From NCBI RefSeq assembly GCF_020177055.1, contig NZ_JAIQXT010000001.1:558001-622000 (forward strand): 64,000 nucleotides of DNA, given 5' to 3'. This DNA is from Sphingomonas sp. R647 (GTDB lineage Bacteria > Pseudomonadota > Alphaproteobacteria > Sphingomonadales > Sphingomonadaceae). Every line of letters begins with the position of its first letter. Within the stretch, counting starts at the first letter, position 1. A program made the translations under genes and the position numbers. Below are positions 1 to 64,000 of the stretch, piece by piece. The notes under the pieces are model-generated. The model was given only the letters and a program-made list of their open reading frames with translations, did not search any database and was not told the DNA's origin.

Positions 1-470
1 ATGACTGGGTGATCGCTCAAGCCCGCTTCTTTCTGTCCGAACAATTCAGCGGCAATGTCGAATTCCTGAAGTCCGGCGCGCTCGGCGTTGACGAGTTGCT
101 GACCATGATGATCTTCGGAATTCCCGGCAAGCAACCTTCATTGCATGCGATGTACGAGCTGAATGTCGCGGCCTGGTTTGGCTCGCACGTTTACCCGGTA
201 AAGTTCGAGGACCTCGTCGCGCACGCCAAGGCGCCGGAAACCGACGCTGCGGCTTCCTTCTTTTCGGCACTGCTGAACGCATGCGGCATCGCGATGCCTG
301 CTGACTGGCAGATGCGTGTCCGCACCGGGGCCAATCCCGCACAAAGCGGAACGGCACGCGACAATCTGACCGGGATCATCAAGCAGTTGCCCGATACGCT
401 GGGCGATCGTCACCGGGCGCTGGTCGATTTCAACGCGCCGGGCCTTCGCGCCCTGCTCGGTTATGCGTAG
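1..470 (+). CDS. Sulfotransferase-like protein, C-terminal part (truncated by window edge)
   Basis: The reading frame is open to the left edge (codons at positions 3, 6 and 9 read D-W-V), so the GTG at position 9 is internal and the true start lies outside. The visible end begins with DWVIAQARFF, which fits the segment after the R-D-P-R motif of PAPS-dependent sulfotransferases. It continues with YPVKFEDLVA, the usual strand before the late helices, and TARDNLTG near the end. Only about 155 residues are present, so the PAPS P-loop cannot be checked. Nine bases separate its stop from the next gene, a TPR-sulfotransferase, suggesting a shared operon. The family assignment is inference from short motifs; the acceptor is unknown. 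Confidence 0.55.
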   Translation, partial: DWVIAQARFFLSEQFSGNVEFLKSGALGVDELLTMMIFGIPGKQPSLHAMYELNVAAWFGSHVYPVKFEDLVAHAKAPETDAAASFFSALLNACGIAMPADWQMRVRTGANPAQSGTARDNLTGIIKQLPDTLGDRHRALVDFNAPGLRALLGYA

Positions 471-479
471 GCTGACTGA

Positions 480-2072
480 ATGAACCACGCCGACACCGTT
501 TCGTCCCGCCCCGCCCTCGCCCGCGCTCGCACGCTGCTCGCTGCGGAAAAGCCCGAGGCAGCGGCGCGCGAGGTGATGGACCATCTGCGACGCTATCCGC
601 GCGATGCGGATGCGCTGACCATGCTGGGGTCGATTGCCAACAGGCTCGGCGCGCTCGAACAGGCGCAGCAATTCCTGCGCCAGGCGATCGCGTTCGGTGC
701 CACGGGGCCAGACGCACGACGTGAGTTGGCGGCCGTCTACAATCAACAGCAGCGCCCGGTCGAGGCTCTGGCACTGATGGAGGCGCTGGAGCAGGAGCTG
801 TCGGATATTTCCATATCCTCCGCACGGAGCGCGCTACTCGACAAGCTGGGACGTCATGACGAGGCGCTTGCGCTTCAACAGCAGTTGGTGAACCAGGCCG
901 GTGACACCCAGCCCAGCCTGCTGATCCCGCTCGGCCATATTCTTCGCGCGATGGGGCGTGTTGACGAGGCGGTAGCCGCCTACCGGCGCGCGGCCGAAGC
1001 CGACTATGAATTTGGCGAAGCGTGGTGGAGTCTCGCCAGCATCAAGCGCAAGGTGCTGACCGATCAGAATCTGGACCTCATCGCGCGTGGCATCGAGATC
1101 GCGATCGACCCGCGCAACAGCGCGCCGCTGCACTTCGCGATGGCCAAGGCGCTGCACGACCGGGGTCGCTACGCCGAAGCCTTCGCCCATTATACCAAGG
1201 GCAATGATCAGCGCGCCGCGAGCCTGCAATATGACCCGGCCGAGCTGACCGACGAAATTAGCGAGATCAAGCGGACGATCGACGCCGATTTCATTGCACG
1301 CATGCCACAGGCGCCAGTGGGCGACGGTTCGGTGCCGATCTTCATCGTCAGCCTGCCGCGGTCGGGTTCCACCCTACTCGAACAGATGTTGGGCAGCCAC
1401 CCTGAGCTCGAAGCGGTCGGCGAACTGCCTTATGGCCCCGCGATCCTGCGCTCGGCGATCGAACTGGCGACACGGCGTGGCCCGATGACCGTGCCGCAAC
1501 TGACCCGCAATCTGACCGACGATCAGGCGCGCGTGCTCGGCGAAGACTATCTGCGGCGTGCTGCCGAGCATCGCCGTACCGACAGCCGGTTTTTCATCGA
1601 CAAGTTGCCGCACAACTGGAGCAACCTGCTCTTCCTGAAGCGCATCCTGCCTCAGGCACGTTTCCTCGACATTCGACGCGATGCGATGGATTGCTGCTTC
1701 TCGAACTACACCCAGCTATTCTCGAGCGCGCACGCATCTTCGTTCGACCTGCGGCATATCGGGCGCAGCTATGTCGATTATGTGCGCCTGATGGATCACA
1801 TCGACGCGACAGCCCCCGGTCTCGTCCACCATATCGACTATGCGGCAATGGTTGATGATCCCGAGCCGCAATTGCGCCCTGCCCTTGCCTATCTCGGGCT
1901 CGACTGGACGCCATCGATCCTGGATTTCCACACGCTCGATCGCGTGGTCCGCACACCCAGCAGCGAGCAGGTGCGCCGCCCGCTCAACCGCGACGGTTTC
2001 GACATCTGGCGCCCCTATTCTGAATGGCTCGCGCCGCTACGCGAAGAGCTCGGCGCACTCGCCGGCGCCTGA
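480..2072 (+). CDS. TPR-repeat sulfotransferase
   Basis: 530 residues. The N-terminal half (about residues 10-240) is made of TPR-like helical pairs (for example ADALTMLGSIANRLGALEQA, then GRVDEAVAAYRRAAEADY). The C-terminal half is a sulfotransferase domain. The 5'-phosphosulfate loop is IVSLPRSGSTLLEQML at about residues 287-303, and a 3'-phosphate-binding region sits near RRDAMDCCFSNY (about 399-410). Proteins of this architecture transfer sulfate from PAPS to a protein or glycan acceptor; the TPR part probably binds the partner. The ATG at 480 follows the upstream sulfotransferase-like gene by 9 bases and the two likely form one transcript. A hairpin terminator follows. The substrate cannot be deduced. 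Confidence 0.85.
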   Translation: MNHADTVSSRPALARARTLLAAEKPEAAAREVMDHLRRYPRDADALTMLGSIANRLGALEQAQQFLRQAIAFGATGPDARRELAAVYNQQQRPVEALALMEALEQELSDISISSARSALLDKLGRHDEALALQQQLVNQAGDTQPSLLIPLGHILRAMGRVDEAVAAYRRAAEADYEFGEAWWSLASIKRKVLTDQNLDLIARGIEIAIDPRNSAPLHFAMAKALHDRGRYAEAFAHYTKGNDQRAASLQYDPAELTDEISEIKRTIDADFIARMPQAPVGDGSVPIFIVSLPRSGSTLLEQMLGSHPELEAVGELPYGPAILRSAIELATRRGPMTVPQLTRNLTDDQARVLGEDYLRRAAEHRRTDSRFFIDKLPHNWSNLLFLKRILPQARFLDIRRDAMDCCFSNYTQLFSSAHASSFDLRHIGRSYVDYVRLMDHIDATAPGLVHHIDYAAMVDDPEPQLRPALAYLGLDWTPSILDFHTLDRVVRTPSSEQVRRPLNRDGFDIWRPYSEWLAPLREELGALAGA

Positions 2073-2076
2073 CTGC

Positions 2077-2115
2077 AAAAAGGGGCGCTCCCGATACCGG
2101 AAGCGCCCCCCTTTT
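2077..2115. terminator. Bidirectional Rho-independent terminator
   Basis: An 8-bp GC-rich stem (GGGGCGCT at 2082-2089 pairing with AGCGCCCC at 2102-2109) has an A-run before it and a T-run after it. It therefore works in both directions between the convergent sulfotransferase gene and ahcY. Confidence 0.85.
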
Positions 2116-2136
2116 CTGTTTCAGCCTGACCGCCGC

Positions 2137-3543
2137 TTAGTAGCGGTAGTGATCCGGCTTGTACGGACCCTGGACCGGAACGCCGATGTAATCGGCCTGC
2201 TTCTGGCTCAGCTTGGTCAGCTTGACGCCCAGCTTCTCCAGATGGAGCGCCGCGACCTTCTCGTCGAGATGCTTGGGCAGGACGTACACGTCGTTCTTGT
2301 ACTTGTCCGCGCCGGTCCACAGTTCGATCTGCGCCAGCACCTGGTTGGTGAACGACGTCGACATCACGAACGACGGATGGCCGGTCGCGTTGCCCAGGTT
2401 CACCAGACGGCCCTTGGACAGGATGATGATCTTCTTGCCATCGGGGAACTCGACCTCGTCGACCTGCGGCTTGATCTCGGTCCACTTCATGTTGTTGAGG
2501 CCAGCGATCTCGATCTCGCTGTCGAAGTGACCGATGTTCGACACGATCGCCATGTTCTTCATCGCGCGCATGTGATCGACGGTCAGCACGCCTTCGTTGC
2601 CGGTCGCGGTGACGAAGATGTCGGCGCGGGTCGCCGCCTCTTCCATCGTCACGACTTCAAAGCCTTCCATCGCCGCCTGCAGTGCGCAGATCGGATCGAC
2701 TTCGGTGACCAGCACGCGCGCGCCGCCATTGCGGAGCGACTGCGCCGAACCCTTGCCGACATCGCCGAAGCCGGCGACGCAGGCGACCTTGCCGGCGAGC
2801 ATGACGTCGGTCGCGCGACGGATCGCGTCGACCAGCGATTCCTTGCAACCATAGAGGTTGTCGAACTTCGACTTGGTCACGCTGTCGTTGACGTTGATCG
2901 CCGGGAAGGGAAGCTTGCCCTTCTTCGACAGCTCATACAGGCGATGCACGCCGGTGGTGGTCTCCTCCGACACGCCCTTGATCGCGGCGACGGTCTTGGT
3001 GAGGTAGCCCGGACGATCGGCCAGGAAGCGCTTGAGCGTCGCGACGAAGATCTCTTCTTCCTCGTTCGACGGGGTGAACAGCTCTTCACCCGCCTCAACG
3101 CGCGCGCCCCACAGCGCGAACATGGTGGCGTCACCGCCATCGTCGAGGATCAGGTTGCAGGTCGTGTCCGTGCCCCAGTCGAAGATGCGGATCACGTAAT
3201 CCCAATATTCCTCAAGCGTCTCGCCCTTGATGGCGAACACCGGGATGCCGGCGGCGGCAATCGCGGCGGCGGCATGGTCCTGGGTCGAATAGATGTTGCA
3301 GGTCGCCCAGCGCACGTCGGCGCCCAGCTCGACCAGCGTCTCGATCAGCACGGCGGTCTGGATCGTCATGTGCAGCGAACCGGTGATGCGCGCACCCTTG
3401 AGCGGCTTGCTCGCGCCGAATTCCTCGCGCAGCGCCATCAGGCCCGGCATTTCGGTTTCGGCGATGTCGATTTCCTTGCGACCGAAATCGGCGAGGCTGA
3501 TATCCTGAATGACGTAATCGGTCTTGTCGAGCGCGGTGGCCAC
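2137..3543 (-). CDS. ahcY: Adenosylhomocysteinase (SAH hydrolase)
   Basis: 468 residues, the usual bacterial length. It hydrolyses S-adenosylhomocysteine to adenosine and homocysteine in the cytosol, removing the inhibitory product of SAM-dependent methylation and feeding the methionine cycle. Family hallmarks are [16 protein letters not shown] near the N-terminus, the NAD-binding loop [10 protein letters not shown], and the invariant C-terminal tail KPDHYRY. The start is GTG at 3543 with GGAGAAAG a few bases upstream. It is on its own behind a palindromic site at 3637-3652, which probably controls it, and ends at a bidirectional terminator. It is a core gene; nothing is missing. Confidence 0.97.
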
Positions 3544-3636
3544 GATCTTTCTCCGGCTAATGAACGGTGTCGCCGCAGCATGCCCGCGGCTCTGCGCGCG
3601 CCCCTAGCCGATCAGCGCACGATGCGCAAATGAAAC

Positions 3637-3652
3637 ATAAAGATATCTTTAT
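3637..3652. promoter_or_regulatory. 16-bp perfect palindrome upstream of ahcY (candidate SAH-responsive ArsR/SahR-type operator)
   Basis: ATAAAGATATCTTTAT is a perfect inverted repeat centred between 3644 and 3645, about 95 bases upstream of the ahcY GTG and 15 bases past the stop of the preceding GNAT gene. Being AT-rich in a GC-rich neighbourhood, it stands out. ArsR-type SahR regulators of methionine-cycle genes in Proteobacteria bind AT-rich palindromes of this kind; the link to ahcY is inference. Confidence 0.6.
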
Positions 3653-3667
3653 ATGTCCTTCACGAAG

Positions 3668-4354
3668 TTATGGCGCATCGCGTACCAATATGGGTGCGCG
3701 GATCTCCGTCCGGATGCGGAACCCCATTGCTTCATAGAGCGCGACGGTGCGGAGGTTGCTGGCGTAGCAATGCAGGAATGGCGTCTCGCCACGCGCCAGA
3801 ATTGCGTGAGCAACATGGCGCGTCAGATGCCCGGCCAGCCCGCGACCGCGCCAGTCGGGGGCAGTGCACACCGCGCTGATCTCGGCATAGCCCGGCATCC
3901 GCATCCGCTCACCCGCCATCGCAATCAGTTGTCCATCGACGCGCACGCCGACAAAGCCGCCGAGGCGATGGCTGTGCCGGGCATATGGTCCCGGCTCGGT
4001 GCGCATCGCCAGCGCAAACATCTCATCACCATCAGCTTCGCCCAGCGGCGCGATCACCGGCGGCGCGCGGTCGGCGGCGACCAAGGTATCGAGGACCATC
4101 TGCACCGCCAGCCCCTCACGCACCACCCGCGTTCCCAGCGGCGCAGGCGCGGGCTGCCGCTCGACCAGCCACAACTCGCCATCCTCCGGCACGAGGTCAG
4201 CAAGCGCGGCCAGGCTCTCGGGCGAGTCATCGGCCGCTGCCCCGAACAGGCCGACTGCACGGTCGATCCGCAAAGCGGCGGGACTGCCTTCGGCCAAGTG
4301 GGTCCACCCGCTCGTCAGCGCAAACCAGATTGGGCGATCAAGGAGGTGGCTCAT
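3668..4354 (-). CDS. GNAT family N-acetyltransferase (FR47-like)
   Basis: 228 residues. The C-terminal half carries the GNAT acetyl-CoA loop in VCTAPDWRGRGLAGHLTRHV, followed by FLHCYASNLRTVALYEAMGF, the typical beta5-alpha4 of FR47-like acetyltransferases. The N-terminal half is a more divergent domain with no clear motif. It would transfer an acetyl group from acetyl-CoA to an unknown amine in the cytosol. The gene lies 58 bases downstream of yqgE on the same strand and upstream of the ahcY operator. The substrate cannot be predicted. Confidence 0.85.
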   Translation of the reverse strand: MSHLLDRPIWFALTSGWTHLAEGSPAALRIDRAVGLFGAAADDSPESLAALADLVPEDGELWLVERQPAPAPLGTRVVREGLAVQMVLDTLVAADRAPPVIAPLGEADGDEMFALAMRTEPGPYARHSHRLGGFVGVRVDGQLIAMAGERMRMPGYAEISAVCTAPDWRGRGLAGHLTRHVAHAILARGETPFLHCYASNLRTVALYEAMGFRIRTEIRAPILVRDAP

Positions 4355-4412
4355 GCCCCGCTCCTGCCCTGTCCCACGCCTGCTGTCAGCCTGATAGGTG
4401 CGAGCAATGGGA

Positions 4413-4973
4413 TCAGGCCGTCCCAGCGCCGCTCGACAACAGCCGTGGATCGATGCCGGCGCGGGCGAAGCTGCGTTCCCAGCGGCGATCGGCAGTGTTC
4501 TCGTACAGCAGCGCCGCGTCGCCCGGAACGTTGAACCATCCGTGCCGCGTCATCTCTTCGTCGAGCTGCCCCTCCGCCCAACCAGCATAGCCAAGCGCGA
4601 CGATCCAGCGCGACGGGCCGGTACCTTCGGCAATGGCCCGCAGCACGTCGACGGTCCCCGACAGCGCCCAGCGCCCGGCGACATCGATCGTGTCCTGTCC
4701 GCCCCAATCGGTCGAATGCAGCACAAAGCCGCGTCGCGGCTCGACCGGACCGCCATAGTGAACTGGCGCATCCGGCGCGGCGCCCGGATCGATCTCGAAC
4801 TGGCCGAGCAGTTCGTGAAAGCTCAGCCCTTCGATCTCATGGCCGATCCCGACGCCCAGCGCGCCCTGATCGTCATGCGCGCACATCGCAATCACCGCGC
4901 GCTCGAACCGCGGATCGCCGATCCCGGGCAAGGCGAGCAGGATCTGCCCGGTCAGAAAGCTGCTATCGTCCAT
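4413..4973 (-). CDS. YqgE/AlgH family protein
   Basis: 186 residues, normal for the family. The start MDDSSFLTGQILLALPGIGD matches the conserved YqgE opening (S-x-L-x-G-x-L-L-x-A-x-P-x-x-x-D). Further signs are HYGGPVEPRRGFVLHS and the ALGYAGWAEGQLDEE block that ends the domain. The frame stays open upstream to 5567, but that stretch is antisense to the peroxiredoxin gene, so the ATG at 4973 is the start. Function is not firmly established; structures exist and a regulatory role has been proposed. It is transcribed with the GNAT gene and divergent from the peroxiredoxin gene. Confidence 0.9.
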   Translation of the reverse strand: MDDSSFLTGQILLALPGIGDPRFERAVIAMCAHDDQGALGVGIGHEIEGLSFHELLGQFEIDPGAAPDAPVHYGGPVEPRRGFVLHSTDWGGQDTIDVAGRWALSGTVDVLRAIAEGTGPSRWIVALGYAGWAEGQLDEEMTRHGWFNVPGDAALLYENTADRRWERSFARAGIDPRLLSSGAGTA

Positions 4974-5081
4974 CGCGCGCCAACATAGGCGCACGGCTTG
5001 CGCTCCGCCACGCTTGAAAATCCCGACAACCATGCCACTTGGACGGCAAGCCGCAGTTCCGCGGAGTGAGAGGAAAACCAG

Positions 5082-5561
5082 ATGACGATCCAGATCGGCG
5101 AACGCATTCCCAGCACCACCTTCGTCAAGGCGACCGAAAGCGGGCCTGAGCAGGTCAGCTCGGACGAATATTTCGCGGGCCGCAAGGTCGCGCTGTTCTC
5201 GGTCCCGGGCGCGTTCACCCCGACCTGCTCGGCGCGTCACCTGCCCGGCTATGTCGAGAAGGCCGAAGAGCTGAAGGCGAAGGGCGTCGACGAAATCGCG
5301 TGCACTGCTGTCAATGACGCGTTCGTGATGGGCGCCTGGGCGAAGGGCGCCGATGCCGGCGACATCGCCATGCTTTCGGACGGCAATGGTGCCTTTGCCA
5401 AGGCGGTCGGCCTCGAGTTCGATGGCAGCAAGTTCGGGATGGGCACGCGCGGCCAGCGTTATTCGATGCTGATCAACGACGGCGTGGTCGAACAGCTTCA
5501 CGTCGAAGCACCGGGCGAGTTCAAGGTCAGCTCGGCCGAGCATCTGCTTGAGAATCTCTGA
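5082..5561 (+). CDS. Peroxiredoxin, Prx5 type
   Basis: 159 residues, the length of Prx5/AhpE-like thiol peroxidases. It reduces H2O2 and organic hydroperoxides using a glutaredoxin or thioredoxin partner in the cytosol. The peroxidatic cysteine is Cys49 in PGAFTPTCS, with the conserved Thr46 and Pro42. A second Cys at 74 (EIACTAV) may be the resolving residue, as in atypical 2-Cys members. A GAGAGGA ribosome site lies about 7 bases before the ATG. It stands alone, divergent from yqgE. Confidence 0.93.
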   Translation: MTIQIGERIPSTTFVKATESGPEQVSSDEYFAGRKVALFSVPGAFTPTCSARHLPGYVEKAEELKAKGVDEIACTAVNDAFVMGAWAKGADAGDIAMLSDGNGAFAKAVGLEFDGSKFGMGTRGQRYSMLINDGVVEQLHVEAPGEFKVSSAEHLLENL

Positions 5562-5646
5562 CGCCATCCGGTCTTGCCCGGATTGACGATCAACCGGGAT
5601 CGGAAGACTAACCGTTTCAGTCGCGCGCCGGTTTCCCGTTGACGGT

Positions 5647-5671
5647 GGAACCGGTGTGCGGCGAAGCTGTT
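5647..5671 (+). promoter_or_regulatory. Candidate EcfG-type (general stress sigma factor) promoter
   Basis: GGAAC at 5647-5651 is followed by 17 bases and GTT at 5669-5671. This fits the GGAAC-N16/17-GTT pattern known for alphaproteobacterial general-stress EcfG sigma factors. It would start transcription about 20 bases before the small protein gene at 5697. Confidence 0.5.
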
Positions 5672-5696
5672 GTCACTGTGGAAGGGAGACCCCGAA

Positions 5697-5951
5697 ATGA
5701 CCACCGAGACCAAGCCCGCCGCCACTCCGGCGACGACCGAAACCGCCAGCGAGGACACGCTGTTCAGCCAGGCCAAGGAAGCACTTTCCGACGCCGGTGA
5801 GACGATCGGCGACGTCGTCGACGATCTTGTGGAAGCGGCCAAGAAGAACCCCGTCGCGACCGCCGCGATTGCCGCAGGCGCGGCCGCCGCAGTGGCGGGT
5901 GCCGCATTCGGCATCAGCAAGCTGCTCGACAAGGACGACGACGCGAAGTGA
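5697..5951 (+). CDS. Small membrane-anchored protein, DUF883/YqjD-like in design
   Basis: 84 residues. An acidic helical N-terminal part (SQAKEALSDAGETIGDVVDDL) leads into a KKNP break and one Ala/Gly-rich membrane segment (about residues 48-70), ending in a charged LLDKDDDAK tail. This design resembles the YqjD/ElaB/DUF883 proteins, which are stress- or stationary-phase-induced inner-membrane proteins, but the similarity is in layout only. The ATG at 5697 was chosen over 5670 because GGAAGGGAGA lies just before it. A candidate EcfG promoter precedes it and a hairpin follows. Confidence 0.75.
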   Translation: MTTETKPAATPATTETASEDTLFSQAKEALSDAGETIGDVVDDLVEAAKKNPVATAAIAAGAAAAVAGAAFGISKLLDKDDDAK

Positions 5952-5997
5952 CGCTTTGCGGCACGTCGATCCCCGCGATCGGCGTGCCGCGAAAGCG
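5952..5997 (+). terminator. Hairpin after the small stress-type gene
   Basis: CGCTTTGCGGCACG (5952-5965) pairs with CGTGCCGCGAAAGCG (5983-5997) with one bulged base. It starts right after the stop codon. There is no clear T-run, so it may be a weak terminator or a 3'-stabilising stem. Confidence 0.5.
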
Positions 5998-6066
5998 ACC
6001 GCGTCTCCGTCGTCCGCTACCCCATCGAGTCTTGCCAATGTCATCGCGGCAAATTAGCCGTTGAAG

Positions 6067-7503
6067 ATGACACAAGCAGAAACAATCGTCGCCGAACTGG
6101 ATCGGCTGCACACCGCCTCCGTCACCCGCCTGCGTGAGGCCCTCGATCTCTATCTGACCCAGGGGATCGCCCCGGATCCGCAGCACCGTCACGACGGCAG
6201 CTTCGCCTATCCCGAAATCCGCGTCCGCTACCGCAACGAGGTCGATCGCCCGACCCCGGCGCGCAGCTTTGGCCGCCTTGTCGAGCCCGGCGACTATGCA
6301 ATCAGCGTCACTCGCCCCGCGATGTTCGCCGATTATCTGATCGAGCAGCTGACCCTGCTGATCGAGGATTATGACGTCGAGGTCACCGCGACCACCGGGC
6401 GTCAGGAAATCCCCTTCCCCTATGTCATCGACCCTAGCCATGTGCTGAAGATGGATCAGGTGTCGGTGCTCGAACTCGCGCGGCATTTCCCCGCGACTGA
6501 GCTCGCGCATATCGGCGACGAGATCGCCGATGGCAGCTGGATCAGCCAGGATGGCACCCGCCCGCTCGCGCTGTTCGACGCGCTGCGCACCGATTTCAGC
6601 CTCGCGCGGCTGCGCCACTATACCGGCACGCCGACCGAGCATGTCCAGCAGTACATCCTGTTCACCAACTATCACCGCTATGTCGATGAATTCGTCAGCT
6701 GGGCGGCGGAGCAGGTTGGCGAAGGCAGCCGCTTTACCGGCGTGTCCGGGCCGGGCGGCATGATTTTCAAGGCCGGCGACGACCCCGAAATGCTGCTGAC
6801 CGACAGCGCGTGGCGGCGGCACCAGATGCCGGCATGGCATCTGATGGCTGAGGACGGCAGCGGGATCACGCTGGTGAACATCGGCGTCGGCCCGTCCAAT
6901 GCGAAGACGATCACCGACCACCTCGCCGTGCTGCGGCCCGAGGCGTGGCTGATGATCGGCCATTGCGGCGGCCTGCGCCCCAGCCAGCGCATCGGCGACT
7001 ATGTCCTCGCCCACGCCTATCTGCGCGACGATCATGTGCTCGACGACGTGCTGCCGCCCGAAATCCCGATCCCCGCCATCGCCGAAGTGCAGCAGGCGCT
7101 GGCCCGCGCCGCCGAGACGGTATCGGGCCAGTCGGGCGACGAACTCAAGCGCCGCCTGCGCACCGGGACGATCGTCACCACCGACGATCGCAACTGGGAA
7201 CTGCGCTTCTCGCGTTCGGCGCTGCGTTTCTCGCTCAGCCGTGCGGTCGGCGTGGACATGGAGAGCGCGACGCTCGCCGCACAGGGCTATCGCTTCCGCG
7301 TCCCCTACGGCACGCTGCTGTGCGTGTCGGACAAGCCGCTGCATGGCGAGCTGAAGCTCCCGGGCCAGGCCAACCGCTTCTACGAGCGCGCGATTGCCGA
7401 GCATTTGAAGATCGGGATCGAAGCCTGCGAGCAACTGCGGCGCGAGGGCGCCAAACTCCACAGTCGCAAGCTGCGCGCGTTCAACGAGCCGCCCTTCCGG
7501 TAA
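6067..7503 (+). CDS. amn: AMP nucleosidase
   Basis: 478 residues, as in other bacterial AMP nucleosidases. It splits AMP into adenine and ribose 5-phosphate, lowering AMP pools and supplying adenine salvage. The N-terminal AMP nucleosidase domain covers roughly residues 1-170 (FAYPEIRVRY, GRLVEPGDYAISVTRP). The C-terminal half is a purine-nucleoside-phosphorylase fold with LVNIGVGPSNAKT, MIGHCGGLRPSQ and GVDMESATLAAQGY, the last carrying the nucleoside-binding Met-Glu. The TTG at 6061 is in frame but the ATG at 6067 is preferred. It is a single gene between two hairpin-bounded stress-type genes. Confidence 0.95.
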   Translation: MTQAETIVAELDRLHTASVTRLREALDLYLTQGIAPDPQHRHDGSFAYPEIRVRYRNEVDRPTPARSFGRLVEPGDYAISVTRPAMFADYLIEQLTLLIEDYDVEVTATTGRQEIPFPYVIDPSHVLKMDQVSVLELARHFPATELAHIGDEIADGSWISQDGTRPLALFDALRTDFSLARLRHYTGTPTEHVQQYILFTNYHRYVDEFVSWAAEQVGEGSRFTGVSGPGGMIFKAGDDPEMLLTDSAWRRHQMPAWHLMAEDGSGITLVNIGVGPSNAKTITDHLAVLRPEAWLMIGHCGGLRPSQRIGDYVLAHAYLRDDHVLDDVLPPEIPIPAIAEVQQALARAAETVSGQSGDELKRRLRTGTIVTTDDRNWELRFSRSALRFSLSRAVGVDMESATLAAQGYRFRVPYGTLLCVSDKPLHGELKLPGQANRFYERAIAEHLKIGIEACEQLRREGAKLHSRKLRAFNEPPFR

Positions 7504-7537
7504 GTTCGGGGCGAACGCGCGCTTTTCATTGACGCGG

Positions 7538-7562
7538 GAAACCGATTTGCCTCAGGTTGGTT
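7538..7562 (+). promoter_or_regulatory. Weaker EcfG-like promoter candidate
   Basis: GAAAC at 7538-7542, 17 bases, then GTT at 7560-7562. It has the same spacing as the element at 5647-5671 but one mismatch to GGAAC. It lies 28 bases before the H1-like gene. Confidence 0.3.
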
Positions 7563-7590
7563 ACAGACACGAAACCACTGGAGTTGCGTG

Positions 7591-8241
7591 ATGGCGAAAG
7601 CCCCGACCACATCGAACGACGCCGACACCCCGACCGAAGCCAAGGCCGCTGCCAAGCCGCGCAAGGCGGCAGCGAAGCCTGCGGCCAAGGCGGGGGACGC
7701 GAAGGAAGCCGCCCCGGCCAAGGCGCCGGCGAAGGCCAAGGCTCCCGCGAAGCCCAAGGCTCCACCAAAGCCTAAGGTCGCGCCCAAGCCAGCCGCTGAA
7801 GCGCCCGTAGCGATCGAAAAACCTGCGACGCCAGCCAAGGCCCCCGCGCGCAAGCCGGCCGCCGCCAAGGCTCCGGCCCCCGCCGACAAGGCACCGCCCC
7901 CACGCCGCTCCGCCGCGACGCGCAAGCCGGCTGCGAGCGCCAAGCCACGCGCATCGACGCGCAAGACTGCCACCAGCAGCCGCCCGCGCGCCGCGGTCGA
8001 GGCTGCCGCAGCCAAGGTCTCGTCGGCAGCCCAGAGTGCCGCGCAGACCGTGACAGAATCCGCCCCCGTGCAGTTCGTTGCGGAAACGCGCGAGAAAATG
8101 GGCGATCGCAACTTCTTCGCGACCGTGATCGGAGGTGTCGCCGCGATCGGCGCAGCGGTCGCGGGGATCTTTTACGCGGTGCAAAAGGGTCAGGGTGGCC
8201 CGAACGACGCCGACAAGTCGAAGGACAAGCCGGCTAAGTAA
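7591..8241 (+). CDS. Lys/Ala/Pro-rich (histone H1-like) protein with C-terminal membrane segment
   Basis: 216 residues of strongly biased composition. From about residue 15 to 135 it consists of AKAPAK/KPAAK/KPKAP repeats, like the disordered tails of bacterial H1-like or PhaF-type proteins, which bind DNA non-specifically. The C-terminal part differs: an Ala/Ser helix (AAKVSSAAQSAAQTVTES), then a hydrophobic segment FFATVIGGVAAIGAAVAGIF (about 179-198) and a charged end. It may therefore be a membrane-anchored DNA- or polymer-binding protein. The start is the ATG at 7591, with an upstream GGAG. A strong terminator follows. I do not recognise a named family. Confidence 0.7.
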   Translation: MAKAPTTSNDADTPTEAKAAAKPRKAAAKPAAKAGDAKEAAPAKAPAKAKAPAKPKAPPKPKVAPKPAAEAPVAIEKPATPAKAPARKPAAAKAPAPADKAPPPRRSAATRKPAASAKPRASTRKTATSSRPRAAVEAAAAKVSSAAQSAAQTVTESAPVQFVAETREKMGDRNFFATVIGGVAAIGAAVAGIFYAVQKGQGGPNDADKSKDKPAK

Positions 8242-8263
8242 GCCACGCTCCCTCGCCATCGAG

Positions 8264-8299
8264 AAAGGGCCGCCGCGAGATCCTCGCGGCGGCCCTTTT
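8264..8299. terminator. Strong bidirectional terminator
   Basis: AAAGGGCCGCCGCGAG (8264-8279) and CTCGCGGCGGCCCTTTT (8283-8299) form a 16-bp stem with a 3-base loop, flanked by A and T runs. It separates the convergent H1-like and ACE-family genes. Confidence 0.9.
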
Positions 8300-8301
8300 C
8301 G

Positions 8302-10122
8302 TTACCAGCCGGTCGGCTTGCCCTTGTTCTGCTCGTCGAGCCACGTCTTCAGCGGCGCGAAATATTCGACCATCGCCGCACCCGACATCTCGCGGCTGCC
8401 GGTGAACGCCTCGAGCGCGTCGGGCCACGGCTTTGACGCGCCCATCTCCAGCATCGCGTTCAGCTTCGCGCCGACCTCCTTATTGTCATAGAAGGAACAA
8501 CGGTGGAGCGGCCCCTTCCAGCCGGCCTGGTCGCACGCCGCCTTGTAGAACTGGAACTGCAGCAAACGCGCGAGGAAGTAGCGGGTGTACGGCACGTTCG
8601 CCGGGATGTGATATTTCGCACCCGGATCGAACTTGGTCTCATCGCGCTTCACCGGCGGGGTAATCCCCTGATATTGCAGCCGCAACGCGTCCCATGCGCC
8701 CTGATAGCCGGTCGCCGGGATGCCGCCCGAAAACACGCCCCAGCGCCATTTGTCGATCAGCAGGCCGAACGGCAGGAACGCGACCTTGTCCATCGCCTGA
8801 CGCAGCAACAGCCCGGTGTCCTTGTCCGCGCTCGGCACCTTGCTCTGGTCGAGCAGCCCGATCGAGACGAGGTAATCCGGCGTGATCGACAACGCGACGA
8901 AATCGCCGATCGCCTCGTGGAAGCCATCATTGGCACCGTTGCGGTACAGCAACGGCTTCTTGTTATAGGCGCGCTGGTAGTAGTTGTGGCCCAGCTCATG
9001 GTGGATCGTGGTGAAATCGTCGCCATTCACCTTGATGCACATCTTGATGCGCAGATCATCGACATTGTCGAGATTCCACGCCGACGCATGGCACTGCACC
9101 TCGCGGTCGGCGGGCTTCACGAACTGCGAGCGCTTCCAGAACGTCTCCGGCATCGGCTCAAGCCCGAGCGATGAGTAGAAGCCCTCGCCGGTCCTGACCA
9201 TCTTGATCGCATCATAGTCCTTGGCGACCAGCAATTCGCCGACGTCAAAGCCAAGATCGCCCGACCCCGCCGGCGCGACGACGTCATAGATATTGCCCCA
9301 TTCCTGCGCCCACATATTGCCGAGCAAATCGGCGCGGATCGGGCCGGTCTTGGACTGAACCGCGTCGCCATATTTCTCGTTAAGCTTCCAGCGGACATAG
9401 GTGTGCAGCGACTCATAAAGCGGCTTCACCTCGTTCCACAATTTGTCGGTGAGCTTCGCGAACTCCTCCGGCGGCATGTCGTAATTCGACCGCCACATCG
9501 CGCCGACATCCTTGAACCCCAGCTCGCGCGCGCCTTCGTTCAACAGGCCGGCGGAGCGCTGGTAATCCTGACGCTGCGGCGCGCCGACACCATCGTGCCA
9601 GCTGGTCCACATTTCCTTCAATTCATCGGGGTTGCGGCTGGTGCCCATCGCCGCCTCGATGTCGCTGCCGTTGAGCGGCTTGCCGTTCAGCGTGCCCTTG
9701 CCGGTGCCATAGACGGTCTGCATGTCGGTCTGCAGCTTGGCGAGCGCCGACGCCGCACCGTCCCGGGTCGGCGCGGGCGAGGTGATCGCGCTGCGCAGGA
9801 TGTCGAGCTGGCGCTTGGTGTCAGGCGACAGGCCCTTCGCCTTGTCATATTTCGCCGCTTCCAGCGCGTACTTCACCGCCAATTCGGTACCCTTGGCACC
9901 GCTCTTGGCGACCAGCGCCGACGTGTCGTCGTTGATATAGGTCGCATAGAGCCACTGAATGCGTGCATCGTCGATCGAGAACTCCTCGAACTCCTTGGTC
10001 GCACGCGTCACGAATGCGTCGGCTTCAGCCGCCGTCGGGGTCGCCGCCTTCTGGCTCTGCGCAGCGGCCGGGGCCGCCAGCAACACGGCAAGCGCGATCG
10101 TCGAAATTCCGGTGCGGATCAT
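8302..10122 (-). CDS. M2-family peptidyl-dipeptidase (ACE homologue), exported
   Basis: 606 residues. The N-terminus MIRTGISTIALAVLLAAPAAAQS is a Sec signal peptide with an AxA cleavage site, so the enzyme is periplasmic. The zinc site is HHELGH at about residues 372-377, and the third ligand is the Glu of FHEAIGDF some 24 residues on, as in angiotensin-converting-enzyme homologues. These enzymes remove C-terminal dipeptides from peptides, here probably for nutrient peptide breakdown. The ATG at 10122 is preferred to the TTG just before it. It is monocistronic and ends at the terminator shared with the H1-like gene. Confidence 0.93.
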   Translation of the reverse strand: MIRTGISTIALAVLLAAPAAAQSQKAATPTAAEADAFVTRATKEFEEFSIDDARIQWLYATYINDDTSALVAKSGAKGTELAVKYALEAAKYDKAKGLSPDTKRQLDILRSAITSPAPTRDGAASALAKLQTDMQTVYGTGKGTLNGKPLNGSDIEAAMGTSRNPDELKEMWTSWHDGVGAPQRQDYQRSAGLLNEGARELGFKDVGAMWRSNYDMPPEEFAKLTDKLWNEVKPLYESLHTYVRWKLNEKYGDAVQSKTGPIRADLLGNMWAQEWGNIYDVVAPAGSGDLGFDVGELLVAKDYDAIKMVRTGEGFYSSLGLEPMPETFWKRSQFVKPADREVQCHASAWNLDNVDDLRIKMCIKVNGDDFTTIHHELGHNYYQRAYNKKPLLYRNGANDGFHEAIGDFVALSITPDYLVSIGLLDQSKVPSADKDTGLLLRQAMDKVAFLPFGLLIDKWRWGVFSGGIPATGYQGAWDALRLQYQGITPPVKRDETKFDPGAKYHIPANVPYTRYFLARLLQFQFYKAACDQAGWKGPLHRCSFYDNKEVGAKLNAMLEMGASKPWPDALEAFTGSREMSGAAMVEYFAPLKTWLDEQNKGKPTGW

Positions 10123-10180
10123 CAATCCCTCGATTGGTTGAATGTGGATGGGGGAAGAGTGCGCCTGCCCTCCGATGGGG

Positions 10181-10930
10181 TCAAGCAGTCAGAAATGTTA
10201 CGATCGCGTCGCCAAGCTCAGGCCGCGTCACCGCGCTCATGTGATTGCCCGGGATTTCAACGAAACGCGCATCGGGCAGCATTGCGGTGAGGCCGGTGAA
10301 CGACCCGACTTCGTCATCCTCTGCCCCGGCGACAACCAGCACCGGCACGTCGAGCATTGCCACGGCTTCGGGCGGCGTATCGACAAAGGTGTCGAGGATA
10401 CCGAGCAGCGCCTTCGGGTCGCCTCCGGTGGTCTTCAGGAACGCCTGCGCCATGAACTCCCGGTCCCCGCGCACGAAGCTGCCAAAACCGGTCAGCACGC
10501 TGCGGAAATGGCCGACGCGACGCCCGGTATCGGTCACGCCCTCATCGCCCAGCCCGGACAGGATCACACGGCGGGGCGCGGGAGCAGTCCCGCGCGCCAG
10601 CACCCGCACGGTCGTCCGCGCGCCAAGCGAATAGCCGCCCAGATCATAGTCGGTTAACCCCAGATGCGCGATCAGCGCCTCCGCATCCTGCGCCAGTGCG
10701 TCGGGCGGATAAGCGGACGGATCGTGCGGCTTCGCACTCTCCCCATGCGCGCGCAGGTCCGGCATGATGACCCGAAAGCCCGCCGCGACCAGCTTTTCGG
10801 CGGTGCCATATTTGATCCAGTTGGTCTCCGCGTCGGAGAAGAAGCCGTGGATCAGCACCACCGCTCGCCCCTCGCCCATCTCGCGCCAGGCCAGCCGCTG
10901 GCCATCGAACGTCTCAAAAGTCTCGGTCAT
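10181..10930 (-). CDS. Alpha/beta hydrolase
   Basis: 249 residues. The fold is shown by LIHGFFSD (oxyanion loop), MPDLRAHGES, the nucleophile elbow GGYSLGAR with Ser around position 101, VLVVAGAEDD (acid-strand region) and the catalytic His in IPGNHMS near the C-terminus. The triad Ser-Asp-His is complete, so it should be an active esterase or similar hydrolase; no feature fixes the substrate. It lies upstream of the ACE-like gene on the same strand and is divergent from the marR-emrAB operon. Confidence 0.85.
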   Translation of the reverse strand: MTETFETFDGQRLAWREMGEGRAVVLIHGFFSDAETNWIKYGTAEKLVAAGFRVIMPDLRAHGESAKPHDPSAYPPDALAQDAEALIAHLGLTDYDLGGYSLGARTTVRVLARGTAPAPRRVILSGLGDEGVTDTGRRVGHFRSVLTGFGSFVRGDREFMAQAFLKTTGGDPKALLGILDTFVDTPPEAVAMLDVPVLVVAGAEDDEVGSFTGLTAMLPDARFVEIPGNHMSAVTRPELGDAIVTFLTA

Positions 10931-11032
10931 GCCAACCCTGATGCACCGAATTGGCCACGCGCGAAAGCCGCGCCGGTTGCGTTGCGTGCAATCGCATAAG
11001 TCGCAGATCGCAACCTATATCGCTGGCTTTCT

Positions 11033-11046
11033 ATAAGCATGCTTAT
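11033..11046. promoter_or_regulatory. 14-bp perfect palindrome, probable MarR-family operator
   Basis: ATAAGCATGCTTAT is a perfect inverted repeat 14 bases before the chosen marR start. MarR proteins commonly bind such AT-flanked palindromes over their own promoters. It overlaps an upstream in-frame ATG at 11039, which argues for the later start at 11060. Confidence 0.7.
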
Positions 11047-11059
11047 TATATCGCCGCTT

Positions 11060-11503
11060 ATGACCGACTCACTCGGATTTCTGATCAGCGATGTGTCCCG
11101 CCTGCTCCGCAAGCGCTTCGACGAACGCGCGCGGCTCATCGGCGTAACCCGCCAGCAATGGCGCACGCTCAGCGTGCTCAAACGGCATGAGGGCAGCAAT
11201 CAGGGCATGCTCGCCGAACTGCTCGAGGTCGAACCGATCACGCTCGGCCGCATGATCGACCGGCTGGAGGAGGCTGGCTGGGTCGAGCGCCGTCGCGATC
11301 CGGGCGACCGCCGCGTCTGGCGCATCCATCTGACCGACGCCGCCCAGCCGATCCTGCTCCAGCTCAAGACCATCGCCGACGCGCTGTTCGTCGATGCCGC
11401 CGTGGGGATCAGCGCCGATGATCAGACCCAGCTCCACGCGCTGCTCGAACAGCTCCGCGCCAATCTCAACCCCGACCAGTCCAACGAGGCCGCCAATGGC
11501 TGA
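11060..11503 (+). CDS. MarR-family transcriptional regulator of the efflux operon
   Basis: 147 residues. The winged helix is visible as GVTRQQWRTLSVLKRHEG, MLAELLEVEPITLGRMIDRLEEAGWVERRRD and DRRVWRIHLTDA, the last being the wing and the conserved D-x-R motif. Such regulators bind as dimers and release DNA on contact with small phenolic or drug-like ligands. The start was taken at 11060 (MTDSLGF) because the ATG at 11039 lies within the operator. Its 3' end overlaps emrA by 8 bases, so it is the first gene of a self-regulated marR-emrA-emrB operon. Confidence 0.92.
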   Translation: MTDSLGFLISDVSRLLRKRFDERARLIGVTRQQWRTLSVLKRHEGSNQGMLAELLEVEPITLGRMIDRLEEAGWVERRRDPGDRRVWRIHLTDAAQPILLQLKTIADALFVDAAVGISADDQTQLHALLEQLRANLNPDQSNEAANG

Positions 11504-12551
11504 AGCCGATCCCCGCATCGAAACCGCGGCCACGCCCGCGCTCGCGGAAAAGCCGCGCCGCAAGCTGCTCCGCCCGCTGCTGATGTTCGGCGTGCCGCTG
11601 CTGGTGATCATCGCCGCCGCGATCGGCTGGGCGATGTCGGGCGGGACCGTCTCGACCGACAATGCCTATGTCCAGCAGGACAAGGTGTCGGTCGCCAGCG
11701 ACGTCGCGGGGCGGATTGTTGAGGTGGCGGTGAAGGAGAACCAGACCGTCAAGGCCGGCGACCTGTTGTTCCGCATCGATCCCGAACCCTATCGCATCGC
11801 GCTGGCGCAGGCGGACGCCGCGATCGCCAATGCGCAGGTTCAGGTGACGACGATGCAGGCCAGCTATGTCGGTACCGGCGCCGATATCCAGGCCGCGCGC
11901 GACCGCATCGCCTCTGCGCAGGAGGATTATAATCGGCAAAAGGCGCTGATGGACCGCGGCTTCACCACCCGCGCGCGGTTCGAACAGGCCCAGCATTCGG
12001 TCGAACAGGCGCGCGCAAGCTATCAGAGCGCGGTTGCCGATGCCGACGAAGCGCGCGCCAAGCTGTCCAGCGGCAGCGCGGTGCCCGGCGTCAATCCGGC
12101 CATTGCCGCAGCGCGCGCCCAACGCGCCAAGGCGCTGCTCGACCTCGAACGCACCGCCCGCCGCGCACCGGTCGATGGCGTGGTCAGCCAGGCCGACCGG
12201 CTTCAGGTGGGGCAAATGATGATGTCGGGCCTGCCCGCCGTGACGCTCGTCCGATCGAGCGGATCGTGGATCGAGGCGAATTTCAAGGAAACCGACCTTG
12301 CCGACATGCGCGTCGGCCAGCCCGCCGAGGTCCGCTTCGACGCCTATCCGGGCCTGAAGCTGAAAGGGCATGTCGCATCGATCGGATCGCAGACAGGCTC
12401 CGAAACCTCGGTGCTTCCCGCCCAGAACGCCAACGGCAACTGGGTCAAGGTCACCCAGCGCGTCCCCGTCCGCATCGCGATCGACGAAAAGAGCCAGCGC
12501 CAGCTGATCGCCGGCCTCTCCGCCGAAGTGACCGTGGACACGAGCAAGTAA
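11496..12551 (+). CDS. emrA: EmrA/HlyD-type membrane fusion protein
   Basis: 351 residues. One membrane segment near the N-terminus (LLMFGVPLLVIIAAAIGWAM, about 25-44) is followed by TVSTDNAYVQQDKVSVASDV, which is characteristic of EmrA, and the lipoyl-like half RIVEVAVKENQTVKAGDLLF. A coiled-coil hairpin runs roughly 95-210, then the second lipoyl half ARRAPVDGVVSQ and the beta-barrel. It bridges the inner-membrane exporter EmrB to an outer-membrane TolC channel. The ATG at 11496 overlaps the marR stop. A TolC-family gene is present far away at 48.8-50.3 kb. Confidence 0.93.
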   Translation: MAEADPRIETAATPALAEKPRRKLLRPLLMFGVPLLVIIAAAIGWAMSGGTVSTDNAYVQQDKVSVASDVAGRIVEVAVKENQTVKAGDLLFRIDPEPYRIALAQADAAIANAQVQVTTMQASYVGTGADIQAARDRIASAQEDYNRQKALMDRGFTTRARFEQAQHSVEQARASYQSAVADADEARAKLSSGSAVPGVNPAIAAARAQRAKALLDLERTARRAPVDGVVSQADRLQVGQMMMSGLPAVTLVRSSGSWIEANFKETDLADMRVGQPAEVRFDAYPGLKLKGHVASIGSQTGSETSVLPAQNANGNWVKVTQRVPVRIAIDEKSQRQLIAGLSAEVTVDTSK

Positions 12552-12561
12552 GCTGCGCCCG

Positions 12562-14139
12562 ATGGCCAGCGCCGCCTCCCCCGCCGCCACCCCTGCCGCA
12601 CCCCCGGCAGGCGAAGCCGCGCTGCCCGTGCGCAACAAGGGGCTGCTGACGTTCGGCGTGATGCTGGCGACGATCATGCAGATCCTCGACACCACCATCG
12701 CCAATGTCGCGCTGCCGCATATGCAGACTTCGCTCGGCGCAACGGCGGACACGATCACCTGGGTGTTGACCAGCTACATCGTCGCCTCGGCCATCGCGAT
12801 CCCGATCACCGGCTGGGTTTCAGACCGGATCGGCTCGCGCAACCTGTTCCTGATCTCCACCATTGGCTTCATCATCGCCTCTGCGCTGTGCGGCGCGGCG
12901 CAGAGCCTTGAGCAGATGGTCCTGTTCCGCGTGCTTCAGGGGATTGCGGCGGCGTTCATGAACCCGCTCAGCCAGACCGTGATGCTCGACATCAACCGCC
13001 CACAGGATCAGCCAAAAGCGATGGCGGTGTGGGGGATGGGCATCATGATCGGCCCGATCCTCGGCCCCGTGCTCGGCGGCTGGCTGACCGAGAATTTCAA
13101 CTGGCGCTGGGTGTTTTACGTCAATCTGCCGCTTGGGCTGATCTGCCTCGTCATCCTGTGGTGGCTGTTGCCCAGCCGCCCGGTGCGCAAGCGCGCGTTC
13201 GACGTATTCGGCTTCTCGCTGCTTGCGGTGGGGATCGGCGCGCTTCAGCTGATGCTCGATCGGGGACAGCATGCCGACTGGTTCTCATCCCCTGAAATCT
13301 GGATCGAGACGCTGATCGCGGGGACCGCGCTGTGGATGTTCATCGTCCATATGGCGACCGGCAAGAACCCGATGTTCGAACGCAGCCTGTGGAAGAACCG
13401 CAACCTCGTCACCGCGCTCGCCTTCATGCTCGTGGTCGGCGTGGTGATGATGGCGACGATGGCGCTGCTCCCACCGATGCTCCAGACGCTCTATGGCTAT
13501 CCGGTGGTCGATACCGGCCTGTTGCTGATGCCGCGCGGCGTCGGCGTACTGATCACGATGGGGCTGTCGGCGCGGCTGGTCGCGCGCGGAGTCGATCCGC
13601 GACTGCTGGTCGGCACCGGCTTCGCGCTTGCCGCCTGGTCGCTGTGGGACATGACCAGCTGGACGCTGCAGATGGGGTCGCCCCCCTTCATCGTTTCGGG
13701 CTTCGTGCAGGGCCTTGGCATGGGGATGATCTTCATGCCGCTCAACGGCATGGCCTTTGCCACCCTGCCCGCGCACCAGCGAACCGAAGCGGCGAGCCTG
13801 ACCAACCTCTCGCGCAATATCGGTGCGTCGATCGGCATCTCGCTGGTGACGACGATCCTCGCGCGCGGGACCCAGGTCAGCCATGCCGACCTCGCCCCGC
13901 ACATCACTGCCGAGCGGCTCCAGACACTCGACCCCGGCCTGCTCGCCAATCTCGGCGGCCAGACCGATACACTGCTGGCGATGGCGAATGCCGAAGTGAC
14001 GCGACAGGCGGCGATGATCGCCTATCTCAACGACTTCCACGCGATGATGATCGTCACCGCAGCGTCGATCCCGCTGGTGCTGTTCCTCAAGCGTCCAAAG
14101 GCCCGGATCGCAAACGATCCGGCGGCAGCAGGCCACTGA
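12562..14139 (+). CDS. emrB: EmrB/QacA-type MFS drug exporter (DHA2, 14 TM)
   Basis: 525 residues, typical for 14-helix DHA2 transporters. Motif C-like and family signatures include MQILDTTIANVALPHMQ in helix 1, GWVSDRIGSRNLFLIS (motif A), and GPILGPVLGGWLTENFNWRW (motif C and the loop after it). It is a proton-driven exporter of hydrophobic toxic compounds in the inner membrane and works with EmrA. It starts 10 bases after emrA. An Ala/Pro-rich cytoplasmic N-terminus of about 30 residues precedes the first helix. Confidence 0.95.
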   Translation: MASAASPAATPAAPPAGEAALPVRNKGLLTFGVMLATIMQILDTTIANVALPHMQTSLGATADTITWVLTSYIVASAIAIPITGWVSDRIGSRNLFLISTIGFIIASALCGAAQSLEQMVLFRVLQGIAAAFMNPLSQTVMLDINRPQDQPKAMAVWGMGIMIGPILGPVLGGWLTENFNWRWVFYVNLPLGLICLVILWWLLPSRPVRKRAFDVFGFSLLAVGIGALQLMLDRGQHADWFSSPEIWIETLIAGTALWMFIVHMATGKNPMFERSLWKNRNLVTALAFMLVVGVVMMATMALLPPMLQTLYGYPVVDTGLLLMPRGVGVLITMGLSARLVARGVDPRLLVGTGFALAAWSLWDMTSWTLQMGSPPFIVSGFVQGLGMGMIFMPLNGMAFATLPAHQRTEAASLTNLSRNIGASIGISLVTTILARGTQVSHADLAPHITAERLQTLDPGLLANLGGQTDTLLAMANAEVTRQAAMIAYLNDFHAMMIVTAASIPLVLFLKRPKARIANDPAAAGH

Positions 14140-14205
14140 CGACCGGATGCCCGGCGAGCGTTCTATAGTTGACCGAACCAGATCGATTTCTGCCGAGGTC
14201 CCGCT

Positions 14206-16158
14206 ATGCTCAGCCGTCTCAAGCTCGCGACAAAGATCACCCTTCTATCCTGCCTCGCGATGCTTGCGCTCGCCGCCGCGCTGGTGGTCACGACGCAATG
14301 GGCGCTCAATCAGGACATGCAGGCGCGGGCGACCGAGCGGCAAGAGACGAACATGGGCGTCGCACAGGACGTGCTGAGCCGCTACGGCAAGACCTTCTCG
14401 GTCGATGGCGACCGCATGCTGCTCGACGGGCGCCCGCTCAACGGGTTCAACGATCCGGTCGACAAGGTGAAGAAACTGGTCGGCGGCACCGCGACGATTT
14501 TCCTTGGCGACACCCGCATCGCGACCAATGTGGTCAAGGACGATGGCAGCCGCGCGGTCGGCACCAAACTCGCCCCCGGCCCGGTGTTCGATGCGGTGCT
14601 GCGCGACGGCAAGCCCTATCGCGGTCAGGCCGAGATTCTCGGCAAGGAATATTTCACCGCCTATGACCCGATCCGCGACGCATCGGGCAAGACGATCGGC
14701 ATCCTGTATGTCGGCATCCCGGTCGAGGATGTCGCGGGGAGCGCGTCCGGGCTGGTCATGATGCTCGAGGAAATCGGCCTCGCCGCGCTGCTGATCGGCT
14801 GCGCGCTGCAATTCTATATCTGCCGACGCCTGTTTGCGCCGATCACCGCGATGATCGCCTCGATGCGCCGTCTCGCCGAGGGCGATACCAACACCGAGAT
14901 CGTCGGCGCACACCGCCAGGACGAACTTGGCGAGATGGCGCGCGCCCTCGCCGTCCTTCAGGAAGCATCCGCCGCCCGCGCCGCCGCCGAGGCTGAAATC
15001 GCGCGCAACAAGGAAGCGCTCGACAAGGTCGTCCGCGCGCTCGGCGACGGGCTGAAGCGCGTGGCGCAGGGCAAGCTGACCCATGGCATCGACGCCGAAT
15101 TCGACCCGCAATATGCCGCGCTGCGCACCGACTTCAACTCGGCCGTCGTCGCGCTGCAGGGGCTGGTCGGCGCGGTGATCGAATCGACCGTGGCGATCAA
15201 GGCCGGCACCGGCGAAATCTCCTTCGCCGCCGACGACCTCGCGCGCCGCTCCGAAAGCAACGCCGCCAGCATCGAAGAAACCACCGCCGCGATTGCTCAA
15301 ATCAACGGCCGGCTCGAGTTGATGGCCCGCGCCGCGCAAGACGTAGTGTCGCGCGCCGAAGAGGCCGGCAGCGTCGTCGAGGAAGGCCGCACCACTGCGG
15401 AACGCGCCGTCGCGACCATGGGCCGCGTCAGCGAAAGCGCGCGCGGGATCGACGATGTCATCGAGGGCCTCGACAAGATCGCCTTCCAGACCCGCGTCCT
15501 CGCGATGAACGCCGCCGTCGAAGCCGGCCGCGCTGGCGAAGCCGGCCGTGGTTTTGCCGTCGTCGCAGACCTCGTTTCCGCCCTCGCGATGCGCGCCGAG
15601 GAAGAGGCGAAGCGCGCCCGCGAGCAGCTGACGCTGACCCAGGACGAAGTCGCCGTTGCGGTTGATGCGGTGCGCAGCGTCGACGGCGCGCTGGCACGGA
15701 TCGTCGACACGGTCGGCACCGTCAACGGACTGGTCGCAACGATGGCGACCGACAACAGCTCCCAGTCCGCTGCGATGATCCAGATCGCCGCCGCCGTCGG
15801 CACGATGGACCAGTCGACTCAACAGAACGCAGCGATGGTCGAGGAAACCTCCGCTGCGGCGCGCGGCCTGCTCGCTCAGGTCAACGCGCTGGCGGATCAG
15901 GCGTCGCAGTTCGACGCCGGGCAGCAGGCGCCCGCCCTGTCCGCGCGTCCCAAGCCCGTCGCGCCACGGGCCCCCGCGCCGGCACCCGCCGCGATTGCGC
16001 AGCCCGCTCAGCAGCCGCCCGCACGCCCCAAGCCGGTGCGCGCAAAGGTCGCAGCGAAGCCCAAGGCCGCGCCGCTGGTCCGCCCGACGCTGCCAATCGC
16101 GACGAACGGATCCGGTGCCGCTGCCGCAGCGGCGATCGACGACTGGGACGAGTTCTGA
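14206..16158 (+). CDS. Methyl-accepting chemotaxis protein with periplasmic cache domain
   Basis: 650 residues. It has TM1 at about 12-32, then a periplasmic single-cache region (FLGDTRIATNVVKDDGSR, IGILYVGIPVEDV) and TM2 at about 185-205. A HAMP domain follows (RRLFAPITAMIASMRRLAEG) and then the MCP signalling coiled coil, with the hairpin tip VIEGLDKIAFQTRVLAMNAA and EAGRAGEAGRGFAVVADLV. The tail is Ala/Pro/Lys-rich and ends in DDWDEF, which fits the CheR/CheB docking pentapeptide (W-x-x-F) on a flexible tether. It should sense a small periplasmic ligand and signal to CheA/CheW. No che genes adjoin it. Confidence 0.93.
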   Translation: MLSRLKLATKITLLSCLAMLALAAALVVTTQWALNQDMQARATERQETNMGVAQDVLSRYGKTFSVDGDRMLLDGRPLNGFNDPVDKVKKLVGGTATIFLGDTRIATNVVKDDGSRAVGTKLAPGPVFDAVLRDGKPYRGQAEILGKEYFTAYDPIRDASGKTIGILYVGIPVEDVAGSASGLVMMLEEIGLAALLIGCALQFYICRRLFAPITAMIASMRRLAEGDTNTEIVGAHRQDELGEMARALAVLQEASAARAAAEAEIARNKEALDKVVRALGDGLKRVAQGKLTHGIDAEFDPQYAALRTDFNSAVVALQGLVGAVIESTVAIKAGTGEISFAADDLARRSESNAASIEETTAAIAQINGRLELMARAAQDVVSRAEEAGSVVEEGRTTAERAVATMGRVSESARGIDDVIEGLDKIAFQTRVLAMNAAVEAGRAGEAGRGFAVVADLVSALAMRAEEEAKRAREQLTLTQDEVAVAVDAVRSVDGALARIVDTVGTVNGLVATMATDNSSQSAAMIQIAAAVGTMDQSTQQNAAMVEETSAAARGLLAQVNALADQASQFDAGQQAPALSARPKPVAPRAPAPAPAAIAQPAQQPPARPKPVRAKVAAKPKAAPLVRPTLPIATNGSGAAAAAAIDDWDEF

Positions 16159-16175
16159 CGTTCGGCTAGCGCCAC

Positions 16176-16814
16176 TCAGGCGGGCGGCGACGGAGCCGCG
16201 TTGGTGCGCGGCCCCGTGAACCCGGCAGCAAGCGCCACCAGCGCACCCAACAGCGCCAGTGCCATATCCTTGAGCGCATCGAACATGTCGCCCTGCTGCC
16301 CATTATACTGGTCCGCCGCCTCCGGGCTGAGACCCAGCGTCAGCATCCATTCGAAAATCTCGTAGAACGCACCGATCGCCAGCACCGCGAGCAGCATGAA
16401 CATCACCGCCATCCGCCGCGTCAGCCCGGCATGGCGCATCCCGACCTCGACCAGCGGCAGCGCAACGCACAGGCCGGATACGAAATGCACCAGCCGGTCG
16501 AACATGTTGCGCTGAAACCCGAACGCGGCATCGATGCTGACGCCGAATGCCGCCTGCCCCCAAGCGTCATAGGGCACACTGCTATAGGTCCAGCGTGCCG
16601 CGAATAGATGGAGCAGCACGAAGCCGCAGGCCCAGCCGACGCTCGCGTTGCGCATCGGCCAGCGCCGCAACGCCCACCACGCCAGCGGCACGCCGGCCAC
16701 GACCGGCCCGACCTGTAACCAGGTATTGGGCGGATAGGCCGCCCCCACCGCGCTCAGCGGGACGCCCGCAAGGCATGCGAGCAGCCACCAGCGTTGCGCG
16801 GCGGGGAGGCCCAT
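16176..16814 (-). CDS. DUF2238 (YjdF-like) membrane protein
   Basis: 212 residues with about six hydrophobic helices. Family signs are FQRNMFDRLVHF, the acidic FYEIFEWML helix, and QYNGQQGDMFDALKDMALA, close to the Q-G-D-x-x-D-x-x-K-D-M signature of YjdF/DUF2238. The function of the family is unknown; the conserved acidic and His residues in the membrane suggest a transporter or enzyme. It lies just upstream of asd on the opposite-to-chemoreceptor strand and ends 17 bases past the chemoreceptor stop. Confidence 0.85.
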   Translation of the reverse strand: MGLPAAQRWWLLACLAGVPLSAVGAAYPPNTWLQVGPVVAGVPLAWWALRRWPMRNASVGWACGFVLLHLFAARWTYSSVPYDAWGQAAFGVSIDAAFGFQRNMFDRLVHFVSGLCVALPLVEVGMRHAGLTRRMAVMFMLLAVLAIGAFYEIFEWMLTLGLSPEAADQYNGQQGDMFDALKDMALALLGALVALAAGFTGPRTNAAPSPPA

Positions 16815-16824
16815 TTGCGGGCGC

Positions 16825-17850
16825 TCAGCCCTTCTTCAGATGGCGGCGACCGAGCAACTCGGCGATCTGCACCGCGTTCAGCGCCGCGCCCTTGCGCAGA
16901 TTGTCGCTGACGCACCAGAAAGCGAGGCCGTTCTCGACCGTCGAATCCTCACGCACCCGGCTGACGAAGGTCGCATAATCGCCGACGCACTCGACCGGAG
17001 TGATGTAGCCGCCATCCTCGCGCTTATCGATCAGCATGATCCCCGGCGCCTCACGCAGGATGCTCTGCGCGTCCTCTGCCGACAGCTCGCGCTCCAGCTC
17101 GACATGCACCGCCTCGGAATGACCGACGAACACTGGTACGCGCACGCAGGTCGCGATCACCTTGACCTTGGGGTCGAGGATCTTCTTGGTCTCGACCACC
17201 ATCTTCCACTCTTCCTTGGTCGAACCGTCGTCGAGGAAGCTGTCGATATGCGGGATCACGTTGAACGCGATCTGCTTGGTGAACTTCTTCGCTTCCGCGC
17301 TGTCGCCGACGAAGATGTTGCGCGACTGCTCGAACAGCTCGTCCATCCCCTCTTTGCCCGCGCCAGACACCGACTGATAGGTCGCGACGACGACGCGCTT
17401 GACCGTCGCGGCATCGTGCAGCGGCTTGAGCGCAACCACCATCTGCGCGGTCGAGCAGTTCGGATTGGCGATGATGTTCTTGGCCTTGTAGCCGTCGATC
17501 GCCTCCGGGTTCACTTCCGGCACGATCAGCGGCACGTCTGGGTCCATGCGGTACAGCGAGCTGTTGTCGATCACCGTGCAGCCGGCCTTGGCGAAGCGCG
17601 GGGCGTGGATCTTCGTCGCCTCGCTCCCGATCGCGAACAGCGCCATGTCCCAGCCGGTCGGATCGAAATGCTCGATATTCTGGATCTTATACTGTTTCCC
17701 GGTCTCGCCGAAATCGACCATGTCGCCGGTCGAGCGCGCGCTGGCGAGCACGGCCAGCTCGTCGATCGGAAATTCGCGCTCCGCCAGAATGGCGAGCATC
17801 TCGCGCCCGACATTGCCGGTGGCGCCTGCGACTACGACACGGTAACCCAT
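16825..17850 (-). CDS. asd: Aspartate-semialdehyde dehydrogenase
   Basis: 341 residues. It reduces aspartyl-4-phosphate to aspartate semialdehyde with NADPH, the branch point to lysine/diaminopimelate, threonine and methionine. The NADP loop is VAGATGNVGREML at the N-terminus. The catalytic Cys is in NPNCSTAQM (about residue 133). The substrate-binding RVPVFVGHSEAVHVE with its catalytic His is also present. The ATG at 17850 (MGYRVVV) is preferred over the preceding TTG. It is followed by the DUF2238 gene only 10 bases on, which may be co-transcribed. Confidence 0.96.
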   Translation of the reverse strand: MGYRVVVAGATGNVGREMLAILAEREFPIDELAVLASARSTGDMVDFGETGKQYKIQNIEHFDPTGWDMALFAIGSEATKIHAPRFAKAGCTVIDNSSLYRMDPDVPLIVPEVNPEAIDGYKAKNIIANPNCSTAQMVVALKPLHDAATVKRVVVATYQSVSGAGKEGMDELFEQSRNIFVGDSAEAKKFTKQIAFNVIPHIDSFLDDGSTKEEWKMVVETKKILDPKVKVIATCVRVPVFVGHSEAVHVELERELSAEDAQSILREAPGIMLIDKREDGGYITPVECVGDYATFVSRVREDSTVENGLAFWCVSDNLRKGAALNAVQIAELLGRRHLKKG

Positions 17851-17948
17851 CAATAGACCCTTTCATGCGGTCGAGCCGCCCGGAACACGGGCAGGCACAT
17901 AGTCATTCTTCGGTGGGAAGTCAGCGGGCCGTGAGCGGCGCGCCGATG

Positions 17949-18041
17949 GAAATGTTTCGCGGCAGATACCCGGACCCGCGCGACCGGCCTTCAGCGGCGG
18001 GTCGCGGTCCGGGTGGTGATAATGGGCCGTTTTCGAAACAT
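17949..18041. repeat. Long imperfect inverted repeat (stem-loop) in the asd/esterase intergenic region
   Basis: The gap 17851-18174 has no gene. It holds outer arms ATGTTTCG (17952-17959) and CGAAACAT (18034-18041) around inner arms ACCCGGACC...GCGACC (17968-17985) and GGGTCGCGGTCCGGGT (17999-18014). It folds into a GC-rich stem with internal loops. The role is unknown; it could be an RNA leader of either divergent gene or a degenerate repeat element. Confidence 0.5.
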
Positions 18042-18174
18042 GCCGCGCCGTTAGCATCACTGTTGCGCACAGGACAGCGAAATTCTTCTTTAGTTGCGGC
18101 AAAGCACGGGTTGCGCGGGTGGACGCCCATGCGTTGCCTCGCCTATGACCCGGCACATAAGAGGAGACCCGATC

Positions 18175-19152
18175 TTGGCCGACCATTTCGTCCGTCCCGA
18201 CACCCGCGCCTTTCTCGACATGCTCGCCGCGATGCCGGAAATGCCGTGGCCGCCGCAGCCCGCCGCCTATCGCGCGCAATATCTGGCGATGAAGGATATG
18301 GTCGACCTGCCGCAGGGTGAGCTGGCGACGGTCAAGGATCTGACCATCCCCGGCCCCGCCGGTCCGATCCCCGCCCGCCTGTTCGACGTGCGCGAAAGCC
18401 GCGAGCCGGGGCCGGTCGTGCTGTTCTTCCACGGCGGCGGCTTCGTCATCGGCAATATCGACAGCCATGCGAGCTTCACCGCGGAAATGAGCCGCATGCT
18501 CGACCTGCCCGTGGTCTCGGTCGACTATCGTCTGGCCCCCGAAAGCCCCTGGCCCGCAGCATCCGACGATTGCGAGGCAGCGGCACGCTGGGTCGCGTCC
18601 AACCCGGCCGAACTCGGCCGCGCGGTCACCGCGATCGCACTCGCCGGCGACAGCGCGGGCGGCCAGATCGCTGCCGTGGCCGCGATCGACCTGCGCGACG
18701 CTCCTGCCGCAGTGCCGGTGATCGGCCAGCTGCTGATCTACCCCGCCGCCGATTTCGGTGGCGACTATGCCTCCGCCGATCATTTCGCGGAGGGCTATCT
18801 GCTCACGGCCAAGGGCATGGACTGGTTCAACGAATGCTACGGCCCGGACTTCGATCACCCGCGCGCGTCGCCGATGCGCCATGCGACGCTGGAGGGGCTT
18901 CCCCCCGCGCTGGTCATCACCGCCAGCCTCGACCCGATCCGCGATCAGGGCCGCGCCTATGTCGGCGCGCTGGCCGCCGCCGGCGTCCCGGTCATCTTCC
19001 GCGAGGCGGTGGGCAATATCCACGGTTTCATCACGCTGCGTCGCGCGATCCCGTCCGCTCAGGGTGACGTTGCTGGCATGCTCGTCGCGTTCCGCACATT
19101 GCTGACCGAGGCCGAGGCAAACCGCGTGATGGCGCAGGCTTCGGCGGAATGA
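18175..19152 (+). CDS. Alpha/beta hydrolase of the hormone-sensitive-lipase (HSL) family
   Basis: 325 residues. FFHGGGFVIGNID is the HGGG oxyanion motif, and LAGDSAGGQIAAV is the GDSAG nucleophile elbow (Ser near 160). LDPIRDQG carries the acid and GNIHGFI the catalytic His, all at the spacing expected for HSL/type IV esterases. It should hydrolyse short-chain esters in the cytosol. A TTG start at 18175 is supported by AGAGGAG 7-8 bases upstream; longer in-frame starts at 18094 and 18145 lack a site. Its stop overlaps rppH by four bases (ATGA). Confidence 0.9.
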   Translation: MADHFVRPDTRAFLDMLAAMPEMPWPPQPAAYRAQYLAMKDMVDLPQGELATVKDLTIPGPAGPIPARLFDVRESREPGPVVLFFHGGGFVIGNIDSHASFTAEMSRMLDLPVVSVDYRLAPESPWPAASDDCEAAARWVASNPAELGRAVTAIALAGDSAGGQIAAVAAIDLRDAPAAVPVIGQLLIYPAADFGGDYASADHFAEGYLLTAKGMDWFNECYGPDFDHPRASPMRHATLEGLPPALVITASLDPIRDQGRAYVGALAAAGVPVIFREAVGNIHGFITLRRAIPSAQGDVAGMLVAFRTLLTEAEANRVMAQASAE

Positions 19153-19649
19153 CCAGCTTCGCCCATCTCCCCTACCGCCCCTGCGCGGGCGTGATGCTGC
19201 TCAACGCCGACGGCCTGGTGTTCGTCGGCCAGCGGCTCGATTCGACGCTGGAGGCATGGCAGATGCCACAGGGCGGGATCGACCCGGGCGAAGACCCGCT
19301 CGACGCCGCCTATCGCGAATTGTGGGAGGAAACCGGCGTCGTCCGCGAGCATGTCGAACTGCTCGCCGCGCCCGAGATCGAGCTGGAATATGACCTGCCC
19401 GATGATCTGGTCGGCAAGGTGTGGAAGGGCAAATGGCGTGGCCAGCGTCAGCGCTGGTTCCTGTTCCGCCTCAACGCCGGTGACGACGTGATCGACATCG
19501 CCACCGCCGAACCCGAATTCCGCGCGTGGCGATGGATCGACCCGCGCGAGCTGCCTGAGGTGATCGTGCCGTTCAAGCGGACGCTTTACATCGACATCCT
19601 GCGCATCTTTGCCGAGCCGCTGGGCATCGCAGAGCCGGGAGAAGCATAA
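19149..19649 (+). CDS. rppH: RNA pyrophosphohydrolase (Nudix)
   Basis: 166 residues. It removes pyrophosphate from the 5' end of mRNAs (or cleaves dinucleoside polyphosphates), marking transcripts for RNase E decay. YRPCAGVMLLN is the family start. The Nudix box runs GGIDPGEDP...REL.EETG with all catalytic Glu residues, and WKGKWRGQRQRWF is typical of RppH. It is translationally coupled to the esterase upstream (ATGA) and the DUF481 gene downstream (TAATG). Confidence 0.93.
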   Translation: MTSFAHLPYRPCAGVMLLNADGLVFVGQRLDSTLEAWQMPQGGIDPGEDPLDAAYRELWEETGVVREHVELLAAPEIELEYDLPDDLVGKVWKGKWRGQRQRWFLFRLNAGDDVIDIATAEPEFRAWRWIDPRELPEVIVPFKRTLYIDILRIFAEPLGIAEPGEA

Positions 19650-20641
19650 TGCTGCACCGCACTCGATCTTTGGGCGAAAATCGGGTAGTAACCGGTTACA
19701 TGCGTAGCTCCCTGCTCCTTCTGCTCGCCGCCCCGCTGCTGCTCGCCAACGCCGATGTGACGGCTTCGACTGCACCGGAAACGCCTCCGCCGCCCAACCA
19801 GTCGGTCGAACGCTCGTCGGAGGTCAAAGCGATGCTCGACGCCGCGATGAAGGCAGGCGACGAGGGCGCGGTCAACGCGATCGTCAAATATGCCAAGGCC
19901 GCCGACAAGGAACGCGCCGCGCAGTTCGAATCCACCGCCAGCGCATGGAAGCGCGAGCGCCGTGAGGCAGCCGAACGCCGCCTGCGCGAGGCCAAGTTCC
20001 TCGATCTGGTCAAGGGCCGCGCCGAATTGGGCGGCTATTTCACCACCGGCAATACTGAAACCCTCGGTCTGACCGGCATCCTCGACCTCAAGCGTGAGGC
20101 GCTGCGCTGGCGGCACAAGTTCCGCGTGCAGGCCGATTATCAGGAAAGCCTCGGCCAGACGGTGCGCGAACGCTATCTCGCCGCCTATGAACCGAACTGG
20201 AAGATCGACGACCGCGCCTATGTCTATGGCGCGGCGCAGTTCGAAAGCGACCGCTTCCTCGGCTTCGACGAACGCTACGCCATCTCGGCCGGGGCCGGCT
20301 ATTCCGCGGTGAAATCGCCCGCGCTGACGCTCGACCTCGAAATCGGCCCGGCATTCCGTTACACCGACTTCGTGACCGCGCCGACCGAGCGCCAGATCGC
20401 CGCGCGTGGCAAACTCGACCTCGACTGGAAGCTGAGCAAGGGCGTGACCTTCAGCCAGGACGCGTCGGCGTTCGTCGAGCAGCAGAACAGCACGATTACC
20501 GGCAAAACGGCGCTGCGCGTCAAGCTGTTCGGCCCGTTCTCGACCCAGATGTCCTATGCGGTGAACTATGAAAGCGCGCCGCCCAATGGCCGCAAGTCGA
20601 CCGACACAACGACCCGCGCGTCGCTGCTGGTGGATTTCTAA
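19649..20641 (+). CDS. DUF481 (YdiY-like) outer-membrane protein
   Basis: 330 residues. A signal peptide (RSSLLLLLAAPLLLANADVTA) is followed by a helical charged region (about 55-125, rich in Arg, Glu and Lys). A beta-barrel of the salt-induced YdiY/DUF481 type follows: GGYFTTGNTETLGLTGILDL, then alternating aromatic/polar strands, ending in LLVDF with a terminal Phe as in outer-membrane proteins. The ATG at 19649 overlaps the rppH stop and has GGAGAAG in front. A start at 19700 would give a shorter, cleaner signal peptide and cannot be excluded. Function is unknown. Confidence 0.85.
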   Translation: MLHRTRSLGENRVVTGYMRSSLLLLLAAPLLLANADVTASTAPETPPPPNQSVERSSEVKAMLDAAMKAGDEGAVNAIVKYAKAADKERAAQFESTASAWKRERREAAERRLREAKFLDLVKGRAELGGYFTTGNTETLGLTGILDLKREALRWRHKFRVQADYQESLGQTVRERYLAAYEPNWKIDDRAYVYGAAQFESDRFLGFDERYAISAGAGYSAVKSPALTLDLEIGPAFRYTDFVTAPTERQIAARGKLDLDWKLSKGVTFSQDASAFVEQQNSTITGKTALRVKLFGPFSTQMSYAVNYESAPPNGRKSTDTTTRASLLVDF

Positions 20642-20662
20642 CCGCAGGAGGAGGCCAGGCCG

Positions 20663-21394
20663 ATGGCGCGCTGTGTCCTGTGTCGCTTGCTTCAGAGCGT
20701 CGCACGCGCTGAGTCTGACCAGCTCTACGCGGCCGTCTGGTCAGCCAGCGCCGACTGGGAGGCGCGCTTCACCGACGAGCACGGCTTTTGGCCGGATGAA
20801 ACCGACGAGAACGCGGAACTGATCCACCGCGCCAGAGCTTTGCAGGGCGCTGATCCCGCGGCAGCGCTGGCGCTGTACCGCATAGCGGCGGATCAGGGCT
20901 CGCCAGAGGCGCTTGAGCTTGTCGCGTGGCATCATCAGACCGGAACGGTCGTAGCAGCCGACCCCAATCTGGCTGCGGAGTGGCTTCGTCGCGCGATCGC
21001 TGCCGGCGCGTGGCGGGCTACGATCGTCTATGCCCGGCACCTCGATGCACTTGGACACTCTGACCCTGCCGATGAGCTGCTTCAGGACGGAATTGACGCG
21101 GGCTTCGCTCCAGCCTTTTTCTGGCTTGGCTATTTGCGTGCACGCAGAGACCCGACAAACGCCACTCGACGCGCAGTCCAGCCGCTGGTCGAACATGCTG
21201 CAGCACGCGGTCACCCGCTTGCCGAATGGACCGTCGCGCGATGGATGGCGCGCGGCAATTTGGGCATCGGAAACATTGTCGCTGGTCTGCGGCGGCTGTT
21301 CGCACTGTCCGGACAGCTCAGGCGCGGGCCCGAAGCAGGTCAGCCTGCCAAGCCGACCGCAGGCTCCGGGACAATCGCCCCCACCTCTCGGTGA
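20663..21394 (+). CDS. Sel1-like/TPR repeat protein
   Basis: 243 residues. Helical pairs of Sel1 type are visible: AAALALYRIAADQGSPEALELVAWHH, NLAAEWLRRAIAAGAWRATIVYARHL, DELLQDGIDAGFAPAFFWLGYL and QPLVEHAAARGHPLAEWTVARW (given here as separate repeats covering about residues 65-205). A CxxC pair (CVLC) sits at residues 4-7. It has no signal peptide. A very strong AGGAGGAGG site lies 10 bases before the ATG. Proteins of this type are scaffolds; the partner is unknown. The tail is low-complexity. Confidence 0.75.
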   Translation: MARCVLCRLLQSVARAESDQLYAAVWSASADWEARFTDEHGFWPDETDENAELIHRARALQGADPAAALALYRIAADQGSPEALELVAWHHQTGTVVAADPNLAAEWLRRAIAAGAWRATIVYARHLDALGHSDPADELLQDGIDAGFAPAFFWLGYLRARRDPTNATRRAVQPLVEHAAARGHPLAEWTVARWMARGNLGIGNIVAGLRRLFALSGQLRRGPEAGQPAKPTAGSGTIAPTSR

Positions 21395-21474
21395 AATTGC
21401 GGCATGTAGTAACGCCTGATACTTTTCCAACGCCGGGGGTTCACCCGCCGCGTGTCAGCCGATACACCCGGTGC

Positions 21475-22680
21475 ATGGGGCTGAATACAACCGAAGCCGC
21501 CGCCGTCGAAGCGGCCCGCGCCGCGCCGATGCTGGCGCAGGTCGAACAGTGGGTCGCGGTCAATAGCGGCACGCGCAATCTGACCGGGCTGGCCACGATG
21601 GCAGGCCTGCTCGCCGACGCCTTTGCCGCGCTGCCCGGCGACCTCACACTGGTCGAACCCGCGCCGGTCGAGATGGTCGATACCAGCGGCACCGTCCAGT
21701 CGCTGGCACATGGCCGCCATTTGCACCTGCGCGTACGACCGCAAGCGCCGGTGCAGATGCTGTTCACCGGCCATATGGACACGGTGTTTCCAGCCGATCA
21801 CCCCTTCCAGAGCGCGACCTGGCTGCCCGACGGCATCCTCAACGCCCCCGGCGCGGCGGACATGAAGGGCGGCCTGTCCCTAATGCTCGCCGCCCTGCGC
21901 GCGGTCGAAGCGACCCCGGCGGCGGCGCGCGTCGGCTATGAAGTGGTGATCAACTCCGACGAGGAAACCGGCTCCTTCGCCTCCGCCGCGCTGATCGCAC
22001 AGGCCGCGCAGGGCAAGGTCGCCGCGCTCACCTACGAACCCGCGCTCCCCGACGGCACGCTGGCGGGCGCACGCGGCGGGACCGGCAACTTCTCGATCGT
22101 CGTTCGGGGCAAGAGCGCGCACGCTGGACGCAACCCGCGCGACGGCCGCAACGCGCTGGTCGCCGCCGCCGATCTCGCGCTGCGTCTGTCACAGCTGATG
22201 ACCGACGACCTGTCGGTGAACCCGGCGCGGATCGAGGGCGGCGGGCCGAACAATGTCGTGCCCGACCTTGCCATCCTGCGCGTCAATTTCCGCCCCGCCT
22301 CACCCGACGCCATCCAGCGCGCCGGGGCAGCCGTCCACGCCCTCGCCGACGCCATTGCCGCCGAACACGACGTGTCGGTCCACGTCCATGGCGGGTTCAA
22401 CCGCCCGCCCAAACCGCTCGACCCGGGTGCCGAGCGGCTGTTCGGTCTGGTCAAGCAGGCCGGCGCCGATCTCGATATCCCGGTCGCGTGGAAGGCGACC
22501 GGCGGCGTGTGCGACGGCAACAACATCGCCGCATGCGGCGTCCCCGTCGTTGACACGATGGGCGCGCGCGGCGGCGCCATTCATTCGCAGGAGGAATTTC
22601 TGATCCCCGACAGCCTGCCCGAACGTGCCGCCCTATCGGCACTCACCATCCTGCGCATCATCGAAAAGGGCCGCGTATGA
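21475..22680 (+). CDS. M20-family zinc hydrolase (CPG2/ArgE-like) in the arginine succinyltransferase cluster
   Basis: 401 residues. Metal ligands of M20 enzymes are visible: FTGHMDTVF (His, Asp), GAADMKGG (bridging Asp), INSDEETGS (catalytic Glu and Glu ligand) and GAIHSQEEF (C-terminal His). The dimerisation domain holds KSAHAGRNPRDGRNA and EGGGPNNVVPD, as in glutamate carboxypeptidase (CPG2). Its stop overlaps astA (ATGA), so it belongs to the ast operon. No AstE (M14 family) gene is in the window. An amide hydrolase here is a good candidate for succinylglutamate desuccinylation, but that is inference. The frame is open to 21226; the ATG at 21475 gives the normal family length. Confidence 0.85.
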   Translation: MGLNTTEAAAVEAARAAPMLAQVEQWVAVNSGTRNLTGLATMAGLLADAFAALPGDLTLVEPAPVEMVDTSGTVQSLAHGRHLHLRVRPQAPVQMLFTGHMDTVFPADHPFQSATWLPDGILNAPGAADMKGGLSLMLAALRAVEATPAAARVGYEVVINSDEETGSFASAALIAQAAQGKVAALTYEPALPDGTLAGARGGTGNFSIVVRGKSAHAGRNPRDGRNALVAAADLALRLSQLMTDDLSVNPARIEGGGPNNVVPDLAILRVNFRPASPDAIQRAGAAVHALADAIAAEHDVSVHVHGGFNRPPKPLDPGAERLFGLVKQAGADLDIPVAWKATGGVCDGNNIAACGVPVVDTMGARGGAIHSQEEFLIPDSLPERAALSALTILRIIEKGRV

Positions 22681-23687
22681 CCTTCATCATCCGCCCCGCC
22701 CGCGCCGACGACCTTCAGCACCTCTATGAGATGGCCAAGCTGACCGGCGGCGGCTTCACCAACCTGCCCCCCGAAAAGCCCGCGCTCAAGACCAAGCTGG
22801 AGCGCAGCGCCGAAGCCTTCGCGCGCACCGACGACGCGAAGAAGGACGAGCTGTTCGTCCTCGTCCTCGAAAACACCGCGACGCAGGAAGTGCGCGGCAC
22901 CTGCCAGATCTTCACCCAGGTCGGCCAGCGCTGGCCCTTCTATTCCTATCGCATGGGCACGGTGACCAAGCATAGCGAGGCGCTCAACCGCACTTTCCGC
23001 GCCGAAATCCTCAATCTGGTCAACGATCTGGAGGGAGCGAGCGAGGTCGGCGGGCTGTTCCTACACCCGGGTGAGCGCGCCGGGGGATTGGGCATGCTGC
23101 TCGCGCGCAGCCGCTATCTGTTCATCGCGATGCACCGCGCGCGCTTCGCCGACCGCATCCTCGCCGAGTTGCGCGGCGTGATCGACGAAGCCGGCGGATC
23201 GCCCTTCTGGGACGGTGTCGCCGGACGCTTCTTCGGGATGAGCTTCCAGCAGGCAGACGAGTTCAACGCGATCCACGGCAACCAGTTCATCGCCGACCTG
23301 ATGCCCCGCCACCCGGTCTATACCGCGATGCTCACCGAACACGCCCGCAGCGTGATCGGCGTCCCCCACCCCTCCGGCCGCGCGGCGATGCGGATGCTCG
23401 AGCATGAAGGCTTCGCGTTCGAGAATTACATCGACATCTTCGACGGCGGCCCGACCATGACCGCACGGACCGACCATGTCATGACGATCCGCGACTGCCG
23501 GACTCAGCCAGTGGCGGACATCGCCCCGGGCGGGGACGCGAGCATCATCGCGCGCGGCACGCTCGCCGAGTTCCGCGCCTGTCATGGCCGGATTACGCGC
23601 GGCGGCGGCGGCGTAACGCTCGATCCCGCCGCCGCCGCTTTGCTCGACGTCGCGGCGGGACAGGACGTGTGCCATGCCCCGCGTTGA
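22677..23687 (+). CDS. astA: Arginine N-succinyltransferase
   Basis: 336 residues, the size of AstA. It transfers succinyl from succinyl-CoA to the alpha-amino group of arginine, the first step of the ammonia-producing AST pathway. The start FIIRPARADDLQHLYEMAKLTG and the later SEVGGLFLHPGERAGG, GRFFGMSFQQADEF and VPHPSGRAAMRMLEHEGF are typical of the family (long, GNAT-like fold). It overlaps the M20 gene by 4 bases and astB by 14 bases, so the three are one operon. Confidence 0.95.
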   Translation: MTFIIRPARADDLQHLYEMAKLTGGGFTNLPPEKPALKTKLERSAEAFARTDDAKKDELFVLVLENTATQEVRGTCQIFTQVGQRWPFYSYRMGTVTKHSEALNRTFRAEILNLVNDLEGASEVGGLFLHPGERAGGLGMLLARSRYLFIAMHRARFADRILAELRGVIDEAGGSPFWDGVAGRFFGMSFQQADEFNAIHGNQFIADLMPRHPVYTAMLTEHARSVIGVPHPSGRAAMRMLEHEGFAFENYIDIFDGGPTMTARTDHVMTIRDCRTQPVADIAPGGDASIIARGTLAEFRACHGRITRGGGGVTLDPAAAALLDVAAGQDVCHAPR

Positions 23688-24933
23688 GATCAACTTCGAC
23701 GGGATCATCGGCCCCAGCCACAATTACGCCGGCCTCAGCCACGGCAACCTCGCCGCCACCCGTAATCAGGGCGCAGTATCGCAACCCCGCGCCGCCGCGC
23801 TTCAGGGGATCGCGAAGATGCGCGCCAACCTGTCGCTCGGGCTGACCCAGGGGATTCTGCTGCCCCATGCCCGCCCCGACCATCGCTGGCTGGACACGCT
23901 GGCGACGACCTATGCCGAAGCCGCGCCGCACGTTCAGGCACAGGCGCTCTCGGCGTCGGCCATGTGGGCCGCCAACGCCGCCACCGTCTCCCCCGCCGCT
24001 GACACCGCCGATGGCCGCTGTCACCTCAGCGTCGCCAACCTCGTGACGATGCCGCATCGCAGCCATGAATGGCCCGAGACGCTCGCCCAGCTCCGCCTCG
24101 CCTTCGCGCACGATGCCTTCCGCGTCCACGGCCCAGTCCCCGCCCCGTTCGGCGACGAAGGCGCGGCCAATCACATGCGGCTAGCCCCCGACCATGACGC
24201 GCCCGGCGTCGAAGTCTTCGTCTATGGCGTCAGCGGCGGCCCCTTCCCCGCGCGCCAGCATCGCGAAGCCAGCGCGGCGGTCGCCCGCCGCCACTGCCTC
24301 GACCCCGAACGCACCCTGTTCGTCCAGCAGTCGGTCGAAGCCATCGCCGCCGGCGCCTTCCACAATGACGTCGTTGCAGTCGCCAACGCCAATGTCCTGT
24401 TCGCGCACGAACTGGCGTTCGCCGACAAGGCCGCCTTCTACGCCGACCTTCGCCGCCTGATGCCCCGCGTCGAGATTGTGGAAGTACCCGCAACGGAGGT
24501 CAGCCTCGCGGACGCGATCAGCTCCTATCTGTTCAATGCCCAGCTGGTGACGCTGCCGGGCGGCGAGACCGGCCTCATCCTCCCCACCGAAGCCCGCGAT
24601 ACCCCAAGCGTCTGGAGCTGGCTCCAGCGCCATGTCGCTGGCAACGGCCCGATCCGCCATCTGGAGGTGGTCGATGTACGCGAGTCGATGGCCAATGGCG
24701 GCGGCCCCGCCTGTCTGCGCCTGCGCGTCGTCGCCGACCCCGCGACTGTCGATCCTCGGTTCCTGGTCGACCCCACCAAACTCGATCGCATCGCCGCAGT
24801 GATCGACGCGCACTGGCCAGAACGGATCGCGCAGGATGAGATCAGCGACCCCGCGCTCATCGCCCGCATCGCCACCGCACGGACCGCGCTGCTCGACCTG
24901 CTCGGCATCGACCCCGCCGCCCTGTCGGGTTAA
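23674..24933 (+). CDS. astB: N-succinylarginine dihydrolase
   Basis: 419 residues. It converts N2-succinylarginine to succinylornithine, CO2 and two ammonia. FDGIIGPSHNYAGLSHGNLA opens the family. The catalytic triad known from E. coli (Glu, His, Cys) is visible as GDEGAANHMRL, GAFHNDVVAV and NGGGPACLRLRVV. It overlaps astA. AstC and AstD are not in the window, so later steps must be encoded elsewhere. Confidence 0.96.
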   Translation: MPRVEINFDGIIGPSHNYAGLSHGNLAATRNQGAVSQPRAAALQGIAKMRANLSLGLTQGILLPHARPDHRWLDTLATTYAEAAPHVQAQALSASAMWAANAATVSPAADTADGRCHLSVANLVTMPHRSHEWPETLAQLRLAFAHDAFRVHGPVPAPFGDEGAANHMRLAPDHDAPGVEVFVYGVSGGPFPARQHREASAAVARRHCLDPERTLFVQQSVEAIAAGAFHNDVVAVANANVLFAHELAFADKAAFYADLRRLMPRVEIVEVPATEVSLADAISSYLFNAQLVTLPGGETGLILPTEARDTPSVWSWLQRHVAGNGPIRHLEVVDVRESMANGGGPACLRLRVVADPATVDPRFLVDPTKLDRIAAVIDAHWPERIAQDEISDPALIARIATARTALLDLLGIDPAALSG

Positions 24934-25008
24934 TTGACAGGTAACCATAGCCGTTAACGCGAAACCGGCCATTTCCGCACTTGGCCTGTCTCTTGCTTAA
25001 CACTTGCT

Positions 25009-25224
25009 ATGCTGTCACGCGTCAAACGCCTCTTCACCATCAAGACGAGATTCGAGGCGTTTGCCGTGATCTACGGCCTTGGGGTCGGGGCGGTCGATCG
25101 CGGCATTCACTATCTGGAGCAATATCCCGGCATCGGCGGCTGGCTGCTGTTCGCACTCTGCCCGATCGCGGTGTTCATGGCGGGCGCGCGGATCATCGAT
25201 TCGCTCGATGCGGGGATCGAATAG
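25009..25224 (+). CDS. Small membrane protein of unknown function
   Basis: 71 residues. A basic start (MLSRVKRLFTIKTRFEAF) is followed by two hydrophobic stretches, around AVIYGLGVGAVDRG (weak) and WLLFALCPIAVFMAGARII (clear). It is not a recognised family. It lies between astB and the kinase-like gene, 51 bases before the latter, and could be co-transcribed with it. Codon use is normal for the region. Confidence 0.65.
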   Translation: MLSRVKRLFTIKTRFEAFAVIYGLGVGAVDRGIHYLEQYPGIGGWLLFALCPIAVFMAGARIIDSLDAGIE

Positions 25225-25275
25225 GAAGTTTCGGGGACTCGTCTGCCGGGGGGCGGACTGTGTGGGGAGACGAAG

Positions 25276-26583
25276 GTGCGGTTGTTTCGGGGCATGTTCA
25301 CGGCACTCGCGGCTCAGGCATTGCTGATCGTCGCGGTCGGCGGCGGCTTTCTGTTGTGGAACGTCTATTCCAGCAGTGAGCGGCTGCTACGCAATCGCGA
25401 CGCCGAGCATCTGGAGACCTTTGCCGCGCTCGCCGGTGAAGCGGCGGCGGCAGGCAAGCCGTTCGACCGGATCATCGCCGATCTCGACCGCCGCGACCCG
25501 ATCATCCTTGGCAACCGCGTCGCGATCGTCGGCGCGGGCGACCGCCTGCTCGGCGGCGCCACGGCCGGGCCAGCGCTGGTCGAACGCCCGGTCGTGGTCG
25601 ATGGCCGCACCATCGCCCGCGCCCGCATCATCCGCCCTCCCCAGCTGACCGACCGCGACCGCACGCTGATGCGCGATCACTATATCGGCATCGGCGCGAT
25701 CCTCGCCGGCATTCTCGCAGTCCTGCTCGGTGCCGCCTATTGGCTCGCCGGCCGCTGGTCGCGACCCCAGCGCGAGCTGCTGCGGCTGAGCCATGAAGTC
25801 GCCGATGGCGATGGCGACATCCATTTCGACGAGACCGGCCCGCGTGAGATCGTCGGCACGATGCGCAACCTCCGCCGCATCGCCAACCGGTTCGAACGGA
25901 TCGAGACCGCGCGCCGCACCTGGCTGGTGATGATCGCCGAAGAACTGCGCGAACCGATCGCCTCACTCGGCGGCCATCTGTCGGAGCTTCAGGAAGCGCT
26001 GACCGCGGAACCGGAGTTCAAGGCGGCGATCGAGGCCGACCAGAACCGCCTCGCCCGCATGGCGGAAGATCTCCACGCCGTCGCGCTCGCCGATCTCGGC
26101 CGCCTGCCGCTGCGCTTCGCCGATGTCGATCCGCGCGCGCTGATCCACAACACGATCTGGAGCCATGGCAAGCGCGCCGAAGCATCAGGCGTGCGGCTCG
26201 AAACCAGCAGCCTGCCGCCCTACACCATCCTGGTGAAATGGGACGCCGAGCGGATCGAGCAGCTGTTCGGCGCGCTGATCGAAAACAGCATGCGCTACGT
26301 CCCGCGCGGCGGACGCATCGTGCTGGGCCTCGAAAGCCAGAAAGACGCCTGGCGCCTGATCGTCGACGACAATGCACCGGGCATCGATGTCGAACTCGCC
26401 CAGCAGCTGTTCGAACCCTTCTACCGCGCCAATGCCAAGGACACGCCCGGCGGATCGGGCCTCAGCCTCGCCACCGCCCGTGCGATCGTCGAGGGGCATC
26501 ACGGCCGGATCGAAGCCAGCAACTCCCCGATCGGCGGCCTGCGCATCACCGTTGTCCTGCCCGCATCCCCGCCGATGGCGTAA
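25276..26583 (+). CDS. Histidine-kinase-like membrane sensor lacking the phospho-acceptor His
   Basis: 435 residues. TM1 is at about 8-30, a periplasmic domain of about 100 residues, TM2 around 140-158, HAMP, an H-box-like helix, and a HATPase domain. The ATPase boxes are good: N box ALIENSMRY, G1-like VDDNAPGI, F box FEPFYR and G2 GGSGLSLA. The H-box reads AEELREP at residues 221-227 where BaeS-type kinases have S-H-E-L-R-T-P, so Glu222 replaces the His. It cannot autophosphorylate in the normal way and may act as a scaffold or phosphatase-type partner. The start is GTG with GGGGAGA upstream. No response regulator gene is next to it. Confidence 0.85.
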   Translation: MRLFRGMFTALAAQALLIVAVGGGFLLWNVYSSSERLLRNRDAEHLETFAALAGEAAAAGKPFDRIIADLDRRDPIILGNRVAIVGAGDRLLGGATAGPALVERPVVVDGRTIARARIIRPPQLTDRDRTLMRDHYIGIGAILAGILAVLLGAAYWLAGRWSRPQRELLRLSHEVADGDGDIHFDETGPREIVGTMRNLRRIANRFERIETARRTWLVMIAEELREPIASLGGHLSELQEALTAEPEFKAAIEADQNRLARMAEDLHAVALADLGRLPLRFADVDPRALIHNTIWSHGKRAEASGVRLETSSLPPYTILVKWDAERIEQLFGALIENSMRYVPRGGRIVLGLESQKDAWRLIVDDNAPGIDVELAQQLFEPFYRANAKDTPGGSGLSLATARAIVEGHHGRIEASNSPIGGLRITVVLPASPPMA

Positions 26584-26596
26584 GGCCTTCTCTTAG

Positions 26597-26629
26597 CCCC
26601 TCCCGCCTTCGCGGGAGGGGTTGGGGAGG
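26597..26629. repeat. REP-like palindrome (single copy)
   Basis: CCCCTCCCGC (26597-26606), a 4-base loop and GCGGGAGGGG (26611-26620) form a perfect 10-bp stem, followed by TTGGGGAGGG. The same hairpin occurs twice at 29612-29715. It lies between the convergent kinase-like gene and pccA and may also help end transcription. Confidence 0.8.
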
Positions 26630-26630
26630 G

Positions 26631-26662
26631 TCTTCTTCTTCTTCTTCTTCTTCTTCTTCTTC
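26631..26662. repeat. (TTC)n microsatellite
   Basis: An uninterrupted 32-base run of the trinucleotide TCT/TTC (10-11 units) lies directly after the REP-like hairpin and 32 bases past the pccA stop (pccA is on the other strand). It is outside any coding region. Confidence 0.95.
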
Positions 26663-26694
26663 CTGATCCCCCGGCCGGCCTCGACCCGCACCCC

Positions 26695-28704
26695 TCACTC
26701 AAACTCCAAGATCGCGGCATCCACCGCCAGGCTCTCGCCCGCGGCGAAGTTGATCGCCTTGACCACGCCCGCTTTCTCGGCGCGCAGGATATTCTCCATC
26801 TTCATCGCCTCGACCACCGCCAGCGGCTGCCCGGCCTCGACCTTCTCACCCTCGCCCACCTCGATCCGCGTCAGCAGCCCCGGCATCGGCGCGAGCAGGA
26901 AACGGCTCATATCTGGCGGGATCTTCTCGATCATATGGCGGGCAAGTTCGGAGACGCGTGGGGGAAGGACCGTCACCTTGTGTGTCGCCCCGCGCGTCGT
27001 CAGCGTCCAGCCGGCCCGCGTCCGTGCAACCCGCACCGCGAGCGCAGCATCGCCCGAACGCGCCACCGCCAGCCGATCCCCCGGCGACCATTCGACGTCA
27101 CCGGCAATCGCGACGCCATCGACCACCGCGCCATCGCCCACCGTCACTGCATGGTCGACACCGCCGATCCGTACGACCCAGTCGCACGACGTTGCCGGAT
27201 TTGCTCCCAACTGCCCCGAAATCTGCGCTGCGCGCTCCGCCTGCCGCCAATGCACCGCCGCCGCCACCGCAGCGAGCTGTCGGGTCAGGTCCACATCAGC
27301 AGGAGCACCGTCAAACCCATCGGGATATTCCTCCGCGATAAACCCGGTGGTCAGCGCGCCTGAGCGAAACCGCGGATGCTGCATCAGCGCGGAGAGGAAA
27401 TCGACATTATGGCCAAGCCCGTCGATCTCGAACGCATCGAGCGCCGCGACCTGCAAGTCCGCCGCCTCGTCGCGGGTGTTGCCCCAGGTGATCAGCTTGG
27501 CGATCATCGGATCATAGAACATGCTGACCTCGCCGCCCTCGGCAACGCCATCGTCGACGCGGACATACCCGTCGCCACCGACAGCGCCATAGGGCGTCTC
27601 CTGCGCCGCCGGCGGGGCATACCGCACCAGCCGCCCGGTGCTGGGCAGGAACCCGCGATACGGATCCTCGGCATAAACCCGGTTCTCGATCGCCCAGCCG
27701 GTCAGCTTGACCTCATCCTGCGTGAACGCCAGCCGCTCGCCCGCCGCGACCCGGATCATCTGCTCGACCAAATCGAGCCCCGTAATCGCCTCGGTCACCG
27801 GATGCTCGACCTGCAGACGGGTGTTCATCTCGAGGAAGTAGAACCCCTCCCCGGTCTTGTCCGCACCCGAAACGATCAGCTCGACCGTCCCGGCGCTGTA
27901 ATACCCCACCGCCCGCGCCAGCGCGACCGCCTGCTCGCCCATCTTGCGGCGCATCTCGGGCGTGACGAAGGGCGACGGCGCTTCCTCGACCACCTTCTGG
28001 TGCCGCCGCTGAATCGAACATTCGCGCTCGCCCAGATAGACGATGTTGCCATGCTGGTCGCCGATCAGCTGTATCTCGATATGGCGCGGCTGTTCGATGA
28101 ACTTCTCGATGAACACGCGATCGTCGCCGAACGACGCCAGCCCCTCGCGCTTGGTCGCCTCAAAGCCTTCGCGAACGTCCTGCTCGCTCCACGCCAGCCG
28201 CATTCCCTTGCCGCCGCCGCCGGCCGATGCCTTCATCATCACGGGATAGCCGATGTCCGACGCGATCTTCACCGCCTCATCGGTATCGGCGATCTCGCCC
28301 AGATAGCCGGGGACGACATTGACCCCCGCCGCCTTGGCGAGCTTCTTGGACTCGATCTTGTCGCCCATCGCCGCGATCGCATTAGCCGGCGGCCCGACAA
28401 AGGCGATCCCCGCCTCCGCACACGCCTTGGCAAAACTCTCGCGCTCGGACAGGAAGCCATAGCCCGGATGAATCGCGTCCGCGCCAGTAGCCTTGGCCGC
28501 CGCCAGGATCAGGTCAGCCTTGAGATAGCTCTCCGCCGCCGGCGCCGGCCCCAGCCGCACCGCCTCATCCGCCATCAACACATGCGGCGCGCGCGCATCC
28601 GCGTCGGAATAGACCGCAACCGTCGCGATCCCCATCCGCTTGGCGGTGCGGAACACGCGACACGCGATCTCACCACGATTGGCGACCAGGATTTTCTTGA
28701 ACAT
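26695..28704 (-). CDS. pccA: Propionyl-CoA carboxylase alpha subunit (biotin carboxylase + biotin carrier)
   Basis: 669 residues. Residues 1-450 are the ATP-grasp biotin carboxylase (FKKILVANRGEIACRV start, MKASAGGGGKGMRLAW glycine loop, EMNTRLQVEHPVTE). A linker/BT domain comes next, and the biotinyl domain at the C-terminus has EAMKMEN with the biotinylated Lys near 634. With PccB it carboxylates propionyl-CoA to methylmalonyl-CoA. It is the last gene of the minus-strand propionate run, 8 bases after the esterase gene. The first 84 nt exist in a diverged second copy at the start of that esterase gene. Confidence 0.95.
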   Translation of the reverse strand: MFKKILVANRGEIACRVFRTAKRMGIATVAVYSDADARAPHVLMADEAVRLGPAPAAESYLKADLILAAAKATGADAIHPGYGFLSERESFAKACAEAGIAFVGPPANAIAAMGDKIESKKLAKAAGVNVVPGYLGEIADTDEAVKIASDIGYPVMMKASAGGGGKGMRLAWSEQDVREGFEATKREGLASFGDDRVFIEKFIEQPRHIEIQLIGDQHGNIVYLGERECSIQRRHQKVVEEAPSPFVTPEMRRKMGEQAVALARAVGYYSAGTVELIVSGADKTGEGFYFLEMNTRLQVEHPVTEAITGLDLVEQMIRVAAGERLAFTQDEVKLTGWAIENRVYAEDPYRGFLPSTGRLVRYAPPAAQETPYGAVGGDGYVRVDDGVAEGGEVSMFYDPMIAKLITWGNTRDEAADLQVAALDAFEIDGLGHNVDFLSALMQHPRFRSGALTTGFIAEEYPDGFDGAPADVDLTRQLAAVAAAVHWRQAERAAQISGQLGANPATSCDWVVRIGGVDHAVTVGDGAVVDGVAIAGDVEWSPGDRLAVARSGDAALAVRVARTRAGWTLTTRGATHKVTVLPPRVSELARHMIEKIPPDMSRFLLAPMPGLLTRIEVGEGEKVEAGQPLAVVEAMKMENILRAEKAGVVKAINFAAGESLAVDAAILEFE

Positions 28705-28712
28705 TGCAGCCC

Positions 28713-29603
28713 CTATTGGCTCGATTGCGGAAAAAGCTGACGCAGCGCCGCAAGCGCAGCCCCATGATAGATTGTCGCGTGGGTCTCGTCGGGACGCGGC
28801 GCATAGGTCCAGGCGAGCGCAGCTGGCGCCTTGTCCTTGAGCAGCGCGGCAAAGGGCGCGACGCCCATCCCCTGCTCATTCGCAACGGTCAGCCACAACC
28901 GCCCATGCGCCTTCGGCAACAGCGCGGGCGCGGCCTTCACCAGCGCCTCATTGTCCCACCACAGGCTGGGGCTGATCGCGATCCAGTCGTCGAACAGATC
29001 GGGCGCGCGCAGCATCGTCTCAACCACGAACAGTCCGGCGAGCGATTCCCCGATCAGCGCATCCTCGCCGCTAGTGCGATAGCTCTTCTCGACCCATGGC
29101 TTCAGCTCGGCGGCGATGAAACGGCGAAAGCGTTCGGACTGGCCCGCCGTCGGATAATCGGCCTTCAGCTTGGCATCGGTCGCGATCGGGAAGGCCAGCT
29201 CGTTTCGCCGATCGACGCTTTCGATCCCCACCACGATCATGTCGCGCGTCGTACCGACAATCGTGCCGAGTTGGGCAAGGCCTGAGATATGGTGGAAATC
29301 CTGCTCGATCCCGCCGTCAAGCACATAGAGCACAGGGTAGAGCTGGCTTCCCTGCGCATAGCCCGGCGGCAACCAGACGTTGATCGTCCGTACACCGCCC
29401 ATGACGGCGGAGGGCAGCTTGTACGACTGGCCGATGACGATGGGGGTCGGCATGCCCTGCGCCAGCACCGGCAACGGCAGCAGCAGCATCAGAACAGCGA
29501 GCAGCAAGCGGCTCAACACGGTCGCCAGCAACATGCGCTCGGCGGCGCGGAACACGCCTCCCGTAATTTCTCGACGATTGGCCATCGGGATCGTCTTGAA
29601 CAC
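28713..29603 (-). CDS. Exported esterase (esterase D/IroE-like alpha/beta hydrolase) with a pccA-derived N-terminus
   Basis: 296 residues from the GTG at 29603, or 273 from the ATG at 29534. The catalytic part has VLYVLDGGIEQDF, ALIGESLAGLFVVE (Ser nucleophile in G-E-S-L-A-G), and a late ETHATIYHGAALAAL with the His. This matches the putative-esterase family that includes ferri-siderophore esterases. From residue 24, MLLATVLSRLLLAVLMLLLP forms a signal peptide. Residues 1-28 (MFKTIPMANRREI...) are clearly homologous to the PccA N-terminus, a fossil duplication. If 29534 is the true start, the upstream copy is only leader. It sits 8 bases before pccA in the same operon; its substrate and any role in propionate metabolism are unknown. 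Confidence 0.75.
   Translation of the reverse strand: MFKTIPMANRREITGGVFRAAERMLLATVLSRLLLAVLMLLLPLPVLAQGMPTPIVIGQSYKLPSAVMGGVRTINVWLPPGYAQGSQLYPVLYVLDGGIEQDFHHISGLAQLGTIVGTTRDMIVVGIESVDRRNELAFPIATDAKLKADYPTAGQSERFRRFIAAELKPWVEKSYRTSGEDALIGESLAGLFVVETMLRAPDLFDDWIAISPSLWWDNEALVKAAPALLPKAHGRLWLTVANEQGMGVAPFAALLKDKAPAALAWTYAPRPDETHATIYHGAALAALRQLFPQSSQ
29520..29603 (-). repeat. Diverged duplication of the first 84 nt of pccA
   Basis: Aligned without gaps to the pccA 5' end (28621-28704), 62 of 84 bases are identical, beginning at the start codon and stopping abruptly after codon 28. The protein alignment keeps MFK-I--ANR-EI---VFR-A-RM--ATV. No stop codon has arisen in the copy. Confidence 0.85.
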
Positions 29604-29611
29604 CCTTCACT

Positions 29612-29715
29612 CCCCTCCCGCCTGCGGGAGGGGCCGGGGGAGGGCCTGTCCGCGCGCGGTGCAATTCGTTATGAGGGACAGGCCCTCCCCTAACCCCTCC
29701 CGCAAGCGGGAGGGG
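29612..29715. repeat. REP doublet (BIME-like nested palindrome)
   Basis: Two copies of the CCCCTCCCGC/GCGGGAGGGG hairpin (29612-29633 and 29694-29715) flank a perfect 15-bp inverted repeat (GGGGAGGGCCTGTCC at 29637-29651, GGACAGGCCCTCCCC at 29676-29690) around a 24-base centre. The whole is symmetrical. It sits between a small membrane protein gene and the esterase start. Confidence 0.9.
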
Positions 29716-29719
29716 GATT

Positions 29720-29977
29720 TCAGTCAAGTTCTCGCCGGAGCAGCCAAGTTCTGGCCGTTTGGTAAATCAAATGGATGGCGATCGGTACGCTGAGCCACCC
29801 CGCCAAGCTGAGATAGGCAGCCCAGATCGGCCAGATTGCTCCATCCCCTTCGCACCAAGGGAAACCTTTGCAGTCACCATCGCTGCTGACGAGCAGTTCG
29901 ATGCCAAAGGGCAGCCATCCAAAGATGAGCAGCAGGCCCACAAGACATCCCACGACCCGGAGAGCGAGTAGACTCAC
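29720..29977 (-). CDS. Small two-helix membrane protein
   Basis: 85 residues with hydrophobic segments at about 2-27 ([20 protein letters not shown]) and 48-72 ([20 protein letters not shown]). A Cys pair in the connecting loop ([13 protein letters not shown]) may form a disulfide in the periplasm. The GTG start overlaps the bioB stop by four bases (GTGA), so it is translated with bioB. No known family is recognised. Confidence 0.65.
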
Positions 29978-30969
29978 TCCGCCGCCTCCAGCTCCGCCTT
30001 CACCTCAGCTTGCATCGCCCGCATCCCCAGCCGCGCAAACAGCGCCGCGTCCTTGTCGTCACCCGCATTGCCGGTGGTCAGCAGCTTGTCGCCGGTGAAG
30101 ATCGAATTCGCCCCCGCCATGAAGCAGAGCGCCTGCGTCTCATCGCTCATGCTCTCGCGCCCTGCGGACAGCCGCACCATCGACTCCGGCATCGTGATCC
30201 GCGCCACCGCAACCGTGCGGACGAACTCGATCTGGTCGATCTTCGCCAGCGGCGTGTCGTGGAGCATGTCGCCCAGCACCGTGCCCTTGACCGGCACCAG
30301 CGCGTTCACGGGCACACTCTCGGGATGCTTGGGCAGCGTCGCCAGTGCATGGATGAAGCCGACGCGGTCGCCGCGCGTCTCGCCCATCCCGACGATCCCG
30401 CCGCAACACACGTTGATCCCCGCCTCACGCACGTGGTCGAGCGTCTCCAGCCGGTCCTCGAACGTCCGCGTCGTGATCACCTCGCCATAGCGCTCGGGCG
30501 AGGTGTCGATATTGTGGTTGTAATAATCCAGCCCCGCTTCGGCGAGCTGCGCCGCCTGCCCCTCGGTCAGCATGCCCAGCGTCATGCACGTTTCCATGCC
30601 CATCTGGCGCACGCCCTTCACCATCTCGACGATGGCGGGCATGTCGCGGTCCTTGGGGTTGCGCCACGCCGCGCCCATGCAGAAGCGCGACGAGCCATTA
30701 TCCTTGGCCTGCGCCGCCGCCTGCAGCACCGCACGCACGTCCATCAGCTTGGTCGCCTTCAGGCCTGTCTCGGCATGGGTCGACTGATTGCAATACCCGC
30801 AATCCTCCGGGCACCCGCCGGTCTTGATGCTGAGCAGCGTCGACAGCTGCACCTCATCTGCCGCGAAATGCGCGCGGTGGACGGTGGCGGCCTGATAGAC
30901 CAGCTCCATAAACGGCAGGTCGAACAGCGCGGCGATCTCGTCGCGGGTCCAGTCGGTACGGGTGCTCAC
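29974..30969 (-). CDS. bioB: Biotin synthase (radical SAM)
   Basis: 331 residues. It inserts sulfur into dethiobiotin to give biotin. The radical-SAM cluster motif is [11 protein letters not shown] (Cys-x3-Cys-x2-Cys), followed by the second-cluster residues in [32 protein letters not shown] and [11 protein letters not shown]. The frame is open to 31335 but the upstream part overlaps another gene; the GTG at 30969 overlaps the preceding stop (GTGA) and gives normal length. Its place inside the propionyl-CoA operon fits, since PccA needs biotin. No other bio genes are in the window. Confidence 0.95.
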
Positions 30970-31315
30970 ATCAAAACCTTGATCCAAGAGTAAAGAAAGC
31001 CGCCGACCCCGAGGCCCAGGAACATCATCGCCCCCTGATTGGTCAGCCACGCGGAGCGCGGTACCGGCACATGACGCTGGCGGGAACGTAAAATCGACGC
31101 GGTACAGCTGAGCGCGCACAGGCCTGAAACCGCCAGAAACACCGTCAGTCCCGCGATAACGGGGCCGGGTATCTTCTGCCCCTGCGGCGACTGCGCAATC
31201 GACAGAATGCCGCCAAGCCCCAACAACGCCAGCGACAGCAGATGCTTCGAATAATCGTAAAGCAGCATCTCCTTGTCGAACCCGGGCTCCGGGTCCGGCT
31301 TGACGGCGTCGTCGC

Positions 31316-31319
<4 letters not shown>
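30966..31319 (-). CDS. Small membrane protein in the propionate/biotin operon
   Basis: 117 residues with an acidic cytoplasmic start ([19 protein letters not shown]) and three hydrophobic segments at about 28-45, 54-78 and 94-114. The start ATG overlaps the methylmalonyl-CoA mutase stop and its end overlaps the bioB GTG, so it is tightly coupled on both sides. I recognise no family. The position suggests a conserved operon member, not a chance ORF. Confidence 0.7.
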
Positions 31320-33454
<2,135 letters not shown>

Positions 33455-34234
33455 TTACTTACCCTTGAACTCCGGCGCGCGTTTGCCGAGAAACGCCATC
33501 ACGCCTTCACGGAAGTCCTCGGTCTTACCCGCAATCCGCTGATGCGCCGCCTCGACGCTCAGCGTTTCCGACAGCGTGTTGTTGAGCGCCGCCTTGATCT
33601 GCGCACGGATCAGGCCGAGCGCGATGGTCGGCTTGGCGGCGAGCGTCGCGGCGAGCTTCCCCGCCTCCGCCATCAGCGCATCGTCCTCGACCACCCGCGC
33701 GACAAGCCCGGCGTCCTTCGCATCCTCGGCGAACATCTTCTCGCCCAGCAGCGCCATCTCCAGCGCCTTCGCCCGCCCCGCCGACTTGGCAACCAGCCAG
33801 GTCGCGCCGCAATCGGGCACCAGCCCGATATTGCTGAACGCGAGCAGCAGATAGGCGCTCTTCGCCATCACCACCATGTCGCCGCCCAGCGCGATGCCCA
33901 CACCAGCACCCGCCGCCGGCCCGTTGATCGCGGTGACGATCGGGATCGGCAGCTTCGACAGCGTCTCGGCCAGCGGGTTGTAGTGAAACTCCAGGCTCTC
34001 GGCCGGATCGACCGGCCCGCGATCCATCCGCCCGGCCAGATCCGCGCCCGAACAGAATGCCCGCCCCTCCCCGGTCAGCAGCACCGCCCGCGCGCCCTCA
34101 TTCACCGCGCGCAACAGCGATGCGCGGATCAGGTCGAGCATGTCGAACGTCACCGCATTCAACCGCTCGGGCCGGTTGAGCCGGATCGTCGCGACGCCAT
34201 CAGTCAGATCGTACAAAACCGTGTCGTCAGACAT
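33455..34234 (-). CDS. Enoyl-CoA hydratase/isomerase family protein
   Basis: 259 residues of crotonase fold. RAFCSGADLAGR is the first oxyanion-hole segment and NGPAAGAGVGIALGGDMVV the second. LAFSNIGLVPDCGATWLVAKSAG is the catalytic region; it has Asp where hydratases keep Glu, as in PaaG-like isomerases (not decisive). It acts on an acyl-CoA in the cytosol. Adjacent to the mutase in this operon it could handle a branched or odd-chain acyl-CoA that yields propionyl-CoA; that is inference. Confidence 0.88.
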   Translation of the reverse strand: MSDDTVLYDLTDGVATIRLNRPERLNAVTFDMLDLIRASLLRAVNEGARAVLLTGEGRAFCSGADLAGRMDRGPVDPAESLEFHYNPLAETLSKLPIPIVTAINGPAAGAGVGIALGGDMVVMAKSAYLLLAFSNIGLVPDCGATWLVAKSAGRAKALEMALLGEKMFAEDAKDAGLVARVVEDDALMAEAGKLAATLAAKPTIALGLIRAQIKAALNNTLSETLSVEAAHQRIAGKTEDFREGVMAFLGKRAPEFKGK

Positions 34235-34250
34235 CCCTCAACCCCTCATC

Positions 34251-34354
34251 GTCACCCCGGCCTTGTGCCGGGGTCCACTCATCCGCGAGCGCATCGCTCA
34301 CCATGGACACCCACGCTTGCCGCCCGGTGGACCCCGGAACAAGTCCGGGGTGAC
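34251..34354. repeat. Intergenic inverted-repeat element (GTGGACCCCGG type)
   Basis: Arms 34251-34278 and 34327-34354 are inverted copies, 26 of 28 positions matching (GTCACCCCGG...GGTCCAC and its complement). Each arm is itself a hairpin around CCCCGG/CCGGGG. It fills the 122-base gap between the epimerase and enoyl-CoA hydratase genes. It is a mobile-looking palindromic repeat unrelated in sequence to the REP hairpins. Confidence 0.85.
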
Positions 34355-34356
34355 GG

Positions 34357-34776
34357 TTAGTGACTATCACGCGGGCTCTCCATGATCTCGGTCAGCACCC
34401 CGCCCATGTCGCGCGGATGGACGAAAAAGATCAACGTCCCATGCGCCCCGATCCGCGGCTCGCCCAGCACGCGCGCGCCCTTGCCCTCGAACCACGCCTT
34501 GGCCGCGTGAATATCCGGCACCTCGTAACACACATGATGCTGCCCGCCCGCCGGGTTCTTCGCCAGAAACCCGTGGATCGGCGAGTCCGCGCCCAGCGGC
34601 TCGATCAACTCGATCTGGGTGTTCGGCGTATCGACGAAGCACACCTTCACCCCCTGCGCCGGCAGGTCGAAGGGTTCATGAATCGTCTCCGCCCCCATCA
34701 CATCGCGATAGAAGGCGATCGAGTCCGCGATCGACGGCGTCGCAACGCCGATATGGTTGAGGCGGCCGAGTTTCAT
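34357..34776 (-). CDS. mce: Methylmalonyl-CoA epimerase
   Basis: 139 residues, the normal length. It interconverts (S)- and (R)-methylmalonyl-CoA between PccAB and the mutase. GRLNHIGVATPSIADSI carries the first metal-binding His, GGQHHVCYEV the second His, and GVLTEIMES the metal-binding Glu, all as in glyoxalase-fold epimerases. The frame is open further upstream but the ATG at 34776 starts exactly at the conserved domain. It is 16 bases after the lipoprotein gene. Confidence 0.95.
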   Translation of the reverse strand: MKLGRLNHIGVATPSIADSIAFYRDVMGAETIHEPFDLPAQGVKVCFVDTPNTQIELIEPLGADSPIHGFLAKNPAGGQHHVCYEVPDIHAAKAWFEGKGARVLGEPRIGAHGTLIFFVHPRDMGGVLTEIMESPRDSH

Positions 34777-34792
34777 GGTGTCATTCCAAAGA

Positions 34793-35575
34793 TCAACATG
34801 ACAGCCGCGACTCCTTCTGCACCGGCACGAACTTGCCATCGCGATATTCATAGCGTTCGACGAACGTCGCCGTGCCGCTCGCCTGCACCGCGAACGACTT
34901 GCCCTTCACGATATCGGTGATCTTGCCCTCAAGCCGGATCAGCGGTTCGCCGCCAAAGGTCTTGCCGGTCGTCTCATCGACCGCGCCCTCGTTGGAGCTC
35001 GACAGCCACACCCGTTCGGACTGGACCGGCCCATCGGGCGTCAACTCGGTGATCGACGCCCCGCCGCACGAATAGCCCTGCGCCGTGTCCCCGCTTTCGA
35101 CATACACCGCCGGATTCTCGGTAAACGTATCGACCACCCGCCATTCGGGCACCGCACCCCAGCCAGAGCCGCGCACCAGCGTCGGCCATTTGCCCGTCAC
35201 CGCAAACCCGTCTCCCTCCGGCTTCAGATAAGCGATCGCCAGCGCCCCCGAACAGGCGTGGCAGTCGGACTCGTTCGCGCCGGGGCTCAGCAGCACCGCC
35301 GTGTCGCCGATCCACAACAACTGGCCCGGCTTCACGTTGATGACACCGGCATCGTCCTCCTGCACCTGCGCCGCACCATCCTTGCCATAGGCGGTGCGGA
35401 ACGCGAGCTTGAGCTGCTCCGCCTCAGGCAAGGCGCGCACGCCGGTCGGTGTCGGGGTGGCAGACGGTTTCGGGGCGGTCGTGTTGCCGCTCTCAGGTGC
35501 CTGCTGACAGCCCGCCAACAGCGCAATTGCGCCGGCGAGCGCAATGCAGGGGCGATTCAGGCGATCAAATTTCAT
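34793..35575 (-). CDS. Putative lipoprotein
   Basis: 260 residues. The N-terminus MKFDRLNRPCIALAGAIALL ends in AGC, a lipobox with Cys22 or so as the lipidation site, followed by a Pro/Thr linker. The mature part has NESDCHACSGALAIAY with two Cys, GSGWGAVPEWRVVDTF, GYSCGGASITEL and a C-terminal Cys. The pattern suggests a secreted beta-rich domain with disulfides. I recognise no family. It overlaps the upstream small membrane protein gene by four bases (ATGA) and is in the propionate operon. Confidence 0.75.
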   Translation of the reverse strand: MKFDRLNRPCIALAGAIALLAGCQQAPESGNTTAPKPSATPTPTGVRALPEAEQLKLAFRTAYGKDGAAQVQEDDAGVINVKPGQLLWIGDTAVLLSPGANESDCHACSGALAIAYLKPEGDGFAVTGKWPTLVRGSGWGAVPEWRVVDTFTENPAVYVESGDTAQGYSCGGASITELTPDGPVQSERVWLSSSNEGAVDETTGKTFGGEPLIRLEGKITDIVKGKSFAVQASGTATFVERYEYRDGKFVPVQKESRLSC

Positions 35576-35814
35576 GTCAGTCCCCTTATCACCGCCAGAA
35601 GGAGCACGAGCCATCCGGCCCACATCGCGATCAAGCCTACGTTGACTACGACCTTCAACACCGCGAACCGGCGGGGTGTACGCTTCCGGTTGGTCACGAT
35701 CTGAAACGGCCATGGATCGCCGCGCAATTCTCCGCGCCGTAGCTGAGCGACGTGCCGCGACGTCGCGTAAAGCATCAGCGCGGTGAAAAAGCCGAAAAGG
35801 ACTAGCCGATCCAT
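35572..35814 (-). CDS. Small membrane protein
   Basis: 80 residues: one hydrophobic segment at the start (LVLFGFFTALMLYATS), a basic middle (QLRRGELRGDPWPF, NRKRTPRRFAVLK) and a second at the end (VGLIAMWAGWLVLLLAVI). It follows pccB by three bases and overlaps the lipoprotein gene, so it is co-translated. Unknown family. Confidence 0.65.
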   Translation of the reverse strand: MDRLVLFGFFTALMLYATSRHVAQLRRGELRGDPWPFQIVTNRKRTPRRFAVLKVVVNVGLIAMWAGWLVLLLAVIRGLT

Positions 35815-35817
35815 TCC

Positions 35818-37344
35818 TCACAGCGGAATATTGTCATGCTTCTTCCACGGATTTTCGAGGCTCTTGTTCCTCAGTTTCCGTAGCCCCAGCGCGATCCGCC
35901 GCCGGGTGGAATGCGGCATGATCACCTCGTCCACAAACCCCTTGCTCGCCGCGACGAACGGGTTGGCGAAGCGCGCTTCATACTCCGCAGTCTTCTCGGC
36001 GATCTCCTCCGGAGTGCGCCCGCGAAAGATGATCTCGACCGCGCCCTTCGCGCCCATCACCGCGATCTCGGCGGTCGGCCAGGCATAGTTCAAATCCCCG
36101 CGCAGATGCTTCGACGCCATCACGTCATACGCACCACCATAGGCCTTGCGCGTGATCACCGTGATCTTCGGCACCGTCGCCTCGGCATAGGCAAACAACA
36201 GCTTCGCGCCATGCTTGATGATGCCGCTATGCTCCTGCCCGACGCCCGGCAGGAAGCCCGGCACGTCGACAAAGGTCACGATCGGAATCTCGAACGCATC
36301 GCAGAAGCGCACGAACCGCGCCGCTTTCTTGCTCGAATTGATGTCGAGCACGCCCGCCAGCACCATCGGCTGGTTCGCAACGATGCCGACGGTGCGCCCC
36401 TCGATCCGGCCAAAGCCGATCAGGATGTTGCCGGCATGCGTCGGCTGCACCTCGAAGAAATCGCCCTCGTCGACCGTCTTCCGGATCAGCTCGTGCATGT
36501 CATAGGGCTGATTGGCGCTCGGCGGGATCAGCGTGTCGAGGCTGTGCTCGAGGCGATCCCATGGGTCGCTGCTCGGCCGCTCGGGCACACTCTCGCGATT
36601 GCTCGCGGGAAGGAAGTCCACGAAGTCGCGCGCCGCCAGCAGCGCCTCGATGTCATTCTCGAATGCCACATCGGCAACGCCCGACTTCGTGGTATGCGTC
36701 ACAGCTCCGCCCAGTTCCTCCTGCGTGACGATCTCGTTGGTAACGGTCTTCACTACATCCGGGCCGGTGACGAACATGTACGATGAATCCTTCACCATGA
36801 AGATGAAGTCGGTCATCGCGGGAGAATAGACCGCGCCACCAGCGCACGGCCCCATGATCAGCGAAATCTGCGGCACCACACCTGACGCCAGCACGTTGCG
36901 CTGGAACACCTCGGCATAGCCGGCGAGGGACGCAACGCCCTCCTGAATGCGCGCGCCGCCGCTGTCGTTCAGGCCGATCACGGGCGCGCCGACCTTCATC
37001 GCCATGTCCATGATCTTGCAGATCTTCTGCGCGTGCCGCTCCGACAGCGATCCGCCGAACACGGTGAAATCCTGGCTGAACACGAACACGAGCCGCCCGT
37101 TGATCGTGCCCGATCCGGTGACCACGCCGTCGCCCGGCACGATCTGATCCGGCATCCCGAAATCGACGCAGTTATGCTCGACATACATATCAAGCTCTTC
37201 GAACGATCCCTCGTCGAGCAGAACCTCAAGCCGCTCGCGCGCGGTCAGCTTGCCCTTGGCGTGCTGCGCGTCGATCCGCTTCTGGCCCCCGCCCAGCCGG
37301 GCTGCGGCGCGGCGGCGTTCGAGTTCCTCGATCGTCGAAGACAT
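35818..37344 (-). CDS. pccB: Propionyl-CoA carboxylase beta subunit (carboxyltransferase)
   Basis: 508 residues. It transfers CO2 from biotin on PccA to propionyl-CoA. The N-terminal half shows [47 protein letters not shown] and [16 protein letters not shown]. The C-terminal half shows [25 protein letters not shown] and [15 protein letters not shown], both typical of PccB. The ATG at 37344 matches the family start. It is the first gene of the operon, divergent from the PccR-like regulator with a 98-base promoter region. Confidence 0.97.
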
Positions 37345-37393
37345 GGCGTACTCCCTTGGCCACCCCTGCACAGGACACGGGCGCACACGCAAA

Positions 37394-37417
37394 TGCAATG
37401 TTGCAAAGTTGCATTGT
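37394..37417. promoter_or_regulatory. Candidate PccR-type operator: three TTGCAA-like sites at 8-bp spacing
   Basis: Three 8-bp units TGCAATGT, TGCAAAGT and TGCATTGT follow each other from 37394 to 37417. Seen as hexamers (ATGCAA, TTGCAA, TTGCAT starting at 37393, 37401 and 37409) the set is symmetrical about the central palindrome. It lies midway between divergent pccB and the regulator gene, where a shared operator is expected. Confidence 0.65.
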
Positions 37418-37442
37418 CCATATCTGCGGATATTGTGAAGCC

Positions 37443-38834
37443 ATGGAACAGCGCCGCCGCCTCTTCGCCGGAAACCGCGTCCGCGATCTGCGCAAGCGGC
37501 TCGCTTTGCCCCAGGCCGCGCTGGCCACCCGGCTCGGCGTTTCGGTCAGCTATCTCTCGCAGATCGAGAATGAGGAGCGCCCGCTCACCCCGCCAGTGCT
37601 GATCGCGCTCAGCCGCGAATTTCCCGATTTATGGGGTGAGGTCGGCAGCGACGACAGCACCGCCGAACTGGTCCGCGCGATCGAGGCGGCCACCGACACC
37701 AGCATCCCCGTCGCAACGCTGGACGAGGCCGCAGTCCAGCGCGGGGTCGAAAAACACCCCGCCCTCACCCGCCGCATGGTCGCACTCCACGATGCCTGGC
37801 GCCGCAGTCAGGCGCAGCTGCACGTGCTCGATGACAAGGTCGAAAGCGGCGCCGGTCGCGGCGGCGCCTTGCCGTGGGAGGCGGTGCGCGACTGGTATCA
37901 GGCCGAGGGGAATTACATCGACCCGCTCGACCGTGCGGCCGAAGCGCTGGCCGACAGCTTCGACCACCCCCGGGCGATCGAGGACCGGCTGCGCGGCTGG
38001 CATGGCATCACGATCGAGGAGGCACGCGACGATGATCTGCGCCTCTCACGCTTCGACCCCGAACATCGGCGGCTGATCATCAGCGGCGTGCTTCCGCCCG
38101 AGAGCCGTGCCTTCCTGCTCGCCCAACGCCTCGCCGCACTCGAATTCGCGAATGAGATGCGCGCGGTTGCCGATGCCAGCGGCCTCGCCTCACCCGAAGC
38201 GCGCGAACTGCTCGGACTCGGCCTCGCCAACTACGCCGCCGGGGCGCTGCTGATGCCCTATGCGCAATTCCGCGAATCGGCACGCGCGCTGCGCCACGAT
38301 ATCGACCGGCTGCGCCAGCGCTTCGGCACCAGCTTCGAACAGGCCTGCCACCGCCTCTCGACGCTTCAGCGCCCCGGTGCGCAGGGCATCCCCTTCTTCT
38401 TCTGCCGCGTCGACATGGCCGGGAACATCACCAAGCGCCATTCCGCCACGCGGCTGGAGTTCGCCCGCTTCGGCGGCGCCTGCCCGCTGTGGGTGGTGCA
38501 TGAGGCCGTGGCGATCCCCGACCGCATCCTGACCCAACTGGCCGAGACGCCAGACGGCGCGCGCTACGTGATCATGGCCAAGGGGCTGGTAAAGCCCTCC
38601 GCCAGCTACGATCGCCCTCCGCGCCGCTACGCCGTCGCGCTAGGCTGCGAAGAATCGCACGCCGGTGAGTTCGTCTATGCCGACGGCCTGCGCCCGGGCG
38701 GCCTTGCAACGCCGATCGGCTCCAGCTGCCGCATCTGCCCGCGCAGCGATTGCGACCAGCGGGCGTTTCCCCCGGCGGCGAGCGAGATTCGCATCGACCC
38801 CGATATCCGCGCGCCGGTGCCCTACAGCTTTTGA
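37443..38834 (+). CDS. PccR/ScfR-type short-chain fatty acyl transcriptional regulator
   Basis: 463 residues. An XRE helix-turn-helix occupies about residues 8-62 ([41 protein letters not shown]). A large ScfR/DUF2083-type region follows, with an ImmA/IrrE-like segment around 165-290. A Cys-rich tail reads [18 protein letters not shown], the conserved end of this family. Members near pccB control propionyl-CoA carboxylase, with an acyl-CoA as likely effector (established for PccR of Rhodobacter; inferred here). It is divergent from pccB and ends one base before a convergent 49-codon gene. The ATG at 37443 is chosen over an upstream in-frame codon inside the pccB coding start. Confidence 0.88.
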
Positions 38835-38835
38835 C

Positions 38836-38985
38836 TCAGTCGTGATCAGCCGGAGGCAGCGGACCATAAGCAGGATCAGGCTCGCGACGCCGGCACCGCT
38901 TGCAGGTGCGGTATCCCTCGCGCGTACGACTATGTGTCCAGCGATGGCCGCGAATCAGGCATGAAATAAACGTCAGCTTCCCCAT
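38836..38985 (-). CDS. 49-residue Cys/His microprotein (DUF1660-like zinc-ribbon pattern)
   Basis: An ATG at 38985 opens a 49-codon frame ending with TGA at 38836, one base past the convergent regulator stop. The protein starts MGKLTFISCLIRGHRWTHSR and continues REGYRTCKRCRRREPDP. The pattern C-x4-GH-x-W, then C-x2-C, is that of small CxxGHxW proteins such as DUF1660, with Cys and His placed to bind one zinc ion. Upstream bases show no strong ribosome site. The rest of the gap 38986-39146 holds no other gene, only the tRNA terminator. Confidence 0.6.
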   Translation of the reverse strand: MGKLTFISCLIRGHRWTHSRTREGYRTCKRCRRREPDPAYGPLPPADHD

Positions 38986-39109
38986 GGCCGCCGAATAACA
39001 TGAAAATCGCGCACAAAGCCAGAAAGTTAGCGGCTTGTTGCGGCAACGAAACCACCCGAAACGATCCAGACGGCCTGGTAGAGCGTGTCAGCAGGGGCCC
39101 AGATGCAAC

Positions 39110-39143
39110 AAAGCCCCGCCGGGCTATTGCCTGGCGGGGCTTT
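39110..39143 (-). terminator. Terminator of tRNA-Arg
   Basis: AAAGCCCCGCC (39110-39120) and GGCGGGGCTTT (39133-39143) make a perfect 11-bp stem with a 12-base loop, directly downstream of the minus-strand tRNA. Confidence 0.85.
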
Positions 39144-39146
39144 GAA

Positions 39147-39223
39147 TGGCGCACCCGGAACGATTCGAACGTCCGACCCTCAGATTCGTAGTCTGATGCT
39201 CTATCCAGCTGAGCTACGGGTGC
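39147..39223 (-). tRNA. tRNA-Arg (anticodon ACG)
   Basis: On the minus strand the acceptor stem is GCACCCG paired with CGGGTGC, with encoded CCA at 39147-39149. The D arm contains AGCTCAGCTGGATAGAGC, the anticodon loop CTACGAA has anticodon ACG (read as ICG after deamination), and the T arm contains GTTCGAATC. 77 nt. Confidence 0.98.
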
Positions 39224-39237
39224 GCAGTGGAGGGGCG

Positions 39238-39266
39238 CTGATAGAAGCGGTTTTCGGGAAACGCAA
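39238..39266 (-). promoter_or_regulatory. Sigma-70-type promoter of tRNA-Arg
   Basis: On the minus strand TTGCGT (39266-39261), 17 bases, then TATCAG (39243-39238), about 15 bases before the tRNA 5' end. Confidence 0.6.
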
Positions 39267-39307
39267 GCCCGTTGCGCAGAGTTTCTTCGCGGCATACACC
39301 CGCCGCG

Positions 39308-39799
39308 ATGCGACACCCTATTCTCCTCGCGCTCCCGCTGGCGCTGTGTGCATGCAGCACCACCGGCGACGGCTACCCTTCGCTGCTCCCGCGGCCGATC
39401 GAATCGCGCGATGAGGGAGAGGTGGTGCGCCCCGATCCGGTCGCCACGCCCGATGCGACGCTCGATTCGCGCATCACGCAACAGGTCGCCGCCGCCGAAA
39501 AGATCGCGACTCGTTTCCGCTCGCTCGCGATGGAAACCGAATCGAAGGTCGCCGTGGCGCGCGGCGTAGCGCCCGGCAGCGACAGCTGGATCGCGGCACA
39601 GGTCGCGCTCGCCGACCTCAACCGCGCACGCGGCGAGCTGGTCGAAATCGTCACCAGCCTGGAAGAGACCGCCGCCGAGCGGCTTCGCGCCGGCACCGCC
39701 CCCTATCCCGCGCTCGATTCGGCGCTAGTCAGCCTGTCCCGCACCGCTGCCGAGCAGGCCGAAAAGGTCCGCGCGCTCGAGGATGCGCTCGCCGGCTAG
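39308..39799 (+). CDS. Putative lipoprotein with helical domain
   Basis: 163 residues. MRHPILLALPLALCACSTTG is a lipoprotein signal with Cys as lipid site. A Pro-rich linker is followed by a helical region: DSRITQQVAAAEKIATRFRS and WIAAQVALADLNRARGELVE, then more Glu/Ala helix to the end. It probably forms a periplasmic helical bundle. The family is unknown. It is monocistronic and its stop overlaps that of the convergent spermidine-synthase-like gene by three bases. Confidence 0.8.
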   Translation: MRHPILLALPLALCACSTTGDGYPSLLPRPIESRDEGEVVRPDPVATPDATLDSRITQQVAAAEKIATRFRSLAMETESKVAVARGVAPGSDSWIAAQVALADLNRARGELVEIVTSLEETAAERLRAGTAPYPALDSALVSLSRTAAEQAEKVRALEDALAG

Positions 39800-42051
39800 G
39801 GCAGATCTTTGTTCAGGCTGCGCAGCACCGGCAGGATCGTCGCATAATCGTCGGTCCATGGCGTAAAGCCCGGCCGCCCTTCCACCGGCCGCCACCCCTG
39901 CGCCCGCGCGGTCAACTGCTTCAGCTTCTCGGGCGACCGCGATAGCGCGATCCAGTCCGACGTCGCCGCCTCGTTCAGCTCCTCGATCAGCGGCGGGTAA
40001 TAGGTCAGCTGCGCCGCCGACCAGCCACCTAGCGCCGCCGCCCGCTCGACCACTGGCTCCAGTGACAGGAAGCGGTTGGAGATGTGGACCAGCAGCAACC
40101 CGTCCTTCGCCAGCACGCGGTCATAAGCCGCAAACGCCTCCAGCGTCATCAGATGCATCGGCACCGCATCGGACGAAAAGGCGTCGAGCACCAACAGGTC
40201 GAGGCTCTGCGCCGGCTCCTCGACCAGCCGCACCCGCGCATCGCCCAGCACCACCTTTGCATCGGGCAAACACTGCTCAAGGAAGCGGAACGCTCCGCGC
40301 GCGAGGCTCACCACCGCCGGGTCGATCTCGTAGAAGCGCCACGATTGGCCGGGCTTCGCATAACAAGCGAGCGTACCGGTGCCGAGGCCCACCACGCCGA
40401 CCCGCGCATTGGGGCCGTACAGCGGCGGCAAGGCCTGCATCGCCTGCCCCACGCCGGATCCTGGGACATAATAGGTGGTCGGCAGCTTCAGCCGCTCGGG
40501 CGTCCCCTCCAGCTGCACTCCATGCAGCGTCGTTCCATGCGCCAGCCGCTTCTGATCGGCGAGATCGGTGATCGTATAGACCCCGAAATAGCTGCGCGTG
40601 CGCAAATCGCCCTGCCAGCTCATCGCGATCGACCGGAACCCGCCGAACAGGAACAGCGATCCCGCCAGCACGATCATGAACGGCACCCGCATCCCCACGG
40701 TGAACAGCCCGATCGCGGCGAGCGTCAGGTAGATGATTCCCGCCTGCTTCTGGCCAAGGATGTCCGACCCCTGCGACACCCCGAACCACACGATCAGCGC
40801 CACGACCAGCGCGATCACGAGGGTACGCACCCGCCGCCCCTGCCCGGGCTCACCCCATAACCGCCGGAAGAACGGCAGCAGCCACTCCTGCGGCACCAGC
40901 AACCCGGCGGCGAGGATCAGGATCGGATATTCATAGGTCCAGTCGAACACCAACGGCGCAACCAGCGCCGCGAACACACCGCCCAGCGCCCCGCCCACCG
41001 ACATGGCGAGGTAGAATCCGGTCAGCCGATCCGGCTCAGGACGCAGATCGTACATATGCGTGTGCAGCGCCACCGCGACCATGAACAGCAGGGCGAGCGC
41101 CATCAGCGCGTTCAGCTCGGGATTGGCATTATGCCCCGCGATCATCAGCCCGCCGAACAACAGGATCGTGATCGGCGCAAAGCGGGTCAGCGTCACCGCC
41201 ACCCCCCGCCGCGCCGCGAACGCGATGGTAAAGCTCAGCAGATACAGGCCGAGCGGCAGCACCCACAGCATCGGCACCGCGACGATATCGGTGGTCAGAA
41301 AGCTCGACGTAGCGAGCATCAGGCCGGAGGGGACGAACGCGAGCGCGATCCAGTGCGCCACGCGTCGCCTCGACGGCGCCGCGCTGGTCGCATGAACGTG
41401 CGGCTCGTCCGCCGCCTTGCGCGGCAGCAGCAGCGCGCACGCCGCGACCGCGATGAACACCAGGGCATAGCCGCCGGTCCACAGCCAGCTTTGCGCGTGC
41501 AGCGCCATCCCCGGCTCGACCAGCAGCGGATAGGCGATCAACCCGCCGAAACTGCCGACATTGGACGCGGCATAGAGCGCATAAGGGTCACGCCCGCCCG
41601 ACGCCGAGGCAAACCAGCGCTGCAACAACGGTGCCTGCGCCGAAATCGCAAAGAACAACGGCCCGATCGACGCCGCGAGCAGCCACGGCACCCATACCGC
41701 CGGCTCGGCGTCCGCCGGCATCTGCATCGCCATCAGCCCGATCGGCAGCCACAGCGCCGCGACGGCGAGCACGCCCAGATGGATCATCGCCTGCTGCCGC
41801 ACCGGCACCCGGCCCAGCCAGTGCGCATAGGCGTAGCCGCCCAGCAACAGCGCCTGATAGATCAGCATCGCACTGTTCCAAACGGCAGGCGCACCGCCGA
41901 GGCGCGGCAGCGCCATCCGTGCGATCATCGGCTGGACCAGGAACAGCAGGAAGCTGCCGAGCAGGATGGTGATAACGAACAGCGGGCCGCTCGCGCCCTT
42001 CAGCCATCCGGGCGCGCCCGGCTGTGGTTCGGCGACTGCTTCGGCGCTCAT
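39796..42051 (-). CDS. Fused membrane transporter-like/spermidine synthase-like protein
   Basis: 751 residues. Roughly residues 1-480 hold many transmembrane helices (for example LFVITILLGSFLLFLVQPMI), in the style of SpeE-associated MFS-like membrane domains. The C-terminal 250 residues form a methyltransferase-fold aminopropyltransferase-like domain: GVVGLGTGTLACYAKPGQSW (cofactor-binding loop), FYEIDPAVVSLAR, VVLGDARVRL and LLVLDAFSSDAVP. The DAFSSDAVP segment replaces the spermidine synthase D-x-x-D-P motif, so true spermidine synthesis is not assured. Members are common in proteobacteria with unknown role. It is a single gene. Confidence 0.85.
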   Translation of the reverse strand: MSAEAVAEPQPGAPGWLKGASGPLFVITILLGSFLLFLVQPMIARMALPRLGGAPAVWNSAMLIYQALLLGGYAYAHWLGRVPVRQQAMIHLGVLAVAALWLPIGLMAMQMPADAEPAVWVPWLLAASIGPLFFAISAQAPLLQRWFASASGGRDPYALYAASNVGSFGGLIAYPLLVEPGMALHAQSWLWTGGYALVFIAVAACALLLPRKAADEPHVHATSAAPSRRRVAHWIALAFVPSGLMLATSSFLTTDIVAVPMLWVLPLGLYLLSFTIAFAARRGVAVTLTRFAPITILLFGGLMIAGHNANPELNALMALALLFMVAVALHTHMYDLRPEPDRLTGFYLAMSVGGALGGVFAALVAPLVFDWTYEYPILILAAGLLVPQEWLLPFFRRLWGEPGQGRRVRTLVIALVVALIVWFGVSQGSDILGQKQAGIIYLTLAAIGLFTVGMRVPFMIVLAGSLFLFGGFRSIAMSWQGDLRTRSYFGVYTITDLADQKRLAHGTTLHGVQLEGTPERLKLPTTYYVPGSGVGQAMQALPPLYGPNARVGVVGLGTGTLACYAKPGQSWRFYEIDPAVVSLARGAFRFLEQCLPDAKVVLGDARVRLVEEPAQSLDLLVLDAFSSDAVPMHLMTLEAFAAYDRVLAKDGLLLVHISNRFLSLEPVVERAAALGGWSAAQLTYYPPLIEELNEAATSDWIALSRSPEKLKQLTARAQGWRPVEGRPGFTPWTDDYATILPVLRSLNKDLP

Positions 42052-42067
42052 CGCCTCCCCTTCTCTC

Positions 42068-43656
<1,589 letters not shown>

Positions 43657-43709
43657 TCAACCGCGCCGCTTCGGTGCAATTCCAGGCATGATCCGCCCGC
43701 CCGCAGGGT

Positions 43710-45338
43710 TCAGGGCGCCCCACGCAGGGTGAAGCTGGTGCCAATAAACACCGATGCCTTGCACTCACCTTTGATCGTATAGCCCGCCTGGGTGGTGCCA
43801 TCACCGGTACAGCCGAGACGCAGTCCCCCGCTCGCCTTGCCTTCCTTGTCGGCCAGCAGATACAATGGCGCATCGAAGCCGATCTGGTTCAGATCCGTGG
43901 CATAGCTGACCTTCATTTCCATCCCCATCTCGGGAAGGAACAGGACGGGCTGAATCTTCCCGGCAATGCGCCCACCGACCACCCATCCCTCGCTCTCATA
44001 CGGGCGCGCAATCTGCTGTGCCGCGCAAAGCGCGCCGTTCGCGGTCGAGGGTGGACACAGCACTGCGTCCTTGGTGCCCTTCGGCTGGTCGACGATGCGG
44101 CGATAGGTCAGCGATCCCCCGAAGCCCAAATCGCCTTCGACACCCCCCGCGTACAGCTTCACCGAATAGCGCGCGCGGTCTAACTCGCGAAAGTTGGCCT
44201 GGATGAGATCGCCATTGTTGTCGAACGGCGATCCGGTCAGCAGCGTGTCCCCGGTCAACCCGGGGTCTTTAAGCGGCAGATATTTGAGCTGGTACGGAAC
44301 GATCCGTCCCTCGACGCCCAGGAACCGTTCGGTCGTGGGCTTCTTGCCCCAGAGATGGTCGGAAACCATCGCCCAATAGCCGTTGGCGCGCGGCGTATCC
44401 TTCGCCATCCAGCTGTTCAGATTGGCGTCGCGACAGTTCGGCAGGTCGCCGTCCGGGCTTTCCGTCAGCCCGTCGCTGCTCGCATCCCGCGCCTTTGCCG
44501 CCGCTTCGCAGTCCTGCCTCGCCTTGGTCAGCATCGCGGCGACTTTGGTATTCAGATCGGCGACTTTTGTCTCGCCACCCCAGCGCCACTCAACGCCCAA
44601 CAGTCCACCGACGCGCTTGAACGCCTCGACCTCGGTCAGGTCGGCAAAGGCTGCGGTGGTGCCGCCGCTCTTGTCCACCGGGACCAACAGCCCTCCACGA
44701 AACTGCCAGCGCGTGAAACTATAGGACTCCGGCCCATCGCCCCACGGCACGCGCTTGTTCAGCGAATAGCTGCCGACGACCTCAGCGACGTCATTCGCCG
44801 AACCGATCGACAAATTCGCATTGAGGCCGGCTGCCGAATATTTGCCGTCGGCTGCTATCGCATAGTCGCGCAACTTCTGCAGCTTCAGGCATTTCTGGGC
44901 ATAAATGTTTGGACGGCGGACGATCCCCGCCGCGGTCCGTTGCGCCGCATCGCATTCGCCCGAGGCGGCTTGCGGGGCAGGGACAGGTCCGGCCTGCGCT
45001 GGCATCGGCTGAACCGGTGCAGTGGCATGAACGGGACTGGCGACCGGCGCAGCGATTGCGCGATCAACGGGTGGCACACCCGCCGCCACCGGACCGGGTG
45101 CACCCCCGCCGCGCGCCAACGCAATCGCCTTTCGGCGCTCCGCCTCCGCCTCGGCCACCGCAATCTCGTACTTGCGCTGCGCCTCGGCCTTAGCGACCGC
45201 AATCTCGTAATTGCGCTGCGCCTCCGCCTCCGCCGCGGCAATAGGCGAAGCGATCTGCGCTTGCGCCGTCCCGGCCATCCCCGACAAAGTCAGAGCAATA
45301 GAAGCAAACGAAGTCCCGAAAGCATGTGATTGCCGCAT
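43710..45338 (-). CDS. Exported coiled-coil plus beta-rich protein, unrecognised
   Basis: 542 residues. The signal peptide ends at AGTAQAQ (about residue 27). A short coiled coil with tandem repeats follows (NYEIAVAKAEAQRK, then KYEIAVAEAEAERRK, about residues 43-75), and a Pro/Ala-rich linker to about 125. Next is a domain with a Cys pair near SGECDAAQR/YAQKCLKL, and a long beta-rich region (GSANDVAEVVGSYSLNKRV, YQLKYLPLKDPGL, GDLGFGGSLTYRRI). It ends with SVFIGTSFTLRGAP. The layout suggests an outer-membrane barrel or surface protein. I know no family. It is monocistronic, with a 116-base gap to hemB. Confidence 0.75.
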   Translation of the reverse strand: MRQSHAFGTSFASIALTLSGMAGTAQAQIASPIAAAEAEAQRNYEIAVAKAEAQRKYEIAVAEAEAERRKAIALARGGGAPGPVAAGVPPVDRAIAAPVASPVHATAPVQPMPAQAGPVPAPQAASGECDAAQRTAAGIVRRPNIYAQKCLKLQKLRDYAIAADGKYSAAGLNANLSIGSANDVAEVVGSYSLNKRVPWGDGPESYSFTRWQFRGGLLVPVDKSGGTTAAFADLTEVEAFKRVGGLLGVEWRWGGETKVADLNTKVAAMLTKARQDCEAAAKARDASSDGLTESPDGDLPNCRDANLNSWMAKDTPRANGYWAMVSDHLWGKKPTTERFLGVEGRIVPYQLKYLPLKDPGLTGDTLLTGSPFDNNGDLIQANFRELDRARYSVKLYAGGVEGDLGFGGSLTYRRIVDQPKGTKDAVLCPPSTANGALCAAQQIARPYESEGWVVGGRIAGKIQPVLFLPEMGMEMKVSYATDLNQIGFDAPLYLLADKEGKASGGLRLGCTGDGTTQAGYTIKGECKASVFIGTSFTLRGAP

Positions 45339-45424
45339 GATTTGCCCCCCGCCAAATCTCTACATGCCGAGTATCTCACACATCAGAAATTTGTCTAGGA
45401 TTTTAGATCGCGCGCAAGTTGATC

Positions 45425-45449
45425 GGGGTGCAAGTTCGCCCTGCACCCC
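45425..45449 (-). terminator. Hairpin downstream of valS
   Basis: GGGGTGCA (45425-45432) and TGCACCCC (45442-45449) form a perfect 8-bp stem in the 175-base gap between valS and the coiled-coil protein gene. There is no T-run, so the terminator call is tentative. Confidence 0.45.
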
Positions 45450-45513
45450 GCCAAATCGATTCTAAACCTGGGGAACCGTTACGCCGGGCCGTGCCCCGCC
45501 ATCACGGCGCCAG

Positions 45514-48195
45514 CTAGCCCAGCCGCCCCAGCGCAGCCCCCAACCGCGCCGCTTCGGCCGACTTCTCGGCATGGTCCGTCCGCGCCTTCTCCACCGCTTC
45601 CGGCTTCGCCTTTTCGGCAAAGGCGGGATTGGACAGGCGGTTGTTCAGGCTGTCGCGCTCCTTCTCCGCCGCCGCGATCGCCTTGGTCAGGCGCGCGCGT
45701 TCGGCGTCGAGGTCGATCACGCCTTCGAGCGGAAGGACATAGGTCGCCTCATCGACCACGATCTGCAGCGCACCGCCCGCCGGGGCTTCCCCCTCGGCAC
45801 GGTCGACGCGGGCCAGACGGCTCAGCGCCGCATTCTGACGCCCGAGCCGCTCCAGCGTGTCGGCATGCGCGTCGCGGACGTGCAGCGCCAGCCGCGCGCC
45901 CGGCGGCACGTTCAGTTCGGTCCGCGCCGCGCGCAACTCGCTCACCAGCCGGATCAGCCAGTCAATCTCCTGCGCCGCCTCTGGATCAAGCGCGCGGGCA
46001 TCCGCCATCGGCCACTTCGCGGTGATGATCGGATAATCGGGCCGGTCGCCCATTTTCGACCACAGCTCTTCGGTGATGAACGGCATGAACGGGTGGAGCA
46101 TGACGAGGATCTGGTCGAGCACCCAACCCGCGACCTGACGCGTTTCCTCAGCACCTTCCGCGCCTTCGGTCTGCAGCACCGGCTTGATCAGCTCCAGATA
46201 CCAGTCGCAGAAGCGGCTCCAGGTAAACTGATAGATCGTGTTGGCCGCACCGTCGAAACGATGGTCGGCAAAGGCGATGTCCATCGCCTGCACCGTGGAA
46301 ATTGTCTCCGCGACAATCCACTTGTTCACGGCAAGCGTGGCGCGAGGAGCGTCGACATGTTCGCTTGCGCGAATCCCGTTCGACTGCGCAAATCGCGCCG
46401 CGTTCCACAGCTTGGTCGCGAAATTGCGATACCCCTCGACCCGCTTTTCATCCATCTTCACGTCGCGGCCCTGGCTCTCCATTGCCGCCATGAAGAAGCG
46501 CAACGCGTCGGCACCGTACTGGTCGATCAGGCCGAGTGGATCGACGACATTGCCCTTGGACTTGGACATCTTCGCGCCATCGGCGGCGCGAACAAGTCCG
46601 TGCAGATACAAGGTCTTGAACGGCACTTCTTTCATGAAGTGCAAACCCTGCATCATCATCCGCGCATCCCAGAAGAACAGGATGTCGAAGCCCGAAATCA
46701 GCACGTCGTTGGGATAGCGCCCGCCGAGCGTAGGGTCGCTGTCGTCGGGCCAGCCCAGCGTGGCGAACGGCCAGAGCGCGGAGGAGAACCAGGTGTCGAG
46801 GACGTCCTCATCCTGCTTGAGCGCAACGCCCTCACCTGCCTGCGCCTGCGCTTCGGCTTCGTTTTCAGCCACATAGATGCTGCCATCTTCAGCAAACCAT
46901 GCCGGAATCCGATGCCCCCACCACAGCTGGCGGCTCACGCACCACGGCTGGATATTCTCCATCCAGTTGAAATAGGTCTTTTCCCAGCTCTTCGGCACGA
47001 CCTTGGTCGCACCCGATCGCACCGCCTCGATCGCGGGCTTCGCCAGAGTGGCGGCGTCGACATACCATTGGTCGGTCAGCCACGGTTCGATCACCACGCC
47101 CGAGCGGTCGCCGAACGGCGTCTGGATCTTGCGCGGCTCGGCGTCGTGTTCGGTGCCGTCCTTGTCGGTCCACGGGACGAGGAAGCCCTCCTCCTTCAGC
47201 CGCGCCACCACCTTCTCACGCGCGTCGAAGCGGTCGAGACCGATCAGCTCCGCCGGGATCAGCCCGTCCGAGGTCTGGCAAATCATCGCCTTGGCATCGA
47301 GCATGTTGAGCATGTCGCGCGCCTCGATCCCGGCGCGGCGGCCGACCTCGAAGTCGTTGAAATCATGCCCCGGCGTGATCTTGACCGCGCCCGAACCCAG
47401 CTCGGGATCGGCATGTTCGTCGGCGACGATCGGGATCAGGCGACCGGTGATCGGCAGCCGTACCTGCTTGCCGACCAAAGCGGCGTAGCGCTCGTCGGTC
47501 GGATGCACCGCGACCGCCATATCGGCCAGCATCGTCTCCGGCCGCGTCGTCGCGACATGGATGAAGCCGCTGCCATCGGCCAGCGGATAGCGCAGGTGCC
47601 AGAACTTGCCGTTCACCTCGCGGGTCTCGACCTCAAGGTCGCTGATCGCAGTGCCAAGGCCCGGGTCCCAGTTCACCAGCCGCTTGTCACGGTAGAGCAG
47701 CCCCTGCTTGTGCAGCTCCACAAACACCTTGAGCACGGCCTTCGAAAAGCCCTCGTCCATCGTGAAGCGTTCGTCGGACCAGTCCATCGAACAGCCAAGA
47801 CGACGCAGCTGGCCGGTGATCGCGCCGCCGCTCTCCGCCTTCCACTCCCACACCTTCGCGATGAACTCCTCGCGGGTGAAGTCGGTGCGCTTCTGCTGGC
47901 GCGCGTTGAGCTGCCGCTCGACCACCATCTGCGTCGCGATGCCGGCATGGTCCATGCCAACCACCCAGCGCGCGTCCATGCCCTTTAGCCGCGCATGGCG
48001 GACCAGAATGTCCTGCAGCGTATTATCGAGCGCATGGCCGATGTGCAGCGAACCCGTCACGTTCGGCGGCGGGTTGACGATGGTCCAGGGCTGCGCGCCC
48101 GGACGCTCAGGCCGGAACAGCCCGTTGCTTTCCCAATGCGCGTACCAGCGCTGCTCGATCTCGGCGGGGTCGAAGGTCTTTGGAAGTTCGCTCAT
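45514..48195 (-). CDS. valS: Valyl-tRNA synthetase
   Basis: 893 residues. It charges tRNA-Val. [19 protein letters not shown] carries the HIGH motif and [17 protein letters not shown] the KMSKS motif. The editing domain lies between (about 190-390). The anticodon-binding domain follows, and a C-terminal coiled coil ([20 protein letters not shown]) ends the protein as in other ValRS. The ATG at 48195 (MSELPKTF) is chosen over an upstream frame extension. popZ lies just upstream on the same strand. Confidence 0.97.
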
Positions 48196-48231
48196 GCCCC
48201 GCCCTCTAACGGGCGACACACGTTAGGCAAG

Positions 48232-48768
48232 TCAGTCCCGCCCGGCAGCGATCCGCGAAATCTCGCGCTGAACCATTTCCTCGACCATGCGCGGCAGATT
48301 GGCGTCGAGCCAGTCGCGCAGCATCGGGCGGATCATCTCGCGCACCATGCCTTCCAGCGAGGTTTCGCCGACCGGCAGCGCGGCCGGAGCAGCCTCAGGC
48401 TTCACCACCATGCGCGAAAGCGCCTCGAGCGGGCCACGGGTTGCCTCGGCAGTAGTTTGCGACAGGATCGAATCGGCAGGGGCCGGCTGCGGCACGGCTT
48501 CTGGAGCTACGTCGCGCAGGTCGACCCGCGGGGTTTCACGCTGGATCGGCTGCGGCGCGCGACGCGGCTCGGGCCGGATCGCCTCGCTGGGCGCAGGTTC
48601 GTTCAGCTCAAGAATCTCGTCGTCATCGGAGGAAGCCGCAGCGGGCGCAGCCGCACGCGCCGGACGACGCGGACGATTTGCGGCCGCAGCATCGCCCTCT
48701 TCGGCGATGATGCGTTTGATAGAGGAGAGAATATCCTCCATCGACGGCTCGTTGCTCACGTCCCCCAT
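48232..48768 (-). CDS. popZ: PopZ-like polar organising protein (DUF2497)
   Basis: 178 residues. The N-terminal interaction helix is EPSMEDILSSIKRIIAEEGD. The middle (about 30-130) is acidic, Pro/Ala-rich and disordered. The C-terminal oligomerisation helices are LEGMVREMIRPMLRDWLDAN and LPRMVEEMVQREISRIA. This is the three-part design of PopZ, which forms polar condensates that tether the centromere (ParB-parS) and recruit cell-cycle regulators in Caulobacter. The gene next to valS is the usual location. The role in this genus is inferred. Confidence 0.9.
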   Translation of the reverse strand: MGDVSNEPSMEDILSSIKRIIAEEGDAAAANRPRRPARAAAPAAASSDDDEILELNEPAPSEAIRPEPRRAPQPIQRETPRVDLRDVAPEAVPQPAPADSILSQTTAEATRGPLEALSRMVVKPEAAPAALPVGETSLEGMVREMIRPMLRDWLDANLPRMVEEMVQREISRIAAGRD

Positions 48769-48835
48769 AGTCGTTCCTTAACCAGGAATCGCAGACGCCG
48801 CCACCTGTGAGATTTACAGTGGTTCTGTCAACAGT

Positions 48836-50338
48836 TCAGCGTGGCTGCGGATCGACCGGGCCGACGACATTGGGGGTCTGCGCCGGCGTGTTGACCGTTC
48901 GCGTCGCTTCGGCTTCGGGGGCCGGATTGTCGCGCCAGTCGGACAGGCTGCCCCGCACGCGATCGTAATTCGCGACCGGATCATAGAGCGGACCACCGTC
49001 AAGCCCCAGATCCGACGCCTCCGCACGCCCCATCGCCGCCAGCACCGCAAAGCCCGCGACATAGGCGTCGCGCTCGGCCGTCACGAGCTGAACCTGGCTG
49101 TTGAGCAGTTCCTGCTCGGCGTTGAGGATGTCGAGGATGGTGCGCGTGCCGACGCTGTTCTCGGCCCGGACGCCCTCGAGGCTCAGCTGGTTGGCCTGCA
49201 CCGCGACGCGGCTGCTCTCGATCACGCGCAGCGCCGACTGATAGACCGCATAGGCCGAACGCGCCTGCGCGATCACGCCGCGCTCGGTCGCGGTGACCTG
49301 CTCGATCGATGCCGATTCGCGCGCCTGCGCCTGGCGGACCTGTGCCGCAGGGCGACCGCCCTGGAACAGCGGCACGCTCAGGCTGACGCCCGCCGAGGTC
49401 GCAAATCCGTCATTCTGAAGACCGGCATTGCGGCCGGGCCCGGGGACCGATCCGAAGCGGTTGTAATAATCGCCCCCCACGCCGACGCTCACCGTCGGCA
49501 GGCGAGCAGCGCGCGCGACGCGAACGTCAAAGCCGCTCGCTTCACGCGCCTTGCGCGCGCCTTCGAGCGCGGGATTGTCGGCCAGCGCGACCTCGACCGC
49601 CTGATCCGGATTGGCGGGCAGGCCCGGCAGCGCCGGCGGCTGAGCAAGCGCGCCCGGCGCGCTGCCGACGATGCGGATATAGTTTTCGCGGCTCGAAATC
49701 AGCCGGGCTTCGGCACCCTGCAACTGGCTCTGGGCGAGCGCGAGCCGCGCTTCGGACTGGGCGACGTCGGTGCGGGTCAGGTCACCGACCTCGAACCGGT
49801 CGCGCGTCGCCTGAAGATTGACGTCGAGCGCGCGGACATTCTGCTGGTTGAGCCGCACCGTCGCCTCGTCGCGGATCACGTCCATGTAGACGGCGACAAC
49901 ATCGGTGAAGAGCGCAGATTCGACGCTGCGCAGCCCGGCGCGGCCCGCTTCGACGCGGGTTTCGGCAGCGCGCACCGAATTGCGGACCGAGCCGCCCGAG
50001 AAGACCGGGACGCTCAGGTCAAGGCCGAGCGATCCTTGACGCGGGACCGATGTCACGTTCGAATCGGTGTTCGACAGGCTTTCGTTATACGCGCCCGTGG
50101 ACGACACGCCGGGCAGACCGCGCGAGCGCGCGATCGGCACATTCTCATCGGTCGCGCGCAAATTGGCGCGCTCGGCGGTCAGGTCCGGGTTGGTGCGATA
50201 CGCCTTGACCATCGCCTCGCGCAGCGTCTCGTTCGGCTGCGCGGCAGGCGCCTGCGCCGCCGGTGGCGTGGTTTGCGCCAGCGCGGGAAGCGTCAGGCCA
50301 GCAGCACTCACGCCGGCAAGGATCAGGCTCAGTCGCAT
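48836..50338 (-). CDS. TolC-family outer-membrane efflux/secretion channel
   Basis: 500 residues. The signal peptide is MRLSLILAGVSAAGLTLPAL with cleavage after AQ. Two repeats of the TolC fold show as NETLREAMVKAYRTNPDLTAE, TRVEAGRAGLRSVESALF, RFEVGDLTRTDVAQSEARLA and, in the second half, RAENSVGTRTILDILNAEQE, LLNSQVQLVTAERDAYVAG. The Pro/Glu-rich tail is periplasmic. It can serve EmrAB or type I exporters. The ATG at 50338 is chosen, with GAGGAAAG upstream. The PCMT-like gene lies 14 bases upstream, likely co-transcribed. Confidence 0.93.
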   Translation of the reverse strand: MRLSLILAGVSAAGLTLPALAQTTPPAAQAPAAQPNETLREAMVKAYRTNPDLTAERANLRATDENVPIARSRGLPGVSSTGAYNESLSNTDSNVTSVPRQGSLGLDLSVPVFSGGSVRNSVRAAETRVEAGRAGLRSVESALFTDVVAVYMDVIRDEATVRLNQQNVRALDVNLQATRDRFEVGDLTRTDVAQSEARLALAQSQLQGAEARLISSRENYIRIVGSAPGALAQPPALPGLPANPDQAVEVALADNPALEGARKAREASGFDVRVARAARLPTVSVGVGGDYYNRFGSVPGPGRNAGLQNDGFATSAGVSLSVPLFQGGRPAAQVRQAQARESASIEQVTATERGVIAQARSAYAVYQSALRVIESSRVAVQANQLSLEGVRAENSVGTRTILDILNAEQELLNSQVQLVTAERDAYVAGFAVLAAMGRAEASDLGLDGGPLYDPVANYDRVRGSLSDWRDNPAPEAEATRTVNTPAQTPNVVGPVDPQPR

Positions 50339-50352
50339 CACGTTCGCTTTCC

Positions 50353-51012
50353 TCAGAACTGGAAGCCGCGCGGCTTTGCGAAGCCGGGCAAGGGGGCAAT
50401 TTCACTATCGACGATGCTGGCGAGGCCGACGCCTGAGCCGGTGCGGACGCCCGACGCAATGCGGGTGACGCCGCGGTCGATCAGGCCGGTCACGACGCGG
50501 CCGCCATCGCGCAGCTGGGCCGCGAGCACGTCCGGGATTTCCTCGACCGCGCCATCGATCAGCATCAGGTCATACGGCGAACCCTCGGGAGCACCTGCGC
50601 TGAGCGGACCCTCGACCAGTGTCACGCGATCGCCAAGCGCAGTGCGGGCGAGCGCGGCGAGGTCCGCATCCTGCTCGACCATCGTCACGCTGACACCAAG
50701 CTGCGCCGCGATCGCAGCCGCGTACCCGCCAGCCGCGCCGATCACGAGAATCTTCTCCCCCGCCGCGATCCGCGCTTCGGTCAGCAGCAGGCCGGTGGCG
50801 AGTGGCGGATTCTGCATCCGGCCATTGCCGAGCGGCAGCGAGCGGTCACGATAGGCGAATGTCCGCTGCGATTCGGGCAGGAAATCCTCGCGCGCAACCT
50901 CTGCCATCGCGGCGACGACACGGGAATCGCTCACGCCGCTCGTGCGCAGCTGGCTCGCCACCATCGCAGCGCGGGCGGCCTGATGGCCCAGGGGTTCGGT
51001 GGTCGTCGTCAT
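50353..51012 (-). CDS. Protein-L-isoaspartate O-methyltransferase family protein (diverged)
   Basis: 219 residues. The SAM-binding segment reads KILVIGAAGGYAAAIAAQLG where true Pcm has G-x-G-S-G-Y. VARDFLPES-type and AYRDRSLPLGNG segments match the Pcm fold (VAREDFLP seen), but the substrate loop T-I-S-Q-P is replaced by RMQNP. It therefore may not repair isoaspartate. The second of two ATGs (51012) has the better GGAG spacing. The pairing with the TolC gene suggests an envelope-linked role. Confidence 0.8.
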   Translation of the reverse strand: MTTTTEPLGHQAARAAMVASQLRTSGVSDSRVVAAMAEVAREDFLPESQRTFAYRDRSLPLGNGRMQNPPLATGLLLTEARIAAGEKILVIGAAGGYAAAIAAQLGVSVTMVEQDADLAALARTALGDRVTLVEGPLSAGAPEGSPYDLMLIDGAVEEIPDVLAAQLRDGGRVVTGLIDRGVTRIASGVRTGSGVGLASIVDSEIAPLPGFAKPRGFQF

Positions 51013-51133
51013 CATCGCTCCAGCCTGTTCGCACAACTGTTATAGTCATGCAATACACTTGTTTGCTCGCGCGCTTGTATCGCGTGCCGCGCTCCGCGCC
51101 AAGCAAGGTCCGCCGCAAAATTCGCAACAGCGG

Positions 51134-51162
51134 TTGACATGGCCGCGTCCCCCGCGCAAATC
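51134..51162 (+). promoter_or_regulatory. Promoter of tRNA-Cys
   Basis: TTGACA at 51134-51139, 17 bases, then CAAATC at 51157-51162 as a weak -10, about 16 bases before the tRNA. Confidence 0.5.
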
Positions 51163-51178
51163 GCGCCCTCCCTGTCGA

Positions 51179-51252
51179 GGCCCGATGGCGGAGTGGTTAC
51201 GCAGAGGACTGCAAATCCTTGCACGCCGGTTCGATTCCGGCTCGGGCCTCCA
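51179..51252 (+). tRNA. tRNA-Cys (anticodon GCA)
   Basis: Acceptor stem GGCCCGA (51179-51185) with TCGGGCC, and encoded CCA at 51250-51252. The anticodon loop CTGCAAA has anticodon GCA. The T arm is GCCGGTTCGATTCCGGC. 74 nt. Confidence 0.98.
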
Positions 51253-51387
51253 TCACGGCCAGACGCGCGCCGTGAAGCGGCCCACAGATCGCCACGCTCG
51301 CGCCACGGCGGACGGTTCACGTCTTCGACTGGACCGGCACTCCCGGACTGGCCGGTCTCCGCAGCGTTCGCATGACAGGCACGTACA

Positions 51388-53013
51388 TCACACCGGCACG
51401 GGCGTGCCTTCAACGATGCGCGGATCAACCGCGAAATCGCGCGCAATTTCGCGGGCGGTCATTTTCGCCGACATCATGACCGACGGGGTTCCGCCGCCGG
51501 GCTGGGTCCCCTGGCCCACAAGATACAGGTTCGTGATGTCCTCGCTGCGATTGTGCGGCCTAAAGAAGGCAGTTTGCGTCAGGCGCGGTTCGACACCGAA
51601 CCCGTTGCCGGCATAGGCGCCGAGAACCTGCTCAAAATAGTTGGGCGTTACATAGCTGCGATAGACCAGCCGTTCTGCCAGGTTCGGAATGTAACCGCGC
51701 GCTTCCAGAAAGTGCATGACCTTGTCGGCAAAACCCTCGCCGACCGAATCCCAGTCGATGTCGCCCAGCGTGTTGGGCACGGGGATCAGCGTGTAGGCGG
51801 CGTGGTGGCCGGCCGGTGCGAGGCTAGGATCGGTAAGCGTTGGAATATGCAGATACTGCGAGAAATCTTCAGCGAGGATCTTGCGCTCGAAAATGTCGGT
51901 CAACAGTTCCTCATAGCGGGGCCCGAGAATGATATTATGGTGGCGCAAATCGGGGTCGCCATCGCGAATGGCGTAACCGAAATAGATCACCATCAGCGAC
52001 ATGCTTTGCTTGCGGAACCTGACCACCGCATCGCGATTGATTCGCCGATATGCTTTGTCGATCAACTTCAGATAGGTCGTGGCATAATCCGCATTGGAGA
52101 TCACCAGATCAGCCGCCAGCCGTTCGCCAGACGCCAGCGTCACGCCGGTCGCAACGCGCTTGCGTCCCTGTTTTTCAATATCGATCCGGGCGACTTCGGC
52201 ACCAAGCCGGACCGTCCCGCCCAGTTCCTCGAACTTGCGGACCAGTGCGTTCACCAAGGCCCCGGTCCCGCCCATCGCGAAATGCACCCCCCAAGTCTTT
52301 TCCACGAAGTGGATCATCGCATAGATCGCCGGAACCTTGAGCGGATTGCCGCCGATCAGCAGCGGTTCGAAGCTGAACACCTGCCGCATCTTGTCGCTTT
52401 TGAAATATTTGCTCACGAGCGAAAACAGCGGCTGCACCGCGCCGAGCTTCAACAGATCGGGCACGACGCCCAGCATCGACCCGAGGCTGCCGAAATAGGT
52501 GTAGCCTAACTCGAGAAAGCCACGTTTGAAAATCGCCCGCGCGGCCTCGTGAAAGCGCTCATAGCCTTCGAGATCCTCGGGCGCGAGGCGCGCAATCTGT
52601 GCGCGGACGTTCACCGGATCGGCGTCATAGTCAAAGAAGCTGCCGTCGTCGAAATAGATGCGGTAGAATGGCAAGACGGGCACGATATCCAGATATCGGC
52701 TGGTGTTGGGGCCACCACTGATACCGGATGTGACTCGCTGACGCTCGTCCAGCACATCTTCGGGGAAGTCGGGCGCGTTCAGCATCGCCCTGTTCCGCTC
52801 GAGCGAAAATAGCTCTTCGATGAAGTGCGGCACCGTCAGCACCGTCGGCCCCATGTCAAAGGTGAAGCCTTCCGCGCGGCGAACATAGGCACGCCCGCCG
52901 ACATCATCGAGTTGCTCGACGATCTGTGTGTCAAATCCAAGGCTTTGCAGCCGGATCGCGCAGGCAATCCCGCCGATACCCGAGCCGATGACGATCGCAG
53001 TACGTGAAGTCAT
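51388..53013 (-). CDS. CrtI-family carotenoid (phytoene) desaturase
   Basis: 541 residues, longer than the about 490 usual for CrtI. The FAD-binding start is [20 protein letters not shown] with the second Gly-rich [45 protein letters not shown] and the C-terminal [20 protein letters not shown] (FAD motif) are CrtI-like. Compared with Erwinia CrtI there are about 28 extra residues at positions 72-105 (between EELF and PFYR). It desaturates phytoene or a related carotene at the membrane, but no crtB or crtY is adjacent, so the substrate is uncertain. The ATG is at 53013. Confidence 0.88.
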
Positions 53014-53163
53014 GAAAATAGCGTCTTTTCTGCAGGGAGCGGCGCGGATGCACTACCGGGTGCAAGACGCGCAGCCGAGATGGACCTTGTGCCATCTGGC
53101 TATTTCACGGCACTAAAACGACCCCGCACCCTCATTATCGGTCAGCGCGCGCCACGCCGCGTT

Positions 53164-54381
53164 TCAGGCGAGCTCCTTGAGCAGTACGCCGGTATCGGCG
53201 AGCGCCGCCGGGTCGGGCGAGAGCCGCTCCACCACGAGCTTGCGGCCCTGCACAAAGTCCTTGGTCGCGTTGACGCAATCGAGCGCGATCACCCGGCCCT
53301 CTTTCAGATACACGACCGAAAAGCTGCGATTGGCCGGATCGCCACGCAGGATCGCGGCGTCGTGCCCGGTCGACAGCCCGACGGTCTGGAGCTTCAAATC
53401 ATATTGGTTCGACCAGAACCATGGCACCGCATCATAGGCCAATTCCTGCCCCATGATCGTCTTGGCCACCAGTGTCGCCTGATCATTGGCGTTCTGCACC
53501 GATTCGAGCCGGATCGGCATGTCGTCGGCGAAACGGTTGGCATGCAGCGCGCAGTCGCCAATCGCGAAGATGTCGGGCAGCGAAGTGCGGCACTGATGGT
53601 CCACCGCAACGCCATTGCCGCCCTCTGCCCCCGCCGCCATCAGCGGTTCGACTGCGGGGACGATGCCGATGCCGACGATCACCATCTGCGCCGGGATCAC
53701 CGCGCCGTCCTTCATGCGGACCCCGCTGACCCGGCCCTCGCCCTCGATACATTCGACCGCCGCACCCAGCCGCACAGCGACACCATGCGCGCGATGCTCT
53801 GCCTCGTAGAAGCGCGACAGCGGTTCCCCCGCGACCCGCGCCAGCACCCGGTCGAGCGCTTCGAGCAGCACGACCTTCTTGCCGAACTTGGAGAGCACCG
53901 CCGCCGCCTCCAGCCCGATATAGCCGCCGCCGATCACCACCGCCTGTTCGACGCCGTCCAGCTCGGCGAGCATCCGGTCGGCATCGGCGCGGGTGCGGAC
54001 GGTATGCACGCCGATCAGATCATTGCCCGCGCACCCGATGCGGCGGGGGCTGCCCCCGGTCGCCCAGATCAGCTGACCATAGCCGATCGTCGCGCCATCG
54101 GCAGTAGTCAGGCTGTGCGCGACCGGATCGACCCCAACCACGCGCCGGTTCAGCAGCATCTCGACGTTACGTTCGGCCCAGAAGGCGGCGGGGCGGATCA
54201 GGATGCGCTCGAACACCTTCTCGCCGGAGAAATACTCCTTCGACAGCGGCGGGCGTTCATAGGGCAGCTCGGGTTCGTCGCCGATCATCGCGATCGTCCC
54301 CTCGAACTTGGCCTGGCGCAGCGCGATCGCCGCCTGTGCCCCGCCATGCCCCGCGCCCACGATCACGATATCGAAGTGCAT
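53164..54381 (-). CDS. Ferredoxin/rubredoxin reductase-like NAD(P)H:FAD oxidoreductase
   Basis: 405 residues. [20 protein letters not shown] is the FAD loop and [14 protein letters not shown] the conserved early block. [20 protein letters not shown] is the NAD(P)H loop and DIFAIGDCA the second FAD contact. The C-terminal reductase domain follows ([17 protein letters not shown]). This is the pattern of BphA4/putidaredoxin-reductase-type flavoproteins that feed electrons from NADH to a ferredoxin for oxygenases or P450s. No ferredoxin or oxygenase is adjacent. It ends 150 bases from crtI; that gap holds no gene. Confidence 0.92.
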
Positions 54382-54530
54382 CTTCCGCTCCCGTATTTTG
54401 CAGTGCGGCTAGCAGCGGCAGCGGCGATGGCCAACACAAAGCAGTTGAGGGGCCGCGAAGCCGGACTTGCGCGCTGCCACAGCGCCGGGCCATTGAGCGA
54501 CCTTCGAACAGCCACGCAGCCGGGATCCCG

Positions 54531-56309
54531 ATGGAGCGCAGAAACGACATTGACGGGCTGCGCGCCGTGGCTGTGCTGGGCGTGGTGCTGCACCATGCCG
54601 GGCTCGCCGCGCTGCCCGGCGGGTTCGTCGGGGTCGATGTCTTCTTCGTGATCAGCGGCTTCCTGATCTCCCGGATCATCACCGATGGCGTGGCGGACGG
54701 CAGCTTCACGCTCGCGCATTTCTATGAGCGCCGCGCACGCCGCATCCTGCCCGCGCTGGTCCCGGTCGTCGCGCTGTCGCTGATCGCCGGCTATTGGCTG
54801 CTGCTCCCCGACGATTACGAAAATCTCGGCCAGAGCGCGGTCGCGACCTTGTTCTTCGCCAACAATGTGCTGCTGACGCTGACCAGCGGCTATTGGGATC
54901 TCGCCGCGACCTTCAAACCGCTGCTCCACACCTGGAGCCTCGGGGTAGAGGAGCAATTCTACATCGCCTACCCACTGCTCGCGCTGCTGGTCCTGCGGCG
55001 GCGGCCAGCGCTGTTCGCACCGATGCTGGCGGGCGGGATCGTGATTAGCTTCCTGCTCAGCGTCACATTGTCCGCGCGCTATCCGGATGCGTCCTTCTAC
55101 CTCATCCACACGCGTGCATGGGAATTGCTCCTAGGCGCACTGACGGCATGGTGCACGCCCCGCACGCCCCAGCCCGAGCGGGTGGCACGCATGCTCGCGC
55201 TAACCGGGTTAGCGATGATCGTCGGCGCGATGCTGTTGATCGACGAAACCGCGCCCTATCCCGGCTGGCGCGCGCTGCTGCCCTGCGTCGGGACCGCACT
55301 GATCCTTCGCCACGGCTCCGCTGGCGGGCTGGCACAGCGCGCGCTCGGCTGGGGACCGCTCGTGCTGGTCGGGCTTGCCAGCTACAGCATCTATCTGTGG
55401 CATCAGCCGCTGTTCGCATTCGCGCGGGCGGCGAGCGTGACCCCGCCGAGCCCCGCGCTGATGGCGGCCCTGACCCTCGCCACACTGATCATCGGCTACG
55501 CAAGCTGGCGCTGGATCGAACAGCCGTTTCGCAATTCGGGAAGATGGCCGCTGCGCCCCTTCCTCACGCTCGGCATCACCGCGACCGCGCTGACCGGTGC
55601 CGCCGGCCTCGCTTTGTCGATCACGTCAGGACTACCGCATCGCGCGCATGGCATGGGCCTCGATGCGGGCGACTACGCCGCATACAATAACTCGGCCTTC
55701 CGCTTTCAGAAGGACCGGTTCGACGATCCGGCGCGACCCAATCTGCTCGTCGTCGGCAACAGCATGGCGCGCGACATGGTCAACATGCTGGTCGAGAGCA
55801 ACCGCTTCGACGAATATGAAATCGCCTATCGCACCGACGCCCATCTCTGCACGCTGCACCGGACGACCGGCGCCGCCCTCCAGTTGATCGCGGATGCGGA
55901 GGTGGTCCTGTTCGTCGCATCGACCTCCGCGCCAGTCCGCTGCAAGACTTCCGCCGCCGATCGCGACGCGGTCCTCGCGGGCAAGGCCTGGCTGCTGATC
56001 GGCCCCAAGCATTTCGGCTACAACCTCAATGCCTCGCTGCGCGTGCCCGCATCGCAGCGGCCCAGCGTCCGCGCCGCGCTGCTGCCCGAAACCGTCGCGG
56101 CAAACGCCGGCTATGCCGCGCTGGTCCCGCCGGACCATTATGTCGACCTGCTCGGGATCATGCAGCGGCGGCATGGCGGCCTTCCGATATTCGACGCGCA
56201 GGGGCGTATCCTGTCCGCCGACCGCATACACCTGACCCAGGCGGGCGCGCAGTTCTTCGCGCAGGAGATCCTGGACGATCCTGTCTGGCAGCCGATCCTT
56301 GCGCGTTAA
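54531..56309 (+). CDS. AT3-SGNH acyltransferase (OafA-like)
   Basis: 592 residues. Residues 1-360 form the ten-helix acyltransferase-3 domain: DGLRAVAVLGVVLHHAG, GGFVGVDVFFVISGFLIS, FYERRARRILPALVP and LLHTWSLGVEEQFYIAYPLL. The C-terminal 200 residues are an SGNH-hydrolase-like domain: LLVVGNSMARDM in place of G-D-S, and DRIHLTQAGAQFF as the D-x-x-H block. It would O-acetylate an envelope polysaccharide or peptidoglycan. Asn replaces Asp next to the SGNH Ser. The ATG at 54531 gives the family start. Its stop overlaps that of convergent putA. Confidence 0.9.
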   Translation: MERRNDIDGLRAVAVLGVVLHHAGLAALPGGFVGVDVFFVISGFLISRIITDGVADGSFTLAHFYERRARRILPALVPVVALSLIAGYWLLLPDDYENLGQSAVATLFFANNVLLTLTSGYWDLAATFKPLLHTWSLGVEEQFYIAYPLLALLVLRRRPALFAPMLAGGIVISFLLSVTLSARYPDASFYLIHTRAWELLLGALTAWCTPRTPQPERVARMLALTGLAMIVGAMLLIDETAPYPGWRALLPCVGTALILRHGSAGGLAQRALGWGPLVLVGLASYSIYLWHQPLFAFARAASVTPPSPALMAALTLATLIIGYASWRWIEQPFRNSGRWPLRPFLTLGITATALTGAAGLALSITSGLPHRAHGMGLDAGDYAAYNNSAFRFQKDRFDDPARPNLLVVGNSMARDMVNMLVESNRFDEYEIAYRTDAHLCTLHRTTGAALQLIADAEVVLFVASTSAPVRCKTSAADRDAVLAGKAWLLIGPKHFGYNLNASLRVPASQRPSVRAALLPETVAANAGYAALVPPDHYVDLLGIMQRRHGGLPIFDAQGRILSADRIHLTQAGAQFFAQEILDDPVWQPILAR

Positions 56310-59300
56310 GCCATGGCCATCAGGCTGGCATTGCCGCCAGCCGCGGTGGTGTTGATCGAGGTCGAAACCTCCTCCACCAGCCAGTCGAGCCGCGGCGTCC
56401 CCGCCTGTGCCAGCAGAATCGGCCCGGGCAGTCCGGCGATCTCGCCCAGCGCCGCCAGCCGCGTCGAAGCGTCGCCTTCGATCAGCGCACCGCTATAGGG
56501 CCCAGCCGCGCGCCAGTCCGCCACCCAGTCGATCCGCTGCAGGACACGCTCCGGCGCTCCGCTCAGCTCCGCGCGCAACGCCGCATTGCCGATCACCGCG
56601 CGGTTGCCCGTCGCCAGTACCGCGCACAGCTGAGCGATCAGACCCTCACGCGTCTGCGCCAGCAGCAGCACCCGCCCGCGCGGGTGGATGGTGTACAGGT
56701 TGGTCTCCCCCACCGGCCCCGGCAACTCGACCTGCGCGCCAAGCAGCGACGCCTCACCCGCATCGCGCGCCGCTGCTCCGTCCTCGCCCAGCCATAGCGC
56801 AAAGTCGCGCAACGCCGGATCGGACGCGGAAGACGCCAGGTCCGCCGGCACCGTCGCCGCCTTGACCAGCCGGCCCAGATACAGCGGCCCGCCTGCCTTC
56901 GGCCCGGTGCCCGAAAGCCCGCGCCCGCCGAACGGCTGCACCCCGACCACCGCACCGATGATGTTGCGGTTGATGTAGAGATTACCCGCCTCGACCCGCT
57001 GGGTGACATGCTCGACCGTCTCATCCAGCCGCGTGTGCAGGCCAAAGGTCAGGCCATAGCCGGTGGCGTTGATCGCATCGATCACCCGGTCGAGATCGCG
57101 GCGCTGGTAGCGCATGACGTGCAGCACCGGGCCGAACACCTCGCGCTGTACGTCGGCGATCGCGTCGATCTCGATGATCGTCGGGGGGACGAACGTCCCC
57201 TGCCCCGTCTCACCCGCGAGTTCGATCTGCTCGACCCGGCGGCCCAGCCGGCGCATCTTCTCGATATGGCTGTTGATGTTGATCTGCGCCTCGGCACTGA
57301 TCACCGGACCGATATCGGTCGAGAGTCGGTCGGTGCGGCCAATCGACAGCTCGTGCAATGCCCCGCGCAGCATCGTCAGGATGCGGTCCGCCACATCCTC
57401 CTGCAGGCACAGCACGCGCAGCGCTGAACACCGCTGCCCCGCGCTGTCGAACGCCGAGGCGATGACATCCGCGACCACCTGTTCGGCCAGCGCCGAGCTG
57501 TCGACGATCATCGCATTCTGCCCGCCGGTTTCGGCAATGAACGGGATGGGAGTGTCGTCGCTGGCAAGGCGCGTGGCAAGCTGCCGCTGGATGATCCGCG
57601 CGACCTCGGTCGACCCGGTGAACATCACCCCCTGCGTTCCCGCTGCGCCGACCAGCGCCGCGCCGATCTGGCCATCGCCGGGAACCAGCTGAACGACATC
57701 GGCCGGAATCCCCGCCGCGTGGAGCAGTGCGATGCCCTGCGCGGCAATCAGCGGGGTTTCCTCGGCAGGTTTCGCGAGGACCGGGTTGCCCGTCACCAGC
57801 GCCGCCGCAACCTGCCCGATGAAGATCGCGAGCGGGAAATTCCACGGGCTGATGCACGTCACCGGCCCCAGCGGCATGTGCGCGGCACCCAGCGTCGCGC
57901 GCGCCTGCTGCGCATAATAGCGCAGGAAATCCAAGGCCTCGCGCACCTCGGCAATTGCGTTGGGCGCGGACTTGCCCGCCTCACGCATGATCAGCCCCAT
58001 CAACAGCTGCATCCGCGAGTCCATCAGGTCGGCCGCACGGTCGAGGCAGGCGGCGCGCTCGGCCACCGGTACGGCAGCCCAATCCGCTGCGACAGCCTGA
58101 GCGGTTTCCACCGCCTGCGCCGCAGCCGCTTCGCTCATCTCGACCACCGTCCCGACGATGTCGAGCGCATCGGCGGGGTTGGCGACGGGGCGTGACTTGC
58201 CCTCACCGCTGGCAGGCTGTGCCAACCAGCCAATCTCCGCGCTCTCCCGCAGCGCAGCGCCAAGCGCGGCCAGCGCGGTCTCGTCCGACAGGTCGATGCC
58301 CGCCGAATTGACGCGCGCGCCATACAGTTCGCGGGGCAGCGCGATGATCGGGTGCTTGCTTCCCGGCGCATCCATCGCGGTCACCATTTCGACCGGATCG
58401 GTCACCAGCTCGGCGATCGACACTTCCGGATTGGCGATGCGGTTGACGAAGCTCGAATTCGCGCCGTTCTCGAGCAGGCGCCGAACGAGATAAGCGAGCA
58501 ACGTCTCGTGCGTCCCAACCGGCGCATAGATGCGGCACGGGCGGTCCAGCTTGTCGCTTCCGACCACCTCGTCATACAGCGGCTCGCCCATGCCGTGCAG
58601 GCACTGGAACTCATAATCCCCGATCGCGAAGTCCGGCCCGGCAAGCTGGTAGATCGTCGCCAGCGACTGCGCATTATGCGTCGCGAATTGCGGGAAGACA
58701 TGCGCCTTCGCCGCGAGCAGCTTCTTCGCGCAGGCGATGTACGCGACATCCGTATGCACCTTGCGCGTATAGACCGGGAAGTCGGCCAGCCCATCGACCT
58801 GAGCCCGCTTGATCTCCGCGTCCCAGTACGCGCCCTTGACCAGCCGCACCATGATCCGCCGCCCCGCGCGCTGCGCGAGATCGATGATCCAGTCGATCAC
58901 GAACGGGCAGCGCTTGCCATAGGCCTGCACCACGAACCCCAACCCGTCCCAGCCGGCCAGATCGGGATCGAGCGCCAGGCTTTCGAGCAGGTCGAGCGAC
59001 AGTTCGAGCCGGTCGGCCTCCTCGGCATCGATATTGAACCCGATGTCATGCGACCTGGCCAGCACCGCCAGCGCCTTCACCCGCGGCAGCAACTCCGCCA
59101 TCACCCGCCCGGCCTGCGCACGGGCATAGCGCGGGTGCAGCGCCGACAGCTTGATCGAGATCCCCGGCCCGCCGACGACACCGCGTCCCGCCGACGCCGC
59201 ACCGATCGCGTTCACCGCAGTTTCGTAATCGCGAAAATAGCGATCGGCATCGGCCATCGTCGTCGCCGCTTCGCCCAGCATGTCATAGCTGTACTGGAAG

Positions 59301-59905
59301 CCGCGCGCCTCCAGCGGCCGCGCGCGCTTCAGCGCCTCGGCGATCGTCTCGCCGGTCACGAACTGCTCGCCCATCATCCGCATCGCCATATCGACGCCGC
59401 GCCGGATCACCGGCTCACCCGCGCGCGCGATCAGGCGCGTCAGCGCGGCGGCGAGTCCGGCATCATTGACGCTGCCGGTCAGCTTGCCGGTAACCACCAG
59501 CCCCCAGGTTGCGGCATTGACGAACAGTGACCGCCCGTCGCCGATATGGCTCTTCCAATCGCCGTCCGAAATCTTGTCGCGGATCAGCGCGTCGCGGGTC
59601 GCCGCATCAGGGATGCGCAGCAGTGCTTCGGCCAGGCACATCAGCGCCACGCCCTCCTGACTCGACAACGCATATTCCTGCACCAGCCCCTCGACCCCGG
59701 TGCCCTTATGCTTGGCGCGCAGCGCGGCGATCAGGCCAGTCACGGTCGCCTTCGCCGCTTCCCGCACGTCGCCCGGCAGCGTCGCTGCTTCGATCAGCGG
59801 GGCGAGGCATTCAGGCTCCGGCCGGCGATAGGCGGCGGTGATCGCCGCGCGCAGCGGGGTGGCAGGGCGGACGGGCGGAGCGAAGTCTGCGAAGGGCTGG
59901 GTCAT
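56306..59905 (-). CDS. putA: Bifunctional proline dehydrogenase / P5C dehydrogenase
   Basis: 1199 residues. It oxidises proline to glutamate in two steps. The proline dehydrogenase barrel lies at about 175-480 (GISIKLSALHPRYARAQ, ARLVKGAYWDAEIKRAQ-type block, GTHETLLAYLVRRL). The aldehyde dehydrogenase lies at about 560-1000 (FTGSTEVARIIQRQL, ETGGQNAMIVDSSAL, catalytic Cys in SAGQRCSALRVL). A C-terminal domain follows as in long PutA. The ribbon-helix-helix repressor domain of E. coli PutA is absent, which fits an external Lrp-type regulator, divergent at 60000. Confidence 0.96.
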   Translation of the reverse strand: MTQPFADFAPPVRPATPLRAAITAAYRRPEPECLAPLIEAATLPGDVREAAKATVTGLIAALRAKHKGTGVEGLVQEYALSSQEGVALMCLAEALLRIPDAATRDALIRDKISDGDWKSHIGDGRSLFVNAATWGLVVTGKLTGSVNDAGLAAALTRLIARAGEPVIRRGVDMAMRMMGEQFVTGETIAEALKRARPLEARGFQYSYDMLGEAATTMADADRYFRDYETAVNAIGAASAGRGVVGGPGISIKLSALHPRYARAQAGRVMAELLPRVKALAVLARSHDIGFNIDAEEADRLELSLDLLESLALDPDLAGWDGLGFVVQAYGKRCPFVIDWIIDLAQRAGRRIMVRLVKGAYWDAEIKRAQVDGLADFPVYTRKVHTDVAYIACAKKLLAAKAHVFPQFATHNAQSLATIYQLAGPDFAIGDYEFQCLHGMGEPLYDEVVGSDKLDRPCRIYAPVGTHETLLAYLVRRLLENGANSSFVNRIANPEVSIAELVTDPVEMVTAMDAPGSKHPIIALPRELYGARVNSAGIDLSDETALAALGAALRESAEIGWLAQPASGEGKSRPVANPADALDIVGTVVEMSEAAAAQAVETAQAVAADWAAVPVAERAACLDRAADLMDSRMQLLMGLIMREAGKSAPNAIAEVREALDFLRYYAQQARATLGAAHMPLGPVTCISPWNFPLAIFIGQVAAALVTGNPVLAKPAEETPLIAAQGIALLHAAGIPADVVQLVPGDGQIGAALVGAAGTQGVMFTGSTEVARIIQRQLATRLASDDTPIPFIAETGGQNAMIVDSSALAEQVVADVIASAFDSAGQRCSALRVLCLQEDVADRILTMLRGALHELSIGRTDRLSTDIGPVISAEAQININSHIEKMRRLGRRVEQIELAGETGQGTFVPPTIIEIDAIADVQREVFGPVLHVMRYQRRDLDRVIDAINATGYGLTFGLHTRLDETVEHVTQRVEAGNLYINRNIIGAVVGVQPFGGRGLSGTGPKAGGPLYLGRLVKAATVPADLASSASDPALRDFALWLGEDGAAARDAGEASLLGAQVELPGPVGETNLYTIHPRGRVLLLAQTREGLIAQLCAVLATGNRAVIGNAALRAELSGAPERVLQRIDWVADWRAAGPYSGALIEGDASTRLAALGEIAGLPGPILLAQAGTPRLDWLVEEVSTSINTTAAGGNASLMAMA

Positions 59906-59999
59906 CCCACTATCCTATCAAAGAGCGGCAAGGCAGATGGACTTTTGAGACGCGCTATGCTTGGCATTTCGCCTTCATTTTGACGGATTGGCAGACGAA

Positions 60000-60473
60000 A
60001 TGCGCGCCCACACCCTCGAACATAGCGATCTCGACCCGTTCGACCGCAAGATCGTCGAAATCCTCCGCGTCGATGGCCGCATCTCGATCACCGACCTCGC
60101 CGCCCGCGTCGGCCTGTCGAAGACCCCGTGTCAGGTACGCGTCAAACGCCTGCTCGCCAGCGGCGTCATCCGCGGCTTCCGCGCCATCGTCGACCCCGCG
60201 CGCCTCGGCCTCGACCATATCGCCTTCACCGAGGTCAAGCTGTCCGACACGCGCGAGGATGCGCTGGAAGCGTTCCGACAGGCCGTCCTCAAAATCCCGG
60301 AGGTCGAGGAATGCCACATGATCGCCAGCAGCTTCGACTATCTGCTCAAGGTCCGCACCGCCGACATCCGCCGCTACCGCGAAGTGCTGGGCGAGCGCAT
60401 CTCCAGCCTTCCCCATGTCGCGAGCACATCGACCTTTGTTGCGATGGAGACGATCCGGGACGCCGGGGGATAG
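60000..60473 (+). CDS. putR: Lrp/AsnC-family regulator, probable PutR
   Basis: 157 residues. The N-terminal helix-turn-helix is LDPFDRKIVEILRVDGRISI-TDLAARVGLSKTPCQVRVKRL (two parts). The RAM ligand domain follows (DHIAFTEVKLSDTREDALEA, VEECHMIASSFDYLLKVRTA). Lrp-type PutR proteins activate divergent putA in response to proline; position and family agree. The ATG at 60000 is chosen; a TTG at 59961 is upstream. The 94-base gap to putA has no gene. Confidence 0.9.
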   Translation: MRAHTLEHSDLDPFDRKIVEILRVDGRISITDLAARVGLSKTPCQVRVKRLLASGVIRGFRAIVDPARLGLDHIAFTEVKLSDTREDALEAFRQAVLKIPEVEECHMIASSFDYLLKVRTADIRRYREVLGERISSLPHVASTSTFVAMETIRDAGG

Positions 60474-60479
60474 CCCCGG

Positions 60480-61952
60480 TCAGGCGGCGATCGGGCCGGC
60501 GCCCGCACGCGCCGCGCCGTGCGCCGCCATCGCGCGCAGATCAAGTACCGGACACGCGGCCCCGCCGGTAACGATGGTGTTCCTTAGCAGGTCGAGTTCT
60601 TCGCCCGGCGGCTTGGCGCTCAGCGACTGCACCGGCAGCCGCTCGACCGAATCGAGCCGATCGACCAGGATCGCCGCCATGGCCCCGTGCTGCATGGTCA
60701 GGATCACGAACCTGCCCTCGCCCGCTCCGGTCAGGCCGAGTCGGTCGCGGATGTCGAGCAGCGGAACCGCCCCGCCACGGTGCGCGATCAGGCCAAGATT
60801 GCCGTCGCCCGCATCCGCCGTACGCACGAGCCGGTCGGGGGTGCGGATGATCTCCTCGACCTGTTCGAGCGGCGCCGCAAACACCCGATCCGACAGCACG
60901 AACTTCAGATAGGGTTTGCGCGCTCCGCCCTCGCCGATCGCCCCGGTGGTGTCGTGCGTCGTTTCAAGCTTGCCGACCTCGATGAGTCCGGGGTCTGCCT
61001 GCAGCGCCGCCGCGTCGAGGATCAGACTCTCGCCATCGCCCTTGTACAGCCCCCGAAAGAGCTTGCGGTTCATCCCCGTCATCGCCCCCATCGCGCCGAT
61101 CGCCGCATCGTCGAGCCGGACCATGTCCTCCACCGCGTCGATGCGCAGCGCGACCGCTGCGCCGGTGTCGAGCCTGAGTATGATCGATCCCGCGCGGGCA
61201 TCGCGCGGATAGGCGCCAACGCCCAACAGGCCGAGCGTGTCGAGCAGTGGCACCCGCGTTCCGACATGCCGCACGAACCCGTACCACAGCGACGCAGCGA
61301 GCGGGCCCGGCTCGACCGCGCTGTCGGGCACCGTCGCGACCACGGCGCGGGCGTCGATCCCCAGCTTCATTCCGCCCGCGCGGAACAGGATCGCGGGGTG
61401 GCCGCGCGTCACCGCCGCCCGTGCTTCACCGCGATCGGCGGCCACGGGGATCGATTGGCGCTGCGCCAGTGCGGCAGGGTCGAGGATCACGCCCTGCCGA
61501 TCGCCATACGTGAAGCCGGCGACGATGACCTCCGGTTCGCCGTCGTCCGTACTCGACCTGCCGAACGGCGTGATCTGCGAAGCCTCGATCGGCCACACGC
61601 CATGGACCCGCTCGACCGTGATCCCGGCAATTCCACTGCCCATCCGGACAATAAGCACCTGCCCGGCCGCTCGCGCTTCCGCCAAGCCAAGCGTCTGTGC
61701 GGCGTCGAGCACCGGGACGATCGCGCCGCGCAACTGCATCGCGCCGATCACATCCGCCCGCGGCGATGGGAAGGGCAGCAGCGCCAGCGGTCGCGGCGTG
61801 ACCTCGCGCACGAAATCGAGCGGAATGGCATGCAGCAGACCGCCGATTTCGACGATGCCATAGGCCCCTGCGGCCACCGCTGCGGGGCGTGACCGCGCGC
61901 GACCGCTGCCGCTCTGGCGCCCGGTCACGGGCCGGCCCCATCGCGCCGCCAC
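60480..61952 (-). CDS. Chemotaxis protein with three tandem CheW domains
   Basis: 490 residues. Three CheW-type SH3-like domains lie at about 30-165 (GIVEIGGLLHAIPLDFVREV, MQLRGAIVPVLDAAQTL), 185-325 (ILFRAGGMKLGIDARAVVAT, RVPLLDTLGLLG) and 345-475 (KFVLSDRVFAAPLEQVEEII, HRGGAVPLLDIRDRLG). CheW couples receptors to CheA; multi-CheW proteins act as larger scaffolds. The GTG at 61952 lies two bases after the PAS-chemoreceptor stop, so the two are coupled. The third domain keeps the best matches. No CheA is in the window. Confidence 0.9.
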   Translation of the reverse strand: MAARWGRPVTGRQSGSGRARSRPAAVAAGAYGIVEIGGLLHAIPLDFVREVTPRPLALLPFPSPRADVIGAMQLRGAIVPVLDAAQTLGLAEARAAGQVLIVRMGSGIAGITVERVHGVWPIEASQITPFGRSSTDDGEPEVIVAGFTYGDRQGVILDPAALAQRQSIPVAADRGEARAAVTRGHPAILFRAGGMKLGIDARAVVATVPDSAVEPGPLAASLWYGFVRHVGTRVPLLDTLGLLGVGAYPRDARAGSIILRLDTGAAVALRIDAVEDMVRLDDAAIGAMGAMTGMNRKLFRGLYKGDGESLILDAAALQADPGLIEVGKLETTHDTTGAIGEGGARKPYLKFVLSDRVFAAPLEQVEEIIRTPDRLVRTADAGDGNLGLIAHRGGAVPLLDIRDRLGLTGAGEGRFVILTMQHGAMAAILVDRLDSVERLPVQSLSAKPPGEELDLLRNTIVTGGAACPVLDLRAMAAHGAARAGAGPIAA

Positions 61953-61954
61953 CG

Positions 61955-64000
61955 TCAGGCCGCGCGGCTGGTCGCGTTGGACAATTCGCGGATCAGGTCG
62001 ACCACCCGCTGCGACGCGGCGCTTTGCGAGGTCGTCAGGCTTGCGATCCCGTCGATCGACTCCCCGGTCTGGATCACCGATTCGACGATCTGGGTGAAGG
62101 CGTCATTCGCGTTGCGCGACGATTCCGACCCGGCGGCGATGCGCTGCTGGCTTTCGTCGATCAGGCGACTGATGTCGCGCGCCGCGATCGCACTCCGCTC
62201 GGCGAGCTTGCGCACCTCCCCAGCGACGATCGAGAAGCCGATCCCGTTTTCACCGGCACGCGCCGCCTCAATCTCGGCATTGAACGCCAGCAGATTGGTC
62301 TGGCCGGCCAGTTCACCGATCGTTGCGACGATCTCCGAAATGCCGGACGCCGACTTCTGGATCAGCTGGATCGCCTCGAGCGCATTGCTCAGCGATCCGC
62401 TGCCGACCTGAGCACCACCGCGCGTCCGTTCGGCGAGGCGGGTCGCGGTCTGGGTCGCATCGGCGATCGATCGGATCGATGATGCAAGCGTCTCGACTTC
62501 GGCGCTCATCGCCGACGAACACCCCGCGATCCGCTGCTCCAGCTCGACCTGCTCGGTGATGTCGGATGCGTATTTGATCACGCGGACCGGGCGTCCGCGC
62601 GTGTCGAACACCGGATTGTAGGTCGCGAGGATCCAGATATCGCGATCATATTTGCCGACCCGGTGGAACCGCCCGGCCTGAACCTCCCCGCGATTGAGGC
62701 TGAGCCAGAAATCGCGATAATCGACACTGCGGATATGATCGGCCGAACAGAGCGTCGAATGATGCTGGCCGATGATCTCGCGCCCGGAGTATCCGGTGAC
62801 GCGCAGGAAGTTTTCGTTCGCGCGCAGGATGTTGCCGTCCAGATCGAACTCCACCACAGCCTGCGACCGATCCATCGCATCGACCTTGGCCTGAAACTCC
62901 ATTGCCGCGAGCTTCTGCTGGGTGACGTCGAGCGCGAACTTCACGACCTTGATGGGCTTGCCGTCGAGCCCAAAAATCGGGTTATAGGTCGCCTGAATCC
63001 AGATATCGGTACCGTCCTTGGTGAGGCGTTTGTACTGGCCCGCGTCATATTCGCCGCGCCCAAGCTTCGCCCAGAACGTGCCATAGGCGTCCGACTGTGA
63101 GGTTTCCGGATCACAGAAGATGCGGTGGTGGCGATCCTTGATCTCGTCCAGCGTATAGCCGGTGAGCTTCAGGAAATTATCGTTGGCATTGAGGATCGTG
63201 CCGTCCATCGCGAACTCGATCACGCCCTGGGCGCGATCGATCGCGCGGGCGCGCCCTTCGAACTCGGCGTCGCGGCGCTTCTGCTCGGTGATGTCCTCGG
63301 CGAACTTGACCACCTTGCGCGGCCTGCCATCGAGGTCGAGGATCGGGTTGTAGGTCGCCCGGATCCATACCTCGCGCTCACCGCGGCCCAGCCGCTTGAA
63401 CGTGTCGGTGACATAGTCACCCGCCCGCAATTTGCTCCACAGTTCCGAATATTCCGGCGAGGCGACATAGGCCGGCTCACAGAACATTTTGTGCGACTGG
63501 CCGACGATGTCCTCGCGCGTGTATCCCATGACGCGCAGGAAATTGTCGTTGGCATCGAGCACTTTGCCCGACATATCGAATTCGATGACCGCCGACGCGC
63601 GGTCGATCGCGGCCGACCGGCCCGAGAATTCCAGCGTATCGAGCCGCTGGCTGGTCACATCCATCGCGACCTTGATGATGCGTTCCGGCTCGCCATCCAG
63701 CCCGAGGATCGGGTTGTAGCTGGCCTGGATCCACACATCCGCGCCGCCTTTGCGCAGCCGACGATATTCGCCCTGATCAAACTCGCCGCGGCCCAGCTTC
63801 TTCCAGAACTGGCGATAGGCGGGGCTGGTGGCGAACTCCTTGTCACAGAACATGCTGTGATTCTGCCCGACCACCTCGTCGCGCGTGTAGCCCATCAGGG
63901 CCAGGAAGTTATCGTTGGCGGAGATGACCTTGCCCATCAGGTCGAACTCGATCAGCGCGAATGCGCGATCGATCGCATGGACCTTGCCGCGATCGTTGAG
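61955..64000 (-). CDS. Soluble multi-PAS methyl-accepting chemotaxis protein (runs off right edge)
   Basis: The frame is open to 64000, so the start is outside. At least four PAS domains occur in tandem with an exact 122-residue period in the first three steps ([40 protein letters not shown]). Each has a W-I-x-A-x-Y-N-P-x segment and a V-K-x-A-x-D-I/V-T end. The region before the first ([16 protein letters not shown]) is the same linker, so a further PAS may precede it. The short MCP hairpin [20 protein letters not shown] is at the end. There is no membrane segment in the visible part, so it is probably a cytosolic redox or energy sensor. It is coupled to the triple-CheW gene. Confidence 0.9.

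Follow-up and report, generated by a model that had tools for sequence, protein, structure and literature searches.

A gene for an esterase in Sphingomonas sp. R647 begins with a piece of pccA, the gene that follows it. This piece, the first 28 codons of a pccA with a GTG start, is identified by the alignments described below as a genuine remnant of a pccA 5' end, and it is read in frame with the esterase (Table 1). By the same comparisons it is no copy of the pccA now present in the window (the whole stretch of DNA analysed, 64,000 nucleotides); it is the start of an esterase-less pccA that stood on its own leader and GTG. Two haplotypes of the variable slot between bioB and pccA, one without and one with the esterase, very probably recombined in a one-off event to give the window. 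The names bioB, mcm and pccB, and the labels HK and argS, are presumptive. The family matches of pccA, to biotin carboxylase and propionyl-CoA carboxylase BT domains, fit its name.

Table 1. Features of the bioB-pccA region of the window (G015 is a relative that lacks the esterase at this place)
Feature	Position in window	Strand	Basis
bioB, upstream edge of the variable bioB-pccA slot	29974..30969	-	Conserved neighbour
Small gene, 85 aa, upstream of the leader	29720..29977	-	In 2/295 genus genomes (own and G015)
Relic leader: dispersed palindromic repeat, ~110 bp, ending GGGAGGGGAGTGAAGG directly before the GTG	29604..29719	-	5/116 differences to the G015 pccA leader
pccA relic: first 28 codons, GTG start, in frame with the esterase	29520..29603	-	62/84 to own pccA, 65/84 to the GTG-started G015 pccA
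Fused ORF, pccA relic plus esterase, 296 codons	28713..29603	-	ORF reads from relic into esterase
Esterase proper, PF00756, signal-peptide-like front	28713..29519	-	Pfam E 5.7e-25; N-terminal comparison with relatives
Esterase-pccA spacer, 8 nt	28705..28712	-	Equal length and similar sequence in relatives G056 and G274
Intact pccA, ATG start	26695..28704	-	ORF list, Pfam, comparison with relatives

The pccA Relic

Aligned without gaps, the relic (29603-29520, minus strand) and bases 1-84 of pccA (28704-28621) are identical at 62 positions, and the relic lies 899 bp upstream of the gene. The first-pass annotation, which had given 62/84 without gaps and a distance of about 0.9 kb, was correct in these figures. 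The relic is in the frame of pccA and reads VFKTIPMANRREITGGVFRAAERMLLAT, which aligns with 28 pccA residues. Past base 84 there is no further match to pccA and the esterase signal peptide, called by eye rather than by a predictor, comes next. That the frame is kept and that the similarity stops at the signal peptide, two further points of the annotation, can both be seen in this alignment.

The best match to the relic DNA outside its own genome, in a DNA search of the genus, is in G015. There the slot between bioB and pccA is ~1.57 kb long and contains no esterase; a small gene and a palindromic leader are followed by an intact, GTG-started pccA, and this GTG sits exactly where the window has the relic. 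The leader differs between the two genomes at 5 of 116 bases. The pccA start of G015 differs from the relic at 19 bases (65/84 identical), compared with 22-25 differences for the other nine pccA starts compared, that of the window included. Only the relic and G015 have ACC as codon 28; the other nine starts lack it. Because leader, GTG, position, closest start sequence and the ACC at codon 28 are all shared with G015, the relic is assigned to an esterase-less pccA, and the finding of this esterase-less relative makes the relic traceable to a source haplotype. G015 is a draft assembly, judged 83% complete, and the sole relative in which an esterase-less haplotype bears this leader.

These comparisons bear on two simpler accounts of the relic. 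Chance or convergent similarity has a negligible probability. The relic matches the window at a mean of 22/84 positions (SD 4.4) and at 47/84 in the best unrelated place on either strand, against 62/84 for pccA, and G015 has a pccA at precisely this position; no point in favour of chance was found, and it was ruled out. A local duplication, in which the 5' end of the window's own pccA was copied upstream of the esterase and no second haplotype took part, would suit a relic and a pccA that share one genome and one strand and are 0.9 kb apart. It is very unlikely nonetheless, as the relic stands on a leader and GTG of the G015 type and is nearer to G015 than to its own pccA.

The Leader Repeat and the Small Upstream Gene

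The relic leader is one copy of a dispersed palindromic repeat of ~110 bp (29610-29719 in the window), of which many whole or partial copies occur in the same genome (L051-L068) and in three relatives. Six copies, the leader included, are found at the same place in another species, with 3-16 differences in 103-116 bases. For the five copies other than the leader the differences are 3/110 and 4/104 (G015), 6/105 and 16/103 (G026) and 13/111 (G290). Beside these, the 5/116 of the leader is ordinary. Conservation of the leader was dropped as functional evidence and, since other shared copies can be just as conserved, does not argue for a role in translation. The leader has a predicted fold of -100.6 kcal/mol (z -8.2). 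Rfam gave no match across 28500-31500 at the gathering threshold, and a literature search for palindromic repeats of Sphingomonas, judged by title and abstract opening, gave no paper on the subject.

The small gene is 93% identical between the window and G015. Its dN of 0.032, compared with a dS of 0.44, indicates purifying selection. It has no Pfam match at E ≤ 0.001.

Distribution of the Relic

The fusion was found in the window only. The 400 bases that precede the conserved part of the esterase were compared in 41 distinct loci. The relic DNA scores 84/84 there in the window and no better than 41/84 in the other 40, one of which (L163) has masked bases in the searched stretch. The first-pass annotation had named the same N-terminal segment in esterases elsewhere as a finding that would speak against it; no such case appeared among these 40 loci. 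A second copy of the pccA start upstream of the gene was likewise confined to the window among 36 distinct starts of biotin-carboxylase genes for which 300 or more upstream bases were available (34 pccA genes, the window's included, and two paralogues of its own genome; duplicates and shorter loci were dropped), the next best place scoring 45/84. In a search of the family that gave 50 esterase matches, the alignment starts from residue 1 in the window only; the next starts are at residues 8 (G638), 16 (G424), 19 (G495) and 24 (G409), matches beyond 20 retrieved loci being judged for the relic by alignment start only. In G638 the bases directly before the signal peptide are masked, and farther upstream the reading contains stops and no pccA motif. 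A relic that belongs to the esterase family in general was ruled out, as among the loci compared it precedes the window's esterase only.

The relic DNA itself has matches in 37 of 295 genus genomes (two in its own and one in each of 36 others) and none in 258. Many of the 258 probably carry an intact pccA all the same, so that this search was insensitive; it scored three candidates per genome, and the position of the matches was checked for the fetched loci only.

The Esterase and the Variable Slot

The esterase is a clear member of PF00756 (89 bits, with a curated cut-off of 22). At E ≤ 1e-50 it occurs in 14 of the 295 genus genomes, where the query began at codon 24 and is uninformative on the relic, and in 50 of 397 sampled family genomes, where the query was the whole fused protein; both counts include the genome of the window. 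It lies between bioB and pccA, with no relic, in G056, G274, G045, L034, L035, L036, L038 and others, which represent several genera. The extra 5' copy and the esterase thus do not always go together across relatives, an association that the annotation had proposed to check. A biotin-carboxylase start is present in 43 distinct loci, and in 36 of them the slot could be measured. It contains the esterase in 14 (the window and some loci of other genera included) and lacks it in 22, two of which have an esterase elsewhere within the locus. As the loci were chosen for their esterase or relic matches, the counts should not be read as frequencies; the slot of G015 lies outside the 36. Besides the esterase, the slot (28705-29973 in the window; L090-L117, L162-L176) contains varied small ORFs that differ by species, some of which presumably resemble DUF2442, LprI/DUF1311 or small membrane proteins.

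The esterase stop is followed after 8 nt by the pccA ATG in the window, G056, G274, L034 and L038, and after 9 nt in L036 and L079; in G045 another ORF lies between the two genes. In its spacer and the end of its esterase the window matches G056 and G274, both free of the relic. Between the window and six carriers the esterase dS is 0.61-1.08, and it exceeds that of mcm and bioB in every pair measured. On this ground, recent acquisition of the esterase from one of the sampled carriers was rejected. The order esterase-pccA itself is old. The first-pass annotation had proposed that an esterase landed after codon 28 of an ancestral pccA copy. The half of this proposal that concerns pccA is borne out: an in-frame pccA 5' relic with leader and start is present, as the comparison with G015 makes plain. 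The esterase as a newcomer is unsupported, because the order without a relic is old, being found in several genera, and the esterase has diverged at least as much as core genes.

Decay and Age of the Relic

The 19 differences between the relic and G015 fall at codon positions 1, 2 and 3 in the numbers 9, 3 and 7, and no gaps have arisen. For example, the relic reads NRREIT where pccA has NRGEIA. Residue changes number 11 in 28, and 11.7-12.2 are expected for 19 random substitutions (95% range from 8 or 9 to 15). Since the observed changes match random expectation, the decay appears neutral; nothing in the relic points to selection, and constraint appears to have been lost, as in a pseudogene fragment. 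The open frame of the relic was considered as evidence of translation and dropped, 68-79% of simulated decays staying open.

Divergence of the relic from G015 is 0.27 (JC). The window branch is shorter than this, 0.10-0.12, when measured at the fourfold sites of mcm, bioB and pccA codons 1-450 (P = 0.002 for at least 18 changes). Between the window and G015, dS is 0.44-0.51 for the small gene and two more neighbours, and the divergence of the relic fits half of this (P = 0.53 at 0.25). The relic may be older than the split of the core genes, it may change faster than fourfold sites, or the rate may be locally high. The relic is taken to be old, dating from around the split from G015 or from before it.

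Probable Origin by Recombination of Two Haplotypes

Parts of both haplotypes are recognisable in the window. On the left are the leader and pccA start of G015, and on the right the esterase, spacer and pccA of G056 and G274. The similarity to pccA ends around codon 28-29, where the esterase begins, and the junction is non-homologous. The left haplotype would have had the order small gene, palindromic repeat, GTG-started pccA (as in G015), and the right one the order esterase, 8 nt, ATG-started pccA (as in G056 and G274). A single recombination event would have joined them in frame, at or just before the native start of the esterase, with an illegitimate side somewhere from pccA codon 24-29 to the start of the esterase and a homologous side in pccA or in the genes upstream. 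A complete pccA would have been left, together with a piece of 84 bases that then decayed in a neutral pattern. The route and its direction are inferred, and either haplotype could be the incoming one. Homology-facilitated illegitimate recombination (HFIR) would be such a route; it is read here from the end product, and a circle with the esterase and the pccA start could have led to this arrangement as well, through integration by a single crossover. In pccA no clear donor tract was seen. The sites that separate the groups (codons 4-43) are mixed, with codon 4 of the esterase-less type, codon 26 of the carrier type, and codons 33 and 43 again of the esterase-less type. This counts against the proposed joining, as do the single relative with such a leader, the high divergence of the relic and its freedom from gaps.

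The order could also be reversed. If leader, relic, esterase, pccA were the older arrangement, G015 would have lost its esterase by recombination of relic and pccA within the shared TGTTCAAGA. The first 10 bases are identical in the relic and G015 and all 19 differences fall in the other 74, as such a loss would leave them, and, judged by fourfold sites, the relic seems to predate the split of the core genes. However, an unhit run of 10 bases has P = 0.065 by chance and is a weak sign, the ACC at codon 28 common to the relic and G015 alone is not predicted by loss, and an earlier event that made the relic is still required. Loss of the esterase in G015 is unlikely, and the joining of two haplotypes in the window is the preferred origin.

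Further variation was observed in and around pccA. Its BT domain (about 26905-27265 in the window, codons ~480-600) occurs as two very different alleles. The window and G026 are alike (dN 0.056), as are G015 and G290 (dN 0.063), and between the pairs dN is ~0.41; the first 450 codons differ little. This split looks like allele swapping. In G026 (L119; pccA from 8321, bioB near 7183) the frames are shifted in pccA near codon 322 and in bioB near codon 52, which may be sequencing error. Between the downstream end of pccA and a convergent gene, a run of TTC/TCT triplets (26631-26663) lies beside a palindrome arm.

Possible Translation of the Fused Gene

It is plausible that the esterase is translated from the captured pccA GTG, with an extension of 28 residues before the signal peptide, and that the leader of the relic lends it translation signals, as the first-pass annotation had suggested. 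A GGAGGGG motif lies in the leader eight bases 5' of the GTG; its use is uncertain because it is enclosed in a strong predicted hairpin. The fused ORF contains two other candidate starts, ATG24 and GTG29, so that the translated ORF need not be the fused one. The latter (29519-29517) is a candidate native start of the esterase; in the same column G045 also has GTG, G056 has one nearby and G274 has no obvious start. A working chimera can be put forward tentatively, at rather less than even confidence. In it, the captured leader and GTG would drive the esterase, and the decayed pccA residues would form a long n-region before the signal peptide. Translation of an exported enzyme would then be governed by the signals of a core metabolic gene, and pccA would depend on signals in the esterase spacer. 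For annotation, a start called at the GTG at 29603 may misplace the N-terminus of the esterase.

Relation to Known Systems

Orphan immunity genes of the type VI secretion system (T6SS) of Vibrio cholerae are a case of modular insertion, for which a route similar to HFIR has been proposed (PMC5361080; see also PMC3240628). As in those clusters, part of an older locus would have stayed behind in a shifted position when a new module came in (PMC5361080). In contrast to the V. cholerae clusters, where whole genes remain and modules are added repeatedly (PMC5361080), the window has one 84-base 5' stub, formed once and fused in frame. A literature search on chimeric genes with illegitimate recombination gave no paper on the subject, as judged by titles and the openings of abstracts. 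Like the PF00756 esterases of its relatives, the window's gene occupies the bioB-pccA slot before pccA; unlike them, it has a front of 28 codons derived from pccA, the only one among the 41 distinct esterase loci.

No new mechanism is needed for this locus, a further case of a type of rearrangement already known. It illustrates cleanly that, where recombination strikes a variable slot within an operon, the translation start of one gene can pass to its neighbour and a readable scar can remain.
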